Shown here: piece after piece, positions 1-64,000 of the stretch
Numbering within the stretch: the first letter of the stretch is position 1
How the letters are laid out: every line of letters begins with the position of its first letter
Assembly (NCBI GenBank): GCA_021787475.1
Contig: JAJYLW010000001.1
Coordinates: 1 to 64,000 of the forward strand
Source of the DNA: Actinomycetes bacterium
GTDB lineage: Bacteria > Actinomycetota > Thermoleophilia > BMS3ABIN01
Length of the DNA: 64,000 nt
Direction of reading: 5' to 3'
Position numbers and translations under genes: made by a program
The notes under the pieces: model-generated
The model's database searches: none
Told to the model about the DNA's origin: nothing
Seen by the model: only the letters and a program-made list of their open reading frames with translations

Positions 1-827
1 AGTATTTTTGGTATTACAATGCCTTCCGGGCACGGCTGGCAGTATTCGCAGCGGCGGCAGAATGTGCTGCCCAGCTGGCTGGCGTTTTCTAACAGTTCAT
101 CTTCCTCGGCCACTGACAGGGGCTTGAACTGCCTGGCAACCTCCAGATTGGCTTCAACTTCAGCCACGTTTTTCATCCCCACCAGCACCGCGTCAGTTGT
201 GGTATTGAGGCAAAAACGGATGCCCAGCGCCGGGTCATCAAGTGTGCCGCCGCAAACAGGCTTCATTGCAATGATGCCAACGTCAAGCTGCCGCGCCAGC
301 GGCAGCAGCTCTTCCTCCGATTCGCGGTCAACAACGTTAACAGGCGCCATCACCGTATCAAACTGGCCGGTTCTTATCGCCTCCACCAGCACGGACGGCC
401 GGTGGCCGGTTACGCCTATAAAGCGCACTTTCCCAGCCTGCTGCGCTTTCTTTAGCGCCTCCAGGGCGCCGCCCGGGGCGAGCACCTTATTCAGCTGCTC
501 CCTGGACTGGATGGCATGAACTTGATAAATGTCAATGTAATCCGTCCGGAACCGGGACAGGCTCTGATCTATCGCCTTGCTCATTTCTCTGGCGCCGCGC
601 GCGGGAGACTTTGTCGCCATCACAAACTGGTCCCGGCCTTGCTCAAGCGCCCGGCTCAGCTTAGCCTCGCTGTCTCCATAACCCTCAGCGGTATCGGCAA
701 AATTGATGCCGCCCGCCAGGCAGGCGGCGATAACTTCACGCGCCTGCAGGAGCGGGATTTTCATTAAAGGGATCCCGCCCAAGCCGATCGGGGAGACTTC
801 CAGATTTGTTCGTCCAAGCCGCGCCAT
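1..827 (-). CDS. Aldo/keto reductase with C-terminal ferredoxin-like Cys cluster (3' end cut by window edge)
   Basis: Reverse-strand translation from ATG at 827: MARLGRTNLEVSPIGLGGIPLMKIPLLQAREVIAACLAGGINFADTAEGYGDSEAKLSRAL...; ends ...FCRRCEYCQPCPEGIVIPK. Absent from the ORF track because it runs off the edge. Confidence 0.9.
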   Translation of the reverse strand, partial: MARLGRTNLEVSPIGLGGIPLMKIPLLQAREVIAACLAGGINFADTAEGYGDSEAKLSRALEQGRDQFVMATKSPARGAREMSKAIDQSLSRFRTDYIDIYQVHAIQSREQLNKVLAPGGALEALKKAQQAGKVRFIGVTGHRPSVLVEAIRTGQFDTVMAPVNVVDRESEEELLPLARQLDVGIIAMKPVCGGTLDDPALGIRFCLNTTTDAVLVGMKNVAEVEANLEVARQFKPLSVAEEDELLENASQLGSTFCRRCEYCQPCPEGIVIPKI

Positions 828-935
828 GGGTTAAAAGAGAGATTGCCACCCTCCTGGTTAGCGTACCATAAAAAAGGAGCATCGGCCCGTGACGCCGGAG
901 CCTTGACAGGCGGGAATACGGCGGCCGCGGTTTTG

Positions 936-2369
936 TCAGTCAACCGCTTCTTCCGGTCGGCTTTCCCTGCCAATCAGCATGCTGCCGGCCGCTACCCCAA
1001 TGTAGATCACAAGACCCGCCGCCAACGACAGCCACAAGCCCAGCGGCGACGCCAGCAAGGCGGCGCCCGCCATCAGCAGGCCGCCGCCAACCGGCAGCAG
1101 GAACGCCCCCTTCAGACCATGGCCGGCCGCCAGGATAAACCGCCGCAGCAGCCAGTGCACCTGGACCAGCCATGCGGTGGTGGCGATAACCATGGCTGCG
1201 GCCGCGCCCTTGACGCCAAAGAAATGGATGAGGATAAAATCCATCACAACAATTACAAGCGCCGTAACAACCGTAGTCACGGTCGCCCGCCTCTCCCGGT
1301 CTGTGACAACGAGGGCGTTGAAGCCCACGGTGACCATCACCAGCGGTGGAATCGACCAGATCAATATTTGCAGAGCGATGACTGAATTGCCGTAAGCAGT
1401 TGGCATCAGAAGGCGGAATAAAGGCCCGGCCGTCATGGTGACGACAAAAGCCACCGGCACCCCGGCGATGCCCACCAGCCGGTACCAGAACCAGTTGATC
1501 CGCTCTGCGGCTTCCGGCTCCTCGGCAAATCGGCGCGTTAACCCGGGAAGCAGCGTCCGGGACAGTACGATCGGCGCCCAGACGAAAAAGGAGAAAAAAG
1601 AATAAGCCGCGTTATAAATGCCAACATCGGTGTCACCGCGCAGCGCCTCCATTATCAGCGTGTCGGCGCGGAAGTAAACCATGGTGGCGATGGCGCCCAC
1701 GGCAAAGGGAACCGTGCCTCGCGCGAAGGCGACCATCTGCGCCCGGGAACTCCTGAAGGAAAATGACGTCAGCCGCAGGGTAGCGAAGGCCATCCGCAGG
1801 ACGCTCTCGACGACCATCCCCAGCAGGAACGCCGCCGTTACGGCGACCACCGAGTAACCCAGTCTGAGCGCCGCGAAACCGGCAGCCAGGTAGACCAACC
1901 GGCCCGCAACCGCAAAAAACGCCGATGCGCCAAACCGCTTGAATGCCGTAAAGATCGTGTCGGTTGTAAATATGAACGAGGAGACAAAAGCCGCCGCCAG
2001 GCCCAGCAGGAGCACATCCCTCCTGACCGGCTCCGGCCTTAAGGCCACCAGAATCACTAACGCCACAGCCGTCAATATCACCGAAGCAACCAGTTGCAGC
2101 GCCAGGATAATTCCTGCTGTCCGGGACCGGTTTTCCGCCTCCCGCACCAGCGTGCGGGCACCGTAGCGCGAGAGGCCGAAGTCCCCCAATGCAGACAGCA
2201 TGTCAATTGTGGCCAGCGTAAAGGCAAAGACGCCAAACAGCGACGCCCCCAGAGTGGCAGATGCATAAAGCAGGAAGGGTAGCGAAGCCAGGCGCGCGAA
2301 CAGGCGCGCCAGAAGCAAGTAGCCGGAGTGGCGCAAAATCTCAAAATGTTCGGAAGTTCTCTTTTTCAT
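936..2369 (-). CDS. Polysaccharide flippase (Wzx/MATE-like oligosaccharide transporter)
   Basis: 477 aa, about 12-14 hydrophobic segments, FARLASLPFLLYASATLGASLFGVFAFTLA type N-terminus typical of Wzx flippases. Confidence 0.85.
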   Translation of the reverse strand: MKKRTSEHFEILRHSGYLLLARLFARLASLPFLLYASATLGASLFGVFAFTLATIDMLSALGDFGLSRYGARTLVREAENRSRTAGIILALQLVASVILTAVALVILVALRPEPVRRDVLLLGLAAAFVSSFIFTTDTIFTAFKRFGASAFFAVAGRLVYLAAGFAALRLGYSVVAVTAAFLLGMVVESVLRMAFATLRLTSFSFRSSRAQMVAFARGTVPFAVGAIATMVYFRADTLIMEALRGDTDVGIYNAAYSFFSFFVWAPIVLSRTLLPGLTRRFAEEPEAAERINWFWYRLVGIAGVPVAFVVTMTAGPLFRLLMPTAYGNSVIALQILIWSIPPLVMVTVGFNALVVTDRERRATVTTVVTALVIVVMDFILIHFFGVKGAAAAMVIATTAWLVQVHWLLRRFILAAGHGLKGAFLLPVGGGLLMAGAALLASPLGLWLSLAAGLVIYIGVAAGSMLIGRESRPEEAVD

Positions 2370-3886
2370 CGAAGATTATCTTCGGCTTCGCCTGTCCGGG
2401 TGACCGGACTAACTCCTGCAGGCGGCGCCGACAGTAATATAAGATTGTTTCGACCGCTTTCATATCTAAAAACGTAAGCGCCATCAAGCAGGCTTTTGTC
2501 GCATTTGTCGCCCTCGACGCAGACGCGAATGTCGTTGCGCTGATACTCGATTCTAAGCGCGGGCTCCAGGGTCAAGTTCTGGAAGAGCAGGTAGCCCGAC
2601 ATCACCGGAATGCCCCGGTAATAGAAAACGGCGCCCGGCTTTGGCTGAGGCACGAGGCGCTGCGTCTGCGCCAGGATATAGCCGCTGACAGCAGCCGCCC
2701 GCTCCCAGGGCTGATTGTTCCTGTGAATGGCCCAGACGTCGAAAATTGCCAGGCAACTTAAAACTGTCACGGCAATGTATAGCAGCCTCTTTAACGAGAA
2801 TATGTCAAACAGCATGATTATTATCATTGCTATAAAAGCAAAATATGGTATGAAGAAATAGCGGCTGGTGGCCAGGCTCTGGGGGACGCCGGTGATGAAG
2901 ACAAATGGAAAAACCGGCGCCAGCGAGATGAGAAAAAACAGGCCGAAAAAAATGATGGCGCGGCGCGAAGACTGCCGCCGCGGTTTGAGCAGAGCGCGCA
3001 GCAGGCCGGCGCCAAGCAGGCCCGCCACCAGGAAAAAAGCAAGCGCCCAGGCAGCGCGGTCCGGTCCGGTTTCAAGCCAGCTTAAGGGAAACAGGAAGGC
3101 GAATGCGGAGTGATAAGAGGCGCGCAGGGACGGCCTGCCAACTACGGATGTGGCGCCTCCTATCCCCCCGAGCACGGCAAACCTTAATGACAGGTAAACA
3201 AAAAACACGCCCAGCAGCGGCAGCCAGCGGCGGGGGGCGGCCCGGAAACCGGGCCGCCCCCCCTTTCCTGCTTTCTGCCCGACGCCATGATAGATGATTT
3301 CCATTATCGGGATCATCACCACCAGGATCATTGCCGGCTCTTTTATCATCATGGCCGCAAGAGCCAGCAGCAGCGCCAAGAGATAGGCCCGCGGGCTCCC
3401 GTCCCTGAGAAAAATATAATAAAACCCCAGCGACATTAGCATGAAGCTCAGGGCAGCCAGGTCAAAACGCACTGCTGACCAGGTTACAGACTCAACGTCA
3501 ATTGGGGCAAGCGCAAACAGGAGCGCGGCGAAAAAAGCAGTCAGGCGCCGCTGGCCAAGCAGTTGCAGCAGCCAGAAAAGCAGGCAGGCGTCAAGGGCAA
3601 GCAGTCCGAGGCTGAAAATGTGCGAGGGCAGGGCATCGATGCCAAATAAGCGCCATTGCAACCAGTAGAAGAGTTCGCCCAGCGGCCGGAAATAAATTAT
3701 CTGGGCGTAGGCCAGACGCCACAATTGCAGGATGCCGATATTCTTGACTTGGCCCAGCAGCCAGTAGTCGTCACGGATAAGCGGGTCCCGGATGATGGGC
3801 GCATAAGCAAGGAAAACGGCGGTAAAAAGAAAAAAGAAAACTGGAATGTAATCTTTTTTCGCGGATACGGGCCCGGGGAGGTTCAT
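2366..3886 (-). CDS. Polytopic membrane GT-C type glycosyltransferase (Tmtc/PMT-like)
   Basis: 506 aa; DPLIRDDYWLLGQV...FRPLGELFYWLQWRLFG motif in the first luminal loop; 4-bp overlap with the next gene. Confidence 0.65.
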   Translation of the reverse strand: MNLPGPVSAKKDYIPVFFFLFTAVFLAYAPIIRDPLIRDDYWLLGQVKNIGILQLWRLAYAQIIYFRPLGELFYWLQWRLFGIDALPSHIFSLGLLALDACLLFWLLQLLGQRRLTAFFAALLFALAPIDVESVTWSAVRFDLAALSFMLMSLGFYYIFLRDGSPRAYLLALLLALAAMMIKEPAMILVVMIPIMEIIYHGVGQKAGKGGRPGFRAAPRRWLPLLGVFFVYLSLRFAVLGGIGGATSVVGRPSLRASYHSAFAFLFPLSWLETGPDRAAWALAFFLVAGLLGAGLLRALLKPRRQSSRRAIIFFGLFFLISLAPVFPFVFITGVPQSLATSRYFFIPYFAFIAMIIIMLFDIFSLKRLLYIAVTVLSCLAIFDVWAIHRNNQPWERAAAVSGYILAQTQRLVPQPKPGAVFYYRGIPVMSGYLLFQNLTLEPALRIEYQRNDIRVCVEGDKCDKSLLDGAYVFRYESGRNNLILLSAPPAGVSPVTRTGEAEDNLR

Positions 3887-3965
3887 TTTTACGGCCTGTC
3901 ATTTTTGCCGGGGGAGCAATCCATAATTGGGCTTATCTTAGCTCTTCCCTTCCCGGCTGCCAATC

Positions 3966-4029
3966 AGAGCCTATCCCGGCAGGCGTATCCTGTTGCGGCC
4001 CGCCGCGATTACCTACCGGGGCAAGCTCT
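3966..4029. repeat. Repeat family I, copy A
   Basis: AGAGCCTATCCCGGCAGGCGTATC...CGCCGCGATTACCTACCGGGGCAAGCTCT. Confidence 0.65.
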
Positions 4030-4143
4030 TGGCATTTCTGGCGGCCTTATATTTGGCGGAGCGGCGCCTGGCAGATCGTTGGCGTCCTGCGCATGATCAT
4101 GCCTTGTCGGGGGTAAGAGATCAGGAGAACCGGAGGTGGAAAA

Positions 4144-4344
4144 ATGGATTACCGTGACCTTGAGCTTGAGTTAAGGAGAGAAGCCTCGGCGGTAGTGGAA
4201 AAAGGCGGTGGCTGGAGCGCCGCCGAGGTTGCGTCGAAGCTGGAGGAAATCGCGTTTAAGCTGAGCCAGATCCGGCGCCGGCAAGAGACCGGCATCAACG
4301 CCTCGATGGGAAAGCGGTCGGGGAGAAAGCCGGAAACGCTCTAG
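4144..4344 (+). CDS. Small hypothetical protein (66 aa, helical, charged)
   Basis: Strong RBS (accGGAGGtggaaaaATG); followed by a GC-rich hairpin. Confidence 0.55.
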   Translation: MDYRDLELELRREASAVVEKGGGWSAAEVASKLEEIAFKLSQIRRRQETGINASMGKRSGRKPETL

Positions 4345-4355
4345 CTTAAAAAACA

Positions 4356-4395
4356 GGCTCCGGACAACCTTCGGCTATTAGGCTGTCCCGGAGCC
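4356..4395 (+). terminator. Terminator-like hairpin
   Basis: GGCTCCGGACA...TGTCCCGGAGCC just after the stop of the 66-aa ORF; one bulged C, no U-tract. Confidence 0.4.
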
Positions 4396-4631
4396 GCCGC
4401 TCTTATGACAAGAAAAACTTGAGAGAACTAAACTAATTTTACATAAGAAAGTTAAAAAAACATGATGCGAATTGAGCATTTCTCTGGTGGCAAATAATCA
4501 AATGTCACTTTTTTTCAGCTGGCTTATCGATTCTCCCCGAAATTTAAATGTTGATATGACAACGTTTATATTATTTTGATTCGGAACTTATTAGTTTGCC
4601 TGAACAGCGTTGTGTGCGGAGATTAAACCTC

Positions 4632-4735
4632 CCAAAGGCAGGCTGAAAGCCTGCCATCTACCAAAGCCTGGCATCTACAGAACGGCGGTAGGCACAGGCC
4701 TCCAGGCCTGTGCAGATAAAAACCTGCCGTCTGCC
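4632..4735. repeat. Repeat family II composite
   Basis: cccaaaggcaggctgaaagcctgccatctacc; GGCACAGGCC-TCCA-GGCCTGTGC; ataaaaacctgcc. Confidence 0.8.
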
Positions 4736-4750
4736 TATGCGTCTAAACTG

Positions 4751-6235
4751 TTACCCCGGGTTAGCAGCGCTGCGCATGCCCTTAAGCAACCACCAGTCCA
4801 GGGGAAGTCCCCAGAACTGTCGCCGGCAACGGGCGGAGCTGATTACACTCGCCGCCGCAACGTAGGCATGACGCATAAGGCTGCGGGAGGCGCGGCGGCG
4901 CACCCATTCGGAGGGATAACCGTAAACCAGGTAGAACTCGCGCTGGCGCTGGCGGTTCTGGAAGCTCTTGCTCATCCAGGGCAGGCTGCCCGCAACCGTG
5001 CTAAAGGAAGCCCACTCTTCCAGCGACTGCGGCTGTTTCAGGCCCAGGCGGGCCGCCTTGTCATAAAGAGCGTTCCCGGGAGTGGGCGCGTAAAAATGAA
5101 GCTGCGAGTTGTATTCGCCGACGATCTTTGATACCTCTTCCATCACTCGCCAGGTCTCCTCGATCTCAGCCTCGGCCTCCCCCGGGAAGCCGACGATGAA
5201 GCTGTAGGTAATCTTGATGTCGTGCCTGGAAGCTACGCGAGCAGCAGTGAGAATGTCCTCCGGACTAATATCTTTATGCATTGCCTCAAGCTGTGACTCG
5301 GAGCCACTCTCGGCGCCGACCAGGAATGCCCACAGCCCGCTTTCCTTGAGGATGTCAAAGGTGTCACCGGAGAACTTGCCCAACTGCGGCGCCCTGGCAT
5401 TGGCCGCCCAGCCCAGCTTAAGCCCCCGCTCGACCATGCCGACGGAGATCTCGCGCGCCCGCTGCTCCTTGACAAAATAGGTTGAATCGAAATACATGAT
5501 GCCGTTGACGTCGAGAGAGCTTTTGAGAAACTCCAGATCCGCCAGCACCCGGTCTGGCTTGTATGCCCGCCAGGCGCGCCCGTAGACCAGGGGCTCGGCG
5601 CAGAACTGGCAGCGCGCCGGGCAGCCCTGGCTGGAGACATAATTGATGGCGCGGCTGCCGACGTGCATATTGTTCAGGTACTGCCGGGGATTTCTCAGTT
5701 TTTCGTATGGCAGCCGGGGAAATTCGTTAATGTCCGCCACCGGCCGGTCCGGATTCGAAACCGTCTCGCCGCCACGGGTAAAGGTGACGCCGTCAATATC
5801 AGCAAAGTCCTCGCCCTGACTGACCTTGCCGGCCAGCTCCAGCATCGTCAACTCGCCCTGGCCGCGCACCACGGCGTCGACGAACCGGTTCTGGCTGGTC
5901 TGCTCCGGTAGGATGGAAGGATGGTAGCCGCCCCAGACAACGGGCAGTTTGAGCCCGGCGGCGCGCACCGCCCGCGCCGCTTCCAGGCCAAAATGAATCT
6001 GCGGCCCGGTCATGCAGCTGATGCCCAGCAGCGCCGCGCCGCGGCATTCTTCCAACAGCAGCTTTAGCGGCTGCAGCTCGACGTTGGCGTCGATTAACGC
6101 TACGTCATATCCCTCGGCAAACAGCGGCGCCGATGCCGCCAGGATCGGCAGCGGCGCCCAGGTCCAGGGGTGATATTGCACGCCAAAATGATTGCGGGGA
6201 TAAAAAAGAACTATTTTTTTGGAAGCGCTTATCAC
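4751..6235 (-). CDS. B12-binding domain radical SAM protein
   Basis: N-terminal Rossmann-like region (GISCMTGPQIHFGLEAARAVRAAGLKLPVVWGGYHPSILPEQ) and CPARCQFC radical SAM cluster. Confidence 0.9.
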   Translation of the reverse strand: MISASKKIVLFYPRNHFGVQYHPWTWAPLPILAASAPLFAEGYDVALIDANVELQPLKLLLEECRGAALLGISCMTGPQIHFGLEAARAVRAAGLKLPVVWGGYHPSILPEQTSQNRFVDAVVRGQGELTMLELAGKVSQGEDFADIDGVTFTRGGETVSNPDRPVADINEFPRLPYEKLRNPRQYLNNMHVGSRAINYVSSQGCPARCQFCAEPLVYGRAWRAYKPDRVLADLEFLKSSLDVNGIMYFDSTYFVKEQRAREISVGMVERGLKLGWAANARAPQLGKFSGDTFDILKESGLWAFLVGAESGSESQLEAMHKDISPEDILTAARVASRHDIKITYSFIVGFPGEAEAEIEETWRVMEEVSKIVGEYNSQLHFYAPTPGNALYDKAARLGLKQPQSLEEWASFSTVAGSLPWMSKSFQNRQRQREFYLVYGYPSEWVRRRASRSLMRHAYVAAASVISSARCRRQFWGLPLDWWLLKGMRSAANPG

Positions 6236-6279
6236 TACCTTAGTTTAGCCCAGATTCGCGCCTAGCGCGCCGGCCGGGC

Positions 6280-7944
6280 TCAAGCTGGCTGCAGCTGGAA
6301 AATCAGCGTCTCCTGGCTGGTGCCCGGCCGCACCCGGTCCACCAGTTTCCACTCCGGATGCTGAGATGGTGACTGCAACAGCCGGGCCAGCGTCGGCCGC
6401 CAATCGGCCAGTTCCTCTTTGCTGATCACAAGATAATCAATGTGTTGATACCTTGCGTAAGCAGTAGTTTTATCATAACTATCATAAGGGAGCAGGTATG
6501 CAGTGCCTCCAGAGTAGTATGCGGCGCTGTATTCCCGGCTCAGGATCCGCTTGCCCCCGCCTGTTGTTTGCTTGATATATTCACCGGCGTCCTTATAACC
6601 AACAGGATAACTTTGCTTAACCACCGTCACGGCCGAAAAAAGCAATAAGGGAAGCAAGACTATCACTCCGATTATCCAAGGCGCCCACCTCTGCAGGAAC
6701 GGCTGCGAGCGCTGGCCAAAATTAAGCGCGATCGTCTTCCTGCCCCATTCCTCTATCCTTTTCCATCCTTCCGCCACCCAGATCATTATCAGCGGCACAA
6801 ACGGCATGAAGAAGCGGTCGTGGGCGTACATGGCCAAAATTAACAAGGCCGGAGCCATCATTAACAGAAGATACCCCACCCCGGCCGCCCTGCGGCGCGT
6901 CCAGGCACCGGCAAACAGGCCGAGGCCCAGCAGTGGCAATAACCACAAAGGAATAATATTACCAAGCACCTGAGAGTAAAATTTGTACGTCTGCCGGGCG
7001 AATATCTTGGCGCTCAGCACAGGATAGCGGAAAAAAATTGTCAGAGGATCACCTTGGTTCTGAAGATCATATAACCTGATATGTCCATTACTTGAAATCT
7101 GCAGCTGATCTTTTTCCCAATCGAGCGTATTGAACCTTAGATTGTGGGTGGCCGCGTAGAAATTTCCCTGGGAAATTTTGCCGCTGTAGGTCCACTTGCC
7201 CAGTTGTGAGTGAAGGAAGATGATGTACGGAGCGGCAATCGTCAAAAATAACAGCACAAACAAAAGAAGAGATTTGCCAAGCTGCGACCAGGAGTGGCGG
7301 ACTAGGCCAACCATGATAGCCAGTCCCGCAAACACCACAACGTAATAAACCGCTTCAGGATCGGAAAGATAGGCAAACCCAAGCGAGACGCCTGTTAAAG
7401 TGCCATTTAACAAACCGCCACCACGGATCATGCGGAGCCCCAAAACTAGCGCCATCCCCAGAAAAAAAATGTACAGGCTTTCACTATAGATCCGGGACGA
7501 ATAATCAACAAATAGCGGCGTTACCGCCATCAGCGCCGCCGCCAACAGCCCCACCCGCTGACCGCTCAGCTCCCTGCCCAGCAGGTATGTCGGGATCAGA
7601 ATCAGGCTGCCGAACACTGTCACAATTATGTAGGCAGCCAGGATATAATTGCGCGCCAGCACGGCGAGGCCGGCAATAAAAAAAGAAGGCAGTGGCGAAA
7701 AATGGGTTGACGTTGAACCACTAATATCCAGCAATCCATGGCCACCGGCCAAATTCTCGGCCATGCGCACATAAGCAGTTTCATCCAGCTGGATCATGGG
7801 GCGAGTCAGCGCTGCCACCGCGCGGATCGCCAAGGCGCCCAGCACCAGTAAAAACAGGATTCTGCCCGGCGTCAAAAACGATATTTTTTTCTTGGTGCTC
7901 GTGTTTTCCGCTTTAGTCCAGTGTTGGCGCAGCGCCTTAGTCAT
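6280..7944 (-). CDS. GT39-like (ArnT/PMT family) membrane glycosyltransferase
   Basis: 554 aa polytopic; IQLDETAYVRMAENLAGGHGL motif in the first extracytoplasmic loop. Confidence 0.8.
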   Translation of the reverse strand: MTKALRQHWTKAENTSTKKKISFLTPGRILFLLVLGALAIRAVAALTRPMIQLDETAYVRMAENLAGGHGLLDISGSTSTHFSPLPSFFIAGLAVLARNYILAAYIIVTVFGSLILIPTYLLGRELSGQRVGLLAAALMAVTPLFVDYSSRIYSESLYIFFLGMALVLGLRMIRGGGLLNGTLTGVSLGFAYLSDPEAVYYVVVFAGLAIMVGLVRHSWSQLGKSLLLFVLLFLTIAAPYIIFLHSQLGKWTYSGKISQGNFYAATHNLRFNTLDWEKDQLQISSNGHIRLYDLQNQGDPLTIFFRYPVLSAKIFARQTYKFYSQVLGNIIPLWLLPLLGLGLFAGAWTRRRAAGVGYLLLMMAPALLILAMYAHDRFFMPFVPLIMIWVAEGWKRIEEWGRKTIALNFGQRSQPFLQRWAPWIIGVIVLLPLLLFSAVTVVKQSYPVGYKDAGEYIKQTTGGGKRILSREYSAAYYSGGTAYLLPYDSYDKTTAYARYQHIDYLVISKEELADWRPTLARLLQSPSQHPEWKLVDRVRPGTSQETLIFQLQPA

Positions 7945-7956
7945 TAAATTGTAACG

Positions 7957-9843
7957 TCAAATGCACTGTTTTTGAAACAACCTGATTCCATCCTGGCTAA
8001 AAACAAGCCGGTAAGGACTTCCCGGCGCGGTCAAAAACCGGAAGGCGCCGGCGTCATTGTACATGCCGTTTCCAAATGGCTTCACCAGCACGTAATCTGC
8101 CTGCAGCCGGCCTGTTCCCTGCGGCAGCCGGTCCGGGCCCTTGGGCGCCTCCCAGAGCAGCGGGTCATAAAGGCCCCAGCGGGTGGGAATGTGCGACAGC
8201 GCCCGGCCGTCATTTGAGGCAAACGAGGCGCCCGGCGGCACCATCGCCAGCGCCCTGGTCAGGGCGGCGGCGTCGGCGGGTGGTCCCTTCGGCAGAAAAT
8301 TAACCCAGATATGAGCAGAAGCTGCTACCAGTATAGCGATTACCAGGGAGCCCGCCACAGCCGCGGTTTTCTCGCTGCCCGGCAGCCATTTTTGCGCCCG
8401 GCCGAGGAGGCCGGCCATCGTCAGCCAGAAGGCGGCAACGGCCAGCACCGAGTAATGGGCAATGCCGCCGGCAATCCCGGACGGATCAGTGCCCCTTAGA
8501 ATATTGATGCCGATGTTCGGCAGCGCAAACAGGCTGGCGAGGCCGCCAAGCGGCAGGACCAGGCCTTCAGGCGCAAGCAGGTTGTAAAGATAGCTTGTTT
8601 GCAAGCGTCTGACCTCCGCGATGGAATAAATCGGGTGGAATATCAAAGTCTTGATCATGGCCGTTGGGCCGTCGCCAAGATGGCCATAGTAAAGCGCGAA
8701 CATGTTGTGCACAATTGTCAGCTTGAAGATGATCAGCACCGCCGCTCCCCAGGCCACGCCCAGCGCCAGCGGCGCCAGCACCCACTTGCGGGGCCGGCGC
8801 TTTAGCAGTGCGTAGATGCCGAAAACCAGTGCCGCCGGGACAAAGTCCTCGCGCACCGAGATCGTGATCACCAGAAAAGTGAAGAAGAGACCGAAACGCC
8901 GCTCCAGAAAAAAGTAGAAAGCGGCAAAGAAGGGCGCGGCGACAAAGACGGTCTCGTATCCGGAAGTGAATGGCTGGGCGGCAATCTCGGGATGAAACAG
9001 AAAGGCTACCGCCAGCAGCAGGCTGGCTACGGCGCTGGCCGTAAGGCGGCGGACACAGTAAAAGAGAGGCAGGGCCGCCAGCGCCAGGGCCAGGACGCGC
9101 AGCATCAGATACGTCTGCGGCTCCTGCCGGAGGGCGTAGAAGGGCAGGACGAAGACGAGCAGGAAGGGCGAGACGTGCGTGCTTAGATAGGTGTTGGAAG
9201 TGATCTCCAACCCGGCCGAGTAAAAAATGTGGCCGCGCAGGCTGGCCCAAAGGGTCTGGTTGTACTGAGCCAGGTCGGCATGATAGAAGCTGTTGTACCA
9301 ATGGTATGACAGAAATGCCAAAGACGTGAAGGCAACGAAATAAAGCCCGGCCGCCGCCAGCAGCAGCCGCAAGGCGCGCCGCTCGATGTAGGCAACTACA
9401 GACGCCGTCCGCTTCCAAAAGAACAGCAATTTGAGAAGCACGCTGCCGGCCAGGGCCAGTCCCAGCAGCCAGGCCGCCAAAGCAAGGACATGATTTGAAG
9501 TGTGCCCCTTTATAAAAAGGCTGATCACCTGCTGACCAAAATACGGAGCGGAAATCGGCAGGATAACCAGCGGCAGCCAGGAGAGGGCAACCCTCCCGGA
9601 TACTTCTCGCCTTGGCCGTTCAAGCAGCCGCGCCAGCAGCAGCGTTTCCAGCAGCCATACAAGCAGCATTGCTGCAGCCGCCGGCGCCGCCAGGGCCCTG
9701 CCTGCGCCATGGTGCCCCAGCGCCCCCAGCACCGACCAGACAAATAGTCCCGTCCCGGCGGCAAAAATTGCCACCAGCGCCAGGGGCCAGTATTTGCGGA
9801 AAAAGCTCATCCGTATTTTTTTAATCGGTGGCATTTCAGCCAA
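7957..9843 (-). CDS. DUF2079-family polytopic membrane protein; likely start at ATG 9810
   Basis: YHADLAQYNQTLWASLRGHIFYSAGLEITSNTYLSTHVSPFLLV signature; ATG at 9808-9810 overlaps the upstream stop (ATGA). Confidence 0.8.
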   Translation of the reverse strand: MAEMPPIKKIRMSFFRKYWPLALVAIFAAGTGLFVWSVLGALGHHGAGRALAAPAAAAMLLVWLLETLLLARLLERPRREVSGRVALSWLPLVILPISAPYFGQQVISLFIKGHTSNHVLALAAWLLGLALAGSVLLKLLFFWKRTASVVAYIERRALRLLLAAAGLYFVAFTSLAFLSYHWYNSFYHADLAQYNQTLWASLRGHIFYSAGLEITSNTYLSTHVSPFLLVFVLPFYALRQEPQTYLMLRVLALALAALPLFYCVRRLTASAVASLLLAVAFLFHPEIAAQPFTSGYETVFVAAPFFAAFYFFLERRFGLFFTFLVITISVREDFVPAALVFGIYALLKRRPRKWVLAPLALGVAWGAAVLIIFKLTIVHNMFALYYGHLGDGPTAMIKTLIFHPIYSIAEVRRLQTSYLYNLLAPEGLVLPLGGLASLFALPNIGINILRGTDPSGIAGGIAHYSVLAVAAFWLTMAGLLGRAQKWLPGSEKTAAVAGSLVIAILVAASAHIWVNFLPKGPPADAAALTRALAMVPPGASFASNDGRALSHIPTRWGLYDPLLWEAPKGPDRLPQGTGRLQADYVLVKPFGNGMYNDAGAFRFLTAPGSPYRLVFSQDGIRLFQKQCI

Positions 9844-10562
9844 AGCGCAATGATGCGGCTGAAATAATTGATGCCATGCCTGACAAACACAAGCGGCCCC
9901 GCCGCCGATTTCGACGCACCGTGCGAACGGTCGCTAAACCGGTAGCCCACCTCTTCGATGCGAAAGCCGCTCAGGCCCGCCTGACAAAGAAACTCGATGC
10001 AGTATTCGCCATAGCCGCCATCTGGCAGAGGCACTTTCCTAAAAACCTCCCGGCGGGCGGCAACGAAGCCGCTGTCGTAATCCTTAACCTCCAACGGCAG
10101 CAGGAAATTGGCAAACCGGTTGATGGCCTTGCTGGTTAGAAAGCGCAGTGGAGACCTTAAATCACGGCCGCCAGGCGCGTAACGGGAGCCGACGGCAACG
10201 TCAGCGCCCTCCTTGACGGCATTTACCAGCCGGAGCGCGTCTTCCGGCGGCATGGACAGGTCGGCGTCCATCCAGACTACGATTTCGCCTTCTGCCTCAT
10301 CAATGCCGCGTTTCAGCGCCGAGGCCAAGCCGCGCTCTCCCCGGCGCCGAATCGCCCGCGCGCCGGCGGCGGCGGCAATCTGCCAGGTCAGGTCAGGAGA
10401 ATCATCATCAACAACGATGATTTCGGCGTTCGGAATCGCTGCTTGCAGCCGCCTGATCATCGCGGCAATGTTTTCCGCCTCACAGAAAGTTGGCAGGACA
10501 ACCGAGATTTCTATCCCGGCATCCGGCCTGGTGGCGTCTGTCATCAGTACTGAGGTTGACAC
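9807..10562 (-). CDS. GT2 polyprenyl-phosphate glycosyltransferase (DPM1/ArnC-like)
   Basis: VVLPTFCEAENIAAMIRRLQ...VVDDDSPD...MDADLSMPPE...GSRYAPGG. Confidence 0.85.
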   Translation of the reverse strand: MSTSVLMTDATRPDAGIEISVVLPTFCEAENIAAMIRRLQAAIPNAEIIVVDDDSPDLTWQIAAAAGARAIRRRGERGLASALKRGIDEAEGEIVVWMDADLSMPPEDALRLVNAVKEGADVAVGSRYAPGGRDLRSPLRFLTSKAINRFANFLLPLEVKDYDSGFVAARREVFRKVPLPDGGYGEYCIEFLCQAGLSGFRIEEVGYRFSDRSHGASKSAAGPLVFVRHGINYFSRIIALWLKCHRLKKYG

Positions 10563-11678
10563 TTACCCGGAGGCAATTTCAAAGATGGCGTCAGCCACCT
10601 TCCTGATCTGCTCGTCCTCAAGATGGCTGCTTGACGGCAGGTAAAGCCCGCACGCGCCGAGCTCTTCCGCGACCGGCATGGCGCCGGCGGCAATCGGCCG
10701 GCCGGCCTTCAGCCTGCTGTACGCCGGCTGCAAATGGAGCGGGTGAAAAAAAGCGCGCGTGTCAATGCCGCGCCGCCGCAGCTCTGCCATTGCCTCGTCA
10801 CGGCCTAAAGGGAATTCAGGGCCGAGCACGACGCCGTACATCCAGTAGGAGCTCTTTGCCCAGGGCGCCTCAGGCGGCGTCTCCACGCCGGGGACTCCCG
10901 CCAGCAGCCGGTTGTAGCCAGCGGCGTTCTGGCGCCGCATTTCCACCAGCTTGCCCCCCGCTTCCACCTGCGCCAGCCCGATGGCGGCCTCGATATTTGT
11001 CATCCGGTAATTGAAGCCGACGTCCTCATGCACGAAGCGGGGCTCGCCAAAGCAATGGTTTTCCAGGCTGCGCAGGCGCGCCGCCAGGGCCGTGTCGGAG
11101 GTGGTGACGGCGCCGCCCTCCCCGGTGGTGAGAATCTTGTTGCCATAGAAACTGAATGCTGACATGAGGCCGATGGAGCCGCAGCGCCTGCCCTTGTACT
11201 CGGCGCCGTGCGCCTCGGCGCTGTCTTCGATCATGGCTATTTTCCCCCCGGCGGCAATCTCCAGGAGAGGGTCCATGTCAACGGGATGACCATATGTATG
11301 CATGGCGATGATGGCGCGCGTTCTGCCGTTGACGGCGGCGGCGGCCTGCTCCGGGTCCATTGTCCACGTATCGCGTTTTGATTCAACAAGCACCGGCGTT
11401 GCGCCTGTGTAAATTACGGCATTGCCCACTGCGATCATGGCAAAGGAGGGAATGATCACTTCATCGCCGGGGCCAATGTCAAGCGCCGCCAAGGCCAGGT
11501 GCAGGGCGGCCGTCCCGCTGGAGCAGGAGACGCAGTATTTAGCGCCGCAGAACCCGGCAAAGGCTTCTTCAAACAGGCCGATAAACTTCCCTCCGGAAGA
11601 AATCCAGTTGGCCCTGAGGCAGTCGGCTGCGTACTCGGCCTCGCGGCCGGAGAGAGTTGGCTCACAGACGGGGATCAT
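10563..11678 (-). CDS. DegT/DnrJ/EryC1/StrS aminotransferase (perosamine synthetase/ArnB-like)
   Basis: SSGTAALHLALAALDIGPGDEVIIPSF, EDSAEAHGAEYKGR, FSFYGNKILTTGEGG (PLP lysine). Confidence 0.92.
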   Translation of the reverse strand: MIPVCEPTLSGREAEYAADCLRANWISSGGKFIGLFEEAFAGFCGAKYCVSCSSGTAALHLALAALDIGPGDEVIIPSFAMIAVGNAVIYTGATPVLVESKRDTWTMDPEQAAAAVNGRTRAIIAMHTYGHPVDMDPLLEIAAGGKIAMIEDSAEAHGAEYKGRRCGSIGLMSAFSFYGNKILTTGEGGAVTTSDTALAARLRSLENHCFGEPRFVHEDVGFNYRMTNIEAAIGLAQVEAGGKLVEMRRQNAAGYNRLLAGVPGVETPPEAPWAKSSYWMYGVVLGPEFPLGRDEAMAELRRRGIDTRAFFHPLHLQPAYSRLKAGRPIAAGAMPVAEELGACGLYLPSSSHLEDEQIRKVADAIFEIASG

Positions 11679-12100
11679 CCGCCGTCCTGTTTTAACGGGC
11701 GTTTGTCTTTTTCCTTTGTCTGATATGGACCCTGTTTTATCTCAATGATCTTCGTATCTTCCAGCAGCTCAATCCGGTGTCCCATCAACAGCAGGATCGA
11801 GTCGCCGGGGCCCACTTCCACCGTTTCGAACAGCTCTTCTTCGCGATCATAAAGGTCCACCTTAAGGCGGCCTCGCTCGACGTAAAGAAACTCCTGGATC
11901 GGCAGATCAACCGGGTTCTCAATGCTCTTGTGAATATGAGCGGAGATGACCTCGCCCGCCGGGCGGATATGAACGCCAACCTGAAGATTGTATTCCTTGG
12001 GGGTGGGAAAATGCAGGCCGGGCTCATCAAGTTCGCGGCGGATGATGATCGCCAGGATATCGTCGCCGTCGCGAATGAACTCAGTCCCCGGCGTAGCCAT
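11675..12100 (-). CDS. Cupin-fold protein
   Basis: 141 aa; VGVHIRPAGEVISAHIHKS...EFLYVERGRLKVDLYD; 4-bp overlap with the DegT gene. Confidence 0.7.
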   Translation of the reverse strand: MATPGTEFIRDGDDILAIIIRRELDEPGLHFPTPKEYNLQVGVHIRPAGEVISAHIHKSIENPVDLPIQEFLYVERGRLKVDLYDREEELFETVEVGPGDSILLLMGHRIELLEDTKIIEIKQGPYQTKEKDKRPLKQDGG

Positions 12101-12235
12101 ATTTACCTCCCCCTCGAGATCTTGACATTTAATCCGAGAGCCTCACAGACAAATTCTATCACAGCGCCCGCAGTAACCTGTGCTAGAGTAGTATGCGAAC
12201 AGCGCCTTCTTCCCTGATGCAAGCGTAGCGCAGCC

Positions 12236-12646
12236 ATGATCCTGATCATCATTATTATCACCGCCCTGGCCAACACGGCCGATGTCATGCTGAAGATCGG
12301 GGCCAACCAGGCCGGCACGTCGCTAACTCAGCCGCTTGCCATTTTCATGACGCCGTGGATCTGGCTGGGGGCAGTACTGGGAATAGCCGCCATGGCGATG
12401 TGGGTTTACGTGCTCGGCCGCCATCACATCAGCCATGCCTATCCTGTTTTTGTCGGGTTCGGTTTCATCAACATAACTCTGGCTTCCTGGTTTTATTTCC
12501 ATGAGCAGATTACCGCGCGGCGGCTGGCCGGCATTGCCCTGATCCTGGCCGGCATTGTCGTGGTGCATTTGAAATCTCAGCAGCGCAAGCGGCCCGGTGC
12601 CGTTTCCAAGGGCAACCACTTGTCAACAACGGGCAGGGGCGGTTAA
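12236..12646 (+). CDS. SMR/EamA-type 4-TM protein (ArnE/EmrE-like)
   Basis: 136 aa, four TM segments; ANTADVMLKIGANQAG...YVLGRHHISHAYPVFVGFGFINITLASWFYFHEQITARRLAGIALILAGIVVV. Confidence 0.75.
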   Translation: MILIIIIITALANTADVMLKIGANQAGTSLTQPLAIFMTPWIWLGAVLGIAAMAMWVYVLGRHHISHAYPVFVGFGFINITLASWFYFHEQITARRLAGIALILAGIVVVHLKSQQRKRPGAVSKGNHLSTTGRGG

Positions 12647-13015
12647 ATGCTGGCGCTTAAAATCATCCTGGTGCTGATGGTTTCCTCCACTGCGACGCTG
12701 GGAAACTCGTTGCTTAAGGAGGGAGCTTCCCGCGGTCTCCGTGATGGCGGGCTGCTTCGGCTTGAGCATCTTCCCCGCGCCTATCTGCGCCCGGCGGTGA
12801 TCGGCGGCGTTGCCGTTTACGGTTTCTCTCAAGTGTTGTGGATGACGCTGCTGCGGCTGCTGGACCTGTCGCTGTCCTACCCGCTTCAGATCGGCCTCAA
12901 CTTCGTCTTTATCATGCTGGTGGCCCGCTGGCATTTCCGGGAACCGCTCACTTCCTGGAAGCTGCTGGGGATGGGGCTGATTCTTGCGGGCATAGTAACA
13001 ATCGCGACAGCGTAA
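12647..13015 (+). CDS. SMR/EamA-type 4-TM protein (ArnF-like partner)
   Basis: 122 aa starting immediately after the previous stop; LSLSYPLQIGLNFVFIMLVARWHFREPLTSWKLLGMGLILAGIV. Confidence 0.72.
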   Translation: MLALKIILVLMVSSTATLGNSLLKEGASRGLRDGGLLRLEHLPRAYLRPAVIGGVAVYGFSQVLWMTLLRLLDLSLSYPLQIGLNFVFIMLVARWHFREPLTSWKLLGMGLILAGIVTIATA

Positions 13016-13027
13016 CCCCGGGCCGGT

Positions 13028-14449
13028 TTAAACCCAGGTAAGGAAATCCTTGACCATGCGGGCGAAATTGGCAACATCGACCGGCCGGCGGATCTTCCTG
13101 ACCGAGTTAAGAACCACGTGCGGCTGGCGGTAGAACTGGCGGTAGGCCCGCTCGCGGGCGGCCATCACCCGGGCGGCGCTTAGCTCGGGCGTGTTGATCA
13201 CAGAGAAGTTCTGCTCGAAGTACTTCCAGTCGGCGCCCGCCTCGATCCAGCCGCTCTCGACGCAGCGGTCGTAAAGGCTGGAGCCGGGAAAAGCAACGGC
13301 GCAATAAAACTGAACGTAGTCGAGCTTAAGGAATTTGGAAAAATTGATTGTCTGCTGCATAGTCTCTTCTGTCTCACCGGGAAAGCCAAGTATGCAATGG
13401 CCGGTGACTTCCAGGCCGGCCTCCTGGGCCATGCGAACGGCGTTTACCGCCTGCGCCAAAGTGGTGCCTTTGCGCACCAAGTCAAGCACGTCCTGATTGC
13501 CGGACTCGACACCATAGCCGATCATCCAGCAGCCAGCGGCTTTGATAGCCCGAAGCAGTTCTGGCGAGATTGTATCCACGCGGCTGTTGCAAACCCAGTT
13601 TATGTCGAGGCCGCGCCGCCTGATCTCTGCCGCCGTCTCCATGGCATAATCCTGGTCGTTTGTAAAAGACTCGGACCAAATCAGAAAATCGCGTATGCCG
13701 AACCTCTCGCCGGCCCACTGCATCTCATCCACGATCCGTTCCGGTGAGCGCTTGCGCAGCCGCGCCCCGTAATAGATCTTGTTGGCGCAAAAAGTGCAGC
13801 CGTAAGGACAGCCGCGCGCCGTCGCCACCAGCAGGAACGGCTTGCCGCTGAACGGCAGGCTATAAAGACTTGTATCGACAAGATCCCAGGCGGGGAATGG
13901 CAGCTCATCGAGATCGGTGATAAAAGGCCGCTTTCCGTTATGGTGGACGACGCCCGCATCGTCGCGCCAGGAAAGGCCGGCCACCGAGCCCAGTTCACCG
14001 CCTCCCCCGAGCGCAAGCGCCGCGTCGCGGATGGCGTACTCAGGCTCGCCCCGGACAACCATATCAAGATTCGCATCCATGCCAAGACAGGAGTCCGGGA
14101 GGGCGCTGGGATGGATGCCGATCGCCAGCGATTTCGCCAGTGGCTGCTCTTTTTTTACAAGCGAGGCGATGGCGACGTCACTTTCGATCGAGGGAGTGGC
14201 GGTGTTGATCACGACAAGTGACGGCTGCCACTCCCGCAACATCCTGCCAAGTCCGGCCAGGTCGATATCCTCAACGCTGCAGTCGGCCAGTCTCACTTCC
14301 ATGCCCTGTTCGCGAAGCACTGCGGCGGTTGTCGCCAGCGAGACAGGCGCCCAGACGGCCGTCCACGCGCCGGTGCGCTGCATGCAGCGGCCTTCCCGGA
14401 CGACATTGACCCCCTCAACGGGAGGCGGATTTAAAAACAGGACCCTCAT
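13028..14449 (-). CDS. B12-binding domain radical SAM protein
   Basis: MRVLFLNPPPVEGVNVVREGRC...; CPYGCTFCANKIYYG. Confidence 0.92.
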   Translation of the reverse strand: MRVLFLNPPPVEGVNVVREGRCMQRTGAWTAVWAPVSLATTAAVLREQGMEVRLADCSVEDIDLAGLGRMLREWQPSLVVINTATPSIESDVAIASLVKKEQPLAKSLAIGIHPSALPDSCLGMDANLDMVVRGEPEYAIRDAALALGGGGELGSVAGLSWRDDAGVVHHNGKRPFITDLDELPFPAWDLVDTSLYSLPFSGKPFLLVATARGCPYGCTFCANKIYYGARLRKRSPERIVDEMQWAGERFGIRDFLIWSESFTNDQDYAMETAAEIRRRGLDINWVCNSRVDTISPELLRAIKAAGCWMIGYGVESGNQDVLDLVRKGTTLAQAVNAVRMAQEAGLEVTGHCILGFPGETEETMQQTINFSKFLKLDYVQFYCAVAFPGSSLYDRCVESGWIEAGADWKYFEQNFSVINTPELSAARVMAARERAYRQFYRQPHVVLNSVRKIRRPVDVANFARMVKDFLTWV

Positions 14450-14550
14450 GGCCTTTCGAAATTTCCGGCACTATTCCCAAACTGTTCTTTCATGTTTCCA
14501 TTTTCACGTTTCACTCTAGTGTCATGTCCAACCGGAAAATGGAAACCGGT

Positions 14551-15927
14551 TTAAGTGCTGTAATGAACTAAAGCTTTGACAACTTCTTTTATCTGGGCCG
14601 GGCGCGTGTGGCGCGCCAGGCTCCAAAGCTGCCGCGGCCTGCCGTAGAAACTAAATACCGCGCGGCGCTGCCACCCGTTGAGCGCCCGGGCGTTCAGCTC
14701 TCCCATCGGAAACGGCGTGAAGTAATTAAGGGCGCTATAATCAATCTTCGCGCCGTTGCCGTGGCCAAGGATGTACTCCTGGAAAATATCAGAGCCGGGC
14801 AGGGGCGCCAGCAGGGCAAAATTGGCGCGGTCCAGTGGCAGACGGCGGGCGAACCTGATCGTCTCTTTAATTGTGTCAACGGTCTCGCCGGGAAGACCTA
14901 TTATAAAGAAACCATGGGTCTCGATATCGTGCCTCTTGACCATCTCAATTTTGGCCGCCACTTTACCAAGATCAAGTTTCTTGTTGTTGTGATCCAGGAC
15001 TTCCTGGCTGCCGGATTCAATGCCGAAAGCAAGGCCATAACAACCCGAGCGCTTCATCAGTTTAACCAGCTCTTCATCGAGTGAATCAACGCGAACTCCA
15101 TTTGGCGTGCACCACGCAATTTTGAGGTGGCGCCGGATGATCTCTTCACAGATAGCCGCGGCATGATCACCTTTAAGCGTAAAATTGTCATCTTCAAAGT
15201 GGATTTCTCGCACCTGAAAATTGCGGACAAGCAGCTCGATCTCGTCAACCACATTGCCAGGCGAACGGCTACGCCAGCCGCGTCCCCAGAGCGTTGTCGA
15301 GGCGCAAAAGTTGCAGTCGAAAGGGCAACCACGGCTGGTCATCACCGGCGCCACCGGAAACTTTTTATGCAGCAGTTGGTGCGCCAGATCAGGATACGTG
15401 CGCGGATCAATCAGATCCCAGGCGGGAAAGGGCAGCGAGTCAAGGTCCTTTAAAAACGGAGGCCGAGTGGAGCAGATCACGCCACCATCCCGGCGCCTGC
15501 AGAGGCTGGGCATGTCGCCGTTAAACTGTTTCCCGGAGGCAATCCGGTCCACAAACTCGGGGAAAACGTGCTCCCCCTCGCCTATCACCCCCAGGTTTAC
15601 TTCCAGATCCTCAAGCGCGTCCTCCGGAAGTGCGGTGACATGCGGTCCGCCCACAACCAGCGGCACTTCCGGCCGGCGGGCCCTGATTGACCTGATCAAC
15701 TCCCGGGCCGGCATATAGGCTGTGCTAAGGATGCTGACGCCAATGAGGTCAGGCTCCTGATTAAGAACGGCAGCCGCAGCGGCGTCTCCGTTCAAGCGCA
15801 GCTTCGCCAGGTCCATGATTACCGGCACGTGCCCTTTTTCTCTTAAGGTTGCAGCCAGGTAGCCAACGCCTATCGGCGGCGTAATTGTATGGGCCTTCGA
15901 ATTGGGGGTTGCCAGGACCACTTTCAT
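14551..15927 (-). CDS. B12-binding domain radical SAM protein
   Basis: MKVVLATPNSKAHTITPPIGVGYLAATLREKGH...VVGGPHVTALPEDAL...CPFDCNFCAS. Confidence 0.92.
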   Translation of the reverse strand: MKVVLATPNSKAHTITPPIGVGYLAATLREKGHVPVIMDLAKLRLNGDAAAAAVLNQEPDLIGVSILSTAYMPARELIRSIRARRPEVPLVVGGPHVTALPEDALEDLEVNLGVIGEGEHVFPEFVDRIASGKQFNGDMPSLCRRRDGGVICSTRPPFLKDLDSLPFPAWDLIDPRTYPDLAHQLLHKKFPVAPVMTSRGCPFDCNFCASTTLWGRGWRSRSPGNVVDEIELLVRNFQVREIHFEDDNFTLKGDHAAAICEEIIRRHLKIAWCTPNGVRVDSLDEELVKLMKRSGCYGLAFGIESGSQEVLDHNNKKLDLGKVAAKIEMVKRHDIETHGFFIIGLPGETVDTIKETIRFARRLPLDRANFALLAPLPGSDIFQEYILGHGNGAKIDYSALNYFTPFPMGELNARALNGWQRRAVFSFYGRPRQLWSLARHTRPAQIKEVVKALVHYST

Positions 15928-16020
15928 AATACACGTTTGGCGTTTCGCGTTTCGTGTTTCGCGTTGGCGCTAACACTAACTGGTTTTCCAGACCACAGCT
16001 TTGTTATCAACAAAGACAAT

Positions 16021-16719
16021 TTACTTGACCAGATTTTTTAACAGGCACCAAACGTATTTGTGCCAGACCTTCCAGACGAGGATCTGCGATTCCCCCACCT
16101 TGCGCCGGTACTCGTGAGTCGGCGCTTCGCTAACTATAAAGCCCTGCTTGAGACATTTCATGATCATTTCCTGCTCGATTGTAAAGATGTCCTCCTCCAG
16201 CTTGATGGCCCTGGCGGCCCTGACGGAAATGGCTCTGAAACCGTTCTGGCTGTCGGTAAGCTTCACGTGCCAGCGGTAGTTGATCGACAGGGTGATGATG
16301 GAGCTGCCGGTGCTGCGGATGAATTTGCCGATGTCGCCAAAAAGCTCGTCGCTGCCGCCCGTCCAGCGTGAACCGACCACGAGGTTCGCCTCGCCAGCCA
16401 GGACGGGAGCTACCAAAGCCGGAATCTCCCGGGGGTCATGCGAACCGTCGGCGTCGATAAAAACAAGGATGTCACCCGAGGCGACTTCAATTGCCTTGCG
16501 GATGCCGTCCCCTTTGCCGCCCCCGCCATCGATGAACACCTTTGCGCCCAGGCCCTCGGCCAGCTCTCGCGTGCGGTCGGCGGAGTTTCCATCGATGACG
16601 AGGATTTCATCGGCAAATGGAAGAACGCCGCTGACAACCTCTCCAATGGTCGCCTCTTCGTTGCGTGCGATAACGGCTACCGACACCTTGCCGGATTTCT
16701 TGTCAGTCCTGGTGTTCAA
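16021..16719 (-). CDS. GT2 glycosyltransferase (DPM1-like)
   Basis: VAVIARNEEATIGEVVSGV...VIDGNSADRT...FIDADGSHDPREIP. Confidence 0.85.
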   Translation of the reverse strand: MNTRTDKKSGKVSVAVIARNEEATIGEVVSGVLPFADEILVIDGNSADRTRELAEGLGAKVFIDGGGGKGDGIRKAIEVASGDILVFIDADGSHDPREIPALVAPVLAGEANLVVGSRWTGGSDELFGDIGKFIRSTGSSIITLSINYRWHVKLTDSQNGFRAISVRAARAIKLEEDIFTIEQEMIMKCLKQGFIVSEAPTHEYRRKVGESQILVWKVWHKYVWCLLKNLVK

Positions 16720-16853
16720 GCGGGTTTCACCATTTCAAGAGTAACACAAGTTTGGCAGGCGATGACGTGCTTCGAAATTGAAATCACCATGCTGATATTC
16801 TGCCAATATGTTTGGGATTTTGATTGCGGAAAACCGTAGCGCCGACAGAGGAT

Positions 16854-17582
16854 TCAGGCTGGAATATTGGGCGAGTCAAGGAAGGCTGCAATCGCCTCGA
16901 CGAAGGCGCCGCGTTTGCGGCTGCGGATAATGTCAGTCGTAAGATTGCGGATCGGGCTGTCGGTAACAAGCAGAGCCATGGTCGCCTTCATCCCCAGATA
17001 ACTTGCCAGGGCAAACAGACTGGCCGCTTCCAGCTCGACGCCAAGGAATCCCTCGGCATTCCAGGAAGAAAGCAGCTCATCCGTTTCGCGAAAGACGGCG
17101 CCGGTGGTCACGATCGGACCCTGGAACACCCTTTGCCCCCGCCGCTCGAGAAACCTGGTTAAACTGGCGGAAAGCGAGGCGTCTGCAGGAATCAGCTGGC
17201 CAAATTCAAAGCCGTAATGAGCCGAGAGGCAGTCGCCCGCTTTGGCGGCGTCGGCGATGATAATATCGCCCGGGTCGATTTCTTCCTGGAGGGCACCGCA
17301 GGTGCCAAGCGAGACGATCGTGTCAACCCTGGTCATGACAAGGCTGCGCATGACTCCCTCGAGAATGACGGGCCCCGGCGGCAGGCGCACGTACCCGATC
17401 AGGCGGCCGCCAATGTAGCCCGAATACAAGGTGCCGAAATGCTCGTGCTTTTTCAGCAGTGGGCTGAGAAAATCCTCGCCAAAAGCGGGCACGAGCGTCC
17501 GCGGCCTGAAAGCATGCGGATCGGCGCCCTGGAAAACCCAGCGCTCGGCGACATAACGGATAAATTTTTGCTCCCAGGTCAA
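16854..17582 (-). CDS. Nucleoside phosphorylase family (uridine/purine)
   Basis: VDTIVSLGTCGALQEEIDPGDIIIADAA...FLGVELEAASLFALASYLGMKATMALLVTD. Confidence 0.82.
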   Translation of the reverse strand: MTWEQKFIRYVAERWVFQGADPHAFRPRTLVPAFGEDFLSPLLKKHEHFGTLYSGYIGGRLIGYVRLPPGPVILEGVMRSLVMTRVDTIVSLGTCGALQEEIDPGDIIIADAAKAGDCLSAHYGFEFGQLIPADASLSASLTRFLERRGQRVFQGPIVTTGAVFRETDELLSSWNAEGFLGVELEAASLFALASYLGMKATMALLVTDSPIRNLTTDIIRSRKRGAFVEAIAAFLDSPNIPA

Positions 17583-17821
17583 ATTAACCCCATGGTTTCC
17601 GGTTTCCCGCTCCGGTTAAAAATATGACTCCAAGCCGGAGGAGACGTTTCCTGAAGCGGTTCGGCTCGCGGGTCACCCAGGTCACGCCCTTTCTCACAGT
17701 TAAACGCCTTCCAAACACGCCTCTCCCGCGAACGTAAGCGGAGGGAAATGTCCCCTCCGGCGACGGGCCGCGCCTCATTTATTCTTTCATTCCTCGTTAA
17801 TCGTCGATATATTACCAGCAA

Positions 17822-19318
17822 ATGTCTCAACCACCTAGAGACCGGGTGGACGCCGGCCCTGTCCAAAAAAGCCGTGTTCCCCTCAACGCCGCCCTGCTCA
17901 GCTCGGCCCAGCTTGCCCGGACAGTCATCGGCTTTCTCTTCTTCATCTTCCTGGCGCGGAGGCTGGGCCCGGATATCTATGGCAAGTACATGTTCGCCTT
18001 TGCCCTCTCGGAGATCTTCTCCATTGCCGGTGACATCGGCCTGCATGAATACAGCATCCGCGAGCTTGCCCGCCGTCCTGAACTGCTGCGCCGCCGTCTT
18101 GGCGGCATTCTTGCCTTAAAGACTGTGCTTGCCTGCACTTCCGCCGTCGTCATGCTCGCCATCACGCCCTTGATGGGCAAGGACGCCTCCACCTCACTGG
18201 CGGTGGCCGCCTTCGCCCTGGCCCAGATCGGCTATTCCTGGTTCTATGCATCAACAATCGCCTATTCTGTCAAGCAGGATCTGCACATCCAGGCCCTCGT
18301 CTGGCTGCTTCAAAAAGCGCTGTTTGCCGGAGCCGGCGTTGCCGTCCTTTTTGCCGGGCGCAGCTTTGTGGCGGTGGCTTTCAGCAACACATTCGTTCAG
18401 TTCTTCATCGGCACGCTCGCGGTTTTGATCATGTGGAAGAAATATGGCGGCATCGTCCTGTCGCTGGACCGGCAGCGCTGGCTTGGCTACATGAAAGCGG
18501 CGCTACCCTTCGGGTTCATCGTCGCCTTTTATCTTGTCTATTTCCGCATCGACAGCGTCATGGTCTCTTTCTTTCGGGGAGATGTCGAAGTGGGCCAGTA
18601 CAGCGCCGCCTATAACCTTGTCACAGCCCTGATGTTCCTGCCTTCCGGGCTGGTGGCGGCCATGTTTCCCAAGCTGGCCGGAGATTACCGCTCTCCGGGC
18701 GACAATATCGACGCGCCCTTTCAGAGGGCCGCCCGGCTGCTGCTGGCGGTATCGCTGCCGATGACCGCCGGCGGCTGGCTGCTGGCCGGGCCCCTGGTGA
18801 CGCTGTTGCTGGGACCGACGTACCGGCCGGCGACAACGGCGGTGGCGGTGCTGGTCTGGACGCTGCCTGTCTGGTTCATTACCTTTCTGCAGGGAAACAT
18901 GCTGACGATCATTGAGCGCCAGCGGGCGGTCGCCTGGGTGGGACTCGTTAACATGCTGCTTAACATAGGTATGAATCTAGTCATCATCCCCGTTTACGGC
19001 TTTACGGGAGCGGCGGTGACAACCCTTCTGACAGAGATTGCCGGCCTCCTGCAGATGTTTTATCTGTTGAGGAAAAACATCTCTTTGGGTGACGCCGCCG
19101 TCATGGCCGCGAAGGTTGCCGTCCTGACGTTGGCGATGGCTCTGCTGATTTTACTCATCCGTGACAGGATACAGGTGCTGGCCGTGGTCGCCGTCGCCGC
19201 CGTGGCCTATGGCGCCGCGGCCCTGGCGCTGGGAATCATCCCCGCCTCTGAAATAACAAGACTGCTTGGGCGCGGCCCCAGGCCCGGGGAAGACGAGATC
19301 GGCCCCATAAAACCGTAG
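17822..19318 (+). CDS. Polysaccharide flippase (Wzx-like)
   Basis: 498 aa; LARTVIGFLFFIFLARRLGPDIYGKYMFAFALSEIFSIAGDIGLHEYSIREL. Confidence 0.88.
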   Translation: MSQPPRDRVDAGPVQKSRVPLNAALLSSAQLARTVIGFLFFIFLARRLGPDIYGKYMFAFALSEIFSIAGDIGLHEYSIRELARRPELLRRRLGGILALKTVLACTSAVVMLAITPLMGKDASTSLAVAAFALAQIGYSWFYASTIAYSVKQDLHIQALVWLLQKALFAGAGVAVLFAGRSFVAVAFSNTFVQFFIGTLAVLIMWKKYGGIVLSLDRQRWLGYMKAALPFGFIVAFYLVYFRIDSVMVSFFRGDVEVGQYSAAYNLVTALMFLPSGLVAAMFPKLAGDYRSPGDNIDAPFQRAARLLLAVSLPMTAGGWLLAGPLVTLLLGPTYRPATTAVAVLVWTLPVWFITFLQGNMLTIIERQRAVAWVGLVNMLLNIGMNLVIIPVYGFTGAAVTTLLTEIAGLLQMFYLLRKNISLGDAAVMAAKVAVLTLAMALLILLIRDRIQVLAVVAVAAVAYGAAALALGIIPASEITRLLGRGPRPGEDEIGPIKP

Positions 19319-19320
19319 CC

Positions 19321-19365
19321 GGGGACACGATCCCAATTTCCTTCGGAAATTGGGATCGTGTCCCC
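19321..19365. repeat. Perfect 21-bp-stem palindrome (REP/RAYT-like), possibly also a terminator
   Basis: GGGGACACGATCCCAATTTCC-TTC-GGAAATTGGGATCGTGTCCCC. Confidence 0.85.
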
Positions 19366-19412
19366 GAGTTTCTTAAGGTTTTCGCTAAACGCGAAACGCT
19401 AAACACATAACG

Positions 19413-20525
19413 CTAAACGTCCCGTTTTTGCCTCATCTTGCTTTCAATGAATGCCTTGATTTCTTGCTTGAATCTCTCCTTCGAAAACTTTTTCGCGTGC
19501 TTGCTGATCATGGCCGGGTCGAGCTCAAGGCCGCCGAACCGCTCCACGGCTTCGATCAAGGAGGCAGCGGAAGGCTCCGGGAAAAAGATGCCCGTCCTGC
19601 CGTCAACGACGCTCTCCAGCAACCCGCCCCGGCCAAAGCCAATCACCGGCCGGCCGGCCGCCATCGCCTCCACCGGCACCATGCCAAAGTCCTCTTCTCC
19701 CGGGAGTATCAGCGCCCGGCAGCGCCCCAGCAGCTGCGGCAGGCGGGCATCGTTGACGTAGCCGACAAACTCGATATTGGGCCCTGCGATCGCCTCCAGC
19801 CGCTTGCGCTCTGGCCCATCGCCGGCCACCTTCAGCGGCCGCCCCAGCCGGTTGAACGCCTCAATCGCAAGCTCCACGCGCTTGTAGGCGACCAGCCGCG
19901 AGGCAACCAGGAAATAATCATCCTGCTCATCAATGACTGGAAACATCTTCACATCAACGGGAGGATTGATGACGGCGGCCTCGCGCCGGTAATACTTGCC
20001 GATCTTGGCGGCCACGTTGGCTGAATTGGCGACAAAATGATCAACCCGGTCGGCCGCAGCGCGGTCCCAGAGTCGCAGATAATGGAGCAGCAAATCATTG
20101 CCCGCTTTGAAAACCCTGTTGACGTGACGGAAACGCATGTCCAGATAGGGCTCCCAGGCGTAGCGGAGCGGCGTGTGGCAGTAACAGACATGCAGCGTGC
20201 CTGGTCCGGTGAGGACGCCCTTGGCGCAAGCGGAGCTGGATGAGATCACCAGCTCATAACCGGACAAATCAAACGACTCGAACGCAAGCGGAAAGAGCGG
20301 CATGTATTTTTGGGAGATCCGGTGCAGAAAAGGAAGCTTCTGGACGAACGAAGTCTCGACGTCCCAATCCAGCATCTGCGGCGGCAGGTTGCGGCTGGAG
20401 CGAAACGTCGTATAAATACGGGCCTGCGGGTAAACTTCAAGCAGGGCGCTTACCACCCGCTCCGAGCCTCCCAGGGTGGTCAGCCATTCATGCGCGATGG
20501 CAACTTTCATTTCTTTCTTCCTCAC
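19413..20525 (-). CDS. GT4 glycosyltransferase
   Basis: VAIAHEWLTTLGGSERVVSALLEVYPQARIYT; EDFGMVPVEAMAAGRPVIGFGRGG. Confidence 0.9.
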   Translation of the reverse strand: MRKKEMKVAIAHEWLTTLGGSERVVSALLEVYPQARIYTTFRSSRNLPPQMLDWDVETSFVQKLPFLHRISQKYMPLFPLAFESFDLSGYELVISSSSACAKGVLTGPGTLHVCYCHTPLRYAWEPYLDMRFRHVNRVFKAGNDLLLHYLRLWDRAAADRVDHFVANSANVAAKIGKYYRREAAVINPPVDVKMFPVIDEQDDYFLVASRLVAYKRVELAIEAFNRLGRPLKVAGDGPERKRLEAIAGPNIEFVGYVNDARLPQLLGRCRALILPGEEDFGMVPVEAMAAGRPVIGFGRGGLLESVVDGRTGIFFPEPSAASLIEAVERFGGLELDPAMISKHAKKFSKERFKQEIKAFIESKMRQKRDV

Positions 20526-20648
20526 GTCTGCCGCAGCCCATCCGGCCCAATGACCCTCTCCGGCCCTGGCGGCAAGGCAAACCGGTTTGAGAAATCCCGC
20601 CTGAAAGCATATACTTTTTCTAACCAGTTATCAGCAGTCACGGCAGCG

Positions 20649-21614
20649 ATGAACCCTTCTACAGAACCCGCCCACGCATCAACACAGCCTTACCCGTCCG
20701 CCCCGGACATCGAGCGGGACCAGGACGAGGCAATCATCAAATCCATCTGTTATTCGGACATTTTCGGCTTTCCCCTGACCCCAGAAGAGATTGCCCGCTT
20801 TGCCCAAGTCAAGATTACGCCGGAGCAGGCGGCTGACCGGCTGACAAACAACCTCAGTCTGCGAAAAATTGTCAAAGAGCGGGACGGCTACTATTTCATC
20901 GACGGGCGGGAGGGCAACGTTGGCCTCAGGCAAGAGCGGGAGGCCGAATCGAAAAAACAGCTCCGGACCGCCCTCAAGCGGCTCATTCCGATTCAGGGGA
21001 TTCCTTTCCTGAGGATGGCCGCCATCACCGGCGCCCTGGCTGCGTTCAACTCGCCGGCGGGCGATGACATCGACCTGCTGATCATCACCTCCCGCAGCCG
21101 CACCTGGACGGCGTACCTTTCCCTCCGTCTCTGGCGCCGCTTTGGCCATAATCCGGATGTTTGCTTCAATATCTTCCTGACCGAGGGGGATCTGGTTTTC
21201 CACAATGAGAACCTTTTCTTCGCCCGTGAAATCCTGGGCTCGCTGCCCGTCTTCAACAACGGCGCCTTCGAGGATTTTGTCGGCGCCAATCCCTGGGTCT
21301 TTGATGTCTTCCCCTCTTTCTTCACCGATCGGACCCGGCAGGAGTACAAGCTGCCCCTCAGCCCCCGCTGGTTGAGAAGGCAGCGCCGGCTGGAATTCCT
21401 CCTCACCGGACCGCTTGGGGACCTGCTCGAGCTGCTGGCGCGCAAAATGCAATCACGCATCCTCATTAACGCCGCCCCTGACGCCGCCATGAATGCGCGC
21501 CGCAACCGGATCAAGCTGCACAAGCACGACAACCGCTCGCCGATTCTGGACCGGTATGAGCAGCGCTGCCGGGAGTGCATCGACAAATATCGCAAGCTAA
21601 CAAGCGCAAGCTAG
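20649..21614 (+). CDS. Nucleotidyltransferase-fold protein with N-terminal winged-helix-like region
   Basis: MNPSTEPAHASTQ...AAITGALAAFNSPAGDDIDLLIITSR. ATG at 20649 preferred over track start 20310, which lies antisense inside the GT4 gene. Confidence 0.65.
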   Translation: MNPSTEPAHASTQPYPSAPDIERDQDEAIIKSICYSDIFGFPLTPEEIARFAQVKITPEQAADRLTNNLSLRKIVKERDGYYFIDGREGNVGLRQEREAESKKQLRTALKRLIPIQGIPFLRMAAITGALAAFNSPAGDDIDLLIITSRSRTWTAYLSLRLWRRFGHNPDVCFNIFLTEGDLVFHNENLFFAREILGSLPVFNNGAFEDFVGANPWVFDVFPSFFTDRTRQEYKLPLSPRWLRRQRRLEFLLTGPLGDLLELLARKMQSRILINAAPDAAMNARRNRIKLHKHDNRSPILDRYEQRCRECIDKYRKLTSAS

Positions 21615-21676
21615 CCAATCTGGAAGCTGAGGCGTCCGCCAAAAGCTGTTTCCGATTTTGGGTTTTAGTTCTGGGT

Positions 21677-21707
21677 TTATCCACCATCCACCATCCACCA
21701 TCTGCTT
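21677..21707. repeat. Degenerate heptamer array (CCACCAT), copy 1
   Basis: tttatccaccatccaccatccaccatctgctttta, abutting the 3' end of the sugar phosphotransferase gene. Confidence 0.8.
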
Positions 21708-23135
21708 TTAGGCGTTGCGGTCGACAAACGTGAATATTGTCTTCAGCACGATCTTGATATCAAACCACGGGCTCCAGTTCTCGATGTAATAAAGATCGTG
21801 CTCTATGCGCTCGGCGATGTCCGTGTCCCCTCTGAGGCCGTTGATCTGCGCCCAACCGGTGAGGCCGGGGCGGACGCGGTGGCGGGCGCCGTAAGAGGGA
21901 ATCTCACTCATGAATTTCTGGACATACTCGGGCTGCTCGGGGCGCGGCCCGACCAGGCTCATCTCGCCCCTGATCACGTTGATCAGTTGCGGCAACTCAT
22001 CAATGCCGAGCGGGCGGATGACGCGGCCGACGCGGGTGCGGCGGATATCGCCGGGGGTCGTCCAGCCCGCCTTGCCGTTCCCGGCGTCGTTCCGCATCGA
22101 GCGGAATTTTAGCATCTCGAAAGGCTTTTCCTTTCGCCCCAACCGGGCTTGTCGGTAAAGAACCGGTCCCGGCGAGTCAACCCTGATCGCCAGCGCCGTC
22201 AGCAGCATCACCGGCGAGAGCACGATTAAGGCAATCAGGGAGACAACAACGTCCATGGTGCGCTTGGCCAGGGCCTGGAGACCGGTTATGCTGGTCCGCT
22301 TTAGACCGATGACCGGCAGGCCGCGGATGTGCTCCACGCCGACTCGGTCGCTGAACACCTCGTACAGGCGCGGCACCATCGTAAACTCAACGTCGTACGG
22401 GCGGCAGCGCTCCATCAGCTCGACGATGCGCTCATGGCTGTCCTGCGAAAAAGCCACCACCATGTGCTGTATATGATGCCTCTGCAGGATCTGTTCCAGA
22501 TTTTGATAATCGTTAAATACGTAACAAGATCCGAAGCCGGAGGCCGCCGGCGTTGGCTGCTCGTCGAGGAACCCTACCAGGCGCAGGCCCAGTGCCGGAT
22601 TGCGCATGATCTTGCCGGCGCAAGCCAGTCCCACCTGACCGGCGCCAAGGACAAGCGTGTTCTTGACATACCAGTTATGACGCCGCCCCCACCTGAGCAG
22701 TTGATAGACAACAAAGCGCACGATTGCCACCAGTACGACCACGCAGAGCCAGGAAAGTACGATGATGTTGCGCGAGTAGTGGGTGGGAGGAAGAACCGGC
22801 ACTGTTGCCAGCAACAGCAGCATTGACGCTTCCGTCGCCGCTGAGATGATCATCGGCAGCACCTCCAGCACGCTCAGGTTAAGGCGGAAGCGGTACAGGC
22901 CGTGCAGCTTGAACAGCAGCCAGTAAAGCGGCAGGATCACAAAACTGACAGCCATGTAAAAGGCGATCGATGGCTGCTCGGTGCCGGGAGCTACGCTGAC
23001 GTACCAGACTCCTATCTGGAAATAAATGTAAAATGCCAGCCGGTAACCCGCCAGCACTCCCAGGAGGTCCCCCAGGATCAGGGCGAAATGGGAAAACCGG
23101 TGCGAAGTGATAAGTCTGTTTGCTTTCCTGAGCAA
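21708..23135 (-). CDS. Undecaprenyl-phosphate sugar phosphotransferase (WbaP/WcaJ-type bacterial sugar transferase)
   Basis: KRTMDVVVSLIALIVLSPVMLLTALAIRVDSPGPVLYRQARLGRKEKPFEMLKFRSM...LPQLINVIRGEMSLVGPRPEQPEYV. Confidence 0.95.
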   Translation of the reverse strand: MLRKANRLITSHRFSHFALILGDLLGVLAGYRLAFYIYFQIGVWYVSVAPGTEQPSIAFYMAVSFVILPLYWLLFKLHGLYRFRLNLSVLEVLPMIISAATEASMLLLLATVPVLPPTHYSRNIIVLSWLCVVVLVAIVRFVVYQLLRWGRRHNWYVKNTLVLGAGQVGLACAGKIMRNPALGLRLVGFLDEQPTPAASGFGSCYVFNDYQNLEQILQRHHIQHMVVAFSQDSHERIVELMERCRPYDVEFTMVPRLYEVFSDRVGVEHIRGLPVIGLKRTSITGLQALAKRTMDVVVSLIALIVLSPVMLLTALAIRVDSPGPVLYRQARLGRKEKPFEMLKFRSMRNDAGNGKAGWTTPGDIRRTRVGRVIRPLGIDELPQLINVIRGEMSLVGPRPEQPEYVQKFMSEIPSYGARHRVRPGLTGWAQINGLRGDTDIAERIEHDLYYIENWSPWFDIKIVLKTIFTFVDRNA

Positions 23136-23290
23136 GAATGGGCACCCGTATTTATTCTAGCTGCTTTTGTAAAGCGTTTCATAAATGCTTCTTCCTCGCG
23201 CGATGACATCCTGGTTCTCCCCTCCCGGCGCGGCCCGATCTCGACTCCTGAACTTTGTCGGACCGGCGGGCTGAATGCTAAAATCGCGGC

Positions 23291-24418
23291 ATGCTTCAGA
23301 TCGGCATAAATGGCCGCTCGCTGTTCCGGCAGTCCACCGGGGTGCAGCAATATTCGCGCGAGATCACCAGGCATCTGCTTGAGATCAAGCCGGACGACGT
23401 CAGCATCAGCGTCTTTGCCGGCCGCGAAGGGCGCGGAAAAGAGCAGGACCTGCCGCTTGAAACCAGCGCTTTTCCCGCAAACAGTCCGCTAAGGGGGATT
23501 GTCTGGGAGCAGGCTCTGCTGAAGCGAATGGCGGTTAAAGCAGGTATCGACGTCCTTTTTAATCCGGCGAACGTGGCGCCGCTGAGCCCGCCCGTCCCCA
23601 GCGCCGTCACAATCCATGACCTCACATTCCTGTTGTTTCCACAATATTTCTCCCGCCCGTTTGCTTTTTATTACCGCGCCCTCATTCCCCGCGTTGCCGC
23701 CCAGGCCCGGATCCTGATTACGGATTCTGATAATACAAAACAGGACCTTGTCAACGAACTAAACCTGCCGGCTGAAAAAATCAGGGTTGTGCCCCTGGGA
23801 GTGTCGCGACATTTTCGCCGCCGCGTGACCAAGAAGGAGATGGAAGTGATCCGCCGCCGCCACAACCTGCCGCCGCATTTTTTCCTCTCCATCTCCAGCC
23901 TGGAGCCGAGGAAGAACCTGAGACGGCTGGTGGAAGCCTACCGCCTGCTGCCGCCGGCAGTCACAGAAGAATACGCGCTTGTGTTGGCAGGCACGGGCAA
24001 CCGCATTTTTGCTGAGCCTGGGCTTACCGAAGCAATCGCCCGCCTGGAAACCGACTCCGTGACGGTCACGGGCTACATTCCCACCGAAGATCTTCCGGCT
24101 GTTTACCGGATGTCAACGGCGCTGGCGTTCCCTTCCCTCTACGAGGGGTTTGGGCTGCCCGTGCTCGAGGCGATGGCGGCCTCAACCCCGGTCATAACCT
24201 CGAACCGTTCTTCGCTGCCGGAAGTGGCCGGTCACGCCGCTGTTCTTATCGATCCCGAGAGCACGGAAGAAATAGCAGCGGCCATGGAGCTGATTGCCAC
24301 CGACTCGGGCACCCGCACCTTGCTGGCCGAGCGGGGCAAGAAACGGGCGGCGCTGTTTACCTGGGAGAAAGCAGCAAACAAGACGCTGGAAATCCTGCGC
24401 GAGGCAGCGGAAGCATGA
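23291..24418 (+). CDS. GT4 glycosyltransferase
   Basis: MLQIGINGRSLFRQSTGVQQYSREI; SLEPRKNLRRLVEAY; PSLYEGFGLPVLEAMAASTPVITS. Confidence 0.93.
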   Translation: MLQIGINGRSLFRQSTGVQQYSREITRHLLEIKPDDVSISVFAGREGRGKEQDLPLETSAFPANSPLRGIVWEQALLKRMAVKAGIDVLFNPANVAPLSPPVPSAVTIHDLTFLLFPQYFSRPFAFYYRALIPRVAAQARILITDSDNTKQDLVNELNLPAEKIRVVPLGVSRHFRRRVTKKEMEVIRRRHNLPPHFFLSISSLEPRKNLRRLVEAYRLLPPAVTEEYALVLAGTGNRIFAEPGLTEAIARLETDSVTVTGYIPTEDLPAVYRMSTALAFPSLYEGFGLPVLEAMAASTPVITSNRSSLPEVAGHAAVLIDPESTEEIAAAMELIATDSGTRTLLAERGKKRAALFTWEKAANKTLEILREAAEA

Positions 24419-24562
24419 TCGTTTTTGGTGCTGTGCGCTGCATTTTAACGTTTCACGATTCATGTTTAACTTTTCACGAGACTGAGAGGATGGTTTTTTT
24501 TCGTTAAACGTGAAAACTAAAACGGGAGGCGCAAGGTGAGACGGCCGTGGCCCCAAAGAGAA

Positions 24563-26392
24563 TTACGAGTTTTTGCGCTGCTCATCCAGCCAGGCGGTTA
24601 ATCCCAGCAGGCCGAAGAAAAGCAACAAAACCCCCTCCTGCCACAGAAAGTAGTCGGCCAGGCCATGACCAACGTAGGCTGCTGTTCCGACCAGCAGGGC
24701 CAGCGAGACCAGGCGATAGGAAAAACCCAGCGACCGTGACCATACCAATCGCAGCTGCACCCAAGCGCTCCATCCGAGAAGGTAAACCATCGCCAGCAGT
24801 CCCAGGGCGCCGGTATTGGCCAGCGCTTCCAGGAAGATGTTATGCGTACGGATGCGGCTGTCCGGTGATACATGGATATAACCGGGATATACCTCGCGGA
24901 ACTGGTCCGGTCCCACCCCCAGCAGGGGATGGGCCTTCCACATCTTCAGCGCCGCCCGCCAGAGCTGGCTGCGGGGAGTGAAATCTTCATCAGGAATCGT
25001 TTCGTTAAATCTGGCTTGCGGCTGGGTGGAAACAAACCGCTGGCTGCCCCCGGCGCTCAGTTGCAGCGGAACCTGCAGGCCGGTAACGCCAGCAGCGGAA
25101 AAGGCAGCCCTGTGAACATGAATCAGGTCAAACTCAAGAATGTAGCTGCCCGCCTGCGCCGGCGTGATGAAACTGATTTTCTCATCAACTGTGCCTTCGG
25201 GCGCAACTGGATGAATCATATTTGAAATCAAAAAAGGCACGTCATCGTCTTCAGTTCCCTGCGGATATCTTATCCAGCGATAGTAGGCATCGACTTCGTT
25301 GTCTGAGTCCTTCGTGCCCCAGGTGATCGTTCCGGTATTCTTGATATGCACCAGGGCCGAATACTGCTGTTTAAGCTTCACCGATGAAGGAAAACTCAAA
25401 AGAGTATATTCGGCGCCGTAATGATTTTTCTGCTGGCGCAGGCCCAGCCTGGCCGCCATCTTGTTGCTAAAAAGCGCGGACCCTCCCAAGACCGCCAGGA
25501 ACAGCAGCGCCGCCACGGCAAAAGAGGCCCAGACCCGCCGGCCGTAACCAAAGACAGCCGCCAGCAGTGCGCCGATCAACAACGAAACCGGCGCCACTAC
25601 CATGCCGCTGCGGGTGAAGGTGTAAAGCTGCACCAGCAGGACAGGAGTTGCTGCGGCGATGACGGCCAGCGCCAGCCACCGGCGCCTGGAAACACTTTCT
25701 TGTCTATTTGTCAACCAAAGACCCACAGCCAGCGCCAGCGGCAGCGTCAGCTCCAGGTACATTGACAAGGTAGTGGGATAAGGCAGGGTTGACGCCACGC
25801 GGACGTTGTAAAATGCGCCAAATGTTACGACTTCCTGCTGAAAAGGGGACAGCAGCGAGCTCCAAGTCACGGGCAGGAGAAAATTCTCAAACAGCCCGAC
25901 TGCGGTAATGATGATCAGCACAACCGTTATCGTTCCGGCGAACAGAAGGTGAGCGCGGGCGCGCCGCGGCAGGCGCGAGATGCCCAAATAAATGCCGCCA
26001 GCATAAAGCAGGCGCAGCGCGAATTTAAAAGCTTCCACTTTATTGGCGGCCGCCGGAATGGAGATAAAATTGCTCGCCAGGTACAGTAGCACTGCCAGAT
26101 CAAGGCAGCGGCGCGACAGGAACGAGCGGACGCCTTCAGCCTGCGCCCAGACGATTACACTGAGAAAAAAAAGAATCGCCGCCAGCTTCGTGGTAGTCAG
26201 GTTGAAAAAACCGAAGTTAAGAACCGGCTGGCGAACCTCAAAAGCGGTAAAGAAAACCGCCAGCGCGGCGCCGGCAAGGACGATCCTGGCGCACCAGTTT
26301 ATGGGGTCATCTTTTTGCACTTGCGGCTTCGCGGATAATTTCCAGAGTCCTGGCCGCCGTTTTCTTCCAGCTGAACAGGGCGGCCCGCTCAA
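24563..26392 (-). CDS. O-antigen ligase/polymerase-like membrane protein; start uncertain (GTG 26320 possible)
   Basis: WaaL/Wzy-type LLGVGPDQFREVYPGYIHVSPDSRIRTHNIFLEALANTGALGLLAMVYLL; the first ~24 aa overlap the upstream GT4 gene. Confidence 0.85.
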   Translation of the reverse strand: MSGPPCSAGRKRRPGLWKLSAKPQVQKDDPINWCARIVLAGAALAVFFTAFEVRQPVLNFGFFNLTTTKLAAILFFLSVIVWAQAEGVRSFLSRRCLDLAVLLYLASNFISIPAAANKVEAFKFALRLLYAGGIYLGISRLPRRARAHLLFAGTITVVLIIITAVGLFENFLLPVTWSSLLSPFQQEVVTFGAFYNVRVASTLPYPTTLSMYLELTLPLALAVGLWLTNRQESVSRRRWLALAVIAAATPVLLVQLYTFTRSGMVVAPVSLLIGALLAAVFGYGRRVWASFAVAALLFLAVLGGSALFSNKMAARLGLRQQKNHYGAEYTLLSFPSSVKLKQQYSALVHIKNTGTITWGTKDSDNEVDAYYRWIRYPQGTEDDDVPFLISNMIHPVAPEGTVDEKISFITPAQAGSYILEFDLIHVHRAAFSAAGVTGLQVPLQLSAGGSQRFVSTQPQARFNETIPDEDFTPRSQLWRAALKMWKAHPLLGVGPDQFREVYPGYIHVSPDSRIRTHNIFLEALANTGALGLLAMVYLLGWSAWVQLRLVWSRSLGFSYRLVSLALLVGTAAYVGHGLADYFLWQEGVLLLFFGLLGLTAWLDEQRKNS

Positions 26393-27428
26393 GCGCTTTG
26401 GCTTTCAGGCCGGCGGCCAGGTTGGCGTCGCCCAGCAATTTCCTCATCCGGTCGGCAACCTCGTCGGCATCGAGCGGGTTAACGTACAAGCCTGCGTCTC
26501 CGACAACCTCCGGCAGCGACGATCCTTTGGAAACCACCACGGGCGTCCCGGAGGCCATTGCTTCCAGGGGCGGCAACCCGAACCCCTCATAAAGCGAAGG
26601 ATAGATCAAGGCCGAGGCGCCCCGGTAAAGTGCGGGCAGATCCTGGTCCCGGACATAACCGGTAATGTGCACTTTCCCCAGCAGTTTCCTCCGCTCCAAC
26701 TCGTCAAAGATAGCCTGAGCCATCCAGCCCCGTCGCCCCGCCAGCACCAGGTGAACATCAGGAAAATCATTGGTAATTTTGTCAAACCCCTTGATGATCA
26801 GGTTGATGTTCTTGCGCGGCTCCAGGGTGCCCACGAACAGCAAATAAGGCCTGACGATTCCGTAGCGGTTCAAGGCTTCCTCGTCCCCAGGCTCTGCGCC
26901 GGGATGGAAGGCGCTGGAGACGCCCAGATAAACAACGTCCACCTTGCGCTTGCTGACGTTCATCACCCGGATCAAGTCCAGCTTGGTATTGTTGGAGTCT
27001 GCGATAATCCGCCGGCTACGCCGGACGGAAACGGGTACCAGGCTGCGCGTCCAGATGACATTGCGCAGCGAATGCGTCCGTGGGAAAAGCTTGAAGGAAA
27101 GATCGTGAATTGTCAGAACCATCGGGCAGGGGGCTGCCACCGCGATCACAAAATTGGTAAAAAAACAGACGTCGATCTGATGTTTTTTTAACAACAGCGG
27201 CAGCATAAACTGCCGCCATGGCTCCTGGTAACGGAAATGGCTGCGGACGCTGACAACCCGGGGCCTGCCGGCCAAGTCCTGATCAAAACCGTTATCGCGG
27301 TTGCTGAAAAGGTAAAGCTGCTCATGAGGTTCCAGCAGGCCGGCCATCTCATTAAGCACATTATAGGTATACCAGTCAACGCCACTCTTGGTGGACTGGA
27401 TGACGGACAAATCTACACCGATTCGCAT
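26307..27428 (-). CDS. GT4 glycosyltransferase (start revised to MRIGVDLS)
   Basis: MRIGVDLSVIQSTKSGVDWYTYNVLNE; GTLEPRKNINLIIKGFDKI; PSLYEGFGLPPLEAMASGTPVVVS. Track ORF extends to 27536. Confidence 0.92.
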   Translation of the reverse strand: MRIGVDLSVIQSTKSGVDWYTYNVLNEMAGLLEPHEQLYLFSNRDNGFDQDLAGRPRVVSVRSHFRYQEPWRQFMLPLLLKKHQIDVCFFTNFVIAVAAPCPMVLTIHDLSFKLFPRTHSLRNVIWTRSLVPVSVRRSRRIIADSNNTKLDLIRVMNVSKRKVDVVYLGVSSAFHPGAEPGDEEALNRYGIVRPYLLFVGTLEPRKNINLIIKGFDKITNDFPDVHLVLAGRRGWMAQAIFDELERRKLLGKVHITGYVRDQDLPALYRGASALIYPSLYEGFGLPPLEAMASGTPVVVSKGSSLPEVVGDAGLYVNPLDADEVADRMRKLLGDANLAAGLKAKALERAALFSWKKTAARTLEIIREAASAKR

Positions 27429-27593
27429 CTGGCAAAAGTTAATTCTGTTTTCTATATGGCAGGATGTTCTGCATCCTTTTTTAAAGCGTGCCCATGCGTC
27501 CTTTTTTAAGCATGAACGGTTTTGTCGCATCTTCAAAATGAAAGGGGCTGCCCTTTTATTTTAGATGCTCCTGTTTCCTAAATCCACGCCTCT

Positions 27594-28679
27594 TTAACTG
27601 CCGCCGGTCGAGGCGAGAAAGTCAGTTAATAGCTGCTGGTTCTGGTTTTCGTCAAGGACGACGAAATCGACGCCGTCGATCATCTGCGGGGCGCCGGCCA
27701 GAACGAATTTCTTATTGCGTCCGGAAGGAGTCCGCAACTTGTCCCACCCCAGGCGAAGCAGGTCCGTCATTGACATGTCGGTAACCATATTGTCAACAAT
27801 GGTGGGCGCAATCAGCGGCAATTGGATTATGTTCCAGGGGCTTGCCGCTTTCTGCTCAAGCGCCTGCATGAACTGCTGCTGCCTCGCCATCCGGTGAAAG
27901 TCATCATCCGAATACCGGACGCGCACATAGACCAGGGCGCGGTTTCCGTCCATATGCTGGGGGCCCTTGTCAAAATGAACCTCGGTCCAGCTCAGACCCT
28001 GCGGATACTTGGAGTCAATCGTTCCGGGAACGTTGATGTCGACGCCGCCGAGGCTGTCGACAATTGCCGGGAAACCGGAAAAATCCATCTCAACAACATG
28101 ATGAATGGGAATGCCAGTCAACTGCTCGACCACCTTGATCTCCAGCGCCGCCCCCCCGTAACTGTAGGCGGAGTTGACCTTGCCCTGACCATAACCGGGA
28201 ATATCCGTGAGGGAATCCCGGGGAATCGAGAGCTGCGATATCGACTTGGTGCCGCCGTCCACCCGCATAATCAGCAACGTGTCTGCACGCGACGCCTTAT
28301 CGCCGGGGCGCTTGTCGCTGCCAATAAACAGAATGTTTTCAGGCCCGCCCGAGTAAGGCGCAAGCGCTTTTAACGCCTGCGGGTCCACCTTGCCGTTGCT
28401 GGCGGCAACGGCGCGGTCGAGCCGCCAGAATGAGATGGCCGCCGCCAGCAAAAGCAGCGCCAGCAACACCAGAAGGGCAAGGACGATTTTCCGGCGCCGG
28501 CTGCGGCGAGGCCGCCTGCGGCCGACCGGTTTTGACTCGGGCCGGATGTCTGATGGGGGCTCGTCGCCGCTCCTGAGCGGCTGGCTCCGCCGCAGGCGCG
28601 AGCTCCTGTACTTGGTATATAGTTTTTCCGGTTTCGGCTCTTCTTCCAATTTGGCAAAATGGGACGGTGGCGGCGCCAA
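27594..28679 (-). CDS. LytR-CpsA-Psr (LCP) family protein
   Basis: NILFIGSDKRPGDKASRADTLLIMRVDGGTKSISQLSIPRDSLTDIPGYGQGKVNSAYSYGG; single TM after a basic N-terminus. Confidence 0.94.
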   Translation of the reverse strand: MAPPPSHFAKLEEEPKPEKLYTKYRSSRLRRSQPLRSGDEPPSDIRPESKPVGRRRPRRSRRRKIVLALLVLLALLLLAAAISFWRLDRAVAASNGKVDPQALKALAPYSGGPENILFIGSDKRPGDKASRADTLLIMRVDGGTKSISQLSIPRDSLTDIPGYGQGKVNSAYSYGGAALEIKVVEQLTGIPIHHVVEMDFSGFPAIVDSLGGVDINVPGTIDSKYPQGLSWTEVHFDKGPQHMDGNRALVYVRVRYSDDDFHRMARQQQFMQALEQKAASPWNIIQLPLIAPTIVDNMVTDMSMTDLLRLGWDKLRTPSGRNKKFVLAGAPQMIDGVDFVVLDENQNQQLLTDFLASTGGS

Positions 28680-28829
28680 AGGCGCCGGCGGCCAATAAAC
28701 TTTGTGTTCAGAAATTTCCGCCTGTCGGCGGCGGGCATCCCTTGCAGTTTACAGGAAAAGGGCCCAGGCGCAAGGAAACTCTGCCATCAAGGCGGGTACG
28801 AGGATGAGGCGGGGAAACGGATTTGATTT

Positions 28830-28910
28830 GCCCAAGAGCTGTCCCAGCAGGTGTATCGTGCCGCGGCCGGCTGCGAAGGCCCGCCACGAATTACCTGCCG
28901 GTAAAGGTTC
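28830..28910. repeat. Repeat family I, copy B
   Basis: GCCCAAGAGCTGTCCCAGCAGGTGTATCGTG...GGCCCGCCACGAATTACCTGCCGGTAAAGGTTC. Confidence 0.7.
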
Positions 28911-29434
28911 TAATGGACGATGAACTGGAAAACAAGATGATAGACAACCACGGCGCCGTAGCATGCCGTCAGCGCCATCATGCCGCGCCGGGCCAGCGGC
29001 AAATGCCAGCAGCGCCATAAAAAATAGGCTCCCGCCGCCACCAGCGATGATTTCACCAGCACCGCGGCCGCCGGGCCGAGATTAAATATATCCGACATGA
29101 CCGGGTTGGCCTCCACGGCGCCGAGGGAAAGCGCGCGCCAGGTGAGGACAGCGTCCAGCAGGTTAAAGACGGCCAGCGCCGCCGCCAGCAGCAGCGGCAG
29201 AGCGCCCGCCGCCCTGCTGGAAACGGCCTCATGTGACAGAGTGGCGCTGCCTGACGCTGCCTGCAGCGGGCCGAACGGCGCGTCGTGATTGCGGCGCCGG
29301 TCCCGAAAGCGGGGCCGGTACAGATTTGACCTGCGCCCGCGCCTGTCATGAATAAGATGACGGCAGCGCCCGCAGAGGGCGCCGCAGGCAAAGCGGACGT
29401 CATTATTTGCCGAGCAAACAAGAACGGCTTCCAC
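28910..29434 (-). CDS. Small membrane protein, DUF5658-like
   Basis: AVFNLLDAVLTWRALSLGAVEANPVMSDIFNLGPAAAVLVKSSLVAAGAYFLW. Confidence 0.55.
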   Translation of the reverse strand: MEAVLVCSANNDVRFACGALCGRCRHLIHDRRGRRSNLYRPRFRDRRRNHDAPFGPLQAASGSATLSHEAVSSRAAGALPLLLAAALAVFNLLDAVLTWRALSLGAVEANPVMSDIFNLGPAAAVLVKSSLVAAGAYFLWRCWHLPLARRGMMALTACYGAVVVYHLVFQFIVH

Positions 29435-29724
29435 TTGCTCCTCCGATCCTTCTCTATTTGTTTATTTGTACCACCCGGAGCGGATTTACTCAAACCGGAA
29501 ATGAGCTCCGGAGTTATTTTGCTTATCTAACCTGGCTCCGTTCAAGAATATGCCTGGAAATTCACGTTCGATGGCAAACTGGAAACCCAAAAATGATGAC
29601 CTGCAAATACAACTTTTTGTCAGCGAAGATACAACCAAAGTCCGATGAAAAGCTCAAACGAAACTGATAATATGAAAATTGGGGTTCCCCCGGGGAACTG
29701 TTTTTGTTGTGCCACATTTCATTC

Positions 29725-29785
29725 AAAGCCTATCCCAGTAGGTAATTCGTGGCGAGGCCTGGCGGAAAGGCCATGGACAAGGACA
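29725..29785. repeat. Repeat family I, copy C (half element)
   Basis: AAAGCCTATCCCAGTAGGTAATTCGTGGCGAGGCCTGGCGGAAAGGCCATGGACAAGGAC. Confidence 0.7.
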
Positions 29786-29825
29786 CAAGAATATCCAAAA
29801 TCCAGAGCAAATTCCTGAACTGAAC

Positions 29826-29854
29826 GGTAGTGGGTCAGTTCCAGACCCACTACC
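29826..29854. promoter_or_regulatory. Inverted repeat upstream of the ROK gene (operator or terminator)
   Basis: GGTAGTGGGTC-AGTTCCA-GACCCACTACC, 11-bp perfect arms, about 70 bp upstream of the ATG at 29924. Confidence 0.4.
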
Positions 29855-29923
29855 AACTGAACCGTATGACCAGCTAATTGAAAACCGGCCCGGATTTATA
29901 TAAACTCGCTCCGCTTTCCGATC

Positions 29924-30898
29924 ATGAACAGGGCACCTGAAAAGCTGGTCATCGGCGTTGACTTGGGCGGCACGCACACAGCGGCCGGCCTCGTCGACGG
30001 CCGCCTCGAGCTTCTGGCGTCCGTGGAGCAAAAAACGGTCAAGTCAAGCCAGGAAGCATTGCTGGAAAGCATCGTCGCCGCTATTCGCAAACTGTTAAGA
30101 AAGACCTCGGCACCGGTCGCTGCCGCCGGTTTTGGCATCCCGTCAATGATTGACCAGCTCCATGGCCGCGCCGTCATGTCGGTCAACATCCCCCTGGCCG
30201 GCATTGACTTTGTCGCCTATATGAAAGAGAAGCTGGGTTTGCCGGTCTTTATCGACAATGACGCCAATGTCGCCGCCTTGGCTGAACTGCGGGCGGGCGC
30301 TGCCCGCGGGGCAAAGCAGGCGCTCATGATTACCGTAGGCACGGGTATCGGCGGCGGCATCGTCATCGACGGTGAGATCTACCGCGGCGCTACCGGCAGC
30401 GCCGCCGAACTGGGTCACATCGTCATTGATGTCAACGGCCCTCCCTGCCAGGGAGCCTGCCCGAACAACGGCTGCTTTGAGACAATGGCTTCCGGAACAG
30501 CGCTCATCCGTTATGCGGAGGAGGAAGCGGCGGCACATCCCGGCTCGGCGCTGGGCGGGGCGCTGGCGGCGGGCAAGACGCTCGACGGAGCGCTGGTGTC
30601 AGGGCTGGCGGCCAAAGGCGATCAGCCCGCCCTCGAAGTGATGGAGAAGATAGGTTTCTACATTGGCGTCGGCGTCACCAGCCTGGTGAATGTTTTCAAC
30701 CCGGAAATTTTTGTCCTTGGCGGCGGCATCATGGAGGCGGGAGACCTGATCATAAAGCCGGCCTTGGAATACCTGCGCGAACGGGGGCTTAAGCCCAACC
30801 GCGACATTGTCAAAGTTGTCAAGCCCAGGTTCGGCCCCGAAGCGGGCATGATCGGGGCGGCCTGCCTGGCGCTGGATAATATCGAACGTTCAACGTGA
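29924..30898 (+). CDS. ROK family sugar kinase (glucokinase-like)
   Basis: VIGVDLGGTHTAAGLVDG...ITVGTGIGGGIVIDGEIYRGATGSAAELGHIVID...CQGACPNNGCFETMASG. Confidence 0.93.
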   Translation: MNRAPEKLVIGVDLGGTHTAAGLVDGRLELLASVEQKTVKSSQEALLESIVAAIRKLLRKTSAPVAAAGFGIPSMIDQLHGRAVMSVNIPLAGIDFVAYMKEKLGLPVFIDNDANVAALAELRAGAARGAKQALMITVGTGIGGGIVIDGEIYRGATGSAAELGHIVIDVNGPPCQGACPNNGCFETMASGTALIRYAEEEAAAHPGSALGGALAAGKTLDGALVSGLAAKGDQPALEVMEKIGFYIGVGVTSLVNVFNPEIFVLGGGIMEAGDLIIKPALEYLRERGLKPNRDIVKVVKPRFGPEAGMIGAACLALDNIERST

Positions 30899-30949
30899 AA
30901 CGAAAACGTGTTTTTGTTGGTTGCAGCTTATTGCTAAACTCACATTGAT

Positions 30950-32113
30950 ATGTCGAGAGTTTACTTCATCTCTAGCCGCGCCGACAGCCGTGAGCGCAAT
31001 CTGACCAAGTATCAACGCCTGCTTAAGAAACTTGATCTGAAGCAGATCATCGATAAAGACGATCTGGTGGCGGTCAAGACGAGCTTTGGCGAGCGCGGCA
31101 ACCTTAACTACTTGCGGCCGCAGTACGTCCGCGTGGTCATCGATGAGATCAAGCGGCTGGGCGGGCGCCCCTTCCTTACCGATGCCAATACGCTTTACGC
31201 CGGCGGCCGCCAGAATTCGCGCGACCATCTGATCACGGCGATTGAGAACGGCTTTGGCTACAACGTCACCGGCGCCCCGGCCATCATCGCTGACGGCCTG
31301 CTCGGGCACGATTACCGCTCCGTTGCCATAAACGGGAAGCACTTTCAGGAAGTGAAAATTGCCTCGGTTCCGCTGGACGCCGACGTCATTGTGTCGCTGG
31401 CTCATTTCAAGGGCCACATGGTCTGCGGCTTCGGCGGCACGATTAAAAACCTGGGGATGGGATTTGGCGCCCGCTCCGGGAAGCAGATGATGCACTCTGA
31501 CGTGCATCCCGAAGTAAGGGCGGAGCAGTGCGACGGCTGCGCCCGCTGCCGCAAGTGGTGCCCCGAGTCCGCGATTTCGCTTGTTGTAGGCCCAGAGCCA
31601 GCGGGCCACAAAGTCGCCTTCATCGACGACGTGGCCTGCATCGGCTGCGGCGAGTGCGTCGCCACCTGCTTCACCGGCGCCATTGGCATTGTCTGGCAGT
31701 CTGATCCGGCCATCGTGCAGGAGAAGACGGCCGAGTACATGGCCGGCGTGCTGGCAGGCAAGGAAGGCAAGTTTGCCGCCATCGATTACATTATCGGCGT
31801 CACGCCGGACTGCGACTGCCTCGGCTGGAATGACAACGCCATCGTCCCCGACATCGGCATTGCCGCTTCGCTGGACCCGGTCGCCACCGACGCCGCCGCG
31901 CTTGACCTGGTTAATGAAGCGGCCGGCGTTGCCGGGACCGCCCTGCCGGCGGCGGCCCGGTCGGGAAAGGATAAGTTCAGCTCTATCCATCAAGGCATCG
32001 ATCCCACCGCCCAGCTCAGGCATGCGCAGTGGCTGGGGCTGGGCGCGCTTGCCTACGATCTCATCAATCTTGACAAAGCTGAATCCATGGGGCATAAAGA
32101 AGAAGAGGCCTGA
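30950..32113 (+). CDS. DUF362 protein with two 4Fe-4S motifs
   Basis: HFKGHMVCGFGGTIKNLGMGF...EQCDGCARCRKWCPESAI...CIGCGECVATCFTGAI. Confidence 0.9.
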   Translation: MSRVYFISSRADSRERNLTKYQRLLKKLDLKQIIDKDDLVAVKTSFGERGNLNYLRPQYVRVVIDEIKRLGGRPFLTDANTLYAGGRQNSRDHLITAIENGFGYNVTGAPAIIADGLLGHDYRSVAINGKHFQEVKIASVPLDADVIVSLAHFKGHMVCGFGGTIKNLGMGFGARSGKQMMHSDVHPEVRAEQCDGCARCRKWCPESAISLVVGPEPAGHKVAFIDDVACIGCGECVATCFTGAIGIVWQSDPAIVQEKTAEYMAGVLAGKEGKFAAIDYIIGVTPDCDCLGWNDNAIVPDIGIAASLDPVATDAAALDLVNEAAGVAGTALPAAARSGKDKFSSIHQGIDPTAQLRHAQWLGLGALAYDLINLDKAESMGHKEEEA

Positions 32114-32155
32114 AGCGATTGGCCAAACGGGCCGAAGGAAACAGGAGGTTTAAGA

Positions 32156-32326
32156 GTGGCTTTTGAAATTACCGACGAGTGCCTCGCCTGCGGCGTTTGC
32201 ATGGATGAATGTCCGGTTGAGGCCATCTCCGAGGGTGAGGAAATATTTGTCATCGACCCGAATGAGTGCACCGATTGCGGCTCGTGCTCCGAGGTCTGCC
32301 CCAACGAAGCTATCATCCGGGGATAA
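32156..32326 (+). CDS. 2[4Fe-4S] ferredoxin (56 aa, GTG start)
   Basis: AGGAGGtttaagaGTG; VAFEITDECLACGVCMDECPVEAISEGEEIFVIDPNECTDCGSCSEVCPNEAIIRG. Missing from the ORF track (short, GTG start). Confidence 0.93.
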   Translation: MAFEITDECLACGVCMDECPVEAISEGEEIFVIDPNECTDCGSCSEVCPNEAIIRG

Positions 32327-32340
32327 ACTTCCGCTTCGGA

Positions 32341-32461
32341 CCTATCCCGGTAGACAATTCGTTGCGGGGCCGAGCGAAAAGGCTTTGGTCAAGGACGACC
32401 CAGCATCTGCTTTTGCGGCCCTTGCAGCTAGCCGCAGCAGGATGCAGTTTGCCGGGATAGG
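32341..32461. repeat. Repeat family I, copy D (121 bp, terminal inverted repeats)
   Basis: CCTATCCCGGTAGAC...GTTTGCCGGGATAGG; left half matches the copy at 29725. Confidence 0.75.
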
Positions 32462-32529
32462 CTCTTGGGCAGCCGGGTCATGCGGCCCGCCGGTTCGATT
32501 CTTCTTAACATTCAAGCGAAGGGACGGCC

Positions 32530-33378
32530 ATGCTTTATGTCTGCCCCACACCCATCGGCAACCTGGCCGATGTAACCCTAAGGGTGCTGGAAACCCTCAG
32601 GCGCGCCGACCTGGTGGCCGCCGAGGACACCCGCCGCACCCGCAAGCTTCTCTCCCGCTACCAGATCAAGAGGCCGCTGGTCAGCTTCCATGAGCATAAC
32701 GAGCGCAGACGGCTTCCCATGTTGATAAATCGGCTGCAACGCGGTGAATCAATCGCTCTGGTCTCCGACGCTGGCATGCCCGGCGTCTGCGATCCGGGCT
32801 ACCGGCTGGTTGGAGCAGCGCTCGATGAAAACCTGCCGGTCGAGGTGCTGCCGGGCCCGTCGGCAATCGAAACGGCGCTCGTTTCTTCCGGACTTCCCAC
32901 GGACTCATTTGTCTTTTTGGGCTACCTCCCGCGCAAGCGGGGCGAGCTTGACATGGTGCTCGAGCAAGCCGCGGGCCTTGAGCGCACTTCGGTTGCTTTC
33001 GAGTCACCGCTGCGCCTGCGCGCCACCCTGGGCCGCGCCGCCGCCATTCTCGGCAGCCGCCCGATGGCTGTCTGCCGCGAACTTACCAAGAAACACGAAC
33101 AGGTTCTTAGGGGGAGCGCTGGCGGACTGCTATCGCTTCTGCCAGAACAGGTAAAAGGCGAAGTCGTGCTTGTCTTTTCTGGGGGTGGGCGCAACCGGCT
33201 TTGCCCGCCCGGCCTGGGCTCGGCCAGTGTGCAACCGCCCGGCATGGAAGACTCGATCAGGAAAATGCTTGCAGCCGGCCTCACCACGCGCGAAGCTGCC
33301 AATATCGCCTCCGGGCTTGCCGGCATGCCGCGGAACGAAGCTTACCGCGTGGCGCTGGCGATCAAAAAGAATTTTTAA
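32530..33378 (+). CDS. rsmI: 16S rRNA (cytidine(1402)-2'-O)-methyltransferase
   Basis: MLYVCPTPIGNLADVTLRVLETLRRADLVAAEDTRRTRKLLSRYQIKRPLVSFHEHNE...ALVSDAGMPGVCDPG. Confidence 0.97.
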   Translation: MLYVCPTPIGNLADVTLRVLETLRRADLVAAEDTRRTRKLLSRYQIKRPLVSFHEHNERRRLPMLINRLQRGESIALVSDAGMPGVCDPGYRLVGAALDENLPVEVLPGPSAIETALVSSGLPTDSFVFLGYLPRKRGELDMVLEQAAGLERTSVAFESPLRLRATLGRAAAILGSRPMAVCRELTKKHEQVLRGSAGGLLSLLPEQVKGEVVLVFSGGGRNRLCPPGLGSASVQPPGMEDSIRKMLAAGLTTREAANIASGLAGMPRNEAYRVALAIKKNF

Positions 33379-33386
33379 TGACTGCC

Positions 33387-33415
33387 GCAGGGATGACCCG
33401 CCGGGTCGCCCCTAC
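33387..33415. repeat. Palindromic intergenic repeat
   Basis: gcagggatGACCCGCCGGGTCgcccctac, imperfect palindrome between convergent genes. Confidence 0.5.
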
Positions 33416-34089
33416 AACAATTTGCGCGCCACAATAATCTCCATTAACCCCCTGGCGGCAATCTGCCGCCGCCGCCAGTCAAAGCCGGCCTCTCCCAGTT
33501 CCCTGAACAGGCCATCTTGCCACATATCTGTCAGCGTATCGGTCTCGGCCAGCCTGGCGATGCGCATGCCCAACCTCGTCAGCGGCGTGTCCGGCGGGCG
33601 CATGTCGGTGATCACCGCCAGACCGGCCGGTTTTAGCACCCGCTTCAACTCCGCCAGCGCGTTCGTTCTTCCCTGCCGGTTCAGTTCGTGAATGGCAAGC
33701 GATGCCGTCACGCGGTCAAAACTGCCGTCGCTGAAAGGAAGGTTTTCGGCATTGGCTTGGACGAACTCAACCTGAGGCGGTCCCAAGCCCTCTGCCTCGG
33801 CCTTGCGGCGGGCCACTGCCAGCATCCGCTCCGACATGTCGACGCCGGTGACGCCCCCGCTGTCGCCGGCGCTTTCGGCCAGCAGCCTTACCAGCGTTCC
33901 CGTGCCGCAGGCGACGTCCAGCAGCCGCTGCCCCGGCCGGACATCCGCCGCCGCCACAATGCCGCAGCGGAAGGCGATCTCGCCGCCGGCCCAGCGGAAA
34001 GCCTGGCGGACGCCGAAATCATAAAAACGGGCAATCCGGCCAAATTCTTCCCGGTAATAACCGGAGGTTGTTTTTTCTGACGCCGGCAT
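33412..34089 (-). CDS. Class I SAM-dependent methyltransferase (UbiE/MenG-like); track ORF extends to 34164
   Basis: PGQRLLDVACGTGTLVRLLAESAGDSGGVTGVDMSERMLAVARRKAEAEG; start at MPASEK avoids overlap with the upstream gene. Confidence 0.87.
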   Translation of the reverse strand: MPASEKTTSGYYREEFGRIARFYDFGVRQAFRWAGGEIAFRCGIVAAADVRPGQRLLDVACGTGTLVRLLAESAGDSGGVTGVDMSERMLAVARRKAEAEGLGPPQVEFVQANAENLPFSDGSFDRVTASLAIHELNRQGRTNALAELKRVLKPAGLAVITDMRPPDTPLTRLGMRIARLAETDTLTDMWQDGLFRELGEAGFDWRRRQIAARGLMEIIVARKLL

Positions 34090-34102
34090 CGCCTCCGCTT
34101 CG

Positions 34103-35476
34103 CTAATCTTCCTGGCTAACTTTATAAAGCTTCCTGTATATGGTGCCGTTGCGGCTAAAAACATATGAGCGGTACGGATTTTTCATGTAGCTGAGCGACC
34201 TGATCCCCCTTTTGATGATGGCATCCGTGGAATAGACCCGCTCACAGGCCCAGTTAAAGCCGGCCTGGAGCTCGGCGGCGCTCATCTGCTTCGGCTCAAA
34301 AACAACGTTGCCAACATCATATTTTCCCCAGCGGCTATGCAGGATCCTTCCTTCCCGTTCCAGCTGCTCCCTCAGCGCTGTGCCGGGATATGGCGTCAGA
34401 ACCGTCAACTGGGGACAGTCAATATTATTACGCTTGATAAAATCGACCGTCCTGGCAAACACGGACTTGTCATCACCATCAAAGCCGAAAACAAAACATC
34501 CGATAAGGCCGATCCGGTGATCGTGGAATTTCCTGATTTTTTCCTCGTACTCCGCCACCCGGTTGGATGCTTTCTTGCCCATACTGGCAATGTTCTCCTC
34601 GGACAGCGACTCAAATCCGACCAGCATGCCGGCGCAGCCGCTCTCTTGCGCCAGCCGCATCAGCTCATCATCATCGGCCATGTCGATTGAGCCCTGGCTG
34701 AGCCAGTAGATCCCCAGCGGCGTCAGCGCCTCGAACAGCCGTTTGGCATATTTCTTGTTTGCGGTAATGTTGTTGTCGGTGAAAAATACAAACCGGTGCC
34801 GGGCCGCCCGCACCTCGTTTATCACGTCCTCAACCGGCCGGAACCGCATCCGCGGTCCATAAAATACGGTCGTCGAGCAAAACGAGCAGCGGAAGGGGCA
34901 GCCGCGTGAGGTCTCCACCTTGGGGATGTTCAGGTAGGCCTCCGTCTTGACAAGGTCGCGGCGGGGAAGCGGCAGGCCGGCCAGGTCCGGTTTGACCTCG
35001 GCATGGTAGCGTGGCCTCATGCCGCCGTTCTCGAAATCCGCCAGCAACTGCGGCCAGGTCTCCTCCGCCTCGCCAATAACAACGGAATCTGCATGTGCGG
35101 CCGCCTCCTTCGGCATCAGCGAGGGATGAACGCCGCCCAGCACCACCTTGACCCCGTCCCGCGCGCGAAACCTGTCGGCGATCTGATACGCCCGCGGCGC
35201 GGTTGGCGTCAGGCAAGTGATTCCCACCAGATCTGCGCCAAGGCTGAAATCAATCGGCTCCACGTTCTCGTCGATAATTCTGACCTCGTGCCCCGGAGGG
35301 GTCAGCGCCGCCATCAGCGGCAGCGTCAGCTGGCTCATGTAAATCTTGCCCCGCGTCCTGACGTTGCACTTATGATAAGGTTGAATCAGTAAAATTCTGA
35401 TGGTGCGCTCCTTGGCCGAATCTTCGTTTTTGAACTCTAGCAACAGAACTTTGCCTGAACAAGAGAATCCAAGCAT
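34103..35476 (-). CDS. B12-binding domain radical SAM protein (start uncertain)
   Basis: IRILLIQPYHKCNVRTRGKIYMSQLTLPLMAALTPPGHEVRIIDENVE...CPFRCSFCSTTVFYG; the 5' part overlaps the divergent DUF1015 ORF. Confidence 0.9.
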   Translation of the reverse strand: MLGFSCSGKVLLLEFKNEDSAKERTIRILLIQPYHKCNVRTRGKIYMSQLTLPLMAALTPPGHEVRIIDENVEPIDFSLGADLVGITCLTPTAPRAYQIADRFRARDGVKVVLGGVHPSLMPKEAAAHADSVVIGEAEETWPQLLADFENGGMRPRYHAEVKPDLAGLPLPRRDLVKTEAYLNIPKVETSRGCPFRCSFCSTTVFYGPRMRFRPVEDVINEVRAARHRFVFFTDNNITANKKYAKRLFEALTPLGIYWLSQGSIDMADDDELMRLAQESGCAGMLVGFESLSEENIASMGKKASNRVAEYEEKIRKFHDHRIGLIGCFVFGFDGDDKSVFARTVDFIKRNNIDCPQLTVLTPYPGTALREQLEREGRILHSRWGKYDVGNVVFEPKQMSAAELQAGFNWACERVYSTDAIIKRGIRSLSYMKNPYRSYVFSRNGTIYRKLYKVSQED

Positions 35477-36788
35477 TGCCCCTTTTCGCGGCCTCCGCTA
35501 CAACCGGGATCTCATACCGGACCTGTCAATGGTCGTCTGCCCGCCTTACGACATCATCAGCCACCGCCAGCAACATTTATATCACCAGAAACATCCCGAC
35601 AATGCAATAAGGCTTGATTTCGGGCTCACTTCTCCCGGGGATGATGAGAGGGAAAATCGCTACACCCGCGCCGCCGACTTGCTGAAGGAATGGATGGCTG
35701 AGAAGGTCATCCTGCCAGAGGCGGTGCCGGCTGTTTATCAGCTACGTGAGGAATACCGGGCTCCGGGCGGCGGCGCGGCAGTCCGCGAAGGGCTGATCGC
35801 CGCGATCAGGCTGTCGCCTTTCGAAGAAGGCAAGATTCTTCCCCACGAGGAAACCTCCCCCGGGCCCAAACAGGACCGCCTGCGGCTGATTGAGGCCACT
35901 GAAGCAAATCTGAGCCCGATTTTCTGCCTTTATTCTGATCCCGATGATGTTATTGCCCACTTGATAAATGAGGCTGATGCGGTCGCCGAAGAAAAACTGA
36001 CTGACGAAGCAGGGGCGCGGCACTTTCTCCGGGTGCTGAAAGGCGATGACGTGGAAGCGGCCCTCAGCGCCCTTGCCGCCAAAACGCTGCTGATCGCCGA
36101 CGGCCACCACCGCTATGAGACGATGCTTGCCTACCGCGACGCCCGCCGTGCTGCCGAGCACGCAGTTGGCGGACAGCCATACGATTTCACCATGGCATAT
36201 CTAACCAACATGGACAATGACAGCCGCTGGATCTTGCCTGTGCACCGGTTTGTCTCCAGCCTGCCGCCAGAGGCTGTTTCAAGCTTTTTGGAATCGCTAA
36301 CGCAGGAATTTGAAATCAGGGATCTGAGCGGCGGCAAAGCCGGGCAGCGGCAAAAGATGATGCAGGCAATGGCGGAGATGAGCAGAGAACGCAATACATT
36401 CGGTCTCTACATAGCCGATAGCGACAGTTACCACATTCTGGTGGCCCGGCAACCTCGCCCTATCCTTCCTGATGCCGGCGGCCGCTCGGTGGCATACCGC
36501 TCGCTTGACGTGGCCGTCCTCGACGAACTTGTCCTGGCCAGCGTGCTCGGGAGCGGCCACAACAGCACTGGTTCGGGCGCCCGCGTTGATTTTATCGAGC
36601 GGACCGGCGCCGCCTTTAGGAAAATCGACCGGCACCGCCGTGAATTTCAGGTCGGCCTGTTTGTCAACAATGTCAACATGGCGGAAATCAAAGCCGTGGC
36701 TGAGGCCAGTGAAAAGATGCCCTCCAAATCAACCTACTTCTACCCCAAGCCGCTCACCGGCCTAGTCTTCAGAAGCCTGAACATTTGA
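35400..36788 (+). CDS. DUF1015 family protein (true start probably downstream of 35400)
   Basis: IAPFRGLRYNRDLIPDLSMVVCPPYDIISHRQQ...LLIADGHHRYETMLAYRD. Confidence 0.9.
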   Translation: MVRSLAESSFLNSSNRTLPEQENPSIAPFRGLRYNRDLIPDLSMVVCPPYDIISHRQQHLYHQKHPDNAIRLDFGLTSPGDDERENRYTRAADLLKEWMAEKVILPEAVPAVYQLREEYRAPGGGAAVREGLIAAIRLSPFEEGKILPHEETSPGPKQDRLRLIEATEANLSPIFCLYSDPDDVIAHLINEADAVAEEKLTDEAGARHFLRVLKGDDVEAALSALAAKTLLIADGHHRYETMLAYRDARRAAEHAVGGQPYDFTMAYLTNMDNDSRWILPVHRFVSSLPPEAVSSFLESLTQEFEIRDLSGGKAGQRQKMMQAMAEMSRERNTFGLYIADSDSYHILVARQPRPILPDAGGRSVAYRSLDVAVLDELVLASVLGSGHNSTGSGARVDFIERTGAAFRKIDRHRREFQVGLFVNNVNMAEIKAVAEASEKMPSKSTYFYPKPLTGLVFRSLNI

Positions 36789-36820
36789 ACGCACTGCGGC
36801 CGGAACGGCCGCAGTGCGTT
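36788..36820 (+). terminator. Perfect 14-bp-stem hairpin overlapping the DUF1015 stop codon
   Basis: AACGCACTGCGGCC-GGAAC-GGCCGCAGTGCGTT followed by T. Confidence 0.75.
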
Positions 36821-36873
36821 TCGAGTTTCGAGTTTCGAGTTTCGAGTTTCGAGTTTCGAGTTTCGAGTTTCGA
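36818..36873. repeat. Heptameric tandem repeat (GTTTCGA)x8
   Basis: Eight uninterrupted copies counted directly. Confidence 0.97.
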
Positions 36874-36929
36874 AAATAAATATGACGATTATTTCCTGTT
36901 TGTCAAGTCAGGTATTGGTTTTTAGTTTT

Positions 36930-36975
36930 ATCCACCCTCCACCATCCATCATCCGCTTTTATCCACCATCCGCTA
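36930..36975. repeat. Degenerate heptamer array (CCACCAT/ATCCACC), copy 2
   Basis: tatccaccctccaccatccatcatccgcttttatccaccatccgctatt, next to the 3' end of the CDF gene. Confidence 0.8.
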
Positions 36976-36976
36976 T

Positions 36977-37900
36977 TCAATGCCCCGGATGATTTTGCGC
37001 TTCATGCGGCTCAACACCGCAGGAGGGCTCGGCGTGTACGAGCGCGTCGCTAACGCGGGGAACTTCCCGCTTGATTTTCTCCGCGAGCTCATGAGAGATT
37101 TCGTGCGCTCTTCCCAGGCTTGTATCCTCATCCAGTTCGATGCAGACATCAAGCAGAACCCTGCTCCCCGCCTGGCGCGCCCTTAAATTATGGAAGTTGA
37201 CGACCTCCGGTTGAGCAGAGAGGATATTCTCCAACTGCGCTATAACTGCTTCGTCCGGGCTCTTGTCCATCAGAATGCCGGTAGTCCTGACGCCTGATCT
37301 GACCGCTGTGCCGCCGATAACCGCTGCAACTACGATTGCCGCCACCGGATCGGCGATCTTCAATCCCAGCCCGGCCAGCGCCAGGCCGGCAACGACGGCC
37401 AGAGCGCCCCACATATCGGAGATGAAATGCAAAGCGTCAGCCTCCAGGGCGGCGCTGCCGCCGGCATGATCGGCGGTATGATGCAGATAGCGGCTGATCC
37501 AGAAATCAATCACAATCGCGATCGCCATCACCGCCAATGCATACCAGGTGACTTCGATCACAAATCCGCTGATCATCCGCTGAACGGCTTCGTACAGGAT
37601 GACGGCGCAGGTGCCGCCCAGCAGCACCATCTGCAGGGCGCTGCTTAAATTCTCGAACTTCTCGTGTCCGAAAGCGTGGCTGGCGTCGGCCGGCCGGCCG
37701 GCCAGGCTGATTCCTAAAAAAGCAAGCACGCTGGCGACAAGATCCAGTAGCGAGTGCGCCGCTTCGGCCAGGATGCCAATACTGCCGGTGAAAATGCCAA
37801 CGAAAGTCTTCAGCAAAATCAAAAAAACATTGATGAAGACGGAAACAAGCGCCGCGCCGGGCTTGCTGTTGTGCTGATGATTCTTTGCGATGCTATTCAC
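36977..37900 (-). CDS. Cation diffusion facilitator (CDF) transporter
   Basis: FVGIFTGSIGILAEAAHSLLDLVASVLAFLGISLAGRPADASHAFGHEKFENLS. Confidence 0.95.
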   Translation of the reverse strand: MNSIAKNHQHNSKPGAALVSVFINVFLILLKTFVGIFTGSIGILAEAAHSLLDLVASVLAFLGISLAGRPADASHAFGHEKFENLSSALQMVLLGGTCAVILYEAVQRMISGFVIEVTWYALAVMAIAIVIDFWISRYLHHTADHAGGSAALEADALHFISDMWGALAVVAGLALAGLGLKIADPVAAIVVAAVIGGTAVRSGVRTTGILMDKSPDEAVIAQLENILSAQPEVVNFHNLRARQAGSRVLLDVCIELDEDTSLGRAHEISHELAEKIKREVPRVSDALVHAEPSCGVEPHEAQNHPGH

Positions 37901-38012
37901 TTTCAGCCTTCATGTCCAAAAAGGTGGTCCTGGCTCATCTGTCCGTCCTTCAAACCGGCGTTCCGCCAAAAAGCGGTGCTATAATGAATTTCTTCCACCT
38001 CAAGGAGACAGC

Positions 38013-39011
38013 CTGACCGCATTACTTCTTATCGTCAGTCTAATCATAATACTTGCCGGCTGCGAGGGCTTTACCAACGGCGTAGAATGGTTCGGTAAGA
38101 AGTACGGCCTGGGCGAGGGGGCCGTCGGCAGCATTCTGGCCGCCGTCGGCACGGCCATGCCGGAAACGCTGATACCGTTGATTGCAATCCTCTTCGCAAG
38201 CGGAAACAACTTCCGCGATATTGGCGTCGGCGCCATTCTGGGCGCACCCTTCATGCTCTCGACCCTGGCGATGTTTGTCAGCGGCGCCGCGCTTGTAATC
38301 TTTAAGGTTAAAAAAGGCCGGCAGCTCAACCTCCGTGTAAATCGGGCCGTAACCACGCGCGACCTCGTTTTTTTTCTCACCTTCTACATGGCGGCAATTA
38401 TGGCAGGCGTCGTGCATCTGAAGGCGCTAGACGTAACACTGGCGCCGTTGCTGTGGATTGGCTATCTGATTTATGCCTATATGACTTTCATGACCGAAGG
38501 CGACCTCGATGAAGAGACGCGCGCGCTTTACTTCCATCGATCCCATCTGCCGGAGCTGCCCCGCCTGCGGCGCATAGTTCCGCAAATAGCGGTATCGCTG
38601 GCGGCAATTGTCCTGGGAGCGCGCCTGTTCGTGGGCGCTGTCTCCACGATTGCCGGCCTGATCGGCCTGCCGGCGCTGGTCATCTCACTGCTGCTGTCGC
38701 CGGTGGCCACCGAGCTGCCGGAAAAAATCAACAGCGTTCTCTGGATAAGATCGGGAAAAGACACCCTGGCGCTGGGCAACATTACCGGGGCCATGGTTTT
38801 CCAGAGCGTCTTCCCTGTCTCCGTCGGCCTGCTGCTCACCGGCTGGCGGCTTGATTCGGTATCCGTTTTGAGCGCAACGCTGGCCTTGTTCTCGGCGTTT
38901 GTGCTGCTTTTCTGGCTGCGGATCAAGGGGGCAATTGCCTGGTGGATGCTGCTTCTGGGCGGCATATGGTATGCCGCCTTCGTTTCCTACGCCATCGCCA
39001 CCAACGTTTGA
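38013..39011 (+). CDS. Na+/Ca2+ antiporter family; likely CTG start after AAGGAG (track ORF from 37890)
   Basis: GCEGFTNGVEWFGKKYGLGEGAVGSILAAVGTAMPETLIPLIAILFA and repeat GLPALVISLLLSPVATELPEKINS. Confidence 0.88.
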   Translation: MTALLLIVSLIIILAGCEGFTNGVEWFGKKYGLGEGAVGSILAAVGTAMPETLIPLIAILFASGNNFRDIGVGAILGAPFMLSTLAMFVSGAALVIFKVKKGRQLNLRVNRAVTTRDLVFFLTFYMAAIMAGVVHLKALDVTLAPLLWIGYLIYAYMTFMTEGDLDEETRALYFHRSHLPELPRLRRIVPQIAVSLAAIVLGARLFVGAVSTIAGLIGLPALVISLLLSPVATELPEKINSVLWIRSGKDTLALGNITGAMVFQSVFPVSVGLLLTGWRLDSVSVLSATLALFSAFVLLFWLRIKGAIAWWMLLLGGIWYAAFVSYAIATNV

Positions 39012-39127
39012 TCAGGGGCCCGTTCCCGATGACACCGTCGGGCGAATTTTTGCCCGCTGCGCGGGTATGCTAAACTATCATGCCGGCCCGTCGAGTGGTC
39101 GTTGCGCCCTTGTTAATTACCACATAC

Positions 39128-39203
<76 letters not shown>

Positions 39204-39296
39204 GCTAATTACCGCAAACAGGTTCGGCCGTATCAAAGTCGGTTGGCACTGGCTTTAAGGCTGCAGGCGGGCGCGGCAGGGCTGTAAATAAACCAT

Positions 39297-39327
39297 CCCA
39301 AAGGCAGCTAAAAGCCTGCCACCTACC
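39297..39327. repeat. Repeat family II unit
   Basis: cccaaaggcagctaaaagcctgccacctacc; matches 4632-4661 and the reverse complement at 45355-45384. Confidence 0.8.
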
Positions 39328-40188
39328 TACTGCCCCAGCACCTCGTTAAAGTAGCCGTTGTAAAGCACCCGCTGGGAGGCAATCACGTTGGCGGTGGCTG
39401 ATACGGCAACCGGGCCGCCTATCTTCCCCGGGAAGGTGGGGGTGACGTTCCTCCCCGGGGCGATGCTGTAGGTCCCCAGGGTTGAGCCGCCCACCTTGAT
39501 GGTAGCGGTAAGAGGGCCCCCGCCCGGGTTGGCGACAAGGACCCAGTTGGTCATGCCGGGGCACATAAGGATGTCGCCGGAGCCGGCTATCGTGGTGTCG
39601 CCGCCGAGCACGAGCGCCGGCGTGCTGCCGCTGCCCGAGGCGCGCACTTCCAGCTCGCCGTTATTGGTGAAGGTGCCGGCGGGCAAAATCAGGGAAGCGT
39701 TGCAGCCCGATGTCGATGGGGCGCAGTCGATCACGAGGCGCAGCCCGGCCGGCAGTTTGTTGGTGTAATCCCCCAGGAGCTGGGTGCCCGGCCCGTTGAC
39801 ATGAAACTCTCCGGCGCCGGGCTCGCTTAGGGCAACGCCGGTGAGGGTAACGCTGCCCGCCAGGCCGACAATGCTGCTGGCGTTGTCGGTGGCTGTGAGC
39901 GTGCCGCCGCTGATGGAAGCACCTGTTTAACTGCACCAGACCGCCGCCGGCGGTAATATTGGCGCTTGTGTTGCTGACGGTGGCGCCCTGGAAAGTAAGG
40001 GTGCCCTGGGAGGCGCCGCCGGAAGCGGTCATCGTGCCACTGTTGGCAACTGTGCCGGAAACGTTCAGCGACTGCCCGGCGAAGACAGTAACGGTTTGGG
40101 AATTGGTAAGATCGCTGATGGAGACTGGCTGATCAACGGTGACAGAAGAACCGGTGGTATCCCGGCATTGCCAAGCCTGCCGCTGAAT
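39327..40188 (-). pseudogene. 5'-truncated, frameshifted surface/beta-helix-like protein with conserved C-terminal module
   Basis: Frame A (TGSSVTVDQPVSISDLTNSQTVTVFAGQSLNVSGTVANSGTMTASGG...GGLVQL) continues after removal of one A at 39926-39928 into frame B (TGASISGGTLTATDNASSIVGLAGSVTLTGVALSEPG...NGYFNEVLGQ); in-frame stop at 40189-40191 and no start codon. Confidence 0.75.
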
Positions 40189-40266
40189 CTAGGGGAATTC
40201 CCTGATGTACAAATATCACCAAAAGACTTAACATAAGGTGTTTTGTTAAAGGGGCAGCATGGGAGC

Positions 40267-41757
40267 ATGGGTATAATGGGATCTTTAGAAAGCTTTTCAT
40301 GGAAGAAATTCGCGGGATTTGCGGCCAGTTTTGTCTTTGCGCTGCTACTGGCGCTGATGTTGATAATGGCGGCCGGCAGCCAGCCCGCGGGCGCCGCCAC
40401 GGCGGCGTATTCGGCGTACAGCATTACCGGCACCGGCGGCGACTGCGCCGTTCCCGGCAACGGCTGGGGCGCCTGGGACGCCTATACCAGCACCTGCACG
40501 CTACAGGCCGACATTGCCGTTTATGGCGCCAACGGGATCAATATCAACAGCGGCAACGTGACACTGAATGGCAACGGCCATTTGCTTTCCGGGAACAATG
40601 CCGCGAATACAAATGGCGTTTATCTTTCCGGCATGAACGGCGTAACCATTAAGAATCTGACGGTTGAACATTTCTATCACGGCATCGAGCTTGCCTCTTC
40701 CGGCAGCAATACCCTTACGGGCGACAACGCCAGCTCAAACAACAGCTCCGGAATTTACCTGACCGGCTCCAGCAACAACATCCTTTCAGACAATACCGCC
40801 AATTCGAACAGCGGCGGATCGAACTCGGGCAATGCCGCCGGGATCGAGCTGGAAAGCGGATCCAACGGCAATACGCTGTCGGGAAACACTGCCAACAACA
40901 CCAACGGCGGCAACTGGATGACGAGCATGTATGTGGCCGGAATCTGGATCGGTTCTTCGGGCAGCAACAGCCTCACGAACAATACCGTCATCAACAATCA
41001 GGGCTCAAACCTGTCCTGGTTCGATGTCGCCGGAATTTATCTCAACTCGTCCAGCAATAATATACTGTCAGGCAACACCGCCAGCATCCCCGGCTACAAT
41101 GGCTTCGGCGAGAGCATTGGCCTCTGGCTGACTTCTTCAGCCAATGGCAATACGCTTTTTGGCAACACCAGCTCCAGCAACCAGTTCGGGATCTATCTGA
41201 ACTCCTGCAGCAATAACCAGGTCTACCACAACAGCTTCCTGAACAATTCGACGGTGCCGGCGCGCGTTTATGGCGGCAGCGGCAACCTCTTTAATCTGCC
41301 CGCGCCCACCGGCGGCAACTACTGGAGCAACTGGTCGACCCCCGATGCCAACAGTGACGGTTTTGTCGACAGCCCCTATGTATTTACCGGCGGCCAGGAC
41401 AACCTGCCGCTGACAAGCCCGCCGGCAAGCGGCAAGCCGCCCCTGACTCTGGACCTCCCCAGCCCTTCCTGGGCTTCGCTGTCTGATTACCAGGCCGGCG
41501 TACTCTCCGTGACCTGGATGGTCAACAACACCGGGGCTGCCGAGGCTTGGTCAGTCCAGCTTACCGGCAGCAGTAACACAAATGGGGTTACGGCTTCAAC
41601 AGCGCTGCCTGTCTATATTGGTTCTGGCGACATCCTCCCGGGCGCTTCGGGCTCGGTGACTTTGAAATACAGCGTGCCTGCGGGAGTGAGCGCCTGGATA
41701 TCCACGCTTGCCGGCAGCGCCGAAGACGGCTTGGGGACGGGTTATTCTTACCCGTAG
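40267..41757 (+). CDS. Secreted NosD-type right-handed beta-helix repeat protein (track ORF from 40243)
   Basis: Signal peptide (KKFAGFAASFVFALLLALMLIMAAGSQPAGA); repeated SSNNILSGNTAN / GSNSLTNNTV / SANGNTLFGNTSS units. Confidence 0.9.
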   Translation: MGIMGSLESFSWKKFAGFAASFVFALLLALMLIMAAGSQPAGAATAAYSAYSITGTGGDCAVPGNGWGAWDAYTSTCTLQADIAVYGANGININSGNVTLNGNGHLLSGNNAANTNGVYLSGMNGVTIKNLTVEHFYHGIELASSGSNTLTGDNASSNNSSGIYLTGSSNNILSDNTANSNSGGSNSGNAAGIELESGSNGNTLSGNTANNTNGGNWMTSMYVAGIWIGSSGSNSLTNNTVINNQGSNLSWFDVAGIYLNSSSNNILSGNTASIPGYNGFGESIGLWLTSSANGNTLFGNTSSSNQFGIYLNSCSNNQVYHNSFLNNSTVPARVYGGSGNLFNLPAPTGGNYWSNWSTPDANSDGFVDSPYVFTGGQDNLPLTSPPASGKPPLTLDLPSPSWASLSDYQAGVLSVTWMVNNTGAAEAWSVQLTGSSNTNGVTASTALPVYIGSGDILPGASGSVTLKYSVPAGVSAWISTLAGSAEDGLGTGYSYP

Positions 41758-41797
41758 ACGCGCAGGGTGCGAAATATACTTTCGCGAATAGATCTTC

Positions 41798-41833
41798 ATG
41801 CGAAACAGCCATCCTGGGATGGCTGTTTCGCAT
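41798..41833. terminator. Perfect 17-bp-arm palindrome between convergent genes
   Basis: ATGCGAAACAGCCATCC-TG-GGATGGCTGTTTCGCAT. Confidence 0.7.
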
Positions 41834-41849
41834 CATTGCCAGACGGCTG

Positions 41850-41981
41850 CTAATGGCTCAATGCGTCAATAAACATTTGCAGGGTCAAGATGAGGCCAAT
41901 CACCGCCGTCGCCATACCGATTGCCGGCAGTATCATCCGAGCAATCGCGCTCAGTTCGGGCCTGTTTTTCTTCATTTTCAT
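41850..41981 (-). CDS. Small single-TM protein (43 aa)
   Basis: MKMKKNRPELSAIARMILPAIGMATAVIGLILTLQMFIDALSH; not in the ORF track (<60 aa). Confidence 0.45.
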   Translation of the reverse strand: MKMKKNRPELSAIARMILPAIGMATAVIGLILTLQMFIDALSH

Positions 41982-42041
41982 GATCTTAAGTTAACCATTC
42001 TTCAAATATTGAAACAGCCTCGGATTTAATCCAATCGGCTC

Positions 42042-44282
42042 TCATGGATTTTTCTTTATCTCGCCGCCAATGTGAAAATCGGGCAGCCACCGAAGCCAGC
42101 GGGGCAGATACCAGTTCTTGTCCCCCAGCAGCTTCATGGCTGCGGGCACCAGCACGCTGCGGACGATGGTGGCGTCCAGCAGGATGGCTACCGCCAGCCC
42201 GAAGCCCATCTGCTGGAACATCACCAGCTGGCCGCTGGCAAAGCCGCTGAAGACAGCCACCATGATCAGAGCGGCGCCGGTGATGATCCTGCCGGTGGAC
42301 TTGAGGCCGGTGGCGACCGAAGCGCTGTTGTCCCTGGTCTGGACGTAGTGCTCACGGATGCGGCCCAGCAGGAAGACGTGGTAATCCATCGACAGGCCGA
42401 ATAGCACAGAAAACAGAAACAACGGCACCCATGCTTCCACAACGTCAACCTTCTGGAAACCAAAAAGGCTGGCGCCGATCCCCTTCTGGAAAACAAGCAC
42501 AATCAGGCCATAGGCCGCCCCCACTGATAAAAGGTTCATCAAAACGGCCTTCAGCGGAACCACCAGCGAGTGGAAGACAAGCATCAGCAGCACGAAGCTG
42601 AGGCCAAGGACAAAGGCGAAAACAATTGGCCGGTAATCGTTCGTGATGTTGAAGTAATCGAGGTCGTATGCCGGCAGGCCGCCGACCAGGGCCCTCGCGT
42701 TGACCCCGCGGAAAGCTTCGGGGATATAAGTCTGGCGCAGCCTGCTGATCGCGCCGGTTGCCTCCGGGCTTTCCGGAGCGCCGGAAACGGGCAGCGATAT
42801 CAGCTCCATGTCACCAGCCGCGTCGGTCTGGGTTGACGGCGTCCCGTAAAAAACGCTGTCTTTTTTGACTTCCTTCTCCAGTTTTGCTATCGAATCCTTA
42901 ACCGGCCGGGAGTTGACGTTACCCGTGACGGCTACTTCCGCCGGCGATGTCAGGCCAAAAGAGAACTCGCGGGTTAGAATCTGGTAGCCTTGTTTGGAGC
43001 TGAAGCTGTTCGGCAGCGCCGCCACCCCGTTGGCGCCGGTTTTGATCTGAAAGTATAACATTGAGGAAATGGCGAGAAGGCAAACGGGCGCCACGACGCT
43101 GACGATGGGGTGGCGCATCACCGTGCGCGTGACCCAATCCCAGAAGCGGCCTTGCTCTGCCTCCCGCCCTGCCTGGTAACGGTGGATCAGCGGAATTCTC
43201 AGTGAATTGATCCGTCCCCCCAGCAATCCCAGCACAGCGGGCAGCAGCGTCAGGGCCGCGAGCACGGAGACCGCCACCACGAACATGGCGCCGGCGGCCA
43301 GGCTGTAGAAAATGCTCATGGGCACAATCAGCATGCCGGCGAGGGCCAGGATGACTGTCATGCCGCTGAAAAGGACGGCGCGGCTGGCGGTGCCGCCGGC
43401 GGCCTCGATGGCGGCCAGCCTGTCGCGGCCGCGGATGAGCTCCTCCCGGTAACGCGATACCACAAATAAAGAGTAATCAATTCCTACCGCCATGCCCATC
43501 ATTGTGATCATGTTGACTACGAAGAAGCTCATTTCGAACTTTTGGCCAATGAGCGCTGTAATGCCGATGGCGATGATGATGGAAAAGCCGGCAAGGATAA
43601 GAGGCAGCGACGCCGCTATCAGCGTGCCGAACACGAGCACGAGTATAACCAGGGCGATGGGAATGCCAAGCAGCTCCGCTTTGCGCAGGTCGGTCTCCGA
43701 CAGGTGGTTGAAATCGTTGTTGGAGCTGGCGGTTCCGGTTGTCAGGATCCGGTAGCCGCTTTCCCGGGCGTTGCGGTTTAGCACTGACTGCAACTTCTCG
43801 ACATTTTTCTCCGCAGTGGAGAGGCTGCCGGTCATCGCCAAGGGAATGATTGTCGTGTGCCGGTCGGCAGAGACTAGTGCCTGGTTGTGGGTCTGGTAAT
43901 AGCTGATGCCGCCGGAGACCACGCCCGGGCCCAGGTTGATAATATCCTGGCCAAGCTTTTTGACAACATTCAGAAACTGCGGCGAGTCAACTGTCGCCTG
44001 CCGCGAGGAGATAATCACAACCTCGTCAATCTTCTCGGGGCTGTGCAGGCGTTGGGAAATTAGATCTCTTACCTGTTGGGACTCAGGATTCCGGCTAAAG
44101 GTAAACTCATTGGTGAGCGCGCCGGCGAGCAGGCGGGAGATGCCAACAACCGAAAGGATAGCAATGACCATCCAGATGCCGATTATCAACCACGGCCTGC
44201 CGGCGCAGGCGCGGGCAAGGCGCCCTGTGGACAGCCTTGACTCAGGCGTCATGCCTGCTTGCTGTCGGGAAACCGGTTTCAC
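42042..44282 (-). CDS. MMPL/RND family transporter
   Basis: 746 aa; MMGMAVGIDYSLFVVSRYREEL...LFSVLFGLSMDYHVFLLGRIREHYV. Confidence 0.95.
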   Translation of the reverse strand: MKPVSRQQAGMTPESRLSTGRLARACAGRPWLIIGIWMVIAILSVVGISRLLAGALTNEFTFSRNPESQQVRDLISQRLHSPEKIDEVVIISSRQATVDSPQFLNVVKKLGQDIINLGPGVVSGGISYYQTHNQALVSADRHTTIIPLAMTGSLSTAEKNVEKLQSVLNRNARESGYRILTTGTASSNNDFNHLSETDLRKAELLGIPIALVILVLVFGTLIAASLPLILAGFSIIIAIGITALIGQKFEMSFFVVNMITMMGMAVGIDYSLFVVSRYREELIRGRDRLAAIEAAGGTASRAVLFSGMTVILALAGMLIVPMSIFYSLAAGAMFVVAVSVLAALTLLPAVLGLLGGRINSLRIPLIHRYQAGREAEQGRFWDWVTRTVMRHPIVSVVAPVCLLAISSMLYFQIKTGANGVAALPNSFSSKQGYQILTREFSFGLTSPAEVAVTGNVNSRPVKDSIAKLEKEVKKDSVFYGTPSTQTDAAGDMELISLPVSGAPESPEATGAISRLRQTYIPEAFRGVNARALVGGLPAYDLDYFNITNDYRPIVFAFVLGLSFVLLMLVFHSLVVPLKAVLMNLLSVGAAYGLIVLVFQKGIGASLFGFQKVDVVEAWVPLFLFSVLFGLSMDYHVFLLGRIREHYVQTRDNSASVATGLKSTGRIITGAALIMVAVFSGFASGQLVMFQQMGFGLAVAILLDATIVRSVLVPAAMKLLGDKNWYLPRWLRWLPDFHIGGEIKKNP

Positions 44283-44503
44283 AGCTCAGTTAATATTGCC
44301 GGCCGCAATCAAAGTCAAGCCTTTTCAATAAATATTTGTATTTAACCAACGAATTCGCCTAGTGCTGATCGCCCAGGCTATCCGATCACTTCCATAGGCA
44401 CCAATCATGATCAGGCTTGAAATACGCAAATCTACCTTGTAGCATTAATAATCCATTACACCAATGAAAGACGTGTCGCCATTTTAACTCAGAGGTTTTT
44501 CTG

Positions 44504-45354
44504 ATGATTAACAGGGTTAATAACCTGACCTGGACAGACACCGGCTTTGCCCGCAAACGGCTGACTGGCTATATTTGGCTCAAGACAAAGTTCCTGGCTT
44601 TTTGCCGCCTTCATGTCGCTTGCGGCCTTACTTATCTTCTCCTCGGCAGGGCTGGCCGGAACAAATCAGTGGACGACCACTGGGCCTAATGGCGGGGATG
44701 TTACCTCCCTGGCGGTTTCGCCAAGCTTTGCCAGCGACCACATCCTCTTTGCCGGCACCTCCGGCGGCGGCGTCTTTGGAAATACCCTTTCCGGTGCGGA
44801 CACAACCCCGCCCACAGTCACAAACGTTAAGCCCACCGGCACCATCAGCACAACTTCGGCAACCTTAAGCGCCGACTACACCGACAACGCCGGCGGCAGC
44901 GGCATCAATTCATCATCGGCCACGCTTACTGTATCTGGCGACACGGTAGGAACATGCACAAAGACCACTACCAGTATCAGTTGCCCGGTTACGGGGCTTT
45001 CGCAGAGGACTCATACCATCTCCGGCTCGGTCTCAGATAACGCCGGCAACACAGCGTCTACCAGCGGCTCCTTTACGGTCGCTTTAGCCCGCAACTACTT
45101 CTGGACCTGGTACGACAACGTCTGCATGAAAAACTGGGTGCTTCTGGCAAAACCGGGCGGCGCTGCGGTAACCTGCCAGATAAAGATAGCCGGCTCTGTA
45201 GTTTCCTCCGGGCCCTTGGGCCCCGGCCAGCGGATAACCCCCACCTTCCCGGGGAAGATGGGCGGCCCGGTTGCCGTATCGGCCACCGGCAACGTGTTTG
45301 CCTCCCGGCGGGTCCTTTTACAACGGCTACTTTAACGAGGTGCTGGGGCAGTAG
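44504..45354 (+). pseudogene. Secreted Ig-like/BNR-like protein with conserved C-terminal module, interrupted by two +1 shifts at T-tracts
   Basis: Removing one T at 44599-44603 and one T at 45316-45319 gives a 283-codon frame: MINRVNNLTW...GYIWLKTKFLAFAAFMSLAALLIFSSAGLAGTNQW...NVFASRRVLYNGYFNEVLGQ*. Confidence 0.75.
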
Positions 45355-45384
45355 GCAGGTGGTACGCCTTTAGCTGCCTTTGGG
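45355..45384. repeat. Repeat family II unit (opposite orientation)
   Basis: gcaggtggtacgcctttagctgcctttggg. Confidence 0.7.
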
Positions 45385-45406
45385 TGAGAAATCTAAGCAC
45401 CATTCC

Positions 45407-45512
45407 TACAGGCACAGGCCTGGAGGCCTGTGCCTACCCTCTTGGACTGCAGGTGGTAGATGGCAGGTTTTTATTTATGCGCAGGCCCCTTGCGCAGGCT
45501 AAAAAGCCTGCC
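45407..45512. repeat. Repeat family II composite
   Basis: GGCACAGGCC-TGGA-GGCCTGTGCC palindrome plus ggcaggtttttat and gcaggctaaaaagcctgc; counterpart at 4632-4735. Confidence 0.8.
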
Positions 45513-45552
45513 AACTATGAAGGGCCAAGCCGCGAGACGCTTTTCAAAAGGC

Positions 45553-45702
45553 TTAATTGTGGCCGTGCGGGTTATCGTGGTCGCAGGGGCCGCCGGCGTG
45601 GACATCGGGGCCATTGATGCTGCAATTCCAGTATGAATGAACGAAGGTAATCTCTTTAATGTTGCCCAGCTTCTCCAGCCGCGGTTTTTCAAAACTTTCC
45701 AC
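45553..45702 (-). CDS. Candidate RiPP precursor with lasso-type leader motif (49 aa, GTG start)
   Basis: aaGGGGGAagtagccaaaGTG; VESFEKPRLEKLGNIKEITFVHSYWNCSINGPDVHAGGPCDHDNPHGHN*. FEKPRLEKLGNIKEIT fits [Y/F]xxPxLxxxGxxxxxT. Confidence 0.5.
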   Translation of the reverse strand: MESFEKPRLEKLGNIKEITFVHSYWNCSINGPDVHAGGPCDHDNPHGHN

Positions 45703-45796
45703 TTTGGCTACTTCCCCCTTGTAATTCAAATCCTTGACGACCTAATGTCCTGTTTTCGCCACTCAACCAATAGTCCCTTCCCGGGGCCACAAAAAC

Positions 45797-45820
45797 ATAT
45801 CGGCCGAAACCGGCCGATAT
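45797..45820. terminator. Palindromic hairpin between the GH gene and the small-peptide gene
   Basis: ATATCGGCCG-AAAC-CGGCCGATAT, perfect 10-bp arms. Confidence 0.55.
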
Positions 45821-45913
45821 TGAGTTTTAAAATATATTAGACTACATAAGTATTTATTTCAAGCAGGCATCAAGCCAGTGCCATTTAAGGCGTCATCTTC
45901 GGCAGGAGTGGGC

Positions 45914-47641
45914 TTAGGACAGGCCATAAAGCACGTTTTTCAGTTCGTAGTATGCCGGCTTCTTCGAGCCATCATAACGGATAACGCCGAAGAAGTTTTC
46001 TATCGTGCTTGTGTCGGTGCCAAGGTCCTGATAAGAGTAAAAGAACAAGCCCGCCACCCAAGGCTCGTTGCTGATCTGATGCATTGCATCCTCAAACTCA
46101 GCCGCCTGAAGCAGTTCATCGCCGCGCCAGGTTGGCCCATTCGTAGGACTGCCGAATTCGGTGGCCCAAATCTGTTTGTTACTGTCACCGTAGTTGACCA
46201 TGATGCTACGGATGCTGGGCGTTGAATCACTCATGGCGTACCATCCCGTCCAGGAAGGTCCGCTGGGCAAATATGGAAACGAATAGGGGTGGTAACCAAC
46301 CGCGTCCATATAATTCTTGGCGCCGTTCTGATACATCGCCGTGAGAAAGTCGCGTGGGTCAATATTCCCGGTTCCGACCGTGGGATCGCTTAAACCGGCG
46401 CTAATTACGGTCGCTTGCGGATCAACCTGCTTGATACTGGCATAACTTTGTTTTAGCACATTGGCGTATGCAACAGGGTCGGGCGCCGGCTGCCAGAACT
46501 GGGTAATGTTCGGCTCATTCCAAATCTCCCAAGTGTGAATTCCCATAGGAGCATAGTGAGCAACCGCCGCGGCAGCATAAGTCGCAAACTGGGACGGATC
46601 TGCCGGCTCGCACTTGATGCTTGTTGTGCAGTTGGCCGGTCTCGCCCATGCCGGCGTATACGTCAGCAGGGGAACGAGCTGGATGTTATGTCTGTTTGCT
46701 GCAGCCACGATCCGGTCAAAAACCGGCCAGTTGTACGATCCTGGACCATCCGGCTGCAACTCGCTCCAGGCCATGTCAAAACGGACCCAGCCAACCCCAA
46801 GACTTTCGATATCAGACATCGCATTTTCCAGATCTTGATCGCTCAGGTTGGCAAAATTGTCGCCCACAGAAAAGCCTATCTTCTTACCCGAAGTCAGAGT
46901 TTGCAGCAGTTGCCCGCCCACGCCGCTGCTTGTGGTTGCCCCCATCATCTCGCGGAAAACCGTGACATTTGAAGGCACCTGAAACTGAAGTGCAAACGTC
47001 GCCGTCGCGCCGGCGGCCATATTGCCGATATTAATCGCAAGCGGCGTAACCAGGCTGGCGCCAAAGCTGGCTGATGCACTGGTGATGGCGACATTATTGA
47101 CTTCAAATGGACTTGTATTCTTTATTGTATTATTTATTGTCAGTCGCCGCTGCAAGTAATCGCTATAATTGTCCCATAATGCAACTGCAGAGTCAACGGA
47201 CAAGTCCTGATTTATAATCTGGTTAGTGGTCTGGACGGGTTGAAAACTCCAGCTTACCTGTGTCGTGCCAGAGCTGTCCGTGACTGCGCCGGATACGTCA
47301 TATATCTGGCCCCACTGGATGCCGGAAACATCACAGTAGTAATCAGTTTTATTAACCGTACACCCGGAGAGGACGGCGCCGTTATCAATGCTAAGTGTTC
47401 CACTTGTAAGAGCGTCTTCAGATCTGGTGACCACTCCAACAACGCTGGGGATGCCGCTTTGAAAGCCTGAAGGCCAGCTAATTACAGAAGGGCCGCTGGC
47501 GGCCGCTGCACCGTTATTTTCAAACGACAAAGGCGAGAAACTGACCGCGATTACCGCTGCAACGAACAGAACTAGCCACCAAAAACGCCTGCTTATAAAG
47601 TTACGAATGGCACCGCGAACTGGCATTCCCTTGAAACCCAA
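45914..47641 (-). CDS. Secreted GH39/PslG-like glycoside hydrolase with N-terminal Ig-like/DUF11-like region
   Basis: GVGWVRFDMAWSELQPDGPGSYNWPVFDRIVAAANRHNI...HTWEIWNEPNITQFW (acid/base E)...QIWATEFGSPT (nucleophile E); N-terminal TM. Confidence 0.82.
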   Translation of the reverse strand: MGFKGMPVRGAIRNFISRRFWWLVLFVAAVIAVSFSPLSFENNGAAAASGPSVISWPSGFQSGIPSVVGVVTRSEDALTSGTLSIDNGAVLSGCTVNKTDYYCDVSGIQWGQIYDVSGAVTDSSGTTQVSWSFQPVQTTNQIINQDLSVDSAVALWDNYSDYLQRRLTINNTIKNTSPFEVNNVAITSASASFGASLVTPLAINIGNMAAGATATFALQFQVPSNVTVFREMMGATTSSGVGGQLLQTLTSGKKIGFSVGDNFANLSDQDLENAMSDIESLGVGWVRFDMAWSELQPDGPGSYNWPVFDRIVAAANRHNIQLVPLLTYTPAWARPANCTTSIKCEPADPSQFATYAAAAVAHYAPMGIHTWEIWNEPNITQFWQPAPDPVAYANVLKQSYASIKQVDPQATVISAGLSDPTVGTGNIDPRDFLTAMYQNGAKNYMDAVGYHPYSFPYLPSGPSWTGWYAMSDSTPSIRSIMVNYGDSNKQIWATEFGSPTNGPTWRGDELLQAAEFEDAMHQISNEPWVAGLFFYSYQDLGTDTSTIENFFGVIRYDGSKKPAYYELKNVLYGLS

Positions 47642-47778
47642 CCCATTTCGGTGCCTCCCCCTGTCAATAATTGCATCGGCTGAAAGAGGGACTGCTTTAG
47701 CAATTCGGTTCTATTACTTTATTTTGAAACTGGGCGGGAAAGGCAAAAGAATAGCCGCCGGGGAGGGAAAGGCTTGGG

Positions 47779-48885
47779 TCAGTGTTTTGCCAGCAGTTTT
47801 TTCAGCTCGTAGTACGCCGGTTTCCGGCTGCCGTCATAACGCAAGACCCCGAAGAAATCCTCAATATTGTTTTTTGCTGTCCCGGGGTCCTTATAAGTAT
47901 GAATAAACAGGGTGGCCAACCAGGGTTTGGCTGCAAACTGCTGAATTGCATCCTTGATTTCATACATTTGTAAATCTTCGCCGGCAAATGCCACAGGGCC
48001 GCCAGTGGGGGCGCCAAACTCTGTCGCCCAGATCTTTTTTGCCCCATCGCCGTTATCGATCATGATGCTGCGGATGCTCCCGGGCGAATCTCCCATCTTT
48101 GACCAGTAATTCCAGTTGGCAGTGTTACTGGGTAGAGCCGGATAACTGTATGGATGATAATTCACGGCATCCATGTAATCCTTGGCGCCGTCACGATACA
48201 TCCTTCTCAGAAAATCAATTGGATCAATTGTCAAATTCGAATTTGCTGCCGGCGCTATCCCTCCGGGAAGCACCGTTGCTTGCGGTTCAATCCTTTTGAT
48301 GCTGACATAGCATTTTTTTAACAGGTCGGTATACACTTCCACATTTGGCGCCGGCATCCATTGCCCGTAGATATTCGGTTCTGACCAGATTTCCCAGGTA
48401 TCAACACCCATCGGGCTGTAATGCTTTGCGGCTGCGGCCGCAAACGCCGCAAATTGCGCCGGGTCTCGCGGTGCGCACTTAAAGTTATCTGCGCAAGCGG
48501 GTTGCCTTGCCCACTTAGGCGTGAAAGCCAGATTTGGCAATACTTTGATATGGTGCCGGTTAGCAGCTTTGACAATACGGTCGAATACAGACCAGTCATA
48601 ATTGCCTGGCCCGCCGCGCTGAACAATATCCCATGACATATCAAAACGCAGCCAGCCGACGCCAATATTCTCAAAATCGGCCAGCGATGAATCCAGCTCT
48701 ACATCACTGACATTTTCAAATGCTGCGCCGACGGTAAATCCGACCCTAGCGCCAAGTCCGGGCTCAGAACCCGTCGGCTGGCTCGATGTCTGTTTTCTCT
48801 CTGCGGGCGTCCCGGCGCCGCCGCCGCAGCCTGCCAGGGCTGCCAGACAGGCTAAAATCAAAAAAAGAAGGGCTGCCTTTTTCAC
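47779..48885 (-). CDS. Lipoprotein GH39/PslG-like glycoside hydrolase
   Basis: Lipobox LAALAGC; GVGWLRFDMSWDIVQRGGPGNYDWSVFDRIV...WEIWSEPNIYGQW...IWATEFGAPT. Confidence 0.85.
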   Translation of the reverse strand: MKKAALLFLILACLAALAGCGGGAGTPAERKQTSSQPTGSEPGLGARVGFTVGAAFENVSDVELDSSLADFENIGVGWLRFDMSWDIVQRGGPGNYDWSVFDRIVKAANRHHIKVLPNLAFTPKWARQPACADNFKCAPRDPAQFAAFAAAAAKHYSPMGVDTWEIWSEPNIYGQWMPAPNVEVYTDLLKKCYVSIKRIEPQATVLPGGIAPAANSNLTIDPIDFLRRMYRDGAKDYMDAVNYHPYSYPALPSNTANWNYWSKMGDSPGSIRSIMIDNGDGAKKIWATEFGAPTGGPVAFAGEDLQMYEIKDAIQQFAAKPWLATLFIHTYKDPGTAKNNIEDFFGVLRYDGSRKPAYYELKKLLAKH

Positions 48886-48889
48886 CAGT

Positions 48890-49792
48890 TCACTTTATCG
48901 TCGCTTCCAGATGCCGCAAAGAGTTCTCATTGACGTTCGTTAGAAAGCTTTCTTTGAAGAGGCGAGACAATCTCGCCAGCGCTTTCCAGCGGTCGCCTCT
49001 AGCCAGCGGTCTGGGAGGGCCGTATGGCGTATTGTTTACGTCAACCACATATATCTTTTTGGAATCGCGATCCCGGAGTATATCCAGCTCCCCGACATCC
49101 AATCCCATTATATTTACAAAGTCGGCAATCATGTCAACTTCGGAACGACTTAATGCTGACTCAGTTTCAACAAAATTCGAAATGGCCGGATGACCAAAGC
49201 GATCCCCGTTTTTCTTGTAGTTATAATAGACAAACGGAATAATCCCATTGATTACCGGCGCCCTGATATCCTTGAACAAATCACTGTACCGATTATTGAT
49301 AATCGCTTGATAAACAAAACCGGTTTCCGGGAGCGTGGGAGTATCGAAAATTATGCCGTCGTGCGCCGTGTTGCTGTTTGATTTGCGAACATACTTTGAA
49401 TGGGTTTCGGGATCAATATCCAAACCATAACCAAAAACTTCCTTAAAAGCCTTGGCGACTCTTTCTTTACTGATGTCCGTACATGCTTGGTTCAAAAACC
49501 TGACTTGTTTCGAAAGAGCGAGAATGTTGCCGTCAAGAGAGCTGGATGTCGTGTCTTCAAACCAAACGGCCAGATCAACATCCGCCCGGAAATCATTGGT
49601 GATCTGGCAGCCAAGGACATGGCAAATCTTGTAGATTGTGTAAAAACTGGACGGTCTTTCTGGATAGAAAAGGATCTTCTTGGGTTTATGACGGACCCGC
49701 AATATTTGCATCACATATTGTTTCTTATAAGGGATTGGGTTAAAGAATTTGCCATAAACTTGATAAAGCGTCTTCTTCGGGTAGGGGTTCAT
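48890..49792 (-). CDS. ATP-grasp-like protein (start revised to MNPYPKK; track ORF extends to 50065)
   Basis: ...PVINGIIPFVYYNYKKNGDRFGHPAIS...DFVNIMGLDVGELDILRDRDSKKIYVVDVNNTPYGPP; ATGA overlap with the upstream GT2 stop; upstream 91 codons are antisense to the GT2 gene. Confidence 0.65.
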   Translation of the reverse strand: MNPYPKKTLYQVYGKFFNPIPYKKQYVMQILRVRHKPKKILFYPERPSSFYTIYKICHVLGCQITNDFRADVDLAVWFEDTTSSSLDGNILALSKQVRFLNQACTDISKERVAKAFKEVFGYGLDIDPETHSKYVRKSNSNTAHDGIIFDTPTLPETGFVYQAIINNRYSDLFKDIRAPVINGIIPFVYYNYKKNGDRFGHPAISNFVETESALSRSEVDMIADFVNIMGLDVGELDILRDRDSKKIYVVDVNNTPYGPPRPLARGDRWKALARLSRLFKESFLTNVNENSLRHLEATIK

Positions 49793-50703
49793 GACGGGTC
49801 GGCCCCCGCCTTCCTGATTTTCTGGCCCGCAAGGTAACCCCTGATCATTCCCAGGTCCCGGGCGAAGGCGATTGGGGGAAGCAAACCAAACGCCAGCGCA
49901 GATTTGTTCTTTATTCGAAACATTGAGGGAGCCTGACGCGACGTCGTGGCGGTAAGCAAAATCAGCGAAGCGATCGCAGCTCTTTGTTTCCAAAGCGAAG
50001 TTATCAGGCCCGCGACAATGGCAGCGTACAACCCAAACAAAAACTGATATCGCAACGGCGGCCACGTGTTTAATTCGCCCGCCGCAGTGCTGTTTCTGAA
50101 CTGCTGTCGATAAATTTTACGGAGGGACTCAGCCTCATGATGCCAGTAAACGATGGCGCCTTCAACAAAAATGCTATTGGTTACCTTTGCCAGTTGACGA
50201 AAGAAATAAGTATCTTCTCCGGCCAGCGTGAGCCATTCCGGGTATCCCCCCGTCGACTCCCACACACTGCGGCGAAAAGCAACGGCGCGGCTGGACAATT
50301 CCGTCTCGGTGCTGTGCAGGCGGGTCTTTGCGTCGTAGAAGGCGCTAAACTGTCGACCAATGACGCCATGGCCGATTGGCACTGTCTTCCCGTAAACAAC
50401 GCCAAGTGAGCCATCGCTATCAAGCAGCGGCTGCGAAATGGTTTTCAGCCAATTCTTGTCAAGCACGCAGCCGCCGTCGGTGACGCAGATAATAGTTGAT
50501 TGACATTTTTCTATTGCGGCATTGCGGCCCGCCGCTATGTTTGCGCCAGGATGCTCTATCAACTTTACTTTTGATCTGTTGCTTTGCCATGATTTGAGGA
50601 GCTCTAACGTGCCGTCCGTCGAACCGCCATCGCAGATAACGGTCTCGGCCGGCTTCAGAGACTGTGCGTCGATAGAATCCAAAAGCCGCGGGAGGCTGCC
50701 CAC
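49789..50703 (-). CDS. GT2 glycosyltransferase (5' end incomplete in the track)
   Basis: SLPRLLDSIDAQSLKPAETVICDGGSTDGTLELL...VTDGGCVLDKNWL; homology-like frame continues upstream (ALVCTVLNEVG) without a start codon. Confidence 0.85.
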   Translation of the reverse strand: MGSLPRLLDSIDAQSLKPAETVICDGGSTDGTLELLKSWQSNRSKVKLIEHPGANIAAGRNAAIEKCQSTIICVTDGGCVLDKNWLKTISQPLLDSDGSLGVVYGKTVPIGHGVIGRQFSAFYDAKTRLHSTETELSSRAVAFRRSVWESTGGYPEWLTLAGEDTYFFRQLAKVTNSIFVEGAIVYWHHEAESLRKIYRQQFRNSTAAGELNTWPPLRYQFLFGLYAAIVAGLITSLWKQRAAIASLILLTATTSRQAPSMFRIKNKSALAFGLLPPIAFARDLGMIRGYLAGQKIRKAGADPS

Positions 50704-50865
50704 TTCATTTAAAACTGTGCAGACCAGTGCTATTTCTTGTTTTTTTTTCGTAAATCTGCCCTCTTTTTTTTGAGAACAGCATTATATGATAATCTGATCA
50801 TTAACAACGTCCCGCCCCCGTTCCCGTTTTTGAATCTTTCAACCTCGAAAAAAACTAAAACACAT

Positions 50866-52155
50866 ATGAGATCATTCTCAATTAAAAAAATTTATAAAAA
50901 ACTCACCAAAGAATCGATTTATGCGAATTCTTCCTATTTGCTGTCAAGCTGGACGCTTTTGGCGGTTTTTGGCTTCGGCTTTTGGACAATTTGTGCTCAC
51001 CTGTATAGCGATGAACAGGTTGGCCTCGCAACAGGCCTCTTGGCGGCGTTGAACCTCATCACCAGCCTTAGCCTGATCGGCTTTGAAATGTCAATTATCC
51101 GTTTCCTGCCCAAATGTGAAAACAAAAATGTATTGCTAAATACATGTTATTCCTTGGCAGCGGCTGCGGGAATAATTATCACTGGCATATTTTTTATTCT
51201 CCAGCCGTATGTCAGCAGCAAGCTTGACGTCATCCATTCGAGCGCGCCGGTTATCTTCCTTTTTTTTCTGTTCGTGGTTGCGTCAATTGGTGGGTTTATT
51301 GTTGAGAGCACTTTCATCGCCTATCGCGAGGCGAGATATGTGCTCCGGAAAAATTTTGTCTTTAGCCTTCTGAAGCTTGTCCTTCCTTTTTTGTTTCTGG
51401 GTTTGGGCGCCTTCGGCATCTACTCGGCATACATGTTGAGCCTGACAGGTGCTGTCGCCTACAGCATGCTGGTTCTTGCCAGACGGTTCAATCATTCATT
51501 CCGGCCCAAATTGGGAATCGCCCCTCTTAAAGGAATGCTTACATTTTCGTTCGGCAATTATGTCGACGGGTTTATCGAGGGATTGCCGGTAATGGTGTTG
51601 CCAGTCATGATCATCAACATTTTCGGCGCGGACGAAGCAGCCCATTACTATATTGCAATGATGCTGGCATCATTTTTATTCACGGTGTCGACATCCGCCA
51701 CCCAATCCATGTTTGCCGAAGGTTCTTACGAGGAGCAGGAGTTGAGGGATATAATCGCCAAAGTCCTCAAATTCTTGAGTTTCTCCCTGGGGCCCGGAAT
51801 CATCGCTATGGTGCTGCTCGGCTCATTTATTCTGTCTTTGTTCGGAAAGGGCTATTCCGGTCAGGCTTCCGGCTTGCTCGACATTTTGGCGGCATCGGCA
51901 ATCCTGATGGCGCTGAACTCAATTGCTCGCACCGTCTACCGAATCAATTTTCGAATCATATCATTGACGATCATCAGCACGGTAGGATCACTGGCGATTA
52001 TTGCGCTGGCCTACTTTTTTCGCGGTTACGGCCTCAACGGCATCGGCCTCGCCTGGCTGATAGGACAACTTGTTACTCTGACAGCTTTTGCATTTTTGCT
52101 GCTTTGGCAACGGTTGAAGCTGGGGCATCGTTTAAGGCTTTCTCGTACAGGCTGA
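50866..52155 (+). CDS. Polysaccharide flippase (Wzx-like); start revised from 50737
   Basis: MRSFSIKKIYKKLTKESIYANSSYLLSSWTLLAVFGFGFWTICAHLYSDEQVGLATGLLA. Confidence 0.88.
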   Translation: MRSFSIKKIYKKLTKESIYANSSYLLSSWTLLAVFGFGFWTICAHLYSDEQVGLATGLLAALNLITSLSLIGFEMSIIRFLPKCENKNVLLNTCYSLAAAAGIIITGIFFILQPYVSSKLDVIHSSAPVIFLFFLFVVASIGGFIVESTFIAYREARYVLRKNFVFSLLKLVLPFLFLGLGAFGIYSAYMLSLTGAVAYSMLVLARRFNHSFRPKLGIAPLKGMLTFSFGNYVDGFIEGLPVMVLPVMIINIFGADEAAHYYIAMMLASFLFTVSTSATQSMFAEGSYEEQELRDIIAKVLKFLSFSLGPGIIAMVLLGSFILSLFGKGYSGQASGLLDILAASAILMALNSIARTVYRINFRIISLTIISTVGSLAIIALAYFFRGYGLNGIGLAWLIGQLVTLTAFAFLLLWQRLKLGHRLRLSRTG

Positions 52156-53302
52156 CAAGTTTATCCACGTAGGTCTCGGTACAAAACCGCTTCACGCTCA
52201 GCCTGGCGTTTGCTGACAAACGGCGGTAAAGCTGCTCATCTTTCAATAAACGAAGAATTGCGTTTGCAAACTCTTCTTTACTTGCGGGATTGGCAATGAG
52301 ACCGTTGAAATCATGTTCAAGCCATTCAGATATCCCGCCTGCGCCCGAAGCAACGACCGGGACGCCAAAACTCATAGCTTCTGGCCCCACCAGTGGAAAA
52401 GGCTCAGGCAGAACCGAAGGAACGGCAACGATATTTATTTTTTGATACCATTTATAGAGCGTGGTGTTATCTAACCGGCCAAGCAGTTTAACCGACCCCT
52501 CAAGGTTTTTCCCCCGTATCAAAGCAATCAATTTCGATCTCTCGCTGCCATCACCGGCGATGTAAAGCTTCGATCCCGGAATTTGCCTGTTGACGAGCTC
52601 GAAACTTTGAATTAGTTTCGCAATTTCTTTCTCAGGTTCCAGCCGGCCGGCAAAGAAAACGCTGTTTCCAAGCCTGTGTCCTTCTTTTTGGCTCGCGTAA
52701 GGGCTGCTTTCAATCGGATTTCCAAAATTGTAGGCAGGGCCAAATCCCTGGCTTTCAACGATTTTTTTTACATACTCGCTGGGGACGATAATTGCGGACA
52801 GGGATTTCAGGCTGCGGTAGTGCATTGACGTGCGAAAAAGCTCGAAATTGTATCGTAGAATGCCTGTATGTTTACTGCAGCAGGCTTTATCATTCGAGTT
52901 GCAGTAAGCGGCACGGGGCACCGACTTGTAAAGCCTTGGGTAAAACAGGCCCAGGTAATGGATTGTCATCAGCGTCGGAATTCGCAGACAAGCCCTCACT
53001 CCGGCGGGCGAAAAACGTGACACCAGGTGCAGGTGGATGACATCAGGCCGGAAACCCGCGATAGCTTGACGGGCGCTTCTTCTTGCCCATGGATTATACA
53101 GATGGAAGACAAATTTCCCGGCTCTTGAACGGTCTCCAGACCGGAATGAATAATCGGAAAAGCCTGGTTGTGGCGCCGGCAAATCCCCGGTCAACAACTT
53201 GACTTCGTGACCTCGCTGCTGCAGCTCGTTTCTGATTCGTTGGATGACGTTCTCGGCGCCGCCGCAGGGGGCGCCGATGTCATTCACCATCAAGATTTTC
53301 AT
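52073..53302 (-). CDS. GT4 glycosyltransferase
   Basis: MKILMVNDIGAPCGGAENVIQRIRNELQQRGHEV; FAGRLEPEKEIAKLIQSFELV; GPEAMSFGVPVVASGAGG. Confidence 0.93.
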   Translation of the reverse strand: MKILMVNDIGAPCGGAENVIQRIRNELQQRGHEVKLLTGDLPAPQPGFSDYSFRSGDRSRAGKFVFHLYNPWARRSARQAIAGFRPDVIHLHLVSRFSPAGVRACLRIPTLMTIHYLGLFYPRLYKSVPRAAYCNSNDKACCSKHTGILRYNFELFRTSMHYRSLKSLSAIIVPSEYVKKIVESQGFGPAYNFGNPIESSPYASQKEGHRLGNSVFFAGRLEPEKEIAKLIQSFELVNRQIPGSKLYIAGDGSERSKLIALIRGKNLEGSVKLLGRLDNTTLYKWYQKINIVAVPSVLPEPFPLVGPEAMSFGVPVVASGAGGISEWLEHDFNGLIANPASKEEFANAILRLLKDEQLYRRLSANARLSVKRFCTETYVDKLVSLYEKALNDAPASTVAKAAKMQKLSE

Positions 53303-55713
53303 CTGAAAATCTCCGATTTGCCATTGTCATAGATTAAGTCTTTTTGTTGATTGAGGAACGCCGTCGGAAATTGATAGTTAAGCTCGTGCTGTTGATAAAA
53401 AACAAATGCAGCGCCCTTATTCACGTTTGTCTCATCGGCAAAGACGTAGCTGTCCTGGGTGATGTTGGCAGGCAAAACATTTGCGATCACCCAGATTGGC
53501 CGCGGACCGAAGGCGGCGATTTTCTTTTTGGCAAACCAGTCCGCATAGACGGGCAGTTGCGAATTGGCATGAGTTCCCAGCCATTTAATCGAATAATCCT
53601 CTGATTGATGAGTATAATATATGTCATAATAAGTGCCGAAGTTGTTAAGCTGCATCTGAGCATAGCCGACGCCAATAAGCTGTGGAATAAAGGATCCGAT
53701 GTAAAGAAAATAAATAACGAAAAATACAGCCGTGGCGTGGTAGGCATAGCGTTTGAAAATCGCCTTTAGCAGGATGGCGCCGCCGATAACGGTGGGAAGA
53801 GCCAGAACTACGAGCAACTGTTCATAGGCCCGCAACAAGCCATAGTCGCCGGATACCATTGGCATAACCACGAAAAGAATCAGAACTCCGATATTGGCTT
53901 CGATAAGGACTTTAAGATCGTCATCCGCCAGTGACCAGCCAAGCCGGGTAGCGATGAGCCAAATTATCCCGACGACCATAAACACTTTGGCCAGCTTTTT
54001 TGCTACCTCGCCGAAATAATAGACGGACTGTCCCACGATGGCGGGGACCTTGGCATTTAACAGCACCGGCGTGTCAAACTGTGGATTATAGCCCTGATAC
54101 TTGTCCGGCAGATACGGGAGGCCGTCCCTGTCCGTATTGTCGCCGCCCGCGAAGCTGGAGGCATACTCGGTTATTAGCTGGCTTTGGTCCTGGGATTTGC
54201 CCAAAACACTGAATTGCTGACCCACCCCTTTCTGAAGATCCCAAAAGCCATTGGTGCTGCTTACCGTCTTCCAGAGAGAGCCGGCAACGGTGCTCAGATT
54301 GTTGGACGTATTGGTGATAAGCGTATTCCAGGCCAATGTCAAACAGATTAGCAATAGCGTAAACAACCAGCCGGGCAACCAGCCGGATTTGTCCGGAGTT
54401 TCCGCCTCTGAAGCCTCAACCCTTTCTGGAATCTTCCGGATGCTCGACTTCCGCAGCATCCGCCAGATCGCCGACGGCCAGTTTATCGCGGTGAACCTTC
54501 GCCTCACGCTGCGAACCGGTCGGCTTTTAATTAGCAGCGCTGTCAGAAAGACACCGAGGCCGAGGTAGGTCGTTGAATAATGCGACCAGATCATGGACAT
54601 GCCAAAAACCAGCGCCATAAAAAAGCGCGCTCCCCGAGGAGCCGCAGTATTTATCATCGCTGTCAGCAAAAGCGTAAAGAAGAAAAGGGCCATCTCCTGA
54701 CGTGTTAGAAATGCAGAGTCGCGCAACAATGGCACTTGCGAGATGAAGAACAGGACCGTGATGAAGGCATATCTTCGGTTGACATACCGACGGATAAAGC
54801 CATACATGGCGACGGGCATCAGCGCAAAGACGGCCTGGAAGACAAAGCGAAAGATGTACTGGTCGGGGATTTTTGGCGCCAGGCCGCTAATAACAGTCGG
54901 CAGGATGGTGATACTGAGGCAGGCGTTGTATGCATCCCTGAAATAACCAATGCTCCAGTGAAGATGGGCATGGGTCAGCTGAAAAACGCTAAATTCCTGG
55001 AGGATGTCATGTCCTGAGATCAACCAGCCTCTGAGCGACATACTGAGCAGCAGCGCCAGGCTAATCAGGTAAATAGAAAAAGGCAGCAGCGAAGCCGGAA
55101 CCTTGTTCCCGCCGGAAAACAGAACGACCAGGGAGAAAACCGCAACTCCTCCCAGCACAAACATTGTCAGAACATTGGAGCCGCCGTTATTCAGGCTGAT
55201 GGCTCCCAGGATGCCCCCCGCCACGAACAGTACCGGCGCGGCGTATAGCGTTGCTGTCATAAAGTTCACCTGGCGCAGTCTGACCGGCACGTTAAGATCG
55301 ACGCCGCGCATATAGCAAGCAAGCAAGAGCGCCGCGTTCATTCCCGCCACCAGGCCGACCACGTATTTCGGAGCAAGCGGATCGCCGATGCCAGCCAGCG
55401 GCAGCAGTGTATTGAGCGTCAGCCCTGCCGCCATTAGCAGGAAAATACTTAATCCAGCCGAGAAAACGATGCCCTCTCCGTCTCGCCGCGCCCGGAATCG
55501 CAACAGTCTCATTAACATGAAGCCGGGCGTAAGCAACGAGATGAACAGGCCGGGCGGAACCGCCGCCCAGAGCACGTTGGAGTCTCCTCTGAGTTCAGCG
55601 GACATGATCGAGAGGTAAACGAAAACCGCGATGAGGATCGCAATGTATGTTGCTTTCCCCGGTGCCGGTTTATTTATCCCTTTGCGGTAATGTTTGCTTG
55701 TTTTATATTCCAT
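53299..55713 (-). CDS. Large polytopic membrane protein (DUF2206-like)
   Basis: 804 aa, many TM; GLFISLLTPGFMLMRLLRFRARRDGEGIVFSAGLSIFLLM. Confidence 0.65.
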   Translation of the reverse strand: MEYKTSKHYRKGINKPAPGKATYIAILIAVFVYLSIMSAELRGDSNVLWAAVPPGLFISLLTPGFMLMRLLRFRARRDGEGIVFSAGLSIFLLMAAGLTLNTLLPLAGIGDPLAPKYVVGLVAGMNAALLLACYMRGVDLNVPVRLRQVNFMTATLYAAPVLFVAGGILGAISLNNGGSNVLTMFVLGGVAVFSLVVLFSGGNKVPASLLPFSIYLISLALLLSMSLRGWLISGHDILQEFSVFQLTHAHLHWSIGYFRDAYNACLSITILPTVISGLAPKIPDQYIFRFVFQAVFALMPVAMYGFIRRYVNRRYAFITVLFFISQVPLLRDSAFLTRQEMALFFFTLLLTAMINTAAPRGARFFMALVFGMSMIWSHYSTTYLGLGVFLTALLIKSRPVRSVRRRFTAINWPSAIWRMLRKSSIRKIPERVEASEAETPDKSGWLPGWLFTLLLICLTLAWNTLITNTSNNLSTVAGSLWKTVSSTNGFWDLQKGVGQQFSVLGKSQDQSQLITEYASSFAGGDNTDRDGLPYLPDKYQGYNPQFDTPVLLNAKVPAIVGQSVYYFGEVAKKLAKVFMVVGIIWLIATRLGWSLADDDLKVLIEANIGVLILFVVMPMVSGDYGLLRAYEQLLVVLALPTVIGGAILLKAIFKRYAYHATAVFFVIYFLYIGSFIPQLIGVGYAQMQLNNFGTYYDIYYTHQSEDYSIKWLGTHANSQLPVYADWFAKKKIAAFGPRPIWVIANVLPANITQDSYVFADETNVNKGAAFVFYQQHELNYQFPTAFLNQQKDLIYDNGKSEIFR

Positions 55714-55789
55714 CTTTTTTTGTTATTAAGCCCAGAGTGCCAGTTAACCTGGACTTATTGTAAGAACACTTCTTCTAAGCCAGTTTGAC

Positions 55790-56248
55790 CTATTTAAGCG
55801 AAAAGGCGGAAAACCTGATCGATTGATCTGTATTGAGAAGATTGATGGTAATCACGTCGTGCACATAAGGCTGCAAAAGCGAAAACTTAATTTGCAACTG
55901 CACTGATTGGTCATCGTTCACCGCCACGCTTTGTGGATCAAACTCCCGGCTGATGCCGTTTTCCGTGATGACTTCCTGATACTGGTAAACCCGCTTTTCG
56001 CCCTCATGGTTGACGATAGTAAAATTCACCGTATATTGGCTGTTGACGTTTGGCGTTTTTGGCAAGGAATTATAATCGGTGAAATAGAGCTCCGTGATTT
56101 TCTCTCTCTGCCTGGTGACAAAAGGGTGCACCTGCCGCCAGACCCAATCGCGGTTGGCGTTCACGAAATAAGCGGAAACTATCAGACCGAATGCGAGGCT
56201 TGACCATATGGTCAATCGGAGGGCGCGACCGGGAAGGTTAATGAACAT
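55790..56248 (-). CDS. Single-TM extracytoplasmic protein, DUF1616-like
   Basis: 152 aa; N-terminal TM; KITELYFTDYNSLPKTPNVNSQYTVNFTIVNHEGEKRVYQYQEVI. Confidence 0.55.
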   Translation of the reverse strand: MFINLPGRALRLTIWSSLAFGLIVSAYFVNANRDWVWRQVHPFVTRQREKITELYFTDYNSLPKTPNVNSQYTVNFTIVNHEGEKRVYQYQEVITENGISREFDPQSVAVNDDQSVQLQIKFSLLQPYVHDVITINLLNTDQSIRFSAFSLK

Positions 56249-56330
56249 TAGTCACTCTTAATACTGAGAAGTATAAAAAAGCGGCGGCCGCCTTGCAGCG
56301 GACGAAGAGCTCTTCTTCAAAATCCTGCGT

Positions 56331-57641
56331 TCATGAGGCCAGTATACTCTTGTATCCGGCTAGGGTTTCAGCTGCGGCCTGCTTCCAGGAAAAGGTGCTT
56401 GCTCTTTTTCGCGAAAGGCCGGCGTATTCTTCCACCCTTGCCGGGTTAACGATGAATTCATTTATGGCCGCCGCCAGTCCGTCTGGATTGTTGCTCTTCA
56501 GGATGACGGCGCTGCCAGCCGCCACTTCTTCCGGTCCTCCGCCTTTCACCGCAATCACAGGCAGACCCGACGCCATCGCTTCCACAATAACGTTGCCAAA
56601 CGGCTCGTAAGAGGCGGCATGAACATAAAGATCTGCAGCGTCATAGTATTTCTTGACTTGCTCGGCGGGCATCCAGTCAAGCATCATCACGGCCTCGGCC
56701 AGGCTATTGGCGGCCACAAATTTGCGCAACTGTTTTTCATAGCTAATCGCCTCGCTGAAACCGCTGCCAATCAGCACCAACTGAGCCTGGGGATGCCGGC
56801 GATGCACTTGCCGGAATGCCCTTAGCAGCTCAAGCGTCCCTTTCCTGGGAACATATCTGCCCACATTTAAAATTACATATTTGGGCGCGGGAACGCCAAT
56901 TCCTGCCCTGACCCTGCCTTTCTCACCAGCGGCCTCAAGCCACGCATGGTTCAATCCGTTATTTATCGAGACCACCCGGGCATGTTCATACCCGCTGATA
57001 ATGCTTTTTTTCATGAATTCGGAAGTTGTCATGACCAAATCGGCGCGGTTAATCATGAATCTATCCATCAGGGCGGCGGTCGGGAAAACAATATGCCTGT
57101 AAAGAAATCTGCCCCCCTGGGCTTTGTATAGGGAATGGATCTTGACCACCGTCGGCGACTTCTTGAAAACAAGACAGAGCAAGCCAAAAGGCGCACACAG
57201 GTGGACGACATCAGCCCCCAGGGAGCGGTTCAGCCACCAGGCTTTCAAATTGAAGACGATGTGGTTCAAAGGAAAGAGACGCGGAATCTTGACCCGGTAG
57301 ACAGTCAGGCCGCCATCGCGCTCACAGCCGGGGTTATGCCTTGAGGTCCGCGCGGCAACTACGGTAACGGCGCAAAGCGGCTTTAGCTCCTCAACCAGTT
57401 CCCGGTAATGAACGCCGAGTCCTCCCTGTACGAAAGGAGGATACTCGGCGCTGATGATGGTAACGCGCAATTTGCCCGACGGATCCCGATGATGCTTATT
57501 TGATACTTCCGAGATATCCATTAGTGACATATGCGATGTCCTCATGATTACTAATATATGAGAGGACGCTGTCCAGCCTGCCCCAATCGTTGTTTTGATC
57601 CACTTCCCAGGAATGACCCCAAAGATGATAAATACCACCAC
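56331..57641 (-). CDS. GT4 glycosyltransferase (N-terminus uncertain)
   Basis: LRVTIISAEYPPFVQGGLGVHYRELVEEL; YEPFGNVIVEAMASGLPVIAVKGGGPEEV. Confidence 0.92.
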   Translation of the reverse strand: MVVFIIFGVIPGKWIKTTIGAGWTASSHILVIMRTSHMSLMDISEVSNKHHRDPSGKLRVTIISAEYPPFVQGGLGVHYRELVEELKPLCAVTVVAARTSRHNPGCERDGGLTVYRVKIPRLFPLNHIVFNLKAWWLNRSLGADVVHLCAPFGLLCLVFKKSPTVVKIHSLYKAQGGRFLYRHIVFPTAALMDRFMINRADLVMTTSEFMKKSIISGYEHARVVSINNGLNHAWLEAAGEKGRVRAGIGVPAPKYVILNVGRYVPRKGTLELLRAFRQVHRRHPQAQLVLIGSGFSEAISYEKQLRKFVAANSLAEAVMMLDWMPAEQVKKYYDAADLYVHAASYEPFGNVIVEAMASGLPVIAVKGGGPEEVAAGSAVILKSNNPDGLAAAINEFIVNPARVEEYAGLSRKRASTFSWKQAAAETLAGYKSILAS

Positions 57642-58218
57642 TTTTCAAACATTTATCAAAAAGGGTTTTGGCCAGTCTGGACCAGTCAAGGCACTGCCAG
57701 CCCCTGACGGGATTATAACCGGCGGCCCGCAGAAGGTTGAACGCCTTGCGGTTGTTATAGTGATGCGACAAGCAGTGGACCGTAGTGCCGGCGCTGAGCC
57801 GGTCGGTGACATGGCAGCTGAATTGCTCCACCGTACGCGCATAACTGAAGCCGAGACCATCCAGCACTCGCGGCGTCTCTCCATTGTAAGCTCCGTAGGG
57901 ATAAGCAAACGCGGTGATCTTCTTGCCTGTGATTCCCTCAAGGACCTCCCGGCCAGAGGTAATTTCGGCCTCAGCGTCGGCGACGGTCAGACGGCTCAGG
58001 TCAGGGTGGGTGCGCGTATGGCCACCGATTTCGAAGTTGCCGGCCAGCTCGGCGACGTCCCTTTCCGGGAGCCGGTCTTCAGCCCTCAACTCCCGGTTTT
58101 CCGGCGCTACATAAAAAGTGCCCCGGAGATTATACCTCTTGAGCAGCAGCGCGACTTTTAAGTCCTCAATATGCCCGTCGTCCCAGCTGGTTGTAACAAA
58201 TACTTTTTTCCCTATCAA
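57496..58218 (-). CDS. Polysaccharide deacetylase (NodB homology)
   Basis: VFVTTSWDDGHIEDLKVALLLKRYNLRGTFYV...FEIGGHTRTHPDLSRL...FAYPYG. Confidence 0.93.
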   Translation of the reverse strand: MIGKKVFVTTSWDDGHIEDLKVALLLKRYNLRGTFYVAPENRELRAEDRLPERDVAELAGNFEIGGHTRTHPDLSRLTVADAEAEITSGREVLEGITGKKITAFAYPYGAYNGETPRVLDGLGFSYARTVEQFSCHVTDRLSAGTTVHCLSHHYNNRKAFNLLRAAGYNPVRGWQCLDWSRLAKTLFDKCLKSGGIYHLWGHSWEVDQNNDWGRLDSVLSYISNHEDIAYVTNGYLGSIK

Positions 58219-58229
58219 ATTGTTTCTCT

Positions 58230-60275
58230 TCAGACCAGCAACCTGTTATAGTCGGCTGCGGCGCGGTTCCAGTTCATGTCCCCGAACTCGCGCACAAAAG
58301 TGTCTCGCGGCTTCAGCTTGCCGGGGTCGTCGAGCAGGCGGGTTATCTGCCTGGCCAGATGCTTCTCGCAGGCAGCCGACAGGTAACCGTTCTCACCCTC
58401 GATGATCAGATGACGGGCGGCGTTATCTTCGTGGTCGGTGGTAATCACAGGCACGTCGCAGGCGCTGGCTTCGGCCACGATCAGGCCGAAGCCCTCGCGC
58501 ACGCTGGGCAGCACCAGCATCTTGCTGGCCTTGATGAGCCCGTAAAGATCGTGATGGCTGTCAATGAATCCTTGAAGCTGGACATTCTCCCTGAGCTCCA
58601 GCGAATCAACCAGCGACTCCAGAAATGGCTTTTCGGGGCCTTCACCGATGACGACGCACTTGATCTGCGGATAGTGCCGCTTGACCTTGGCTATCGCCCT
58701 GATCAACAGGTCAACGTTTTTATGGTCCAGCAGCCTGCCGGCATATATGACATCGTTGCTTACATCAACCCTGGCTGCAGTTGAAATAGTCTCCAGATCA
58801 ATTCCGGGAAGAACTGTCTGCACCGGCTGGCGCACCCCGGCGGCCAGAAGTCTCCCCGTCGTCTGGCGGGAAATGGAGATAAATACATCCGGCATCTTCA
58901 TCGCAATTTTCTCCACCAGATAACCGATCCTGCCGCTGGCGCCTTCCAGGTAATCCAGCCAGTATTGACGTCCCCAGACTTCATACCAGGTCGCATAAAG
59001 CTTTTTACGCCGTAGCCAGCATACCAACCGCATGCTGAACAACGGAAAAAACGGAATATGATCAACGTTGACGACGTCGAATCTCTTCCAGGCCAGCTTC
59101 AGGCAGGCCAGTGAGAAAAACAGGCCCTGCCGGATGGAACGGTGCTTGCCGGAATACAGGGGGTGATTCCTGCAAATGGCGTGATAGTGAATGCCGTTGA
59201 CCTCGATATTGCGGGCGCCTTGCCACCATTTCATCGTGTAAATATGCACTTCACGGCCGTGACCCGTCAAACGCCTGGAGACCTCGTGCAGCAGTTTTTC
59301 CTTCCCCCCCGTGTGAAACGGCTGCACCGCATCAGAAACGATGGCGACCCGCTTTTTCGTCACTGGACGCCAGAATAACTGGCGGGCGAACATGGTCAAG
59401 ATGCGGCTGCCGTCGCGCAGCGGCCGCAGGCTGGATTCACCGACCCGGCGGGTGTAAGTAATCGGCACAGAATAAATCGCGTAGCCCAGCCGCGACATTT
59501 TAGTGATCATCTCCATTTCAATCGCAAACCCTGAACTCTTCAGGTGTGGCCGCAGGTGCTTGATAACGTCGTAGCGCCAGGCGAAGTAGCCGCTGAGCGT
59601 ATCCGTGATATTAACCTTGTAAACATGCCTGACGAGAAAAGAAAAGAACCAGTTGCCAAGACGATGAACAAATTTCATCGAGTTTTTTCCCATCCGGCCC
59701 GCCAGGCGCGAACCGATCACCACATCGCAGAATCCATTTTCCAGCGGCTCGATCAGGCGGAAGATCTCGTCGGTCTTGTATGTATCGTCTCCGTCGATCA
59801 TTACGACAAAATCGCAGTCATCATCAACCGCAAACATGGCGGCTTGCATTGCTTGACCTTTTCCTCGTTTTGCCTCATGGAATACGCGGGCGCCGTGTTT
59901 ATGCGCAACTTCTTCAGTTCCATCATTTGAGCCATTGTCAATAACAATAACCTCAACCGAATATCCGGCAAGCCTGAGCTTTTCAGTGGGAATGCCATCA
60001 ATTACAGCGCCAATTGTGCGCACTTCATTGAGGCACGGAATTACCACTGCAATTTTTTTTGTGGCGGAAGGAGTTGGCTTACTCTGTGTGCGCGTTTCGC
60101 AGAAGCCAGAAATAACCGAACCTGAAGATTCTCGCCCACAAGCCCCTGCATTCCAGGCGCCTGGGAATGTCGTTCTCGTATTTCCTTCCCGTGGAATTAC
60201 AGTAGTGACATTACTCTGCTCGCTGCCGTCAATACCGTCGGTAATTTTTGTGCTCAAAAAGCCCCCTGGGGTCAA
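58230..60275 (-). CDS. GT2-GT4 fusion glycosyltransferase
   Basis: N-half DPM1-like (IAVVIPCLNEVRTIGAVIDGIP...MIDGDDTYKTDEIF); C-half GT4 (RVAIVSDAVQPFHTGGKEKLLHEVSRRL...SVREGFGLIVAEASACDVPVITTDHEDN) in one 681-aa frame. Confidence 0.88.
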   Translation of the reverse strand: MTPGGFLSTKITDGIDGSEQSNVTTVIPREGNTRTTFPGAWNAGACGRESSGSVISGFCETRTQSKPTPSATKKIAVVIPCLNEVRTIGAVIDGIPTEKLRLAGYSVEVIVIDNGSNDGTEEVAHKHGARVFHEAKRGKGQAMQAAMFAVDDDCDFVVMIDGDDTYKTDEIFRLIEPLENGFCDVVIGSRLAGRMGKNSMKFVHRLGNWFFSFLVRHVYKVNITDTLSGYFAWRYDVIKHLRPHLKSSGFAIEMEMITKMSRLGYAIYSVPITYTRRVGESSLRPLRDGSRILTMFARQLFWRPVTKKRVAIVSDAVQPFHTGGKEKLLHEVSRRLTGHGREVHIYTMKWWQGARNIEVNGIHYHAICRNHPLYSGKHRSIRQGLFFSLACLKLAWKRFDVVNVDHIPFFPLFSMRLVCWLRRKKLYATWYEVWGRQYWLDYLEGASGRIGYLVEKIAMKMPDVFISISRQTTGRLLAAGVRQPVQTVLPGIDLETISTAARVDVSNDVIYAGRLLDHKNVDLLIRAIAKVKRHYPQIKCVVIGEGPEKPFLESLVDSLELRENVQLQGFIDSHHDLYGLIKASKMLVLPSVREGFGLIVAEASACDVPVITTDHEDNAARHLIIEGENGYLSAACEKHLARQITRLLDDPGKLKPRDTFVREFGDMNWNRAAADYNRLLV

Positions 60276-60759
60276 GCTTTTAGATATTTTTCCGATATTA
60301 AAAAGTTACCCGCTCGCGAAGGGAACAAACCCCTCGTGAATAAAATCGTTTTTTCTAACTTTGGAGACAAATTTATAACTAAATATCATGTCCAAAAGAA
60401 ACATTAATAAAATTATATTTGTCAGGTTTTTTAATTGTACTCCTTAGCCCCGATTTGTCAACCGTTGTCCACAGATTTAGTTTTTGCTGTGAAGTGAAGC
60501 GGCGCGTCCGGGCAGGGGCAAAACGTTTTTCGGAAAAACATATCGCTTATGAATCAAAAAAAATTATCGGTCGCGCGTCTATCCGGGAATAAATCCCACA
60601 GTCCTGCGCAGGCTTTCGGCCGATTGCTTAATAACCCCTGGGTGTACTGAAGAAGCAAGAAAGGAGCGACTGTGGTACAATTGCCGCTTGGCATTTGCGC
60701 AAATTGGGCAAATAAAGGATAAGACAAACACAACTAGAAAGATAAAAATCAAAGTGGCA

Positions 60760-61836
60760 ATGACAGAGATTCCAACTGAATTGACTCAAAGCTTGATAAC
60801 AAAGGGTCAGGAACAGGGGTTTCTATCCCTGGATGATATTGCGGATGCCTTGCAGGAGTCGGACCTGACGACGGAGCAGATCGAGGAGATATACTCCCGC
60901 ATTTCCGACCAGGGCATTGACATCGTTGAGCAAGACGAGATTGAGAGGCTTGAGGGCAACATGCTCGAGGAGCCTGAGGGACCGGCATCAGTTGAGCATG
61001 AGCGCCCTACCGCCACGGATGATTCCCTGCGCATGTACCTGCGCGACATCGGCCGCATCTCCCTCCTGTCCGCCGCCGAAGAAGTAGCGCTGGCCAAGCG
61101 GATGGAGCGTGGCGACATGGAAGCCAAGAGCAGGCTGGTGGAAGCCAACCTGCGCCTGGTGGTGAGCATCGCCAAGCGCTACCTGGGCCGCGGCCTCTCT
61201 TTCCTGGACCTGATCCAGGAGGGCAACCTGGGGTTGATCCGCGCGGTGGAGAAATTCGACTACCGGCGAGGCTACAAGTTCTCCACTTATGCCACCTGGT
61301 GGATCCGCCAGGCGGTGACGCGGGCGATTGCCGACCAGGCGCGCACGATCCGAATTCCCGTCCACATGGTCGAGAAGCTGAACCATCTTGTCCGGGCAAA
61401 GCGCCAACTGGTGCAGGACCTGGGCCGGGAGCCGACCCCGGAGGAGATCGCCAGGGTGATGGACACTTCGGTGGAAAAGGTGCAGCACCTGATCAAGATC
61501 TCACAGAGCCCGGTCAGCCTGGAGAAACCGGTCGGCGATGAAGAAGAAGCCGAACTGGGTGACTTTCTCGAAGACGAGGGGACGCCCAGGCCGATGGACG
61601 CCGCCATCAAGGAGATCAAGAAGGATGATCTTAACAAGGTGCTGAACGCGCTGCCGCACCGGGAGCGCAAGATCCTTGAGTTGCGCTACGGCTTAAACGG
61701 CGAGCATCCGCGCACGCTGGAGCAGATCGGACGCCGCTTTGGCGTCACCCGCGAGCGCATCCGCCAGATCGAGGCGAACACGCTGGCGCGGCTGAAAGAG
61801 CTGCAGGAGACGCAGCACCTGCGGGAGAGCGCATAA
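60760..61836 (+). CDS. rpoD: Primary-type RNA polymerase sigma factor (RpoD/SigA family); track ORF from 60688
   Basis: [29 protein letters not shown]...[50 protein letters not shown]...[29 protein letters not shown]. Confidence 0.96.
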
Positions 61837-61860
61837 TTCCACTTTTGTCCGGGCTGGCAC

Positions 61861-61896
61861 CGTTATGGACGGCATGCCGTCCCTGCAACGTTTTTT
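61861..61896 (+). terminator. Terminator-like hairpin plus T-tract downstream of rpoD
   Basis: CGTTatGGACGGCATGCCGTCCctgcAACGTTTTTT. Confidence 0.5.
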
Positions 61897-62530
61897 AGGG
61901 TGAGATGGGTGTCAGGCCGGCGTTAGCGCCACTGTTGGCCTGATCGAGAAATTGCTTCGCTTCCTTGCCTTCGTCGCTGTTCGGGTTCAGATTGACAGCC
62001 TTCTGCAGCGGCGCCTTGCATTGATCTGTTCTGCCGGTCTGGAGATAAATATAACCGATATTCAGCCAGGCGCGCTGGTTGTTGGGAGCCTGGGCTGCCG
62101 CCGCCTGAAGCTCCCTTAAGGCTACCTCCGACATGCCCAGTTGCGAGTAGGCGAATCCCAGGTCGATCGTCACATCCACATCACCGGAATTGGCCGCCAG
62201 GTACTTCCGGAACTGGTCAATGGCGTTTTTGAAATTCCTGTTCGCATCATTGACAGTCTGGTTGTTTTGTTCCTGGCTCTGAGCCAGGTCGAGGTACGCC
62301 TCACCAAGATTCTTGACCGAAGCGACATCGCCCGGATTTGTCTTCACCTGGGCCGAATATGTATTAATCCGGTTCTGGGCGTCGTTTATTTGCTGCTGTA
62401 CGCCCGGGTTGACCGGTTGGGTCGGGGTGTTGCCGCTACCGACGCCGACAAGTTTCGGCACCAGGTACGCCAACCCGATGATAACTATGATACCAGGTAT
62501 CAACAGGACCCATTTAATATTATCCTTCAT
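61895..62530 (-). CDS. TPR-repeat membrane-anchored protein
   Basis: N-terminal TM (WVLLIPGIIVIIGLAYLV); tandem TPRs (VTIDLGFAYSQLGMSEVALRELQAA...AWLNIGYIYLQTGRTDQC). Confidence 0.82.
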   Translation of the reverse strand: MKDNIKWVLLIPGIIVIIGLAYLVPKLVGVGSGNTPTQPVNPGVQQQINDAQNRINTYSAQVKTNPGDVASVKNLGEAYLDLAQSQEQNNQTVNDANRNFKNAIDQFRKYLAANSGDVDVTIDLGFAYSQLGMSEVALRELQAAAAQAPNNQRAWLNIGYIYLQTGRTDQCKAPLQKAVNLNPNSDEGKEAKQFLDQANSGANAGLTPISP

Positions 62531-63159
62531 CAGCTTCTCACCAGTTGCCGGATTAATTGCACTTCCTGGAGTTGTGAATCCGTCCAGTCAAGCGGGCCGA
62601 TTATCCGTTTGACCATTGTGCCATTTTTGTCAATGATGAAGCTCTCAGGGTAGCCGGTCGTATGAAACAGGTCGGGCAGCTTTTTGCCTACATCAAGCAA
62701 AATAGGAAATGTCAACCCATACCTGTAAGCGAAAGGGGTAACATCGGTGGCGCCGTGGGCGTCGACGCTGGAGGCAAGGATGACAAACGGCTGGCCCTTG
62801 AGGCTCTCGTACAGCTTTTCCAGGGAAGGCATCTCCTGCTTGCAGGGGTCGCACCAGGTCGCCCAGACGTTGATCAGCACCACCTTGCCGCGGTAACTGG
62901 AAAGGCGGGCAGTACCTCCATTAAGCAGGGGAAGGCTGAAATCAGGAGCGCGGCTGCCTTCCGTGACTGGCGCAGGCACTGTTGACTCATAGTAGAAAAA
63001 AGCGCCGACGGCAATGGCCACAATGGCGACAAAAGCGCCGAGCGCAATGGCGATTTCCGCAAAGGACCAGCCTTCGCCATTTTCCGCGTCCGCAGCCGCA
63101 GAAGAAAGCTCTGTATCTTGTTGACTATCCATTAGCCGGAGGCGGAAAAGAGCAGGCAA
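62530..63159 (-). CDS. TlpA/ResA-like thiol-disulfide oxidoreductase
   Basis: APDFSLPLLNGGTARLSSYRGKVVLINVWATWCDPCKQEMPSLEKLYE; N-terminal TM. Confidence 0.94.
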   Translation of the reverse strand: MPALFRLRLMDSQQDTELSSAAADAENGEGWSFAEIAIALGAFVAIVAIAVGAFFYYESTVPAPVTEGSRAPDFSLPLLNGGTARLSSYRGKVVLINVWATWCDPCKQEMPSLEKLYESLKGQPFVILASSVDAHGATDVTPFAYRYGLTFPILLDVGKKLPDLFHTTGYPESFIIDKNGTMVKRIIGPLDWTDSQLQEVQLIRQLVRS

Positions 63160-63315
63160 GCGCGCTTAATTCTTGAGCATCCTTGCATTGTACTTAAATC
63201 ATACTAGCATCAGGCCGGTCCCGCTTCAACAAGAAGGACAGCGTCGGCACGGCGTGCGCCTCCGGGGGCGCAACTTGGCGCGTCGCCCGGTGCGGGCAGC
63301 AAAGCCCGATCCCTC

Positions 63316-64000
63316 TTACAACGAGACATTGGGCAACCATCCCTGCAGCCACCCGGTCAGCACCTCGATCTGGCCCGTGGCCAAGATAATTCCGAATGCG
63401 ATCAGCAGGGCTCCCGACAAGATCTTGAGGACGCTGAAATGCCGCTTGACCACAGAGAAGGTTCCAATCAATTTTGCAAACAGGAAGCCGGAGAGCACAA
63501 ACGGCAGGCCCATCCCGAGCGCATAGACAAACAGCAGGCTGGCGCCGGCGGCCGGGTCCTGGGTGCCGATTGCCAGCATGTAAATCGATCCCAGCAGCGG
63601 CCCCGTGCAGGGTCCGATGCCGATGGAAAAGACCATTCCCGCCAGGACCACGCCAAACAGGCCCATCGGTCGCCGGAACTGGCGCAGGCGCCGCTCCCGC
63701 TGCAGCCATGCCGGCTGAAAAATTCCCAGGGCAAAGATACCGAATACGATCAGGAACACGCCGGCGAAAATCTCCAGTGGCCGGTGATGTACACCGCTTG
63801 AGCTGATGAACGGCGACAGCGACTGCCCCATGCCGCCGGCGATTGCGCCCTGGAGACTGAAAAGCACGACGAACCCGAGGACGAACGCGGAGCTGGCGAC
63901 TGCCACCTTGCGGGACCTCGCCCCCAGTTCGTCAACGCCCACCCCGGAGACATAGGAAAGATAGCCGGGCAATAGCGGCAGCACGCAGGGGGACAGGAAC
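63316..64000 (-). CDS. CcdA-type cytochrome c biogenesis/thiol transporter (5' end beyond window)
   Basis: FLSPCVLPLLPGYLSYVSGV at the window edge; MGLFGVVLAGMVFSIGIGPCTGPLLGSIYMLA. Confidence 0.93.
   Translation of the reverse strand, partial: FLSPCVLPLLPGYLSYVSGVGVDELGARSRKVAVASSAFVLGFVVLFSLQGAIAGGMGQSLSPFISSSGVHHRPLEIFAGVFLIVFGIFALGIFQPAWLQRERRLRQFRRPMGLFGVVLAGMVFSIGIGPCTGPLLGSIYMLAIGTQDPAAGASLLFVYALGMGLPFVLSGFLFAKLIGTFSVVKRHFSVLKILSGALLIAFGIILATGQIEVLTGWLQGWLPNVSL

Follow-up and report, generated by a model that had tools for sequence, protein, structure and literature searches.

Dispersed RiPP precursors with lasso-type leaders in a family of Thermoleophilia, and an HprK-RRE-B2 operon that may process them in trans

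Precursors of lasso- and LPP-type RiPPs have been described within compact, patchily inherited gene clusters, and we know of no cellular role for them. In the prochlorosin system, many dispersed lanthipeptide precursors with diverse cores are served by one synthetase, ProcM, acting in trans. LPPs are linear, Ser-phosphorylated peptides whose biosynthesis involves an HprK kinase, an RRE and a leader peptidase with no cyclase; the archaeal-type signal peptidase LppS, an NTP-transferase, an ABC exporter and one to three precursors lie in one cluster, and these peptides, which have variable C-termini, are reported only from Bacillota (PMC13381572, Nat Commun 2026). The kinases of paeninodin-type lasso peptides (PadeK, ThcoK, PsmK) use His-Lys-Asp-Asp catalytic residues (PMC9266682), and lasso peptides in general carry Thr at leader position -2, with cleavage one residue after this Thr (PMC6856326, PMC10885120). 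Here we describe a peptide family that shares features with each of these systems and differs from all of them.

The peptide is encoded by a small ORF in the window, by which we mean the whole 64,000-nt stretch of DNA analysed (Table 1). Its translation is VESFEKPRLEKLGNIKEITFVHSYWNCSINGPDVHAGGPCDHDNPHGHN, with GTG at 45702 and the stop codon at 45555-45553 of the minus strand, exactly as claimed in the first-pass annotation, and the Shine-Dalgarno-like stretch before the GTG is likewise present. The lasso-type leader motif YxxPxLxxxGxxxxxT that had been recognised in the peptide also holds, in the form FEKPRLEKLGNIKEIT, with Phe where the motif has Tyr (position 4). Such a short frame could be spurious or decayed and resemble a lasso leader by chance; indeed, its match to the NCBIfam leader model NF033521 ('lasso_leader_L3') is on its own below threshold (15.1 bits, cut-off 19). 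However, a conserved orthologue, paralogues in the host genome and a family-wide occurrence refute this explanation, which we regard as scarcely credible, and confirm that the ORF is a real gene. The orthologue, in a related genome (G002, at L179:3146-3292, minus strand), shares with the window copy the neighbouring PslG-like pair, NosD-type protein and MMPL protein. Its ATG aligns with the window GTG and lies immediately 3' of an in-frame stop, which supports the GTG as the start. The ORF DNA is 93% identical between the two genomes while the 300-nt flanks are only ~50% identical, so the frame itself is conserved. Ten codons differ (three synonymous and seven nonsynonymous changes; NG86 dN 0.067, dS 0.216, with low power given so few changes), and a single differing position falls between V21 and C40 of the core.

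Table 1. Coordinates of features in the window
Feature	Position	Strand	Evidence
C-terminal CT domain of the NosD-type beta-helix protein (40243-41757)	41437..41754	+	AlphaFold2 pLDDT 96.3
Precursor peptide gene, subfamily II (49 aa + stop)	45553..45702	-	Translation, syntenic G002 orthologue, family-wide occurrence
Predicted core, residues 21-49 (VHSYWNCSINGPDVHAGGPCDHDNPHGHN), WxCS and Cys/His/Asp-rich tail	45556..45642	-	Alignment, core positions
Candidate phosphorylation site, Ser28 (residue 8 of the core)	45619..45621	-	Ser conservation
Predicted leader, residues 1-20 (VESFEKPRLEKLGNIKEITF), motif YxxPxLxxxGxxxxxT	45643..45702	-	Alignment, NF033521, motif PMC6856326
Shine-Dalgarno-like AAGGGGGA, ~10 nt upstream of GTG	45713..45720	-	Sequence
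Intrinsic-terminator-like hairpin ATATCGGCC-GGTTTC-GGCCGATAT + GTTTTTG, between PslG-like gene and peptide	45797..45820	-	Sequence
Exported PslG/GH5-like hydrolase upstream of the peptide gene; the two are syntenic in G002	45914..47641	-	PF00150 E 1.3e-6; 81% identical in L179
Ig-like CT domain, internal copy within the PslG-like protein	46916..47206	-	74.5 bits

Searching the host genome with the window peptide and then with its best paralogue revealed at least ten related loci, scattered over the assembly. Identical copies sit at the start of contig C10, the end of C22 and the start of C27, and repeats of the family probably broke the assembly at these points. A first search of 60 relatives with a nine-peptide alignment matched only the 19 genomes of one Thermoleophilia family, every one of which (19/19) carries 5 to 12 copies. 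When 299 genomes of the class were searched with a more diverse alignment, the peptide was found in 0 of the 280 genomes outside this family. Named carriers of canonical peptides (for example MAVKKSDHREPYAKPELVKHDNLKELTFECSNWSCSVTVPPAP) are MAGs mostly labelled Thermoleophilia, Gaiellales or Actinomycetes, together with Bacterium BMS3Abin01. Extending the search to the phylum added no more than two weak matches outside the family, both with a different core; these are tandem or single small ORFs (L230:5859-6127 and L231:723-839) whose lasso-like leader (YQKPELIEHENLNEVTKG...) is followed by a short Gly/Asn tail, and no maturation enzymes were recognised on their short contigs. Homologues with a conserved leader, which had been proposed as a check on the original claim, are therefore present both in the host genome and in its relatives.

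Two subfamilies can be distinguished among the ~100 distinct peptides, a collection drawn from draft MAGs that includes fragments. Subfamily I has a nearly invariant core, ECxxW(Q/S)CSVxVPPxP. In subfamily II, to which the window peptide belongs, a leader ending ..LGNIxxITF is followed by the core xxxxW(N/T/S/Q)CSxxG and then by a tail rich in Asp, His, Cys, Ser or Gly. An alignment of 18 diverse members showed Pro7, Asn14, Thr19 and Ser28 (window numbering) to be invariant, with Tyr/Phe4 and Trp25 near-invariant. The leader motif is thus common to the family, and 10 of 18 members match NF033521 (best E 3.7e-4), although the window peptide scores below cut-off and the cores are not those of lasso peptides. 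Ser is found nine residues after the leader Thr in 100 of 104 peptides and with a shorter spacer in the other four, and is retained even where the adjacent Cys has been lost (WGLS, WTVS, WASS, LQSS). If the leader is removed one residue past Thr, the rule for lasso peptides, B2 would cut the window peptide after Phe20, with Thr19 at -2, which makes this Ser core residue 8; it occupies the place where the ring acid of a lasso peptide would sit.

Two PqqD proteins are encoded in the host genome, as judged by a PF05402 search. The one on contig C7 (70 bits) lies in an operon between an HprK-like kinase and a B2 peptidase and is closest to lasso RREs (NF033536), the nearest PDB structures being the lasso RREs TbiB1 and TfuB1. 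The peptidase is of the transglutaminase-like C96 lasso B2 type: it scores above cut-off in PF13471 and NF033537, and Cys83, His135 and Glu147 are invariant in 17 aligned orthologues. Its structure model (pLDDT 82.7, good in the core) has mostly transglutaminase-like PDB matches, none of them significant. The kinase (HprK1) keeps HAA, GxSGSGKST and DD in 15 of 15 aligned orthologues, which together supply the His-Lys-Asp-Asp residues of paeninodin-type kinases (PMC9266682). This operon adjoins hemW, divergently, in 14 of 19 genomes; it is interrupted by a contig end in one genome (G015), and HprK and B2 lie ~20 kb apart in another (G003). Two family genomes have no B2 match and one a sub-threshold match, in assemblies that are 69-92% complete. 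A DUF2079 membrane protein gene follows or overlaps the B2 gene at L148:7017-8906 (G004) and L157:6144-8243 (G003). Neither an exporter beside the operon nor a radical-SAM maturase linked to it was found. We rejected the second PqqD, on contig C19, as a partner for the precursors. Its neighbours are a truncated radical-SAM frame, fragments of HprK and an SpI peptidase that has a peptide of its own, which together look like a decayed separate cluster, although one canonical peptide is found 8 kb away. Thus, the first-pass annotation was right that the window holds no RRE or B2, but the peptide is not an orphan, since both are encoded on C7 and the gene is merely unclustered with them. As the precursors lie apart from the operon, only the leader motif and co-occurrence tie them to the enzymes; we consider processing of the peptides by the RRE and B2 highly probable.

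Could the product nevertheless be a lasso peptide, cyclised by an AsnB-type amidotransferase encoded elsewhere in the family genomes? Leader, RRE and B2 are all of lasso type, and relatives have at least two AsnB paralogues, one of which has its glutaminase Cys2 replaced by Ser (the tandem amidotransferases of L158-L161, in polysaccharide loci). In the host genome, however, PF00733 gave only two short, weak matches and none at E below 1e-6, although in an assembly of 36 contigs the absence of a cyclase could reflect a gap. Most other family genomes encode two AsnB-type proteins, and the four loci that we read lie in polysaccharide/EPS clusters away from the operon. The proteins scanned fit the EPS/AsnB models TIGR01536 and TIGR03108 best; against the lasso-cyclase model they score 195-342 bits, below its cut-off of 525. 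The highest score (342) belongs to a third AsnB found in one genus (L133), which we keep as a remote candidate cyclase. Moreover, an Asp or Glu at core positions 7-9 occurs in only 4 of 82 cores, and the window peptide, as had been noted from its sequence, is among the 78 that have none. With no recognised cyclase and no ring acid, we rejected an identity as lasso peptides, a reading that we now hold to be very unlikely, and for the same two reasons a linear product is highly probable. The earlier view of an atypical, non-canonical RRE-dependent precursor gains support on each of the three counts on which it could have failed: homologues have kept the leader, the ORF is better conserved than its flanks, and the genome encodes an RRE and a B2.

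Of the described systems, LPPs are the closest in composition, with an HprK-type kinase, a discrete RRE, a YxxP leader, a dedicated peptidase, no macrolactam cyclase, and a linear, Ser-phosphorylated product, such as we predict here. Here, however, the peptidase is a lasso B2 rather than an archaeal-type SpI (a separate SpI and an RRE remnant lie on C19), and the 5 to 12 precursors are scattered, have a conserved core and belong to an actinobacterial host, whereas LPP precursors are clustered and come from Bacillota. Paeninodin-type systems likewise have an HprK-like kinase with His-Lys-Asp-Asp, B1, B2 and Thr at -2, but no cyclase or ring acid is recognised here, the candidate Ser is internal (core 8) whereas that of paeninodin is C-terminal, and the precursors are unlinked to the enzymes. 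A single enzyme set that would act in trans on many unlinked precursors is reminiscent of the prochlorosins, from which the present system differs in its conserved core and in its chemistry. A search of open-licence PMC articles, where absence is weak evidence, returned neither an account of this arrangement from Thermoleophilia nor a cyclase-less B2 system with dispersed precursors.

Phosphorylation of the conserved Ser is probable, if less so than leader processing. A second kinase, HprK2, adjoins peptide genes in 7 of 7 family genomes of the phylum sample, and intact copies retain the His-Lys-Asp-Asp residues, with one Walker A variant (L064). In the HprK2 loci that we read, the gene order is CT protein (one ending in the Ig-like domain described below), peptide, lipoprotein, HprK2, CT protein, peptide (L021:515-2248; equivalents in L069, L080, L189 and L061). 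Twelve of the 13 lipoproteins at these loci end in W..GG(I/M)x(I/V)(T/V)VP and the remaining one in WGEIEIQVPPSP; by eye, the tail W..GGIxITVPxxP appears to resemble the peptide core WxCSVTVPPxP.

The peptides of subfamily I were frequently found just downstream of genes for exported proteins that share a C-terminal Ig-like domain of ~104 residues, which we term CT. Upstream sequence was sufficient for 73 peptides of subfamily I, and in 51 of these the start lies 39-117 nt (in one case 233 nt) downstream of the gene for a CT-ending protein, compared with 1 of 25 in subfamily II, which thus serves as the family's own control; domain boundaries, the subfamily regular expression and the 260-nt cut-off were set after the first loci had been seen, and the two proportions are descriptive. 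Such an upstream partner is missing from some 22 copies of subfamily I and from every subfamily II copy except one. Partnerless subfamily I copies recur at fixed sites, after an EF-G-like gene (L185, L186, L199) and, by eye, after a ribonuclease HII-like gene (L176, L193), and one follows a Rieske/cytochrome b pair (L188). By eye, the CT proteins carry N-terminal export signals, and their bodies include beta-propellers, rhodaneses, beta-helices and cytochrome-like CxxCH proteins. The host genome has ~19 CT domains, six of which are followed by a peptide gene. AlphaFold2 predicts an Ig-like sandwich (pLDDT 96) with no significant PDB match, the best being adaptin-ear domains at TM ~0.69, a likeness at the level of fold only; in the scanned proteins the domain has next to no Pfam or NCBIfam coverage. 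A functional partnership between subfamily I peptides and CT proteins is a tentative proposal at this stage. Alternatively, the peptides could be precursors of a conserved molecule, either a PQQ-like cofactor or a pheromone-like signal, with many gene copies for dosage or regulated expression. The nearly invariant subfamily I core (ECxxWQCSVxVPPPP), unlike the variable cores of antimicrobials, would fit such a role, but the tight pairing with exported Ig-like proteins and the variety of PslG, NosD, cytochrome and rhodanese hosts would not be expected, nor does the operon have a linked radical-SAM maturase; we therefore think this improbable.

The window copy lacks such a partner arrangement. 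No peptide gene follows the NosD-type protein at 40243-41757. The PslG gene upstream of the peptide is separated from it by the intrinsic terminator, with a 10-bp stem, so that co-transcription of the two is unlikely and the window copy is probably monocistronic, on a transcript of its own. With this terminator in between, and with other copies in unrelated contexts, the association with PslG and an EPS locus that had first been proposed is incidental. The peptide had also been considered a metal-binding secreted peptide, in which the Cys/His/Asp-rich tail of subfamily II would chelate metal after leader removal and phosphorylation would be secondary or absent. Tails rich in Asp, His and Cys are found in most subfamily II members at unconserved positions, as expected of a composition-driven chelator, and the window encodes a cation-efflux protein (PF01545, 36977-37900). 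Yet this gene is 8 kb distant, some tails (L168, L170, L173) are Ser/Asp- or Gly-rich without His, and chelation leaves subfamily I and the invariant Trp and Ser unexplained. As an account of the family, metal binding is thus unlikely.

We therefore favour, on balance, a joint reading in which the window peptide is one precursor of a dispersed RiPP family, trimmed by RRE and B2 and phosphorylated at Ser8 in trans to give a linear product; taken as a whole, it is marginally less secure than phosphorylation by itself. The single C7 RRE (PqqD/B1) would recognise the leader in trans, and HprK, or its paralogue HprK2 beside some precursor genes, would phosphorylate the near-invariant core Ser in W-x-C-Ser8. 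B2 would next cleave one residue past the leader Thr, and the product would stay linear, that of the window being VHSYWNCpSINGPDVHAGGPCDHDNPHGHN. For canonical copies (ECxxWQCSVxVPPPP), the product may be a ligand or partner of the upstream CT protein at the cell surface. The subfamily with His/Asp/Cys tails, including the window peptide, would be transcribed alone, may be secreted, and is possibly a metal-binding branch. A fuller scheme is more speculative still than the partnership itself: operon-modified peptides would be bound by the Ig-like domain of the adjacent exported protein, with WQCSVTVPPPP acting as an added beta-strand or ligand, and the lipoprotein with the look-alike tail would compete with or mimic the peptide.

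To conclude, in a family that is largely uncultured and often subsurface-derived, almost all genomes with good coverage have the operon in conserved, mostly single-copy and syntenic form. Such dispersed precursors would be missed by searching solely near RRE, B2 or cyclase genes. With 5 to 12 dispersed, core-conserved precursors per genome, most of them paired with exported proteins, the system suggests a housekeeping role related to the cell surface, and the conserved operon together with its paired precursors may be a means of learning what purpose phosphorylated RiPPs serve in the cell.
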